A program made the translations under genes and the position numbers. DNA of 38,773 nt from Desulfobulbaceae bacterium (GTDB taxonomy: Bacteria; Desulfobacterota; Desulfobulbia; Desulfobulbales; Desulfocapsaceae): NCBI GenBank assembly GCA_011391225.1, contig JAABQY010000005.1:1-38773 (forward strand), in the 5' to 3' direction. Positions within the stretch are counted from its first letter, which is position 1, and each line of letters opens with the position of its first letter. Positions 1 through 38,773 of this stretch are shown here, piece after piece. The notes under the pieces were generated by a model that was given only the letters and a program-made list of their open reading frames with translations, made no database searches and was not told where the DNA came from.

Positions 1-1
1 G

Positions 2-1219
2 AAGTATCGTGACGGCCGTCTCTACACAGGCGAATTCAAAGGGGGAGAGAGTCATGGCCGTGGCACCCTGCAATATAGTGATGGATCGCGGTACGAGGGT
101 GGTTTCAGGGAAGGACTCCTGCACGGTGAGGGAGTACAGGAATATCCCGATGGTACCCTGTATCGGGGGAGTTTTATGGTTGGCAACAGGAATGGTCTTG
201 GGGAACTGCGATATGCCGACGGATCACGTTATAAAGGAGAATTCCTCGACAATAAAATGCATGGTGAGGGAACCATGGTCTATACAGACGGGAAAAAGTT
301 TTCCGGCATATTTATAGATGGCCAGCCCCAGATCCCACAAGACGAATCGACTGTGAGTAATGAGGATATTGTCAAGATTGAACCGACAATGCGGGAAGAA
401 ACTGCTGTAAAAAAAGAGTCTGTCCCTGCAGTGGCAAAGATGATTGCAGAAAAGGCACCGGCAACACCAGCAATACCGGCACTGCCACCAGCGACATTAG
501 TAAAGCCCGCGTCGCCGGCGTCGTCTGTCGAGAATATTCAACCGACAAAAAATCCCGAAGTTGTAGCCGTTTCGGCTCCGGTAATTCAGGCCGACAAAAG
601 CAATTTTCTTAAAGAAGGACTTTTTTATGCTGGCGAGGGTGGATCTCTTTTGGAGGGAACCGGCCAGGTACTTTTTCCAGATGGACGTGAATATCGCGGT
701 AAGTTTTTAAAAGGATTAATGCATGGGCCGGGCATAATCGACTTTGCCGGTGGTGATCGCTATGACGGTGAGCTGGCAAGTGGCCAAATTCACGGCTATG
801 GCACCTATCGCTATAGCGATGGCCGGGAATATAAAGGGGATTTTGTTAACGGCAAAAAGCAAGGTAATGGGGTTCTTACTTACCCCGATGGTACTCGATA
901 CGCCGGCGAATTTAAAAATGATCTTTACTCAGGGAGTGGTGAGTATAACTTTGCCGACGGGAGTCACTATAAAGGTGAATATGTCAACGGAAGCTTCAGC
1001 GGCCAGGGTGAACTTGTCTATTCTGACGGCAGCATATACAAGGGCGACTTTAACAATGACCTGCCACATGGAAAGGGAGTTTTGACTTCGGCCGATGGAA
1101 GTCGTTATGAAGGTGCTTTCAAACTCGGACGTCGCGACGGGCAAGGGCGCTTGGTTCGTGCAGATGGGCGGATTTTTGAAGGTGTTTTCGAGAATGACAA
1201 ACTGACCCAGAAGAAGTAA
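2..1219 (+). CDS. MORN-repeat protein, 5' truncated by window start
   Basis: Frame 2 is open from base 2 (KYRDGRLYTGEFKGGESHGRGTLQYSDGSRYEGGF...), continuous with the 176..1219 ORF. Many ~23-aa YxDGxxYxGxFxxGxxxGxG repeats in two blocks separated by a Pro/Ala-rich linker. Confidence 0.93.
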   Translation, partial: KYRDGRLYTGEFKGGESHGRGTLQYSDGSRYEGGFREGLLHGEGVQEYPDGTLYRGSFMVGNRNGLGELRYADGSRYKGEFLDNKMHGEGTMVYTDGKKFSGIFIDGQPQIPQDESTVSNEDIVKIEPTMREETAVKKESVPAVAKMIAEKAPATPAIPALPPATLVKPASPASSVENIQPTKNPEVVAVSAPVIQADKSNFLKEGLFYAGEGGSLLEGTGQVLFPDGREYRGKFLKGLMHGPGIIDFAGGDRYDGELASGQIHGYGTYRYSDGREYKGDFVNGKKQGNGVLTYPDGTRYAGEFKNDLYSGSGEYNFADGSHYKGEYVNGSFSGQGELVYSDGSIYKGDFNNDLPHGKGVLTSADGSRYEGAFKLGRRDGQGRLVRADGRIFEGVFENDKLTQKK

Positions 1220-1272
1220 AGAGTCTTATATTGATAAGATAACGGGGAAGTAAATTTAAACAGGATGTAACT

Positions 1273-1698
1273 ATGCGTTGGAGTTATAAATCAGTACATT
1301 ACGAGTTGAAAAAAGAAGGGTTGCTAGGGAATACATTTCTTGATGAATCGGAAATTGAGCTGTCGCTCAACGAGTATGGTAAGGCGGGCTGGGAACTCAT
1401 TTCAATTCTGGAGACGCAAGAGGGCTTGATTGCCGTTTTCAAGCAACCGCTCAGTGACGGTAGACAGACGACGCCTTATTCGGAAGAAGAGGCCGAGCGA
1501 CCCTATGTGCCGCTTCGATCGCAAAAAGATGAATTTCGCCTTGAACCCGAGTCCCGCAAGGGTGGTAAGCAAACCGGTAAGAGCCAAGCATCGGTGGCGC
1601 CGGTTGATGATTATGAAATTGTTGGCGATGAGCAGGACGAGGAAGAACCGAAATCCCGGCCAGCAAAAGATGATATCGGTTCAATTGTTATCGAATAA
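1273..1698 (+). CDS. DUF4177-like small protein with charged C-terminal tail
   Basis: MRWSYKSVHYELKKEG...LNEYGKAGWELISILETQEGLIAVFKQP resembles the DUF4177 pattern (YK...LN..G..GWEL......G....fK). Confidence 0.7.
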   Translation: MRWSYKSVHYELKKEGLLGNTFLDESEIELSLNEYGKAGWELISILETQEGLIAVFKQPLSDGRQTTPYSEEEAERPYVPLRSQKDEFRLEPESRKGGKQTGKSQASVAPVDDYEIVGDEQDEEEPKSRPAKDDIGSIVIE

Positions 1699-1710
1699 GA
1701 CAAGTAAACC

Positions 1711-3918
1711 TCAGCCAAGGTTGAAAAACGTCCCGATCTGAAAAACCGCCACAGCCAAGAGATAGGCAATGATGGTGTTGAAGGCCATAGAAAAACCCGC
1801 CCATTTCCATGATGCTTCTTTGGCAATGCAGACCAGGGTGACGAAACAGGGAGAGTAAAACATGATAAAGACCAAAGCGGCAACAGCAACCACTCGGTTC
1901 CAATTATTATCTGCCTTCAGGTGGTCGCTTAAGGATTGAGAATCTGTCGTATTTACTTGTCCCATCGAATAGGCCGTTCCGAGAGTCGAAACTATAACTT
2001 CCTTGGCGGCAAAACCGCCGACGAGAGCAATGTCGGTGCGCCAATCAAATCCTGCCAGACGCGAAATTGGTTCCATACTGGTGCCGATTTTCCCCGCAAT
2101 CGATTGCCGCAAGGCCGTTTCAGCTTTTTCGTTGTTTATCGAGGTGATGGTGGCGTTGAGATTTTTGGCCGCATCAGACAATAGCCCATTCTTATTCTTC
2201 AATTCAGCAGCGATTTCCGGGGGAGCGGCGGCCATTGCAGCCTGATGTTTCTGGTCAAAGGATGCTGTAACCTCTTCGGGCAGGCCTGGGTAAGTCATCA
2301 TTGCCCATAGCAAGATGGAAATGCCGAGAATGACTGTGCCCGCTTTTTTCATATATTGATAGGTACGCTCCCAGGTATGTATGAAAAGGCCGCGAATAGT
2401 TGGGAAACGGTAGGGGGGCAGTTCCATGACAAAAGGGGTCGGAACTCCCCTGAGCACGGTTGAGCGCAGAAGTTTGGCGGCAAGCATCGCGACGATCCAT
2501 GCAAGCATTGTGAAAAAAAACATGTATTTGGCTTTGTTTTCGCCGAAAAATGTACCTATTAATAAAGCCAAGACCGGCAGCTTGGCGCCACAGTTCATGA
2601 AGGGAACGGTAAGCAAGGTAGCCATCCGTTCTTTCGGCGAGCGAAGCGTTCTTGTTGCCATAACTCCTGGAACGGCGCAGCCTCCGGCGATACCGCCGGA
2701 AACGATAAAAGGCATAACCGAGGAGCCATGCAGGCCAAAGATGCGAAATATCCTATCCATCATAAAAGCTACGCGAGCCAGGTAGCCGGAGTCCTCTAAG
2801 ATGGCAATGCCGAAAAACATGAACATGATCAGAGGGATAAATCCGAAAACACCTCCGACTCCATCGATTATTCCGGAAATGATCAAGGATTTGAGGACGC
2901 CATCCGGTAATCTCGCCTCGACAAGATTGCCAAGCCATTTGAAGGCATTTTCCAGCCAGGATACTGGCATTTCGCTCCAGCTGAAAGTGAATTGATACAG
3001 GGCAAAAAGGATGGCGAGCATGAATACAGGTCCGACTAAGCGGTTCGTCAGTACTTTGTCAATCTTGTCAGAGGTATAGAGACGGTCGGCGTCGAATTTT
3101 CGGGTCACAACGCCCTGCCGGAGGAGTGATTTGATATATCCGTATCGGTGATCGGCAATAATCGCTTCGGGATAAACATCAAGGGTCCGGTTGGTGTGTT
3201 CTGCGGTTTTATCAACGAGTTGCTCGAGAAGTTTGGCGGTTTTCGGTGAAATCTCCCGACCTTTCGCCTGAATCTGCTCGTCATTTTCCAAATATTTAAT
3301 GGCCGTATATCGGGAATGATAGGTTTCAGTCATCAGGGACTCGGAGGTGATTGTTTCGATCAGCTGAACGAGAGTGGAGTCGAGATCATCTCCATAAGAA
3401 ATATTCAGGGGCTTCCACTGCGGATTGTTGGATGCTACCTGCAAGGCGGCGCTGAGGAGAGCGTCTTTGCCAAATCCGGAACGGGCGATTATCGGTACGA
3501 CTGGAACCTGGAGATGTCTTGCCAAAACAGCCGCGTTAATCTCAATACCTCTCGCTTCGGCAACATCCATCATGTTCAAGGCAACTACCAGAGGCGCACC
3601 CAGTTCGAGGAGTTGACATGTCAGATAAAGGTTACGCTCAAGATTTGAGGCATCGACAATATTTATGACGACTTGGGGACGGTTATAAACCAGATAATCG
3701 CGAGCCACCAGTTCCTCTGCCGAATAGGCAGTCATCGAATAGGTGCCTGGAAGGTCGGTGATGACTATCGTCTGGTCTTCATAATGGAGGAGGCCTTCTT
3801 TATGGTCAACAGTTATTCCGGGATAATTGCCGACATGCTGTCTGGACCCTGTTAACTGATTGAAGAGAGTTGTCTTTCCTGCGTTTGGGTTGCCCGCCAG
3901 GGCCATTTTCAGCTGCAT
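1711..3918 (-). CDS. feoB: Ferrous iron transport protein B
   Basis: 735 aa; N-terminal G domain (GNPNAGKTTLFN, DLPGTYS, NMMD) followed by polytopic Nucleoside_recognition/Gate-type membrane segments. Confidence 0.97.
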   Translation of the reverse strand: MQLKMALAGNPNAGKTTLFNQLTGSRQHVGNYPGITVDHKEGLLHYEDQTIVITDLPGTYSMTAYSAEELVARDYLVYNRPQVVINIVDASNLERNLYLTCQLLELGAPLVVALNMMDVAEARGIEINAAVLARHLQVPVVPIIARSGFGKDALLSAALQVASNNPQWKPLNISYGDDLDSTLVQLIETITSESLMTETYHSRYTAIKYLENDEQIQAKGREISPKTAKLLEQLVDKTAEHTNRTLDVYPEAIIADHRYGYIKSLLRQGVVTRKFDADRLYTSDKIDKVLTNRLVGPVFMLAILFALYQFTFSWSEMPVSWLENAFKWLGNLVEARLPDGVLKSLIISGIIDGVGGVFGFIPLIMFMFFGIAILEDSGYLARVAFMMDRIFRIFGLHGSSVMPFIVSGGIAGGCAVPGVMATRTLRSPKERMATLLTVPFMNCGAKLPVLALLIGTFFGENKAKYMFFFTMLAWIVAMLAAKLLRSTVLRGVPTPFVMELPPYRFPTIRGLFIHTWERTYQYMKKAGTVILGISILLWAMMTYPGLPEEVTASFDQKHQAAMAAAPPEIAAELKNKNGLLSDAAKNLNATITSINNEKAETALRQSIAGKIGTSMEPISRLAGFDWRTDIALVGGFAAKEVIVSTLGTAYSMGQVNTTDSQSLSDHLKADNNWNRVVAVAALVFIMFYSPCFVTLVCIAKEASWKWAGFSMAFNTIIAYLLAVAVFQIGTFFNLG

Positions 3919-3977
3919 TGGTTTTGAGTGTTGATGGGTTGAAAATGAAAAAATGGTGAACGGGAAGAGCTGAAAGG

Positions 3978-4211
3978 CTATTCGACCTCAACGAGAATAT
4001 GATCGGCCTCATTATTTCGCAGAGTAATGGTACTATCAAGAATGCGGATTGCCACTGGGTCATGAAGTGGGGCACGGCCGCAAACCTTTATGCGAGTGCC
4101 TGGGATTAGTCCCATCTCGCGCAAGCGCCTTCCCAGTTCACCGGCAACACTGATCGCTTTTATGATACCGTGCTGATTTTTCTGCATTTGTCGTAAACAA
4201 ATATTGTTCAT
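3978..4211 (-). CDS. feoA: Ferrous iron transport protein A (copy adjacent to feoB)
   Basis: MNNICLRQMQKNQHGIIKAISVAGELGRRLREMGLIPGTRIKVCGRAPLHDPVAIRILDSTITLRNNEADHILVEVE; FeoA SH3-like domain. Start chosen at the internal ATG (4211) rather than 4304, because the longer form overlaps the FeoB-associated ORF. Confidence 0.92.
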   Translation of the reverse strand: MNNICLRQMQKNQHGIIKAISVAGELGRRLREMGLIPGTRIKVCGRAPLHDPVAIRILDSTITLRNNEADHILVEVE

Positions 4212-4243
4212 TACCCGTCCTTGATAAAATTCCGCGGCTTTTT

Positions 4244-4414
4244 TTATGTCTCTTTTGTCGAACAACCTGGAGCGGCACTGCAGGAGCAACAACCTTGCCC
4301 ACAAGACATCTGTGCTTTTTTATCGAAAGCCGTGCGCCATTGCCGGTAAAACTTGCGACCGGTAAAAAAGGCACTTACCAATATAATTATTAATATTAAT
4401 GATGTTTCCGCCAT
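4244..4414 (-). CDS. FeoB-associated Cys-rich membrane protein (56 aa)
   Basis: Translated by eye from the minus strand: MAETSLILIIILVSAFFTGRKFYRQWRTAFDKKAQMSCGQGCCSCSAAPGCSTKET*. One N-terminal hydrophobic helix plus a Cys-rich tail; located between feoA and the upstream FeoA-domain gene. Below the ORF-track length cutoff. Confidence 0.8.
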   Translation of the reverse strand: MAETSLILIIILVSAFFTGRKFYRQWRTAFDKKAQMSCGQGCCSCSAAPGCSTKET

Positions 4415-4435
4415 AATCTTGACCCCATGCGCTCA

Positions 4436-4451
4436 GTTAGATACACCTAAC
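4436..4451. promoter_or_regulatory. Inverted repeat GTTAGATACACCTAAC, DtxR/IdeR-like operator candidate
   Basis: Perfect inverted repeat (AGTTAG-N6-CTAACT over 4435..4452) 22 bp upstream of the FeoB-associated ORF. The minus strand reads TTAGGTGTATCTAAC, resembling TTAGGTTAGCCTAACCTAA. Confidence 0.45.
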
Positions 4452-4498
4452 TTATCGGGCAAAAAATAAGCCCGAATAATCGGACGTTATGTGCACTT

Positions 4499-4810
4499 CT
4501 AAAGGTTTGTAACTAAAATATTTTGTGATACATCTGCGTCGAAGCTGACTGTACCCCCGTTCACCTTCAGAATGCAACGGCTGCCTTTACCGGAACAGAT
4601 AATGTCTGCCTCAACCCCCGGATACACTCCCATCGCCGCAATACGACTGCATATTGCCCGGTCGCCCGTGACTTTGCAGATTTTGATCCGGCCCGTTTCA
4701 CCTCTTTTTGACAGAGGGGAGACCAAATCGCTGCAGTGGTGTCTGCCTAAGCATTTTTTTACCGTATCAGTAAAGCAGGAACTGTTTCCTTTGTCTCTTT
4801 TTCGCAGCAT
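4499..4810 (-). CDS. FeoA-domain protein with Cys-containing N-terminal extension
   Basis: MLRKRDKGNSSCFTDTVKKCLGRHHCSDLVSPLSKRGETGRIKICKVTGDRAICSRIAAMGVYPGVEADIICSGKGSRCILKVNGGTVSFDADVSQNILVTNL. FeoA-like from GETGRI onward. GGAG ribosome-binding site 6 nt upstream of the ATG at 4810. Confidence 0.8.
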   Translation of the reverse strand: MLRKRDKGNSSCFTDTVKKCLGRHHCSDLVSPLSKRGETGRIKICKVTGDRAICSRIAAMGVYPGVEADIICSGKGSRCILKVNGGTVSFDADVSQNILVTNL

Positions 4811-4965
4811 CGTATTCTCCGTAGTGTGATCCTTTAGGTACCCCAAACACTAATCGCAGTCAACAGTTATTTCAATGTACCAGAATATTATTAGGGGATA
4901 CTAACAGGATTTTGAAGAGGGCACGAACAGGAGCTTGAACATTTACTCCAAGGTTTAGTTGAGAA

Positions 4966-5208
4966 TTAAGGAGCAGCTTCTGTTTCGACCATGATGTGAT
5001 CTGCTTCATTATTACGCAGGGTAAGCGTGCTGTCCATAACCCTGAGGGCCACAGGGTCATTGAGCGGAGCCCTCCCTTGAACGGTGATTTCCGTGCCCGG
5101 GACAAGGCCCATTTCTCGGATTCGTCTTCCCAGTTCTCCTCCGACCTTGATTGAGATAATGATACCTGATTGATGTTTGGCCATTTGTCGCATATTGATT
5201 ATTGCCAT
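4966..5208 (-). CDS. feoA: Ferrous iron transport protein A (second copy)
   Basis: MAIINMRQMAKHQSGIIISIKVGGELGRRIREMGLVPGTEITVQGRAPLNDPVALRVMDSTLTLRNNEADHIMVETEAAP; near-paralogue of the 3978..4211 product. Confidence 0.92.
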   Translation of the reverse strand: MAIINMRQMAKHQSGIIISIKVGGELGRRIREMGLVPGTEITVQGRAPLNDPVALRVMDSTLTLRNNEADHIMVETEAAP

Positions 5209-5250
5209 TGGTTGTTACCTTTTTTCGACAAGATGTTCAAAAGAGCCTCA

Positions 5251-6936
5251 CTATTTGTTGGCACCCCAGGAGTCTTTGAGGGTCACAGTTCTGTTTAATA
5301 CCGGTCGACCGATTAGTGACTCAACATGATCGGCGCAGAAATACCCCAAACGCTCGAACTGAATTTTGTCGTCGGGATGCAGTTCCATGAGGCTCGGTTC
5401 GGCCATTGCGTTGCTGACTACGATCTTGGAATGGGGGTTCATTTGGTCGAGAAAATCTACGTTCTTGTCGGCTTCCGGATCTTCAACTTTGAAAAGTCTG
5501 TCGAATAAGCGGACGGTTACCGGCATGGCTTTTTCTGCCGACACCCAGTGGATTGTCCCTTTGACCTTACGCCCATCCGGAGCGGCCCCTCCCCGGGTTT
5601 CCGGGTCGTAGGTACAGTGGATTTCGGTAATTTTCCCACTTTCAGCATCTGTCACATGGGATACATAGCGGATGAGATAGGCAAAGCGCAACCGAACTTC
5701 CCGGTCGGGCCCGAGGCGGTGATATTTTTTTGGTGGATCTTCCATAAAATCATCACGTTCTATATACAGTTCGCGGGTGAAAGGCACCCTACGTTCGCCC
5801 ATTTTCGGATTTTGGGGATGATTCATTGCCGCCATCTCTTCAACTTGTCCGACGGGGTAATTATCAATTATCACCTTTATCGGATCGAGAACACACATTC
5901 TCCGGGGCGCGCTGACGTTTAGATCGCTACGGATTTCATTTTCCAGAACCCCCATATCAATACGGCTTTCACTCTTGCCGATGCCGATTGTCTTGCAAAA
6001 ATTACGCAGTGATGCCGGGGTGTAACCACGCCGACGCAGCCCTGAGATGGTCAGCATCCGCGGATCGTCCCAACCATCGACATATTTCCCCATCACCATT
6101 TTCAACAGCTTACGCTTGCTCATAACCGTATAACTCAGGTTGAGTCGGGCGAATTCGATCTGGCGCGGATGGCATGGAGTGTTAAGAGAGTCAAGTACCC
6201 AATCGTACAAGGGGCGATGGTCTTCAAATTCCAAGGTGCAGAGAGAATGGGTAATGTTTTCCAGCATGTCGGAGAGACAATGAGTGTAATCGTACATGGG
6301 GTAGATCACCCAGGTATCAGCGGTGCGGTGATGGTGGTCCTTGAGAATTCTGTAAATGACCGGATCACGCATATTGACGTTAGGCGAGGTCATGTCGATT
6401 TTGGCGCGGAGGACATGACTCCCCTCAGCAAACTCGCCGCTCTTCATGCGCTCGAATAGATCAAGGTTTTCAGCGACACTGCGGTTGCGGTAGGGGCTTT
6501 CTTTGCCCGGTTCGGTTAAGGTGCCACGGTATTGTCGAATTTCATCAGGGGACAACTGACACACATAGGCCTTGTCGATTTTGATAAGTGCCGCAGCAAA
6601 TTCATAGAGTTGCGGAAAATAGTCCGAGGCATACAGAGCTTCCTTGCCCCAATGAAATCCCAACCACTTGACGTCTTCTTTGATGGACTCGACATAGCTG
6701 ACATCTTCCTTACTGGGATTGGTGTCGTCGAATCGCAGGTTGCAAGCGCCGCCGGTTTCTCCAGCAATACCGAAATTCAGGCAGATCGATTTGGCATGAC
6801 CTATGTGCAGAAAACCATTAGGTTCCGGTGGAAACCTGGTGATAGTCCGATGGTGTTTACCGGATTGCAGATCTTCAGCAATTATTTGACGAATAAAGTC
6901 AAGTGGCCTGCCTTCAGATTCTTCTCTTGTTTCCAT
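5251..6936 (-). CDS. glnS: Glutaminyl-tRNA synthetase
   Basis: Class I aa[24 protein letters not shown] and MSKRKL signatures; C-terminal GlnRS anticodon-binding beta-barrel region. Confidence 0.96.
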
Positions 6937-7025
6937 AAATATAGACCAGTTTAATGGTGAACCGTTTAGTCTCTTAGAAAGATTATTTGGATACTTTTCG
7001 TGAAGAGACTTATCCCTTTGTGGGG

Positions 7026-8510
7026 TTATACGAGGTTGAAAAACTTTTCAATATCCCGGAGGCGTCGAACGACGGTTTCTCTGCCGATGGTCAGGATGAT
7101 GTCAAACATCGACGGGCCGGCGAGTTGACCGGTGACCACAGTACGCATTGCATTGATGAGAATACCGGGTTTAATCGACAACTCCTCGGCGAATTCCCGA
7201 GCCACTCTTTCTGTTTCCTCCAAAGTGAACTGGTTAAGTTTTTCGTATCTGGCGGCAAGTTCGGGTAACCAGGTTTGCAATTCAGCAAATTTCAACACAT
7301 TTTTTTCGAGCGGCTTCGCATCAATAATGAAGTCGTCGGCAAAATACGCTCTGCCTAGAGATGTAAAATCTTTGAGGGTGTGAAAGCGGTCTCTGATAAG
7401 TGTAAGGGTGTCGAGATACCATCTTTCTTTGTCGGAAGCATAACACTCCTGCCACAGATTCTCCGCTTCAAGCTCCTTTCGCACCATCTTTCCAAGTTCG
7501 CTGATCGCCATGCTCCTGAGATAGTGTTCATTATAGTAGATGGCTTTAGGATCGGTAATGAATTTCGGGTCATCTTTTTTATAGTTGAAAATGGCGCTCG
7601 ACTTGTTGATCCGTTCAAGGGAAAAATCTCGAATGAGTTCATCTTTTGAAAAGAATTCCTGGTCGTTACCGGCAGACCATCCGAGCAGGGCGAGAAAATT
7701 ATTGAAAGCCCAGGGAATGAAGCCGTTGTCTCTATAGAATTGCACAGCTACTATTTCGCCATGACTGCGTTTCGAAATTTTTGCCTTTTTGGTGTCAAGG
7801 GTAAGCGGCATATGGCCAAAAATTGGGAGTGGTGCCTCCAAAGCTTCATACAGCAGTACCTGCTTCAGGGTGTTTGTCATATGGTCCTGGCCGCGAATAA
7901 TGTGGGTTATGCGGTCGCGGATGTCGTCGACCACATTGCAGAGGAGATAGAGCGGTTTGCCGTTTGATCGAACAATTACAAAGTCGTCAATTTCTGAGTA
8001 AGTGGCTTCAATTCTACCAAAAATTTTATCATCATACCCGAGTAAACCGCATCTGTCCGGCACCTTGAAGCGGACAACGGCAGGGATTTTGGCAGCTTCT
8101 TTGGCAGCAATTACTTCGATGGAGAGGTTGCGGCAGGTTCGGTCATAACCCAGAGGTTTTTTGGCGGCGAGTGCAGCTTGGCGTTTTGCTTCAAGCTCTT
8201 CTTTGGTGCAAAAACATTTGTAGGCTGCCCCCGTGGCCAACAATTTCTCAGAGGCATCTATATGATCTGCTTCAAAATCCGTTTGGAAGTAGGGCCCTTC
8301 ATCATAATCAATACCAAGCCATTCGAGACCATCAATGATACCTTTGATCGATTCAGCGCTTGAGCGGCCAGTGTCGGTATCTTCAATGCGAAGAATCAGT
8401 TTGCCTCCGGTTTTCTTAGCGTACAGCCAGTTGTAAAGAGCCGTTCTTGCGCCTCCGATATGCAGATACCCGGTAGGGCTTGGTGGAAAACGCAGTCGCG
8501 TTTCAGTCAT
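7026..8510 (-). CDS. gltX: Glutamyl-tRNA synthetase
   Basis: [33 protein letters not shown]..., KISKRSHG signature. Confidence 0.97.
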
Positions 8511-8893
8511 AAGGTGCTCCCACTGGCAGTTTTTTCAGCCAGAATAATGAAAAATAATTTTATATGATCGCTAAGTCACTCATGGAAATAAGTGGTATGC
8601 GTGCTCAATGCAAGGTTTTTGCCACGAGTATATTGCCGGTTGTTATATATCGTTTTCAAACTCAATATACAACATTATAGCGGTTGGAGCAATTTGGGCA
8701 ACGAAGGTTGGGACACCGGAAAAACCACCCGTCGGAGCAGATAACCACCGTTTTTTTTGATTGTTCTATGAATGGGAAGTTTGTATAGTTTTTCATTTTT
8801 TACCGAGAAGTTGTTGGTAGGCGACATATCCTGTGTGAATGCTGACTGTGGTTGGTCCGCTTCGTTCTGTCGAACTTTTTTGAGGGGAATACG

Positions 8894-10486
8894 ATGAGAG
8901 TGCTGGTGAGTGACAATTTGTCTCAGGTTGGAATAGACATTCTTAAAAATGCCGGCCTGGAAGTGGATGTGAAAACCGGATTGGCCCCGGAGGAATTAAA
9001 AAAAATCATCGGTGATTATGATGGGTTGGCCATTCGCAGCGCAACCCGCGTCACTGCCGATATTTTAGAGGCAGCGCATAAGCTGAAGGTCATCGGACGG
9101 GCCGGGATAGGTCTTGATAATGTCGATATTCCGGCAGCCAGTAAAAAAGGCATTGTCGTGATGAATGCCCCGGATGGCAATGCGACAACCGCAGCTGAGC
9201 ACGCCATTTCTATGATGATGTCGCTTTCCCGTAATATTCCGCAGGCTTGCCGGTCGATGAAAGAGGGGAAATGGGAGAAGAAAAAATTCATGGGCCGAGA
9301 AGTCACCGGAAAGACCTTCGGTGTTATTGGTATAGGCAGAATAGGTGCGATTGCTGCAAGTCGGGCCCAGGGGTTAAAAATGAAGACGATAGCCTATGAC
9401 CCGCATATGCCGAAGGAAATGGCCGAAAAAATAGGCGTTGAGCTGGTCAGCCTTGAAAATTTGGCGAAACGTTCCGATTTTATTTCCGTGCATGTCCCTT
9501 TGACCCAGGAAACAAAACACATTGTTTCTACAGAGTTTTTCGCGAACATGAAACCTGAGGCCATGTTTATTGATTGTGCTCGGGGTGGAGTTTGTGATGA
9601 GGTGGCTCTTTATGAGGCATTGGTAAATAAGAAAATTGCCGGTGCTGCTCTTGACGTTTTTGCCAAAGAGCCTACAACTTTGGAGAATTCCCCACTTCTA
9701 GGTTTGGAAAATTTCATCTGTACGCCGCACCTGGGTGCTTCAACGAGCGAGGCTCAGGAAAATGTCGCTCTGATCATTGCTGAGCAAATTGTTGATTATC
9801 TTTTAAAGGGCGCGGTTACCAATGCTGTGAATGTCCCGTCGGTAAGCGATGATGTGCTGGCTCAGGTCGGACCGTACTTGACTTTGGGTGAGATGCTCGG
9901 CTGCCTCCATATGCAAATTGCCAAGGGCGGAGTGGCCGAGGTAACTATTGAATACAGTGGTGCATTGGCGGAGTTGAATACCAACCCCATAACGGTCGCT
10001 TTTCTCAAAGGACTTTTTTCACCTATCCTGAAGGATGCAGTGAATTATGTTAATGCCCCGATTATTGCCAAAGAGAGAGGGATTCGCGTTGTTGAGTCCA
10101 AGAGTGACAAGTCGGACGATTTTATCAATACCCTGGCGATCAAGGTAACAACCAAGGAAGCTGAAAATACCCTGGTTGGCACGGTTTTCGGACGTAATGA
10201 GCCGCGTCTTGTTCGTCTTAACTGCTTCAGATTGGAGGCCATGATATCCGGGCCTATGTTATTGGTTTTTAACAATGACGTTCCTGGGGTGATCGGAGCG
10301 CTTGGGACAACTCTCGGCAATGCCGGAGTGAATATTTCCCGGATGACAGTTGGCCGTGAAGAAAAAAGCAATCAAAATATTATCCTGCTTAGCACTGACG
10401 AACTTGTCTCGAAAGATCTGTTGGTAGAGGTCAAGAGTTTAGTGAATATCAACAACGCCCAGATTCTTGATCTTTCTGCCGTGTAA
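8894..10486 (+). CDS. serA: D-3-phosphoglycerate dehydrogenase
   Basis: MRVLVSDNLSQVGIDIL..., GIGRIG NAD-binding motif, C-terminal ACT domain. Start moved from 8852 to the ATG at 8894, which follows GAGGGG. Confidence 0.96.
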   Translation: MRVLVSDNLSQVGIDILKNAGLEVDVKTGLAPEELKKIIGDYDGLAIRSATRVTADILEAAHKLKVIGRAGIGLDNVDIPAASKKGIVVMNAPDGNATTAAEHAISMMMSLSRNIPQACRSMKEGKWEKKKFMGREVTGKTFGVIGIGRIGAIAASRAQGLKMKTIAYDPHMPKEMAEKIGVELVSLENLAKRSDFISVHVPLTQETKHIVSTEFFANMKPEAMFIDCARGGVCDEVALYEALVNKKIAGAALDVFAKEPTTLENSPLLGLENFICTPHLGASTSEAQENVALIIAEQIVDYLLKGAVTNAVNVPSVSDDVLAQVGPYLTLGEMLGCLHMQIAKGGVAEVTIEYSGALAELNTNPITVAFLKGLFSPILKDAVNYVNAPIIAKERGIRVVESKSDKSDDFINTLAIKVTTKEAENTLVGTVFGRNEPRLVRLNCFRLEAMISGPMLLVFNNDVPGVIGALGTTLGNAGVNISRMTVGREEKSNQNIILLSTDELVSKDLLVEVKSLVNINNAQILDLSAV

Positions 10487-10591
10487 GCATCACTGCACAA
10501 GAGGAACAAAGAAGAACAGTAATTGCTTGTTTTGCGAAAGTATTTTTCCGGTTACCGGGGATGCGATTGACTTGAAAAAAGGAGCAGGGAT

Positions 10592-10927
10592 ATGGCGGAA
10601 GATGAGAGTAAAGAAGGGAGTGGCTGTGGCTGTGGCTGTGGTGATGGTAAGGTTCCCACTAAAGAGGGGAGATGTGTGATGCCGGAAGTTACCTTTCCTG
10701 CCTTTGTAATGTCTTTAAATACCTCTGCACTGTACCATCTTGGTGAGATCGCTGATCCGCAGACAGGCAAAAGGATCATTGAGCCCGACCTTGCAAGACA
10801 TGCCATAGACACCCTAGTGCTTCTGCAAAATAAGACCAAAGGGAACTTGACGCCGGATGAAGAAGAATTGTTGAAAAACATCCTTTATGACATCAAAATA
10901 CGCTTTGTCAAAGTAGTGAAAAAGTAG
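10592..10927 (+). CDS. DUF1844 family protein with CGCGCG N-terminal motif
   Basis: MAEDESKEGSGCGCGCGDG... then MPEVTFPAFVMSLNTSALYHLGEIADPQTG...LARHAIDTLVLLQNKTKGNL, typical of DUF1844. Confidence 0.88.
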   Translation: MAEDESKEGSGCGCGCGDGKVPTKEGRCVMPEVTFPAFVMSLNTSALYHLGEIADPQTGKRIIEPDLARHAIDTLVLLQNKTKGNLTPDEEELLKNILYDIKIRFVKVVKK

Positions 10928-10940
10928 ATTCTCGCAATCA

Positions 10941-11909
10941 ATGATCCCGGCTCATTGCAAGATTACTCTCCATGCCCCGGCAAAAATCAACTTGTTTCTC
11001 CATGTCATCGGTCGACGTTGCGACGGCTACCATGATTTGGAGACATGGATGCAGAAATTGCAGTTGTATGACACCCTCTCCCTGGAAATTCTCCCCGAAG
11101 ACAGGAAGATAGAGTTTTTTTGCTCAGACCCTAACGTTCCGGCAGATGGAAGCAATCTTGCTGTACGAGCGGCAGGTGTCTTTTTTGCCGCCAGCCGGAA
11201 GGGCGCAGGATACGGGGTGAGAATTTATCTTGAAAAAAAAATACCGATAGCGGCCGGCCTTGGCGGTGGGAGCAGCGATGCCGGCACAGTTCTTCGCGGG
11301 TTGAATACCATCTTTGAACAAGAGTTTCGTGAACAAGATTTGATTGAAATTGCACGTCCCTTGGGTGCGGATGTGCCTTTTTTTGCTGTGGGCCATGATG
11401 CCGTTGTTGCTCGGGGTATTGGCGATATAATGTATCCTGTCCATTCGATTGACGATTGTTCATTCGTTTTGGTCAATCCCGATATTTATGTCTCAACTGC
11501 TTGGGTTTTTCAAAATTTAACATTGACAAGGCGAACGAAAAACTCTAAATTGTCATGCTTTCAAAAGCACAAAACTGTTTCTCCGTTGCTGGCTGAGATG
11601 CATAACGACCTTGAACAGGTAACGTGCGCAAGGCATCCTGAAATCGAGCGTATAAAAAGTTCTCTTCTAGCGGCGGGTGCATCGAGGGTATTGATGTCCG
11701 GGAGTGGGCCGACGGTTTTCGGGATTTTTCCCGACTCAAATTTGTCATATAGTTTTGATTTTGCACGTATTGTGGGCGGATTACGTCAGGAATACGGCGA
11801 AAAAGTATACTTATTAAGGGCTTGCACTGGGGCGTCGCCAAGCGGTAAGGCACCGGGTTTTGATCCCGGCATCCGTAGGTTCGAATCCTTCCGCCCCAGC
11901 CACTGCTAA
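10941..11909 (+). CDS. ispE: 4-diphosphocytidyl-2-C-methyl-D-erythritol kinase; reading frame runs through tRNA-Gln
   Basis: GHMP kinase: APAKINLFLHVIGRRCDGYHDLETW, PIAAGLGGGSSDAGTVLRGLN, LMSGSGPTVFGIF. C-terminal ~25 residues are a translation of tRNA-Gln. Confidence 0.95.
   Translation: MIPAHCKITLHAPAKINLFLHVIGRRCDGYHDLETWMQKLQLYDTLSLEILPEDRKIEFFCSDPNVPADGSNLAVRAAGVFFAASRKGAGYGVRIYLEKKIPIAAGLGGGSSDAGTVLRGLNTIFEQEFREQDLIEIARPLGADVPFFAVGHDAVVARGIGDIMYPVHSIDDCSFVLVNPDIYVSTAWVFQNLTLTRRTKNSKLSCFQKHKTVSPLLAEMHNDLEQVTCARHPEIERIKSSLLAAGASRVLMSGSGPTVFGIFPDSNLSYSFDFARIVGGLRQEYGEKVYLLRACTGASPSGKAPGFDPGIRRFESFRPSHC
11828..11902 (+). tRNA. tRNA-Gln (anticodon TTG), CCA encoded
   Basis: TGGGGCG-TC-GCC-AAGCGGTAA-GGC-A-CCGGG-TTTTGAT-CCCGG-CATCC-GTAGG-TTCGAAT-CCTTC-CGCCCCA-G-CCA folds as a cloverleaf with anticodon TTG. 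One T·T mismatch in the T-stem. Confidence 0.95.
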
Positions 11910-11943
11910 CGTACCTTTTACGATTCTTCCGAGTGCATAAAAC

Positions 11944-12885
11944 ATGGGACGAGATATAAAGATTTTTTCAGGCAATGCTCATAGGCAGTTGGCAGAAGAA
12001 ATTGCTGTCCATCTGAATATTCCTTTGAGCAAAGCCGATCTGAGAACATTCAGTGATGGAGAGATCTTTGTCGAACTAAAGGAAAATGTCCGAGGTACCG
12101 ACGTTTTTCTCATTCAGCCTACATGCACTCCAGTGAATGATCATCTGATGGAATTGGTGATCATGGTTGATGCGCTGAGACGTGCGTCAGCGAGAAGGAT
12201 AACTGCTGTCGTTCCCTATTACGGTTATGCACGTCAGGATCGAAAAAACGCCCCGCGTGTTCCAATTTCTGCTAAGGTGGTTGCCGAAATGTTCATGGCG
12301 GTGGGGGTTCGCAGGGTACTGTGTATGGACTTGCATGCCGGACAGATCCAGGGATTTTTTAATATCCCTGTCGACCATCTTTTTGCGGCGCCGGTTATTC
12401 TCAAATATATCAAGCAAAACTTCGGGGAAGATGTCATCATGGTTTCTCCGGATGCCGGTGGGGTGGAGAGGACCCGTGCGTTCGCTAAAAGGTTGAATTC
12501 CGGTTTGGCCATTATTGATAAACGTCGTGACAAGCCCAATGAATGCGAGGCAATGCATGTAATTGGCGATGTTGTGGGAAAAACTGCGATTTTGATGGAC
12601 GATATGGTCGATACAGCGGGGACGCTTTGTTCAGGTGCCAAGACCCTTTTGGAACATGGGGCCAAAGAAGTGCATGCTTGTTGCTCTCATCCTGTTCTCT
12701 CTGGGCCGGCGATTGAAAGAATCAACGCTTCTCAATTGAAATCACTTGTCGTTACAAATTCTATTCCCCTTCGTGGTGAATCGCTGAAGTGTGAAAAAAT
12801 AAAAGTTCTTTCCGTCTCTCGCTTGTTGGCAGAGGCGATTAGCCGGATACATAGTGAGGATTCAGTCAGTTCATTGTTTGTGTAA
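11944..12885 (+). CDS. prs: Ribose-phosphate pyrophosphokinase
   Basis: [24 protein letters not shown]..., [24 protein letters not shown]-binding signature. Confidence 0.97.
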
Positions 12886-12991
12886 ATGGCGTGGTTTATT
12901 TGTTAATATTTTCGATATTCTATAACTGTTTATAATATTCTGCTCAGTCGTTCTTGGTGTCTGGCGGCGACTGTCTGGCAAAGGAGGCTTT

Positions 12992-13567
12992 ATGTTTCAG
13001 GTTGAAATGTCCGCATCTGTGAGAAATACATCCGGTAAAGGACCTATGCGGCAACTGCGTATGAAAGGGATTACCCCTGCAGTGGTATATGGTGGTGGTG
13101 GAGAAGCTGTCATGCTTCAGTTGGAGACCAAGACACTTATGGCCAAGCTTCTTGAGTTCTATCGCCGCAATACGGTTGTCACTCTAAAAATAGACGGCGT
13201 TGCTGATAGGTGTGTGATGATTGGAGAGGTTCAGACGGATCCTGTTCGCGATACTTTAATCCATGTTGATTTTTGTGAAATTGATCTTCAGAAAAAGCGG
13301 TCGTTCACTGTTCCCATTGTGTATAACGGCGCAGCTAAGGGTGTTGACCTTGGTGGGGATATGATAATTGATCATACTAATGTCATTCTAGAGGGTAAAC
13401 CTCTTGATATCCCTGATGAATGTGTGGTTGATGTAACGCCTTTAGCCATTGGTGACAGTGTCAAATGTGGTGAGATCTCCATTCCTGAAAATGTTCGCAT
13501 GGTTACGGATGTTGAGGTATTAGCCGTCAGTATAATGAAGCCCGGACAGAAGGCGGTTGCCGCTTAA
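12992..13567 (+). CDS. rplY: 50S ribosomal protein L25 / general stress protein Ctc
   Basis: NTSGKGPMRQLRMKGITPAVVYGGG...; 191 aa CTC-type L25 between prs and pth. Confidence 0.93.
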   Translation: MFQVEMSASVRNTSGKGPMRQLRMKGITPAVVYGGGGEAVMLQLETKTLMAKLLEFYRRNTVVTLKIDGVADRCVMIGEVQTDPVRDTLIHVDFCEIDLQKKRSFTVPIVYNGAAKGVDLGGDMIIDHTNVILEGKPLDIPDECVVDVTPLAIGDSVKCGEISIPENVRMVTDVEVLAVSIMKPGQKAVAA

Positions 13568-13664
13568 TACAATATTGAGCAGGGTCGTGCTGGGATGAAA
13601 ACATGTGCTAATAGGCTGCTTAAAGGCTTGTAAGGCACATGTGAGTCGCCTGGAGAAGAGAATA

Positions 13665-13706
13665 AAAGGTCCGAAAAAGGTTTCTTTTTCGGACCTTTCT
13701 TTTTTT
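13665..13706 (+). terminator. Rho-independent terminator downstream of rplY
   Basis: AAAGGTCCGAAAAAG-GTTT-CTTTTTCGGACCTTT then CTTTTTTT: 15-bp perfect stem followed by a T-tract. Confidence 0.92.
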
Positions 13707-13720
13707 GGATTAAATGGTTT

Positions 13721-14317
13721 ATGGAAGCAAACGACTACCTGATTGTGGGACTTGGTAATCCCGGCGCGCAATACTGTTTGAACCGCCATAATGTAGGCTT
13801 TCAGGTTATTGATAAACTTTCCGGGAGTTGGGGAGCAGTGGGGAGCTTTGTTGAAAAATGGCAGGCATTTTCCTCAAGTTTGTCATTTTGCGGCAAAAAG
13901 GTCCATCTCATTAAACCTGTAACCTATATGAATCTGAGCGGTAAAGCAGTAGTTCAATATTTCCGGTTCTATAAAATATTGCCTGACCAACTGCTGGTTA
14001 TTCATGACGATCTTGACATGAACCCAGGACGTTTAAAACTGGTTAAAGGTGGTGGTGCTGGAGGCCATAATGGTATAAAATCTCTCGTTGAATGCTTAGG
14101 CTCTAACGATTTCTATCGGTTGAAAATCGGAATCGGAAGGCCTGGGAAAGGGGATGTTCATCCCGGATTCCCAGTTGAAAAGTACGTGCTCAGTGATTTT
14201 GACACCCTTGAAACGGCTCTCATGACCACCCGATATCCCATACTGGATGAAGGCATTCGTCTTTATCTTCAGGATACACCTGAAAAGGCTATGGGGCTTC
14301 TTAATGGCCTGAAGTGA
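13721..14317 (+). CDS. pth: Peptidyl-tRNA hydrolase
   Basis: YLIVGLGNPGAQYCLNRHNVGF..., KPVTYMNLSGKAV, HDDLDMNPGRLKLVKGGGAGGHNGIKS. Confidence 0.97.
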   Translation: MEANDYLIVGLGNPGAQYCLNRHNVGFQVIDKLSGSWGAVGSFVEKWQAFSSSLSFCGKKVHLIKPVTYMNLSGKAVVQYFRFYKILPDQLLVIHDDLDMNPGRLKLVKGGGAGGHNGIKSLVECLGSNDFYRLKIGIGRPGKGDVHPGFPVEKYVLSDFDTLETALMTTRYPILDEGIRLYLQDTPEKAMGLLNGLK

Positions 14318-14632
14318 AGCAGACCCTTTGGTGAAGAAAAACCTCAACCGTCATCATCTCATTTTATTATGATCAGTTTTATGCTTGGATGGCAGGGAAA
14401 AAGTGCGGCAATTATTCTGCAAATGTGTTACAAAGAAAATGTACAGTGTTAAGAAATACTGATCTTCAGTATCACCCGCTGCAGCAAAAATATCAATCAC
14501 AACCGGATTAAAGAAATTTCTCTTTAGAGTTCGGCGCATTCCCCTTGTTTGCAGATGCTTGTATAGTGTCATACCACTCAGCTACTAGTGTGTCCGGCCT
14601 TATTGAAGGCGTTTTTATAAAAGGAGAAAACT

Positions 14633-15112
14633 GTGTTTTCTGAAGGTGATATGGCTGTATATCCAGCTCATGGTGTTGGTGTTATTAAAGCCGTCGAGAC
14701 GAAGAAAATCGGTGGAATTGACCAATCATTTTACATTTTAGAAATTCTTGACAATAGCATGAGAATCATGATTCCTACCGCCAGCAGTAAAAATGTCGGC
14801 CTGCGAGCTATTGTCGGGAAGCATGAGGTAAGTAATGTTTTCGATATATTAGCGGATCGCTCAGTAGCTCTGGGTACTCAGACCTGGAATAGACGGTACC
14901 GTGATTATATGGAAAAGATCAAGACCGGATCTGTCCATGAAGTTGCTGTTGTATTGCGCGATCTTTTCCTTCTGAGTGTTGACAAGGATTTGAGTTACGG
15001 TGAGAGAAAGATGCTCGATACTGCCAAAAACCTCCTCGTCAAAGAATTGTCATTAGCGCAGGATACTGAAGAAGCAGCTGTAAGCAAAACCATAGAAGCC
15101 ATCTTTTCCTAA
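14633..15112 (+). CDS. CarD/CdnL family transcriptional regulator
   Basis: FSEGDMAVYPAHGVGVIKAVETKKIGG...FYILEILDNSMRIMIPTASSKNVGLR; CarD_CdnL RNAP-interacting domain pattern. Confidence 0.93.
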   Translation: MFSEGDMAVYPAHGVGVIKAVETKKIGGIDQSFYILEILDNSMRIMIPTASSKNVGLRAIVGKHEVSNVFDILADRSVALGTQTWNRRYRDYMEKIKTGSVHEVAVVLRDLFLLSVDKDLSYGERKMLDTAKNLLVKELSLAQDTEEAAVSKTIEAIFS

Positions 15113-15132
15113 TAAGGGACTCAGCCGCTCAT

Positions 15133-16113
15133 ATGGAAGTAGTTGTTCCGGTCAGAGACAGTTCTTCTTTCCACGGCAATTCTATTCACGTTGCAATTGA
15201 TGCGGGAATGGCGGGAATTCGATTAGATCAATTTCTTGCTTTAACTATTCCATCAATCTCAAGATCCGTCCTTGCCAATTCTATTCGAAAAGGCCATATC
15301 TGCATCGATGCGATTTGTCGCAAAAGCAGCTATCGACTTAAAGAGGGGGAGGTCGTCAGCGGCCATATTGAGCAACAAGAGGACATAGCTGTCCAGCCTC
15401 AATCGATCAATCTTTCAATCATCTACGAAGATGAATTTCTCCTGCTTTTGTCAAAGCCACCAGGGCTTGTCGTACACCCCGGGAGTGGTAATCCTCATGG
15501 TACACTTGTGAATGGCTTGGTCCATTATTGCCAATCGATTGCCGAGGTTGGTGATAGTTTGAGACCAGGCATAGTTCACAGGCTTGATAAGGATACCTCG
15601 GGAATTATGCTTGTGGCTAAGCAGGGTTTCGTTCACCGGAAGTTGGTCGACGACTTCAAGAACCGACGACTCACCAAGGAATACCTGGCATTACTCCACG
15701 GTGTGCTTAGGGAAAAAAGCGGTCGATTGGTTGCATCTATAGGTCGCCACCCAGTCCAGCGTCAGAAGATGGCCATTGTTTATGGCGGGAGGCATGCCGT
15801 CAGTAATTGGCAGGTGCTTCAGGAATTTCCCAATGTCTTTTCCTTAGTAAAAATTATGATTGAAACCGGGAGGACGCATCAGATTCGCGTCCATATGGCT
15901 CATCTTGGCTGCCCGGTAGTGGGCGATAAAGTGTATGGTGGGCATCGCGATAATAGTGTCTTTCCGAGGCAACTCCTGCATGCATCGAGATTAGTTTTTC
16001 GTCATCCCGTTACTGATCAACCGATGGATTATACTGCTGCGCTTTGGCCTGATTTTGCCGACGTTTTAAATGGCTTGCATGGTGATCAGGCTCTGGAGGC
16101 GGCAGGCCAATGA
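15133..16113 (+). CDS. rluD: RluA/RluD family 23S rRNA pseudouridine synthase
   Basis: N-terminal S4-like segment, then KPPGLVVHPGSGNPHGTLVNGL, GIVHRLDKDTSGIMLVAK, TGRTHQIRVHMAHLGCPVVGD. Confidence 0.9.
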   Translation: MEVVVPVRDSSSFHGNSIHVAIDAGMAGIRLDQFLALTIPSISRSVLANSIRKGHICIDAICRKSSYRLKEGEVVSGHIEQQEDIAVQPQSINLSIIYEDEFLLLLSKPPGLVVHPGSGNPHGTLVNGLVHYCQSIAEVGDSLRPGIVHRLDKDTSGIMLVAKQGFVHRKLVDDFKNRRLTKEYLALLHGVLREKSGRLVASIGRHPVQRQKMAIVYGGRHAVSNWQVLQEFPNVFSLVKIMIETGRTHQIRVHMAHLGCPVVGDKVYGGHRDNSVFPRQLLHASRLVFRHPVTDQPMDYTAALWPDFADVLNGLHGDQALEAAGQ

Positions 16114-16727
16114 ATATTGCCGTGACGGGTGGTTTGGGTTCAGGGAAGAGCACAGCCAGCAGGATTCTCGCAGTCGCAATGTCAGCCGAGCATTTAGATG
16201 TCGATGAGCTTTGCCGGCAGCAAATGCATCCGGGCAATTTAGGCTTTAAACAATTTGTTGAGGTTTTTGGCAACCGCTATCTTTTGCCGGACGGCTCGAT
16301 CAACAGACAACTTTTGCGCCAGGCTGTGTTTGCTGATAGCAGAGTGAAAAACGATCTGGAAAAAATCCTTCATCCCATAGTTCAAAGGCAGGTTGCTGAA
16401 TATTATGTGCAGTGTCTTGCCGCTGGAAAACGCCTCGTAGTTGAGGTTCCACTGCTCTTTGAAGTTGGGTGGCAACATGATTTTGCTGTGTGTGTGGTTG
16501 TATATGTTTCCGAAGAGCTTTGCTTCAATCGGGTGGCAGCACGAGATGGTTTCACGGCAGATGCGATACAACGGATTTGTGCGGCGCAACTCCCTCTTTC
16601 GGAAAAATGTAAGTCTGCCGATTTTGTCGTTGATAATAGCGGGACATTTGTCAGTACGGTGAAACAAATTGCCTGGCTCGGGGAAAAACTCCTGGGCAGA
16701 GAAAGTGATGGGAAATGTGCAAAATGA
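16110..16727 (+). CDS. coaE: Dephospho-CoA kinase
   Basis: MNIAVTGGLGSGKSTASRIL, DVDELCRQ, VEVPLLFEVGW; 4-bp overlap with the upstream gene. Confidence 0.93.
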   Translation: MNIAVTGGLGSGKSTASRILAVAMSAEHLDVDELCRQQMHPGNLGFKQFVEVFGNRYLLPDGSINRQLLRQAVFADSRVKNDLEKILHPIVQRQVAEYYVQCLAAGKRLVVEVPLLFEVGWQHDFAVCVVVYVSEELCFNRVAARDGFTADAIQRICAAQLPLSEKCKSADFVVDNSGTFVSTVKQIAWLGEKLLGRESDGKCAK

Positions 16728-16842
16728 CAGGGCAAGCGGTTGCCACATAGTAACTTGACAATTTTATACTGTAAACGGCGTAAGGAGCCGTAACAAAATC
16801 ATAATAATTAGCCAAGTTATTTTGTGGCGGCCCCTAAAAAGC

Positions 16843-16871
16843 TTGACAGTAAAGACGTGAATACGTATAAG
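16843..16871 (+). promoter_or_regulatory. Sigma-70-type promoter candidate upstream of rho
   Basis: TTGACA (16843-16848), 17-bp spacer, TATAAG (16866-16871). Confidence 0.6.
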
Positions 16872-17260
16872 GAGGCAATGATTTTTATATTCAATCCCTG
16901 TCTTTGTTGAATCATCTCTTTTGAATCCTGTTTGTTCCACGCCGCTGTGAGATAGCCTGTATCCGGAAGATAGTTCTAGGATCATCTACAGACTTCAAAA
17001 TGTTTGATTCGCCACTGATCTGGTCGTTTATCCCATTCTATTTTTAGTATCTGACCGACACACAGCACTCAACGAGTCGTATTGAAATCAGAAATGATTT
17101 CCGTTGCCATGGATTTTGTCTAGGCATGTCTTGCAATGCATGGACTTGACAGAAATTAATAAATCCACACCGATGACATGGCGAAGAACCTGACGCGATT
17201 TGGCGTCAAAGGTGTTTTCCCGTTATGCTGCCAATAATTCCAGAAAGGAGAAGTAGATTA

Positions 17261-18511
17261 ATGAATCTGGCGGAACTTAAACTGATGAAAATCGGTGAAT
17301 TGGTGGCGCTTGGCCGATCATTAAAGGTCGAAGGCTACAGCGCGCTGCGTAAACAGGAACTTATATTTGCAATTCTTAAAGCCCAATCCGACAAGGATGG
17401 AAAGATGCGCGGTAGTGGAGTCCTGGAAATACTACCCGATGGCTTCGGTTTCCTCAGAGCCCCTGATTACAATTACCTGCCTGGACCGGATGATATATAT
17501 GTTTCACCCTCGCAAATTCGTCGATTGAATCTTCGCACCGGCGATACCATTGAAGGTTTGGTCCGTTCGCCCAAGGAGGGAGAGAGATATTTTGCTTTGC
17601 TCAAGGTAGACAGTGTCAATTTTGATCCTCCCGAAGCATCTAAGCAGAAGACATTGTTTGGCAACCTTACCCCGCTTCATCCCAATGAAGCTTTTACCTT
17701 GGAGTGGCAGCCGGATAACATTTCCATGCGGATTATGGATATGTTTGCGCCCATCGGCAAGGGTCAGAGAGGACTCATCGTTGCTCCACCACGAACTGGC
17801 AAAACGGTACTCATGCAAAAAATTGCTAACTCTATTGTGCGAAATCACAAAGAGGTGTATCTGATAGTCCTTCTCATTGATGAACGTCCGGAAGAGGTCA
17901 CGGAAATGACCAGGAGTGTCAAGACGGCCGAGGTTGTCAGCTCGACCTTTGACGAACCACCGCAGCGACATATCCAAGTAGCAGAAATGGTTATAGAAAA
18001 GGCAAAAAGACTGGTCGAGCATAAAAAAGATGTGGTGATTTTGCTTGACTCGATTACTCGACTCGCCCGAGCTTACAACACTGTCACCCCGGCAAGTGGC
18101 AAAATCCTTTCCGGCGGTGTTGAGGCAAACGCCTTGCATCGGCCCAAACGTTTCTTTGGTGCGGCAAGGAATATCGAAGAGGGCGGAAGTCTGACCATTC
18201 TGGCCACGGCACTTATCGAAACAGGCAGCCGAATGGATGAAGTAATCTTTGAAGAATTCAAGGGAACCGGCAATATGGAATTAATTCTTGATCGGAAGAT
18301 GGCCGATAAACGAATATTTCCGGCTATCGATCTCAAGCGGTCAGGGACTCGTAAGGAAGATCTCCTTATCAAAGCAGATGCATTGAACCGGATTTGGATA
18401 CTTCGGAAACTTCTCAACTCCATGAATCCCGCCGATTGTATGGATTTCCTTATAGATAAGTTGAAACTGCAGAAGTCAAACGCTGATTTCCTTGATTCCA
18501 TGAACACATAA
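17261..18511 (+). CDS. rho: Transcription termination factor Rho
   Basis: [21 protein letters not shown]..., [37 protein letters not shown]. Start at 17261 after GAAAGGAG. Confidence 0.97.
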
Positions 18512-18535
18512 GATTTTCATGCAAGCATGAAAATC
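18512..18535 (+). terminator. Hairpin immediately after rho stop codon, terminator-like
   Basis: GATTTTCATG-CAAG-CATGAAAATC, 10-bp perfect stem; TTTTT occurs only 5 nt after the stem. Confidence 0.4.
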
Positions 18536-18651
18536 CCCAATTTTTGTTGAAAAAAATTACTGTTTGGGTAATATACCGCTCTTGCAGTAAAAAATATTCT
18601 CATTATCGTTAATTTTTGTTCACCCTCTGGGGTGTTGGAGGAATAGTGGCT

Positions 18652-18879
18652 ATGAAGAACGGAATTCATCCTGAGTATAATACTATCGATGCGGCTTGTG
18701 CGTGTGGAAACAAAGTCGAAATAGGTTCGGTAATGAAAGAAATGAAGGTGGAGATTTGCTCCGCCTGCCATCCCTTTTTCACCGGTAAACAGAAACTTAT
18801 TGATTCGGCTGGACGCATCGAGAAATTCAAGCAGCGTTATGCACAGCATTACGCAAAATTAGGAAAGGAAAAATCCTAA
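18652..18879 (+). CDS. rpmE: 50S ribosomal protein L31
   Basis: [63 protein letters not shown]; zinc-type L31. Start at 18652 after GGAGGAAT. Confidence 0.96.
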
Positions 18880-18933
18880 TCCATCTTTCCCCGGTGTCGG
18901 TTATTTGCCGACAAACAATGTATTTTCTTTGAG

Positions 18934-18979
18934 GTCCACAACGATGCTCGCCATGGTTGTGGACTTTTTCTTTCTCTTT
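18934..18979 (+). terminator. Rho-independent terminator downstream of rpmE
   Basis: GTCCACAAC-N13-GTTGTGGAC followed by TTTTTCTTTCTCTTTTT. Confidence 0.8.
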
Positions 18980-19000
18980 TTGGCGTGAATAGGGCTGGAT

Positions 19001-20071
19001 ATGTTTGAAAGATTTGCTGACCTCGACGAAAAGATATCACATCTTGAGGGTCGGTTGTCCGATCCTCAACTGGTAAACAACCAAAAGGAATATCAAAAGG
19101 TTGTTCGAGAGCACGCCCATCTGATTAAACTTAACGCCAAGTACCATGAGTACATGCAGGTTCAACAGGAAATCAGCAACAACAAGGTAATCCTCTTTGA
19201 TGAATCAGAAGACCAGGAGATGAAAGACCTGGCCAAAGCCGAACTAGAAGAACTGGCTGACAAGGAAAAGCAACTCGATCAGGATATGAAGATCATTCTT
19301 CTGCCTAAAGATCCCAATGACGATAAAAATATTTTCCTTGAAATCAGAGCGGGTACCGGAGGAGATGAGGCAGCACTTTTTACTGGGGATCTGTTCAGGA
19401 TGTATAGTCGCTTCGCTGAAAATATGGGTTGGCGGGTTGAGATTATGAGTTCCAATCCCATTGGTGTCGGCGGATTCAAAGAAATCATTGCCCTTATCAG
19501 TGGAGAACAGGTCTATTCAAAGCTTAAGTACGAAAGTGGCACCCATCGTGTCCAGCGGGTACCCGAGACAGAAACTCAGGGCCGGATTCATACCTCGGCG
19601 GTTACTGTGGCAATTTTACCGGAAGTCGACGAGGTTGAATTAAATATCGATATGAACGAGTTGAAGTTTGATGTTTTTCGATCATCCGGGCCGGGGGGGC
19701 AATCGGTTAATACAACCGACTCTGCCGTGCGGGTCACTCATCTACCGACCGGCCTTGTTGTCATCTGCCAGGATGAAAAATCTCAACATAAAAACAAGGC
19801 CAAGGCATTGATTGTTTTAAGGGCACGATTGCTCGACCAAATGGAACGGGAGCGCCACGACAAGATTGCCCAGGATCGCAAAAGCCAGGTTGGCAGCGGC
19901 GACAGGAGTGAGAGAATTCGTACCTATAACTTTCCCCAGGGACGTATGACGGACCATCGAGTCAATCTCACTCTTTATAAACTTGATTCGATAATAAGCG
20001 GCAAGATTGAAGACGTGATTTTTCCTCTGATAGCCCATGATCAGGCGGAAAAACTCAAAAGTATTCAATAA
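19001..20071 (+). CDS. prfA: Peptide chain release factor 1
   Basis: [47 protein letters not shown] (GGQ). Confidence 0.97.
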
Positions 20072-20140
20072 GATTTTGGTAAATTTGATGTTTTGGAAAG
20101 CATCGGCCAAACATTGTGATTTTTGACCTGTGAACGACAG

Positions 20141-21013
20141 ATGCATCTTTCAGCACTCCTTCAATATGCAGCAGGTGAACTCGAAAAGGCTGGGATAGAT
20201 GAATATTTGCTTGAAGCACGACTGCTCCTGGGAGCCTGTTTGGGAAAAACACGAACGGAACTTTTTCTTCTGGGAATGGAGGAAGTGGCGACTGCAGATC
20301 AAATAAAATACCTAAGCTTTATTGGTCGCAGAAAAGAGAGAGAACCAATTGCTTATATTTTAGGGGAGCAGGAATTCTGGTCAATGCCGTTTTTTGTTTC
20401 CCCGGCCGTCCTCATCCCGAGGCCTGAGACTGAGTTTCTGCTTGATCGGGCTTTAGCACTTGTAGTGCCGGAAAATTTGCAAAAGGGGGCTCTGCTTGAT
20501 CTTTGCTGCGGAAGTGGCGTGATTGCCGCAGTACTTGCAAAGGAAACAGGGAAAAGGATTATCGCTGCAGATATCTCGCCAGTGGCACTCGAAGTTACCA
20601 GATCCAACCTTTTGCGTCACGGTTTGCTGGGGCGGGTGGCTTTGGTAGAGGCTGATTTGTTTTCTGCTTTTCGCATGCGTCGTGATTTTTCACTCATAGT
20701 ATCGAACCCGCCGTATGTAAGTCGTTTTGATGTTGAAAACACTCTGGAACCAGAGGTTGCGAAACACGAGCCAAGGCTTGCCCTGGATGGAGGGAATATG
20801 GGGATGGATTTCATTCTCAAGATACGGCAGGAGGCACCGAAACGCATCTGCCCTGGCGGACAATTGTTCATGGAAATAGGAGCAGATCAGGGTGATACGG
20901 CACGTTTCCTTTTTACTGAATGGCAACAAGATTCCCCAGGTTTTGAAGAGGTTACCATACTCGTCGATTATGCAGGTCGAGACAGAGTACTACATGCTAA
21001 AATGGTGCAATGA
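20141..21013 (+). CDS. prmC: Release factor glutamine methyltransferase
   Basis: LIPRPETEFLLD, LDLCCGSGVIAAVLAKE, IVSNPPYVS (NPPY); adjacent to prfA. Confidence 0.96.
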   Translation: MHLSALLQYAAGELEKAGIDEYLLEARLLLGACLGKTRTELFLLGMEEVATADQIKYLSFIGRRKEREPIAYILGEQEFWSMPFFVSPAVLIPRPETEFLLDRALALVVPENLQKGALLDLCCGSGVIAAVLAKETGKRIIAADISPVALEVTRSNLLRHGLLGRVALVEADLFSAFRMRRDFSLIVSNPPYVSRFDVENTLEPEVAKHEPRLALDGGNMGMDFILKIRQEAPKRICPGGQLFMEIGADQGDTARFLFTEWQQDSPGFEEVTILVDYAGRDRVLHAKMVQ

Positions 21014-21032
21014 AATTGAATGGTGACAGGCT

Positions 21033-22313
21033 ATGGAGAAACTGATCGTCGAGGGCGGCATACCGCTACATGGTGAGGTACGTATCAGTGGCGCAAAAAA
21101 CGCTGCACTGCCTTTGATGGCAGCGACACTGCTGACGCCGGGGCGACATACTCTACGAAATGCTCCAGACCTGCGTGACACTCGTACCTTTATTCGCCTT
21201 ATGGAAAATCTAGGGGTTAAAAGTGAGCGCAATGGCGACGTCCTGATTCTTGATTCAACCCATTTGAACAGCACCGAGGCACCTTATAATCTTGTGAAAA
21301 CCATGCGAGCTTCGGTGTTGGTTTTAGGGCCTTTGCTCGCCAGGTTCGGCAGAGCCAAGGTCTCAATGCCTGGAGGCTGTGCTATCGGTGCCAGACCGAT
21401 CAATTTCCATATTATGGGATTGGAGCGCCTCGGAGTTATCTGCAATCTTGAAGGGGGCTATGTCGATGCCCATATTGATGGACGGATGCAGGGAAATGTT
21501 ATCTATTTCGATATACCTTCCGTTACCGGCACGGAAAATCTGCTGATGGCAGCTGTACTGGCTGATGGGACGACGGTTCTCAGAAATGCTGCCCGTGAGC
21601 CGGAAATTGGCAATCTCATCGACATGTTGAACATGATGGGGGGGAGAATTGATGGTCGCGACACAGATAAACTCACCATTCATGGGGTGAAGGAACTCAA
21701 TCCTGCCGACTGTACAATTATACCCGACCGGATTGAGACTGGAACCTATCTCATTGCCATAGCCGCTACCGGCGGTTCCGGCAAGGTAACTGGTTGCAAT
21801 CCTGCTCATCTGCCCGCACTTCTTGAAAAGCTACGTTCAGCTGGCCTCGTAATCGACGAAACCGAGGATTCAATCAGCATCAGCTGGCCGGCCAGACTGC
21901 AAGAAACACCGATACTGGGTAGCGTGGATATCAAGACAATGCCTTTTCCCGGGTATCCAACCGACCTTCAGGCGCAATATATGGCTTTGATGACGCTTGG
22001 TTCGGATATTTGCGTGATAACCGAAACAATCTTTGAAAATCGTTTCATGCATGTTGCTGAGTTACAGAGAATGGGTGCAAAAATCCGGGTTGATGGTCAT
22101 TCGGCAGTTGTTTCCGGTCGTGGAATGCGCGGGCTGAGCGGTGCTCCGGTCATGGCTACCGATTTGCGGGCCAGTTCATCTCTCGTTATTGCCGGGCTCG
22201 CAGCGTCCGGGCGGACGGATATTTCTCGTATCTATCATCTGGAACGTGGGTATGAAAACCTGGTGGAGAAGCTCACCGGCCTGGGCGCACGCGTGTGGAA
22301 AGAACAAGAGTAA
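21033..22313 (+). CDS. murA: UDP-N-acetylglucosamine 1-carboxyvinyltransferase
   Basis: [34 protein letters not shown]..., [32 protein letters not shown]. Confidence 0.97.
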
Positions 22314-22498
22314 AAAAGTGAGACCTTTTCATGATTTGCCAATGGCGCCGCAAGAGAGTATCTTGAAGAGAGATTGAAGATGGGTATCAACTGTTCTGTA
22401 ACTTCTTTTTTACAGTGGGACAAGAAGCCATTTCAACAGAAATTGATCAAGGTGTTTGATCTGTTGGAAAGTGGATACTTAGGAGTTCGGTTGAAATA

Positions 22499-23125
22499 AT
22501 GACAACGGATTTTTCCAAGAAAATGATGCTGGGATTCATCAGAAAATACAAAAAAAGAGTGATTTTTGTTGGCGTGGCCTTGGTTTTCACTCTTTTGGTC
22601 GGGGTGGGGGTGTCACTTCAGAAAAAAACACGCTCGGGAAAGGAGTTCCAACCAGAATCTCCTCCGAAAACGGTGGAATTAAGACTCCAGAGCAAGAAGG
22701 CAGACGCGGGAGAGACCACTGATGTCCCGCAGTCAGCTTCCTTTTCTCTCAAACCTTTGCCTGATGAGCTTTTGCAGCAATTGACTTCTCTGGAGAATTT
22801 TAACGAGGACGTCGTGGCTGCCAAATATTCCGGTTTGCGGGTGTTGTGGCCGGGCTATTATTTTACTTTACAATCGATCGAGGGGAGCAAAGCAACCCTT
22901 GTTCTTGATGTGGCCGAGGATGGTTTCGGAGTGGTGATTGAGAGTGACGTGGACACGGCGACATATCCGCAACTTGGTGATCTTGAATCCGGGAAAAAGC
23001 TCTGGATTGGTGGTGAGATACTGGCGGTTGATCGATCCGGGACGGGAACCATATATTTGAAGACCGAGCATCTCAATTTCGGTGACGCGCCAACTCCTCC
23101 TGCAAACCGACAACCGGCAAAATAA
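22499..23125 (+). CDS. Hypothetical membrane-anchored protein
   Basis: 208-aa ORF with one N-terminal TM segment (VIFVGVALVFTLLVGVGVSL) and a soluble C-terminal domain; no family recognised. Confidence 0.7.
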   Translation: MTTDFSKKMMLGFIRKYKKRVIFVGVALVFTLLVGVGVSLQKKTRSGKEFQPESPPKTVELRLQSKKADAGETTDVPQSASFSLKPLPDELLQQLTSLENFNEDVVAAKYSGLRVLWPGYYFTLQSIEGSKATLVLDVAEDGFGVVIESDVDTATYPQLGDLESGKKLWIGGEILAVDRSGTGTIYLKTEHLNFGDAPTPPANRQPAK

Positions 23126-23154
23126 AGAAATTCGCCAACCCATCAAGGCTATTG

Positions 23155-24864
23155 TCAATTATTGGGGCAGGGGAGGGTGATTGTAAAGATTGCTCCGCCA
23201 TTCTCGCCACAGTTTACGTCGATTACACCTTGATGCTCGATTATAGTTTGTTTCACTATCGCTAAACCAAGTCCGGTTCCTTCCGGTCGTGTCGTGAAAA
23301 ACGGTTCAAAAATCTGCTCTCTTTTATTCTCCGCAATGCCCGGTCCGTTATCTTCGATCGAAATTTCAATTGCTTCCTGAAAATCCTTGTTTTTTATCTC
23401 ACGTGCCTGGATGGTAATGCGTTCTTTGCCGGGAGGGCAAAAAGCCAAGCCATTGAGGATGAGATGGGTGAAAACCGTAAACATCTCCTTTTCATCGGCC
23501 CAGATGTCAACTGTGCGGTTAAAATTGCAGAATATCTGCGCCGACTCCGGCCAGGCCGGATCTGCCTTGCAGACTTGCAGAACTTCCTCAATGCAGCCAC
23601 GTAGCGAAAACCAATTGCAATTGGCGATCTCCGGTCGCGAAAATCGCAAAAAATCCCCAATAGTTTCAGTGAGGCGGCTGGATTCCCTGAGGATGATGGT
23701 GGTCAATTGAAAATTGCTGTAATTCTCGGAGCCTCCAGATGAGAATTCGTTGGCAAGTACTTGGGCTGATCCCGAAATTGCCGTCAGGGGGTTGCGAAAA
23801 TCATGGGCGATACTGGCACTCATCATGCCGATGGCGGCGAGTTTTTCATTCTGTCGCAATTGGCGCTCCAGTTTCTCAATTTCACTTATATCTTTTAAGG
23901 TGATAATTTTGTGAGGAGGCTCCTGGGAAGACCGTTCGGTTTCTGAATGTTGAATATTTATATGGGAATAACCGATTCGTACTCTACTGCCGTCGTTTTT
24001 GAGAAAATCACTGGTCAACCGGTTGTTGTCTCCAGAAAGATCGAAACTGGGAAAAGCTGTTTGCAGTTTTTGGCCAATGAGGTTAGCAGGTGGTAAGCCG
24101 GTTATCTTCTCGATGGCATTATTGGCTGAGGTAATAAGTGTATTGGCATCGATGGTAATGATGCCGGTGGATATATTGTCGAAAATTTGTTTGTAGAGAA
24201 TCGCCAGCCGGTCAAAATTCTTAATGGAATCAGTGAGAGCGTTTTCAGTTTTTTGGAGACGTAAACCAAAGAGGGCGCTGAGAATCGCGGCAAGAAAGAA
24301 GGTCAGTCCCTGGACGGAAAAATGGTTAAAGATGACCATCGGATTGGGTGATGCTTCCCACAGATACTCGCGCAGGTATTCTGGGTAGAGGCCGTATGCT
24401 TCGAGAAAGAGAACGGTTCCGTACAGGAGTGTTGCCGATGCAGCGGCTACAAGGCCGCCTTTGCGTGGGAGCAGAAGACCGCCGGCGACAATGGGGAAAA
24501 AGAAGACCGAGGTAAAAATTGACCGAGAAGAGCCGGAAAAAAAAACCAGCAACGCTACAAAAAAGGTATCGAGGAGATTTTGTAGGAAACCGAATTTGCG
24601 GAGGTTGCCGTCATAAATCAGGAGAAAAAAAGCCGAAAGTATAGTTGTTAGAAAGACGAGAAGGAGCAAAAGGATAAGCAAATTAGGTGGCAGAACGATT
24701 ACATCATACTGGGCACTGCGGAAAAAATAACTGATAGCCAGGAGCAGTGTATAAAGAACTATACGCAGCGCCATCATCCACAGCAGCTGATTTCTGAGAA
24801 TCTGGTTGATGCTGAAAGCATTTCTGGCACGGCCGATGAGGGTGGAAAGATCCATGTGATTCAA
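23155..24864 (-). CDS. Sensor histidine kinase (PAS, PilS/NtrB-like)
   Basis: N-terminal multi-TM region, PAS-like region, ASIAHDFRNPLTAISGSAQVL H-box, EDNGPGIAENKREQIFEPFFTTRPEGTGLGLAIVKQ. Confidence 0.93.
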   Translation of the reverse strand: MNHMDLSTLIGRARNAFSINQILRNQLLWMMALRIVLYTLLLAISYFFRSAQYDVIVLPPNLLILLLLLVFLTTILSAFFLLIYDGNLRKFGFLQNLLDTFFVALLVFFSGSSRSIFTSVFFFPIVAGGLLLPRKGGLVAAASATLLYGTVLFLEAYGLYPEYLREYLWEASPNPMVIFNHFSVQGLTFFLAAILSALFGLRLQKTENALTDSIKNFDRLAILYKQIFDNISTGIITIDANTLITSANNAIEKITGLPPANLIGQKLQTAFPSFDLSGDNNRLTSDFLKNDGSRVRIGYSHINIQHSETERSSQEPPHKIITLKDISEIEKLERQLRQNEKLAAIGMMSASIAHDFRNPLTAISGSAQVLANEFSSGGSENYSNFQLTTIILRESSRLTETIGDFLRFSRPEIANCNWFSLRGCIEEVLQVCKADPAWPESAQIFCNFNRTVDIWADEKEMFTVFTHLILNGLAFCPPGKERITIQAREIKNKDFQEAIEISIEDNGPGIAENKREQIFEPFFTTRPEGTGLGLAIVKQTIIEHQGVIDVNCGENGGAIFTITLPCPNN

Positions 24865-26249
24865 CTTAACCCGTATTTTTTCACTTTATAACGCAGGGAA
24901 CGAAAGCTGAGTTGCAGAAGCTCAGCCGCCCGCATTTTTGAGTTGTTGGTTTTGGTCAGGGCGTGGGATATGAGGCGCTTTTCCAGATTATCGATTATTT
25001 TCTCTAAGCCAAGATCAAATAGCTCTTCCTCGCTGGCGGCTGCCTGAAAGAGGTTGCCGTGCCCATTGCCTGTCGCATCAGGAGTTGTCGGTCTGGTCCT
25101 GCCGGAAAAGGTCAGACTCTCCGGGAGAATTATATTCGATCCGGCCAGGGCAACACCTCTTTCGATAATATTCTCCAATTCTCGAACGTTGCCGGGGAAG
25201 TGGTAATTCATGAGGACCTGTAAACCGTAGGAGGAGATTTCCTGTACTTCTTTGGCCAGTCGCTGTGAGTATTTTTTCAGGAAGAAGTCGACCAGCATCG
25301 GCACGTCCTCCTTTCTCTCACGCAGCGGAGGCACCCGCATCGGGACGACCGCAAGGCGATAGAAAAGATCTTCCCGAAATCTGCCTCCCCGAATTTCATC
25401 TTCGAGATCTTTATTGGTAGCTGCAATAATACGGACATTTATTCGTTTTGTACGCGTCCCGCCGACCGGCTTGATCTCTCGTTCTTGCAAAACCCGCAAG
25501 AGTTTTGTCTGGATAATTGGCGTTAACTCACCAATTTCGTCAAGAAACGCGGTGCCGTTATCGGCCTCATTGAACAGGCCAGATTTATCGGAAATAGCCC
25601 CGGTAAAAGAGCCCTTGACGTGGCCGAACAACTCACTTTCCATCAGATCTTCAGGGATGGCACTGCAGGTAATGGGCACGAAATTCTGATCGGCAACTTT
25701 ACTGTGTTTATGGATGGCCTGGGCTACCAGTTCCTTGCCGGTTCCCGATTCCCCATAGATCAGGACATTGGCAGGTGTCGGAGCCACACGCTTAATCATG
25801 TCGAAGATTTTTAACATTTCCCGGCTCTTGCCGATTATTTCTGGAAACGAGGTGCTGAGATCTTGGGGTTTTATGGTTTGTTGAGTTTTGCTGGTAGCTG
25901 ATTCAATAACCGATTTAATCTCGTCGACATTGAACGGTTTAGTGATATAGTCGAAGGCCCCATTTTTCATTGCCAAAACTGCATCGTCGGGAGATGCAAA
26001 GGCAGTTATCATTATAACCGGCAAGCCAGGGTATTCATCTTTAACCGCCTCAAGGAGTTCAATGCCTGTCATGCCGGGCATGCGTATGTCGCTGACAATG
26101 ACGTCAACCTCGTGGTTGTCGAGAATCTCCAGAGCTTTTTTACCACTTTCGGCAATGGCAACTTTATGCCCTTCTTTTTCAAGAAGGATCTTAAGAAATT
26201 CCCGCATACTACGTTCATCATCGACGATCAATACCTGGGCCATGGTCAC
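24861..26249 (-). CDS. Sigma-54-dependent response regulator (NtrC/PilR family)
   Basis: Receiver domain, GESGTGKELVAQAIH, GSFTGAISDKSGLFNEADNGTAFLDEIGE (GAFTGA-like), C-terminal Fis-type HTH. Overlaps the kinase by 4 bp. Confidence 0.95.
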   Translation of the reverse strand: MTMAQVLIVDDERSMREFLKILLEKEGHKVAIAESGKKALEILDNHEVDVIVSDIRMPGMTGIELLEAVKDEYPGLPVIMITAFASPDDAVLAMKNGAFDYITKPFNVDEIKSVIESATSKTQQTIKPQDLSTSFPEIIGKSREMLKIFDMIKRVAPTPANVLIYGESGTGKELVAQAIHKHSKVADQNFVPITCSAIPEDLMESELFGHVKGSFTGAISDKSGLFNEADNGTAFLDEIGELTPIIQTKLLRVLQEREIKPVGGTRTKRINVRIIAATNKDLEDEIRGGRFREDLFYRLAVVPMRVPPLRERKEDVPMLVDFFLKKYSQRLAKEVQEISSYGLQVLMNYHFPGNVRELENIIERGVALAGSNIILPESLTFSGRTRPTTPDATGNGHGNLFQAAASEEELFDLGLEKIIDNLEKRLISHALTKTNNSKMRAAELLQLSFRSLRYKVKKYGLS

Positions 26250-26322
26250 CTTTTTGTGATTTGAGTTGCAGCGTTCCGAAAGTGCATCTCACCGGATTGT
26301 GTATTTTGAAAGTTACAAGACG

Positions 26323-26338
26323 AAGAAATGCATTTCTT
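26323..26338. promoter_or_regulatory. Perfect 16-bp palindrome upstream of the response-regulator gene
   Basis: AAGAAATGCATTTCTT, 74 bp upstream of the ATG at 26249 (minus strand). Confidence 0.35.
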
Positions 26339-26447
26339 AGGTTTTAATAATATCTTATCGTGCGGCAAGAGACAAGAAGGGGATGGAGGGCGGCACAAAA
26401 AACAATATGATTCCGCTTTGCTGGCGAGCGAAAATGATACATTACAG

Positions 26448-26476
26448 GCTTAAGGCAATCGGTGATTGCCTTAAGC
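26448..26476. repeat. 13-bp perfect inverted repeat with 3-nt loop
   Basis: GCTTAAGGCAATC-GGT-GATTGCCTTAAGC, intergenic, no adjacent T-tract. Confidence 0.85.
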
Positions 26477-26534
26477 GGGAAGCCTATGGAGACTCGATAC
26501 AGGAGGCAGTTTGTCGCACATCTGATATCGGCAT

Positions 26535-27206
26535 TCATTCAGTAAGGGAAACTGCAAGGGATCTTGCAGAATTGGTGAAGAGATTTATCTCGCTTGACTG
26601 TCGCACAATAGTGCTGGTTTTTAGACCCTCTTTGATTTCCTCCTGCAACTGTCTAAGCGTTAAGGCGTCGTGAATAATTTTTGCTTGGAGCGAGTCGCTC
26701 TCATTGATTTTCTCCGTATGGTTCAGTAATTCGCAAATTTCTTGTATCATAGGTTCGCTGGCCCCAACCTTTATCAAAATGGTTTGGGCTGCGACAAGAC
26801 CGGTGTCATGAAGATAGGCGGCACAAAGCAAGATGGCAAGGTTGCCCCCCTCAGCCTTGCCAATGTTCTCAGCGAATTGTGCTGTTATGGAGGCCTGGCG
26901 GATCCGTTTGAAATCATTTTGAAAAAACCTCTTCATTTGCACAGCCACCTTGTCTTTGAGGAGATTGTCTCGTGCCCCGGTGAAATCTTCAGGCAGTCCT
27001 CCTAAGCATTGCTCGGCATACGGGCAATAGGAGGCACAGCCAAAATCCATCTTCGGGTTGACAAAGCGATGACCGCAGTGGCCACACTTTCTGCTGGTAT
27101 CATCCTTGTAAAATTCGACAGTTGTATTGCATTTGGGGCACTGCGCATCGAAGATGGCGCTAGCTTTCCAATATTTCATATCCTGGCCCGGGCATTTCAT
27201 AGACAC
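26535..27206 (-). CDS. Zn-ribbon plus HD-domain-like protein
   Basis: MSMKCPGQDMKYWKASAIFDAQCPKCNTTVEFYKDDTSRKCGHCGHRFVNPKMDFGCASYCPYAEQCLG (Cys-rich), then EGGNLAILLCAAYLHDTGL (HD). Confidence 0.82.
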   Translation of the reverse strand: MSMKCPGQDMKYWKASAIFDAQCPKCNTTVEFYKDDTSRKCGHCGHRFVNPKMDFGCASYCPYAEQCLGGLPEDFTGARDNLLKDKVAVQMKRFFQNDFKRIRQASITAQFAENIGKAEGGNLAILLCAAYLHDTGLVAAQTILIKVGASEPMIQEICELLNHTEKINESDSLQAKIIHDALTLRQLQEEIKEGLKTSTIVRQSSEINLFTNSARSLAVSLTE

Positions 27207-27310
27207 TCTCCTCTGTGATATTTGTGAATAAAAGCAGTTTGCTGCGCCGCTCTCTTCACATTTGCATAACTCATTATGAGAAAGTGTACTTTAACCATCA
27301 CTCCCTATCA

Positions 27311-27324
27311 TTGATCTAGGTCAA
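27311..27324. promoter_or_regulatory. CRP/FNR-family (FNR/HcpR-type) site candidate
   Basis: TTGATCTAGGTCAA, one mismatch from TTGAT-N4-ATCAA; 105 bp upstream of the HD-protein ATG. Confidence 0.4.
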
Positions 27325-27362
27325 GGCGGGAGGTTTCTTTTTGTTACAGAAAAAAAACATGG

Positions 27363-28121
27363 TTATGCGGGGCAAAAGTCAGCCATCAGCTTGTCTGTTG
27401 CCAAAACAGAGGGAGCATTTTCCGGCAGTTCAAGCAAGGACCGGCGTTCCATGTCGAATTCAAGTAGGGCCGGGTCATGGGGAATGATACCGGCTATCGG
27501 CAAACCGATTTCGGAAACCTCGGCCATAAAGGCATCGCTGAGCCTTTCCGGACCCCGGGTCACGATAATTGCCAGTTTTTTCACATCAAGTTTCAGGCCG
27601 GTCAGCATCTGGTTGATCCTCCGCACAGCTCGCAAGCCCCTCAGAGAATAATCAGTGACCAGAAAAAGAACGTCTACCTGGCCGCTGGTGCGTCTACTCA
27701 AGTGTTCCATTCCAGCTTCGTTGTCGACAACCGTGTATTTATAATGGCTGGCCAGCTTATCGGTGAAACGGTTTAGGATATTGTTGACCATGCAATAACA
27801 TCCTTGGCCCTCCTGCCTGCCCATGACCAGCAGATCAAACTTAGGTTTTTCGATCAGGGCCTGTTCAATGAGGGTTTCCAGGTAATTAATTTTGTCCATC
27901 CCTGACGGGATGCCCTGTGGATCCTTCATGTAAGTTTCACGAATCTCGCCGATCGTGGTGGTGACATCCAGGCCCATCGTTTCCCCAAGATTGCTGTTGG
28001 GATCTGCATCAACTGCAAGAACTGGAGTTTTTCCATTTGCCCCGAGGTAGCGAACGACCAATGTTGCCACGGTGGTTTTGCCAACTCCACCTTTGCCTGC
28101 AAATGCAATTACTTTACTCAT
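27363..28121 (-). CDS. CooC-like nickel-insertion/MinD-type ATPase
   Basis: MSKVIAFAGKGGVGKTTVATLVVRYL deviant Walker A; GRQEGQGCYCMVNN with the CxC motif characteristic of CooC; VVDNEAGMEHLSRR. Confidence 0.9.
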   Translation of the reverse strand: MSKVIAFAGKGGVGKTTVATLVVRYLGANGKTPVLAVDADPNSNLGETMGLDVTTTIGEIRETYMKDPQGIPSGMDKINYLETLIEQALIEKPKFDLLVMGRQEGQGCYCMVNNILNRFTDKLASHYKYTVVDNEAGMEHLSRRTSGQVDVLFLVTDYSLRGLRAVRRINQMLTGLKLDVKKLAIIVTRGPERLSDAFMAEVSEIGLPIAGIIPHDPALLEFDMERRSLLELPENAPSVLATDKLMADFCPA

Positions 28122-28239
28122 ATATATATCTCCGTCATAATTGATTGTTACTCAGAAAAGATACTACACTATTTGACCATCATGACGAGTTGGTCAGGCC
28201 AGTATCAATGCTCAGACAACAGTAAACATCTTCCAGCTA

Positions 28240-28284
28240 AAAAAAAGAAAAAACCACCCTATCAAAAAAGATGATGGGTGGTTT
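28240..28284 (-). terminator. Rho-independent terminator downstream of the HdrB-like gene
   Basis: Minus strand: AACCACCCATCA-TCTTTTT-TGATAGGGTGGTT then TTTTCTTTTTTTT. Confidence 0.85.
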
Positions 28285-28318
28285 GTGTTTGCAGATATCT
28301 GACGGCTTTATCTATCGG

Positions 28319-29248
28319 TCATAAGGCTGCGACTTTTGCTTTCTTTTTCTTCTTCTCCAGAACGGGTGGACCAAGGAGACTTTTGAGTCGCTGTATGTCT
28401 TCAATAGCGATGGTGCTGTTGGTGGCAATCCCCAAGGTTTGCTCATCTATGCCGAGACAGAGTCCGAGAAGTTGTGGGAAGAGGAGTACCGGAAGAAGCT
28501 TTTCTCCCGAGGCCACGGCGAGGATGTTTTTCTGCGTGGTATCGAATTGGAGATGGCAATAGGAACAAATTGGGGTGATATAATCAGCCCCTGAAGCCTG
28601 AGCTCCTGTAATTTTTTCTTTCAGCAACTTGTGGGAAAGATCATTGTTGATTCCCTCTAGTGCCGCCCCGCAGCACTCAAGCTTACCTCGCCAATCAAGA
28701 CTTTTTACTCCGGTAGCCTGGAGCAGTTCCTCGGTTATTCGTGGCACGAACGAATCGTCAAAGCGGGTGATTTCCCTCGGTCGGAGGATATGGCACCCTT
28801 GGATCACTGCGATATTGAGATCGGTAAAGGCATTGACCCGCTGAGCCTTGATTTTTTCCAGTCCTACCTCTTCGTAGAGTACGGTAAGATAGTGTTTGAC
28901 AGCGGCGGCACCAGAGTAGTGAAGACCCTCTTTGGCAAGGATGGCATTCATTTCTGCCATGAGTTGCGGGTTTTTGCCCATAACGTTTTTGGCTTTCTGG
29001 AGGCTGGCAAAACAGCAATTACAGATAACCAGGATATCCATGCCTCTTTTTTCGGCAATGGCCAGGTTTCTGACTGAAGGGAGGATGTAGGCCTTTTCGT
29101 CGACGTTGCGAACGGGATAGCCACAGCAGTTGAATTCCGGAATGACCTCGAGCTCAATGCCAAATTTTGCGAAGACCGCCGTCGTTGACGTTGCATATTG
29201 TTGAATGCGGATAGGGATATTGCAACCCTGAAAAAATGCGTATTTCAT
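28319..29248 (-). CDS. HdrB-like protein (two CCG domains)
   Basis: C...FNCCGYPV...CNCC and C...ECCGAAL...CSYC: two CX(n)CCG...CXXC cysteine motifs as in heterodisulfide reductase subunit B. Confidence 0.9.
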   Translation of the reverse strand: MKYAFFQGCNIPIRIQQYATSTTAVFAKFGIELEVIPEFNCCGYPVRNVDEKAYILPSVRNLAIAEKRGMDILVICNCCFASLQKAKNVMGKNPQLMAEMNAILAKEGLHYSGAAAVKHYLTVLYEEVGLEKIKAQRVNAFTDLNIAVIQGCHILRPREITRFDDSFVPRITEELLQATGVKSLDWRGKLECCGAALEGINNDLSHKLLKEKITGAQASGADYITPICSYCHLQFDTTQKNILAVASGEKLLPVLLFPQLLGLCLGIDEQTLGIATNSTIAIEDIQRLKSLLGPPVLEKKKKKAKVAAL

Positions 29249-30972
29249 GAGTTCGCTCCTGCTTCAATTTTATTGAGGGCACCGTTCTTCAAGGTGTAGA
29301 AGATATCACAGAGTTCGACCTGATTCGGACAGTGCTCTTGGCAAAGATAGCAGGTGGAGCAACTCCAAATCATCTGCGCTCCCATGGCCAGTTCAGTGTT
29401 ACCGATTCCGAGACTGAACATGATTTGATGTGGCAACATTCCCAGAGCTTCTGCAGGATTGTCGTAACTGCGCACCACCGGGCAGATGTTAGTGCAGCGC
29501 TGACATGAAAAACATCCGCGAAAGGTGGTGTTGCCAATATCCTTGGATTTACAAAGGGTCATCGGCAGGGCCATATCGGCAAGATGCTGAAAACTCTTTT
29601 TGAAGATGTCGGTCACTTTTTTGAGCGCCTGCAAATGGTCGTCGACGAAGTTCTGTGCCAAGGCTAAAGGAAATGAGAAGTGGCTGAGCATTGCCGTTTC
29701 CGGCATGCCTTGTCCGAGCAAGGCATAGCGTGCGCTGACGAACAACTCCTTTAAGTTTATTCCCGATGGACAGACTGTAGTGCAGCGATCACAACTGGTA
29801 CAGACATACAGGCCCTGCTGCATTCGCTTCAGGATCACCGGGTCATTTTCTTTGCCGGCGGCAATTTTTTTGAGGTACTGAACCTTTTCGGAGGGAAGGA
29901 TGAAATCGTTTTTAAAGGATTCAAAAAACATGTTGGAGGAACACTCAAGACTGCATGTTCCGCAATGGGTGCAAGCGGAAAGGCCAATCATCTGGTGGGT
30001 GAGAATATTTGACGGCTCTCGCACTTGATCGCCGGTGACACTTTTTACGATCAAACTTACGGGTGCGGCAAGAATGTGAAACATCTTGCTGAAAGGGAGC
30101 CACGCTAAAAAGGCCAGGCAGGAGATAATGTGCAGATACCAGAAAAGCGTTACTGTCGCAGAATCACCTAAAATGGAGAAGAACAAGGGGGTGATCTTTG
30201 CCATGGTAAAGCTGGCGAAAGCATTTCTGTAGGAAACGTGACATTCAATACAGCTGTCACCATTAATTTCCCGACCTTTGGCAACAAGTTCCGGTGCTGG
30301 AGGCAGTTTAACATTGGGAGAGACGAGCCCGTTTTCCTGAACCCAAAAGGCCTCAAGGGCCTTTGCGTCTTCCTCGCTGGAGAATGAGGCATATTCATCC
30401 ACCATGTTCTGGTACTTCGAGGGGGAGGCGATCTTGGCGCCCTCAAGGAGCATCCCGGAAAGGATAATGACACCCAAAAACACGAGAGCCGCCCAGTCGC
30501 TGGCATAGGTTTTCAGTCGCTGGGGTTTGAGGGTTATACGGCGAAAGGCGGCTATCGCCACACCGGCAAGAACCATTACCCCGAAAAGATCGCGTAGAAA
30601 TAGATAGGGGTTAAGGGTTGACTGATACCCTTTGAAAAGAGTTTCAGTTACCACTGAATCCATGGCATGCATGAGAAGCAACAGCATGAAGCCGGTAAAA
30701 ATAAAGGTGTGCGCTACCCAGCGCAGGGAATTTTTATCAAAGATGCGCTTCTGAAAGAGGAGATCAACAAATACAGATTTTATAATAAGAAAAATCTTGG
30801 CACTGAAAAGCGCTCCAAACACTCCCTTCAGTGCCTCAGCAAGTCGTGCACCTACAGGCGTGGTGGGAACAGTAGAGGGGCGTATCTCCTGAGAAAACCA
30901 TATTGACAACCTGATGATGAGCCCAACCAGACAGACAACCGCCGATAAACCTAACAGTATATTAAAATTCAT
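29245..30972 (-). CDS. HdrE-type membrane subunit with c-type heme motif, fused to two HdrC-like 2[4Fe-4S] modules
   Basis: N-terminal multi-TM region, CIECH (CxxCH) in the inter-TM loop, then CTHCGTCSLEC/CTSCDRCTTVCP and CFSCQRCTNICP/CSTCYLCQEHCP. 4-bp overlap with the HdrB-like gene. Confidence 0.9.
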   Translation of the reverse strand: MNFNILLGLSAVVCLVGLIIRLSIWFSQEIRPSTVPTTPVGARLAEALKGVFGALFSAKIFLIIKSVFVDLLFQKRIFDKNSLRWVAHTFIFTGFMLLLLMHAMDSVVTETLFKGYQSTLNPYLFLRDLFGVMVLAGVAIAAFRRITLKPQRLKTYASDWAALVFLGVIILSGMLLEGAKIASPSKYQNMVDEYASFSSEEDAKALEAFWVQENGLVSPNVKLPPAPELVAKGREINGDSCIECHVSYRNAFASFTMAKITPLFFSILGDSATVTLFWYLHIISCLAFLAWLPFSKMFHILAAPVSLIVKSVTGDQVREPSNILTHQMIGLSACTHCGTCSLECSSNMFFESFKNDFILPSEKVQYLKKIAAGKENDPVILKRMQQGLYVCTSCDRCTTVCPSGINLKELFVSARYALLGQGMPETAMLSHFSFPLALAQNFVDDHLQALKKVTDIFKKSFQHLADMALPMTLCKSKDIGNTTFRGCFSCQRCTNICPVVRSYDNPAEALGMLPHQIMFSLGIGNTELAMGAQMIWSCSTCYLCQEHCPNQVELCDIFYTLKNGALNKIEAGANS

Positions 30973-31078
30973 AACTAATTCTCTATACCCTCAGTCTTTG
31001 TTCCCATTAAATGGAATGATTATTGATTTACCAATTCATGATTACCTGACCCAAATAAACCGGACAAGTACCTTTACG

Positions 31079-31109
31079 AAATTCGTTTTAAAAAACAAGA
31101 AACGAATTT
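31079..31109. repeat. 10-bp perfect inverted repeat, intergenic
   Basis: AAATTCGTTT-N11-AAACGAATTT between divergent genes at 30972 and 31611. Confidence 0.7.
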
Positions 31110-31610
31110 TTAAGGCACTCAATAACCTGCTGAATGTCAGGTGATAATCATAAATGATGCCCGTCGCCTCTCCCCTTCCAAGTCTGTTTTGTTGCTTATG
31201 TAGGACTGTCGTGTGTAACACCCTTGGCTCTGGTTGCGTTGTATCGCTTCCTGCGTAAAATCTGTGAAGCAGGTTTGTTGAATTTCTGGGGAGTATTTCT
31301 ATTAGCAACCTGTACCGTAGTATGTATCCAGCGATAACTGCCCTAATAGCAACGAAAAACCATTGGGAATATACCGTCTTTTATTGTCTCCGTCGAGCAG
31401 TCATTTGCACGATCATTAAAAAAGAAGCCTTGGTTTTTGTGCTTTCCGGTTTTCAAGAGCATCGTATTTTTAATGAAAATATTGTACCGTTTTTCAGTAA
31501 TCTAATTCGTCAAACCGTTGTCAAAACTCACATGGACTGAAAAAGCCCAAAACGGGAATCCTTTTTGGATAAATACTTCCGCAATCGTAATAAAAATAAT
31601 GAGGTAATTA

Positions 31611-32453
31611 ATGGAGTTAACTCCTTTCATCGGCGCAGCCAAGTACGTTCTTGATCCTGAATTGGCAAAAATTGTCAATATTTCCAAGGTACTGGAAATG
31701 CCTTTGTTGCTAAAAGGTGAGCCGGGTACGGGGAAAACCATGCTCGCCCATGCCGTGGCCGAGAGCTTGCGCATGCCGCTCATCATTTTAAATGTCAAGT
31801 CGAATATGAAGCTTGTTGAAGCGTTGTATCAATACGATACCCTGACGCGGTTAAATGACAGCAGGTTTGGCGATTCCCGGCGCAATGTCAGTAACATTTC
31901 CGAATATATCAAGATGGGCAAGATCGGCCAGGCCTTTACCGCCGATGTAAGGTGCGTCTTGCTGATCGATGAGATCGACAAGGCCGAAACAGAGTTTCAG
32001 GATGATATGCTCGATGTGCTTGATCAGATGCAATTTGATATCATGGAAACGGATGTAACTGTGCGGGCAATACACCGTCCGGTGATAATCATCACTTCCA
32101 ACGCCAAAAAGGACCTGTCCGATCCCTTTCTCGGGCGGTGCAACTTTCATCATATTGCCTTTCCTGATCCGAAGATGATGCGCAATATTATTGCTGTGCA
32201 CTTTCCAAAGATCGACAGCAAACTCACGGATAATGCCATCGGAACCTTCTATGAGCTGAGAAGCCTTGAAGGTCTGGAGAAAAAACCGGCTACCCGTGAG
32301 TTGATCAACTGGATACGTGCCCTGGCCAGCGATGTTGATTTTAAGGACGGTGAACGGTTAAAAAAGGAGATCCCCTATCTTGGGGTTTTGTTCAAAAAAA
32401 GTGCCGATTACCAGAGGTCGGCAAACAGTGTGGTAAAAAAAAGATTTTTTTAA
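31611..32453 (+). CDS. MoxR-family AAA+ ATPase
   Basis: LLLKGEPGTGKTMLAHAVAESL Walker A, CVLLIDEIDKAETEFQDDMLDVLDQMQFDIMET Walker B, VIIITSNAKKDLSDPFLGRCNFHHIAFP. Confidence 0.93.
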   Translation: MELTPFIGAAKYVLDPELAKIVNISKVLEMPLLLKGEPGTGKTMLAHAVAESLRMPLIILNVKSNMKLVEALYQYDTLTRLNDSRFGDSRRNVSNISEYIKMGKIGQAFTADVRCVLLIDEIDKAETEFQDDMLDVLDQMQFDIMETDVTVRAIHRPVIIITSNAKKDLSDPFLGRCNFHHIAFPDPKMMRNIIAVHFPKIDSKLTDNAIGTFYELRSLEGLEKKPATRELINWIRALASDVDFKDGERLKKEIPYLGVLFKKSADYQRSANSVVKKRFF

Positions 32454-32465
32454 CCTGGAAACATA

Positions 32466-33659
32466 ATGTTTATAACCTTTTTTTATCATCTGAAAGATGT
32501 GGGAATACCCGTCAGTCCAACCTCCTTTCTCACCCTGCACAGGGCGATACACTGCGGTTTGGTGAATTCTCTCGACGACTTATATACTGCGGCAAGAACG
32601 GTACTGGTAAAGAACGAAAAATATTTTGATCTGTATGATCAAGTCTTTGCCCATATTTTTGCGGGGGTAGAATTGCCCGCCGCCGAGGATGAGGTAACCT
32701 TTGACCTTTTCGCCAGCGGAATGCTGCAGGAATGGCTTCTCAATCCCAAAAAACTGGCCGACGCACTCGGCCTCGATGAGAAAAAGCTGGCAGACATGTC
32801 TCCCACTGAACTGTTGGAGTATTTCAAGGCGCGGCTCAAAGATCAACAGGGGCGGCATGATGGTGGGTCTAAATGGATTGGTACCGGTGGCACATCTCCG
32901 GTTGGTCATGGGGGCTTTCATCCAGGCGGGTTGCGGGTAGGCGGGGTGTCGGGAAGCCGCTCCGCCATCAAGGTGGCGGGAGAGAGGAGGTACAGGGAGT
33001 ATTCGGCGAGGGGGGTATTGACTCGAAGTTCCGTTGGTGAGGCCTTGAAACGGCTACGCAATCTGGTGCCCCTGGGAATAAAGGACCGACTGAACATCGA
33101 ATCCACCATTTATCGAACGATGAAAAACGCCGGCGAAATTGAGTTGGTTTTCGATCGAGGGATTGTTGATCGACTAAAAGTTGTTCTGGCCATTGACAAT
33201 GGTGGGTGGTCCATGGAACCCCATGTGGACCTGGTGCAAACCCTGTTCAGTTATGCAAAATCGCAGTTTAAGGATCTGAAAACCTATTTTTTCCATAATA
33301 CCATCTATGATTTGCTGTGGGAGGATGCGGCGCGCTATAAACGGCCAATTGCCATTGCCGATTTTGTTCGACTCGACCCCGATACCAGGCTGATCATCGT
33401 CGGCGACGCCAGCATGGCACCGTATGAATTGATGTCTAGCGATGGTTCAATCTATGCGTTTGAGCGCAGCGGCAAACCTTCAATTGAACAACTCAGGTTT
33501 TTGGCTGGAACTTTTTCTCGAGCCATCTGGCTGAATCCCATTGCCGAGAACCACTGGCCCTACACCCAGTCTCTCAATGTCATCCGCTCTGTTTTTCCGA
33601 TGTATGAATTATCTCTAGATGGTTTGGAGCAGGGAGTTCGTTATCTGATGGGCAGATAA
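32466..33659 (+). CDS. VWA-domain protein, CoxE-like, partner of MoxR ATPase
   Basis: VVLAIDNGGWSMEPHVDLVQTLFSYAKSQFKDLKTYFFHNTIYDLLW...RLIIVGDASMAPYEL. VWA fold pattern, directly downstream of the MoxR gene. Confidence 0.85.
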   Translation: MFITFFYHLKDVGIPVSPTSFLTLHRAIHCGLVNSLDDLYTAARTVLVKNEKYFDLYDQVFAHIFAGVELPAAEDEVTFDLFASGMLQEWLLNPKKLADALGLDEKKLADMSPTELLEYFKARLKDQQGRHDGGSKWIGTGGTSPVGHGGFHPGGLRVGGVSGSRSAIKVAGERRYREYSARGVLTRSSVGEALKRLRNLVPLGIKDRLNIESTIYRTMKNAGEIELVFDRGIVDRLKVVLAIDNGGWSMEPHVDLVQTLFSYAKSQFKDLKTYFFHNTIYDLLWEDAARYKRPIAIADFVRLDPDTRLIIVGDASMAPYELMSSDGSIYAFERSGKPSIEQLRFLAGTFSRAIWLNPIAENHWPYTQSLNVIRSVFPMYELSLDGLEQGVRYLMGR

Positions 33660-33773
33660 ACTGTCTTGTTTTTCAAAGTCCTGGCAAGAGAAGAGTGACA
33701 TTTTTACCATAGGCATTACTGTCTGTTGGCCAAAAACAGCATCAATTATGCCAAAAACACACAGGTATTCAAT

Positions 33774-34841
33774 ATGACACCTTTTAAACCGAATTGTCTG
33801 CCGCTTCTTATTGGCAGTTTGCCCATTGGAAGTCATCAGCAAGCAACCGATTTGATTTTTCAGTATACGCCCGATATCCCACTCTGGCCGCAGCTGCCGA
33901 TATATAAAACAGAAGGCATGATGCGGCAGTTTCTTCCTGGATTGCCGTGCGTCAGAGAGGTTGATGGAAAAACTTTTATCGACACGGAAAGCGCCACCTG
34001 TGAAGGGGAGATGCTCGTCTTTTATCAGGACTATCTAAGTGTTACCGAAGGTGCTGAACTTCTTCTGGGATCGCGGTTTCAGTTAGCCCGCGAGGCCGCC
34101 CCAGGATTTTATACCTTTTTAGAGAAGGCGAGGGCGACAACCAGGACGCTGGTAGCCCTCAAAGGGCAAACAACCGGACCGATAACCTTCTGCACAGGGC
34201 TCTGTGATCAGTCAGGGCGAGCTATATTTTACAATGACCAACTGCGTGATGCGGCGGTCAAACATCTAGCACTGAAGGCCAGGTGGCAGGTCAAGAAAAT
34301 GGCTGAAATCTGCGGCCGTACCATCATGTTTTTTGATGAACCGGGACTTGCTGGGCTTGGTTCATCGGCCTTTATAACTATTACACGTGAAGATATTGTT
34401 GGCTGCCTATCGGAGGTTTTTAATGCGGTTCGAGCTGAGAATGGCGTGACCGGAGTACATGTCTGCGCCAATACCGAATGGTCGGTGGTGTTTGAATCCG
34501 GTGTGGATATCGTCAGCTACGACGCATATTCCTACTTTGATAAGCTCATTCTCTACCCCGAACACCTGGTGAAGTTCTTTGCAGATGGTGGGATTCTCGC
34601 CAGCGGTATTGTCCCGACGGCTCCGGAGTTTATCGATATCGAGACCGTCGACGCTCTTGTCACAAAATGGTTTAGACAAACCGAGCTGCTGCAGGCGATC
34701 GGCATCGACAGGAAAAAAGTTTTTGCTCAGACACTGATTACGCCCAGCTGTGGCACCGGCGCCGTGTCGAGGGAACATGCCGAAAAGGTCCTTCTTTTTA
34801 CCAGGTCAGTCTCGGAACAGATTCGGGCAAGGTTTTCATGA
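33774..34841 (+). CDS. MetE C-terminal-like / UROD superfamily protein (core-MetE type candidate)
   Basis: ~355 aa; LKGQTTGPITF, FFDEPGL, HVCANTEW (HxC) and TPSCGTG (C) consistent with a MetE-type Zn site; no MetE N-terminal domain. Confidence 0.75.
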   Translation: MTPFKPNCLPLLIGSLPIGSHQQATDLIFQYTPDIPLWPQLPIYKTEGMMRQFLPGLPCVREVDGKTFIDTESATCEGEMLVFYQDYLSVTEGAELLLGSRFQLAREAAPGFYTFLEKARATTRTLVALKGQTTGPITFCTGLCDQSGRAIFYNDQLRDAAVKHLALKARWQVKKMAEICGRTIMFFDEPGLAGLGSSAFITITREDIVGCLSEVFNAVRAENGVTGVHVCANTEWSVVFESGVDIVSYDAYSYFDKLILYPEHLVKFFADGGILASGIVPTAPEFIDIETVDALVTKWFRQTELLQAIGIDRKKVFAQTLITPSCGTGAVSREHAEKVLLFTRSVSEQIRARFS

Positions 34842-35189
34842 GCTACCGTCTTCAGGCATTTTCTCCGGGTATTCATGTGACTGAACCTGAGGGTTTTTTG
34901 ATCGAAGATAACCGGCAATGAGCCTGGTTTTTGCGGCAACTCTCAGTTTTTTTATTTGAATTTCCCGATGCGTGGCAGTTGCCCGGGAAGGTGCCGATTC
35001 ACTGTAAACCAGGGTGACCGGTCGCCGGGGCCGGGTATATCTTGCCCCGCCTTCAGGAGAATTATGCTCTGCGATACGTCTTGTCAGGTCGGTGGTTATG
35101 CCGGTATAATATGATTCGTCCCGGCAACGGACAACATAGATGACCCAAGGTGATGTCAGTTGGGAGATATGCTTTTCGTTATCTTCCAT
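34836..35189 (-). CDS. GIY-YIG endonuclease-like protein
   Basis: SPWVIYVVRCRDESYYTGITTDLTRRIAEHN...GARYTRPRRPVTLVYSE, typical of the UPF0213 GIY-YIG family. Start uncertain (ORF extends to 35288). Confidence 0.85.
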   Translation of the reverse strand: MEDNEKHISQLTSPWVIYVVRCRDESYYTGITTDLTRRIAEHNSPEGGARYTRPRRPVTLVYSESAPSRATATHREIQIKKLRVAAKTRLIAGYLRSKNPQVQSHEYPEKMPEDGSS

Positions 35190-35314
35190 AGGGGTGGGCC
35201 GCATGATAATGTTGTCTCTACCGCAGACCAGCTTGGCAAAACTCCTTGCAGATGGTATTGAGGTGAGTTCCGAATGAGAAACGTACAACAGTTAATCTTC
35301 AGTGTATATGCCAT

Positions 35315-36105
35315 ATGAATCCGCAAGAAGGTAGTGGAAAATTAGAGAAACAGGCTCTCACCGAACATTTGCGGGAGCTGCGTTCGTGTCTCATTGTCTC
35401 GTTTGTGGCCGCCTTCATAGGGTTTTGTCTTTCTTATTCGGTCATTCAGCCGATTGGAACCTGGTTTTTCAAACCCCTTGTCGAGGTTCTGCCGCAAGGT
35501 ACTTCCCTTATTTTCACCTCATACCAGGAGGGGTTTTTTTTTATCTAAAGCTTGCCTTGGTTTGTGGAGTACTGTTAGCGTCCCCAGTGATTTTTTCGCA
35601 GATCTGGCGCTTTGTTGCCCCTGGACTCTACGGCCATGAGAAGAAAGTTCTGGTGCCGTTTTCCCTGCTTTCCTCCTGCTGCTTTATCGGTGGGGCGGCA
35701 TTTGGATATTTTGTCGTCTTTCCACCCGCCTTTAAATTTTTGGTCGGTTATAATAACGAATTTCTTACTTCCCTGCCGGCAGTAAGCGAATATTTTGACT
35801 TGGCAACCAGATTGCTTTTGGCCTTCGGGGTGATCTTTGAAATGCCGGTTTTTATGGTCTTTATCGCCAAGGCCGGATTGATTGATGTTGCCTTTCTCAA
35901 TCGTCACAGAAAATATGCCATTCTCGTAAATTTCATTGCTGCTGCTATTCTTACTCCCACCCCGGATGTTGTCAATCAATTGATGATGGCGATACCTCTC
36001 ATTGTGCTTTATGAGATCAGTGTTGTTGCAGTTTGGCTTTTTGCCGGAAAAGGCTTCACTGGTTTCACCAAATCACCGCCTGACAGTGAAAAGATAACGG
36101 AATAA
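35315..36105 (+). pseudogene. tatC: Sec-independent translocase TatC, interrupted by an apparent frameshift at a T9 run; may still be expressed
   Basis: Frame A (35315..35548) encodes LTEHLRELRSCLIVSF...LPQGTSLIFTSYQEGFFF. Frame B, in the 35386..36105 ORF, continues YLKLALVCGVLLASPVIFSQIWRFVAPGLYGHEKKVL...LTPTPDVVNQ. The switch falls at T9 (35534..35542). Confidence 0.9.
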
Positions 36106-36249
36106 AAAAGTTTCCTCCCTGGATTTCTTTTTTTGCATGGTTTATAAAATAGAGAGCATTTCAAAAACTGGTATTCTCTAGGTTTTCTTACTTGGGAACC
36201 TGCTTTCCAAGTTGGAGAAAAACAGAAAATAAACATCAGGAGGTATTGT

Positions 36250-37521
36250 ATGGGAATGAACATAGAATACGAAAAATTGATTCAGATTGGCAGACCCCCA
36301 AATATTACCAAACGTTTTCCCCATTCCAAGGCCCTGATCGTCAGCGGCAAGGTTATCGATCGTGCTCTTTCCGCCAAGGGCAAGGCTATGACTATTGCCG
36401 CAAATGGTCGAAATAGCTTTGTTATTCGTGGAGCCCTTCAGGCCGCGCAGCGCGCCGACGCAGCACTGATTGTCGAGATTGCCCGGTCAGAAGGCAACTA
36501 TTGTCCGGTCAACTCCTATAATATGGCGATGTATGTCGACGCCATTTGCAATGAGCTGGGTATTACCGTGCCGGTGGCAATCCATGCCGACCATTACGGC
36601 ATCAAAAGTGAGGCAGATCTGCTCTTTGCCAAAATGGATATTCCGGCGATGTTCGATGCCGGAATTACCTCTATTGCCGTCGATGCCTCGCATATGCCGG
36701 ACGATTTGAATCTGCTTGCCAACATTGAACTCAGTTCCTTTATTCCCGCATGGGCCGGTCTTGAAACGGAGGTTGGCGAAATTAAAGGTGATCAGGGACT
36801 GTCAACGGTTGCCGACGCCTCGTTTCTTATCAAAGGACTCAATGCCAACGGCATATTTCCTGACTGGATTGCCTTGAACAACGGATCAACCCACGGTCTT
36901 GAGGCAAGCGGCTTGGGTATTCAGGTCGATCTCACCGCCACCATTCACAAGGCTCTTGAGCCCTACAAGGTTTCCGGCGCGCAGCATGGAACCTCCGGCA
37001 ATAGTTCGGACAAGCTCCGAGCTATTGCCAGGCAAACCAATACTACCAAGGCAAATGTCGCCACCGCCCTGCAAATGGTGTCCTGGGGGGTGGAAGTGAA
37101 CGATTACGGTAATGCCACCCTTGACCAAGCCGGCAATTTTATTAAGGTCAAGGGACTGGGGATGAGCGAGGAAATGTGGGAGAAAATGACCGCCCTCGCC
37201 GCAAAAAACGGATGGAAAGGGGGCAATTTCAAGAATCTTAATTTGCCTTTTGAACCTTTGCTGCTATCCCAGACAAAAGAGGTGCGGGAACGCATGAGCA
37301 AAGGAGTCGAGGATTTTGTCTACAAGATTCTCACCCAGGTCTTTCGTGCGGAAGGGACCGCCGGTCTGGCTAAAGAGGCGATTTTGCAGGCCGGTTCCTA
37401 TGACCTGGGCCCCAAGGGGAAGCGTATTGAAGACCCGGCACAATGGACCAGGGAAAAAATCATTGCCAGGGCAAAAACTCTGGACAGCGACAAGGGACCT
37501 GAAGGCGATTTCGATGATTGA
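36250..37521 (+). CDS. Class II fructose-bisphosphate aldolase family protein
   Basis: AIHADHYGIKSEADLL, DASHMPDD, ALNNGSTHGLEA, SGAQHGTSGNSSDKLRAIA; preceded by CAGGAGGT. Confidence 0.8.
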   Translation: MGMNIEYEKLIQIGRPPNITKRFPHSKALIVSGKVIDRALSAKGKAMTIAANGRNSFVIRGALQAAQRADAALIVEIARSEGNYCPVNSYNMAMYVDAICNELGITVPVAIHADHYGIKSEADLLFAKMDIPAMFDAGITSIAVDASHMPDDLNLLANIELSSFIPAWAGLETEVGEIKGDQGLSTVADASFLIKGLNANGIFPDWIALNNGSTHGLEASGLGIQVDLTATIHKALEPYKVSGAQHGTSGNSSDKLRAIARQTNTTKANVATALQMVSWGVEVNDYGNATLDQAGNFIKVKGLGMSEEMWEKMTALAAKNGWKGGNFKNLNLPFEPLLLSQTKEVRERMSKGVEDFVYKILTQVFRAEGTAGLAKEAILQAGSYDLGPKGKRIEDPAQWTREKIIARAKTLDSDKGPEGDFDD

Positions 37522-37588
37522 CCGGGCCGGAGAGAGATATTGCCAAGAGGTGCATCAAAAGAAATTTTAACGAACCACTAAAATAATA

Positions 37589-38599
37589 ATGAAGAAAATA
37601 TTGATCACCGGCGCTGCCGGCTTTATTGGGGCGCATTTGTCGCAGAAACTCATTGCCGGCGGAGCTGAGGTTGTCGGTCTGGATAATATCAATGATTACT
37701 ACGATCCGCAGTTAAAGAGAGATCGCATGGCGGCCCTAGCGGCAGGACCGATGTTTACTCATATTGCTATTGATCTTGCCGACCGGGATGGCATTGCCAA
37801 GCTCTTTCAACAGTACCGCTTTGACGCTGTAGTAAACCTTGCCGCTCAGGCCGGAGTGCGCTATTCGCTCATCAATCCGCATTCCTACGTAGATACCAAT
37901 CTGGTCGGTTTCGTCAATATTCTTGAAGGATGCCGGCATGCTGGCGTTAAACATCTGGTGTATGCATCATCCAGCTCTGTTTATGGAGCCAATACCAGGA
38001 TGCCTTTTTCGGTCCATGATAATGTTGATCACCCGGTTTCTTTGTACGCCGCCTCAAAGAAAGCAAACGAGCTTATGGCCCACACTTACAGTCATCTTTT
38101 TAACCTGCCAACCACCGGACTCAGGTTTTTTACCGTCTATGGGCCGTGGGGGCGACCGGATATGGCCTTGTTTTTATTTACCAAGGCCATTCTTGAAAAC
38201 CGTCCCATCGATGTTTTCAACAATGGCAATATGGAGAGGGATTTCACCTATGTCGACGATATAGTCGAAGGAGTGTACCGCGTTATTCATCAGGTTCCTG
38301 AAGGAAACCCGGAATGGCGAAGTGACAGCCCCGATCCGGCCTCCTCCTATTGCCCGTATCGGATTTACAACATTGGCAACAACAACAAGGAAAAATTGTT
38401 GCGGTATATCGAGATACTTGAAACGGCTTTAGGGAGAAAGGCGGAGAAGAATTTCTTGCCGATGCAGCCGGGCGATGTCCCGGCCACCTACGCCAATGTC
38501 GACGACCTGGTGAAGGATTTTAACTACAAACCGGGAACCACCCTTGAATACGGGATCGGCAGATTTGTCGAGTGGTATAAAAACTACTTCAAAGTCTGA
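37589..38599 (+). CDS. NAD-dependent epimerase, UDP-glucuronate 4-epimerase type
   Basis: [106 protein letters not shown]. Confidence 0.93.
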
Positions 38600-38621
38600 T
38601 CTTTCAAGAATTTTCTGAAAG

Positions 38622-38661
38622 AAAAAGGCCGGTCCGTTTTAATACGGTGCCGGCCTTTTTT
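38622..38661. terminator. Bidirectional Rho-independent terminator
   Basis: AAAAAGGCCGG-N17-CCGGCCTTTTTT between convergent genes. Confidence 0.9.
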
Positions 38662-38681
38662 ACTGAGGTTGCTGTTGCGGC

Positions 38682-38773
38682 TTATTCCCCTTTCCCCGTC
38701 AGTCTGATTGCCGCCCGAATGATAGACGGCACATCTATCTGACTGTTCTCCCACAAAATACTCTGTGTTCCAT
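38682..38773 (-). CDS. C-terminal end of a minus-strand CDS, truncated by window end; product unknown
   Basis: Minus-strand frame reads ...GTQSILWENSQIDVPSIIRAAIRLTGKGE* with the stop just before the shared terminator. Only 30 codons are visible. Confidence 0.5.
   Translation of the reverse strand, partial: GTQSILWENSQIDVPSIIRAAIRLTGKGE

Follow-up and report, generated by a model that had tools for sequence, protein, structure and literature searches.

Several bacterial genes are known in which a homopolymer joins two reading frames, including Thermus dnaX (A9), Citrobacter rodentium tssM1 (A11), and the transposases of IS elements; one gene is expected to give both a short and a full-length product, in these cases as in the tatC gene described here. 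Shigella mxiE is a poly-T gene with programmed transcriptional realignment. Beyond prfB, dnaX, and mobile elements, few bacterial household genes are known to undergo conserved recoding. Runs of more than eight T are known slippage sites (PMC3711429, PMC4256274, PMC1088944) and fall in the known range for transcriptional realignment (PMC3711429), and both slippage-made forms of Citrobacter tssM1 have been shown to be needed (PMC4256274). The 2013 GeneTack survey covered 1106 genomes and required at least five members per cluster; its magnesium chelatase and two-ORF dnaX clusters resemble the split tatC in that a household gene changes to the -1 frame at a conserved homopolymer site and has fused homologs elsewhere (PMC3711429). 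Few Desulfobulbales were probably included among these genomes.

In the window (the whole 38,773-nucleotide stretch of a Desulfobulbaceae contig analyzed here), tatC is divided between two frames at a T9 tract (Table 1). The 0 frame (frame A) encodes the N-terminal cytoplasmic segment, the first transmembrane helix, and the first periplasmic loop (TIGR00945 positions 1-58). The -1 frame (frame B) begins YLKLALVCGV... from the last T of the tract and encodes transmembrane helices 2-6, with the HEKK, FEMP, and LTPTPDV motifs. The junction reads GGGG-T9-ATCTAA, with the 0-frame TAA three bases past the tract. Scored separately against the TIGR00945 tatC model, the halves reach 30.5 and 170.7 bits, and the joined 263-aa product reaches 211.6 bits, above the family cut-off of 132.7; it also aligns co-linearly with the Aquifex TatC structure 4b4a, ungapped over the junction (E = 9.7e-45, query residues 14-240). 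With its frames joined, the split gene is thus a complete TatC. A first-pass annotation of the sequence had placed the frame switch of tatC (35315-36105) on this tract and held that the TatC sequence is regained once the frames join; the position proved exact, and the family score and structural alignment bear out the second claim.

Table 1. Coordinates of the split tatC gene and of other features of the window
Feature	Position	Strand	Description
tatC frame A (0 frame)	35315..35548	+	77 aa; ATG 35315, TAA 35546-35548; ends ...SYQEGFFFI*
Gly codon GGG	35531..35533	+	directly 5' of tract; synonymous selection in split genes
T9 tract	35534..35542	+	TTT TTT TTT in frame A; contains heptamer T_TTT_TTT
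tatC frame B (-1 frame)	35542..36105	+	187 aa; stop 36103-36105
0-frame stop TAA	35546..35548	+	directly 3' of tract; overlaps frame-B Leu-Lys codons CTA AAG
Frame-B codon 4	35551..35553	+	Leu
Sensor-kinase-like gene	23155..24864		
In-frame T9 of sensor-kinase-like gene	24537..24545	-	
ispE-like ORF	10941..11909		
In-frame A9 of ispE-like ORF	11233..11241		
tRNA-Gln gene	11828..11902		overlaps 3' end of ispE-like ORF

In a TatC family search of 57 relatives, nearly every genome had one copy interrupted at a shared profile position. Inspection of tatC in these sister genomes, suggested in the first-pass annotation, recovered T9 in the same frame relation, with the frame-B continuation and the immediate 0-frame stop, in all 51 split copies fetched, one of which has the tract displaced by one base. 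Among 258 genomes of Desulfobulbales, an order of sulfur-metabolizing bacteria, 210 matched the site in a pattern search (one or two of these matches may be due to chance), as did 132 of 149 high-quality genomes and 63 of 69 genera. In a sample of the phylum, 16 of 395 genomes matched, every one inside Desulfobulbales; the pattern was not found outside the order among these 395 genomes, which included order members, nor in viral contigs. A scan of named genomes located the site in Desulfobulbus, Desulfopila, Desulforhopalus, Desulfofustis, Desulfocapsa, Desulfogranum, Desulfurivibrio, and the cable bacterium Electrothrix, and in the complete chromosome of Desulfosediminicola flagellatus. All 48 order genomes that lacked the pattern were checked, yielding four further split variants (genomes G040, G484, G634, and G635) and ten in-frame orthologs; no complete copy of the split paralog was found in the remainder of the 48, which are often incomplete assemblies. 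The 143 distinct split sequences represent isolates, one finished chromosome, and numerous metagenome-assembled genomes (MAGs). The off-frame T9 in tatC is fixed across the order, and the conservation of the tract and its frame relation over the whole order places the feature far beyond chance.

The source genome is a 304-contig draft (completeness 84.7%) and homopolymers are error-prone, so that an indel introduced in sequencing or assembly, or a pseudogene, had to be considered. However, more than 200 genomes share the identical off-frame T9, among them isolates and one complete chromosome, which excludes the assembly indel offered as one option in the first-pass annotation. A pseudogene is contradicted by dN/dS, which stays well below 1 on either side of the junction in 15 pairs (for two pairs, dS was usable in a single half), and by selection on the 0-frame stop and on the codons beside the tract. 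Both tatC halves are under strong purifying selection, in line with the original impression that there is no sign of more extensive decay, and an artifact or a decaying gene is a vanishingly improbable explanation.

The first-pass annotation had also reasoned that an intact second tatC, with this copy unexpressed, would count against a recoded gene. An intact copy is present on contig 83 of the source genome and formally answers part of that condition, but it is a different paralog that co-occurs with the split one in most relatives and so does not render it dispensable. Finished relatives typically encode three TatC copies, namely, one adjoining tatB, one lower-scoring, and one split. The split gene is an orphan third TatC paralog of Desulfobulbales: it lies away from tatA and tatB, which the canonical copy adjoins in complete genomes, and often stands 5' of genes for a class II aldolase-like protein and an epimerase. 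This neighborhood, with no tatA/tatB linkage, gave no indication of function. Two members of the same family within the order (L229 and L230, from genomes G453 and G047) have a single divergent TatC only, and one MAG (Kiruna2 bin-2539) contains two T9 split copies (L151 and L212), by either duplication or mixed binning.

An unbroken run of at least nine T is present in all 143 distinct split orthologs: 139 carry T9, three carry T10, and one carries a T9 displaced by one base. The extra T of the T10 copies comes from the Gly codon, GGT, and these copies are still off-frame. The three Phe codons at the tract are TTT throughout in all 142 undisplaced copies; given that TTT makes up only 65% of Phe codons elsewhere in split tatC genes, drift cannot account for this uniformity. 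The displaced copy (L041/L023, genome G040) reads GCT TTT TTT TTA ACC TGA, is off-frame with nine T, and has Asn in place of Tyr; it keeps T9 by encoding Ala as GCT, which makes up 16% of Ala codons. All ten in-frame orthologs retain FFFYLKLAL or FFFNLKLAL, and in each of them at least one TTC breaks the T run; one (L222) retains T_TTT_TTC with a run of T8 only. When the split and in-frame states were mapped onto a tree inferred after masking of the FFF codons, five changes were obtained, of which at least four are forced by well-supported branches, and the in-frame orthologs belong to at least four to five independent lineages. Because the tract is interrupted in every in-frame copy, the off-frame state is associated with an intact run, and restoration of a single frame with its interruption. 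These patterns bear on whether the gene is a phase-variable contingency locus, with the T tract switched by replication slippage (T9 off, T10 on), in favor of which stands a homopolymer lying inside the reading frame of a gene for a membrane protein. Phase variation predicts a mixture of lengths between genomes, whereas the in-frame copies are always interrupted and no split or in-frame copy examined has an unbroken tract in frame; lacking any frame-restoring length variation in these copies, phase variation was rejected as very improbable.

The sensor-kinase-like gene of the same window contains an in-frame T9, a useful internal control for slippage; this control tract is absent from all 33 homologs found. 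The ispE-like ORF has an in-frame A9 and at its 3' end runs through the tRNA-Gln gene, so that the C-terminal tail of its product is translated tRNA sequence; its true stop or a 3' change deserves attention.

A 0-frame stop directly follows the tract in 142 of the 143 distinct split sequences; in the sole exception, a T10 copy (L233, genome G484), the 0 frame runs on (TLN...). The stop arises from a frame-B Leu codon that is CTA or CTG in 141 of 142 copies, whereas these two codons make up 42% of Leu codons elsewhere; CTA by itself accounts for 54% at this position vs 2% elsewhere. In codon tests that take no account of shared ancestry (synonymous divergence is already about one or more than one substitution per site within the source genus), the same codon is CTR in 6 of 10 in-frame orthologs (Fisher p = 5e-5 vs split genes), and GGG encodes the Gly 5' of the tract in 101 of 116 split genes vs 0 of 7 in-frame genes (p = 2e-6). 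The immediate 0-frame stop is itself under selection, which suggests that many messages are unshifted and cleanly terminated. Synonymous constraint reaches little beyond the tract and the codons directly beside it. At frame-B codon 4, CTG is avoided order-wide, and CTC, TTA, and CTT dominate. A selected third-frame stop close to the tract, for U8 products, was not found, the stop lying mostly 32-34 codons on.

Given that both frames are conserved and selected, the two halves could conceivably be translated separately and assemble as a split TatC. However, frame B has no conserved ATG, GTG, or TTG: the position of the first such codon varies from copy to copy, and none occurs within 40 codons in 21 of 142 sequences. 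Furthermore, codons are conserved right up to the junction, and related lineages encode one chain. Independent initiation of frame B was therefore rejected for want of a conserved start codon, and assembly from separately made halves is hardly credible. With such a start unlikely, recoding is left, and the full-length product of the split TatC almost certainly requires programmed recoding at the conserved T9. Of the three readings advanced in the first-pass annotation (RNA polymerase slippage, -1 frameshifting, and an assembly indel), recoding is thus strongly supported, leaning to RNA polymerase slippage, and only the indel drops out.

The recoding is probably programmed transcriptional realignment. 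RNA polymerase would slip on the nine-base A template, adding one U in a share of the transcripts; U9 messages would yield a 77-residue one-helix fragment, with an immediate stop, and U10 messages would yield full-length TatC. The features expected of such a gene are present, namely, a slippable homopolymer at the junction and off-frame conservation with purifying selection on both frames. In a -1 ribosomal frameshift, tRNA-Phe pairs would instead shift by one base toward the 5' end on U_UUU_UUU, and the U9 message itself would yield full-length TatC; non-slipping ribosomes would stop two codons later. The required in-phase X_XXY_YYZ heptamer is there, as a perfect T_TTT_TTT in essentially all split copies; the heptamer of the displaced copy, T_TTT_TTA, is likewise a strong slippery site, and an SD-like AGGAGG or AGGAAG precedes the tract in many copies. 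Conserved stimulators, an SD-like element or downstream structure, were in contrast not detected, although stimulators of -1 frameshifting are common rather than obligatory. The SD-like element is missing from several copies, and its pairing energy is no stronger than in synonymously randomized codons (-7.6 vs -7.3 kcal/mol), so that Shine-Dalgarno stimulation was rejected as within synonymous expectation. No stimulatory RNA structure was found up- or downstream of the tract across the split orthologs: downstream structure is not conserved, and a hairpin or terminator-like stem before U9 (CCTC...GAGG), plausible by eye, showed no meaningful excess stability or consensus fold.

The length of the tract does not separate the two mechanisms, because the T_TTT_TTT heptamer and the conserved Phe/Tyr codons also yield T9, and the GGG preference 5' of the tract is accounted for by neither. 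The points for transcription are few, and they favor it moderately. With no structure, no SD selection, and constraint that mostly stops at the tract and flanks, no ribosomal stimulator is visible, and the paucity of conservation besides the tract fits polymerase slippage, which needs the tract alone. The displaced copy, a single sequence, retained nine T although T8 suffices for ribosomal slippage on T_TTT_TTA, which would not need GCT; the in-frame L222, again a single sequence, keeps T_TTT_TTC and yet has only T8. Finally, T runs over eight are in the range described for bacterial transcriptional realignment (PMC3711429). Taken together, these observations make -1 frameshifting the main rival, a plausible but less likely mechanism. 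Sequence comparison is the basis on which we infer slippage in transcription rather than translation, how efficient it would be, and what the short product may do.

Under transcriptional realignment, full-length TatC would be made at a set fraction, with the 77-residue form (first helix and cap loop) as the rest. Several lineages, those with in-frame orthologs, do without the short form. We suggest only tentatively, as a doubtful possibility, that both products are used, slippage fixing the ratio of the one-helix fragment (TM1 and cap loop) to full-length TatC. If so, Desulfobulbales, including cable bacteria, would possess a specialized Tat translocase with its stoichiometry tuned by RNA polymerase slippage. 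In any case, slippage by Desulfobacterota RNA polymerase can be tested on this natural tract, and the recoded tatC with its natural in-frame revertants constitutes a comparative system for addressing why cells keep an off-frame gene. Annotation pipelines can be expected to label the split TatC as a pseudogene or two fragments. Order-wide fixation, the selected 0-frame stop, and revertants that always break the T tract extend what could be read from the single sequence.

As a case of programmed recoding at a homopolymer, the order-wide tatC has apparently gone unreported. Neither TatC nor Desulf- is mentioned in the main text of the GeneTack paper (PMC3711429), as distinct from its supplements, and tatC is not named in the accessible part of a 2016 recoding review; no report of a recoded tatC was found in the open literature, as distinct from supplements and subscription papers, and a prior database listing is possible. 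Like canonical TatC (TIGR00945, PF00902; Aquifex 4b4a), the protein is full length and has the HLRELR, HEKK, FEMP, and PDV motifs; unlike canonical tatC, its gene occupies two frames and does not adjoin tatA/tatB. The split tatC differs from the described realignment genes in encoding a core export translocase and in having a site fixed across an order, with slippage deduced here from sequence, and it further stands apart in the selected 0-frame stop adjacent to the tract and in the repeated natural in-frame revertants that break it.
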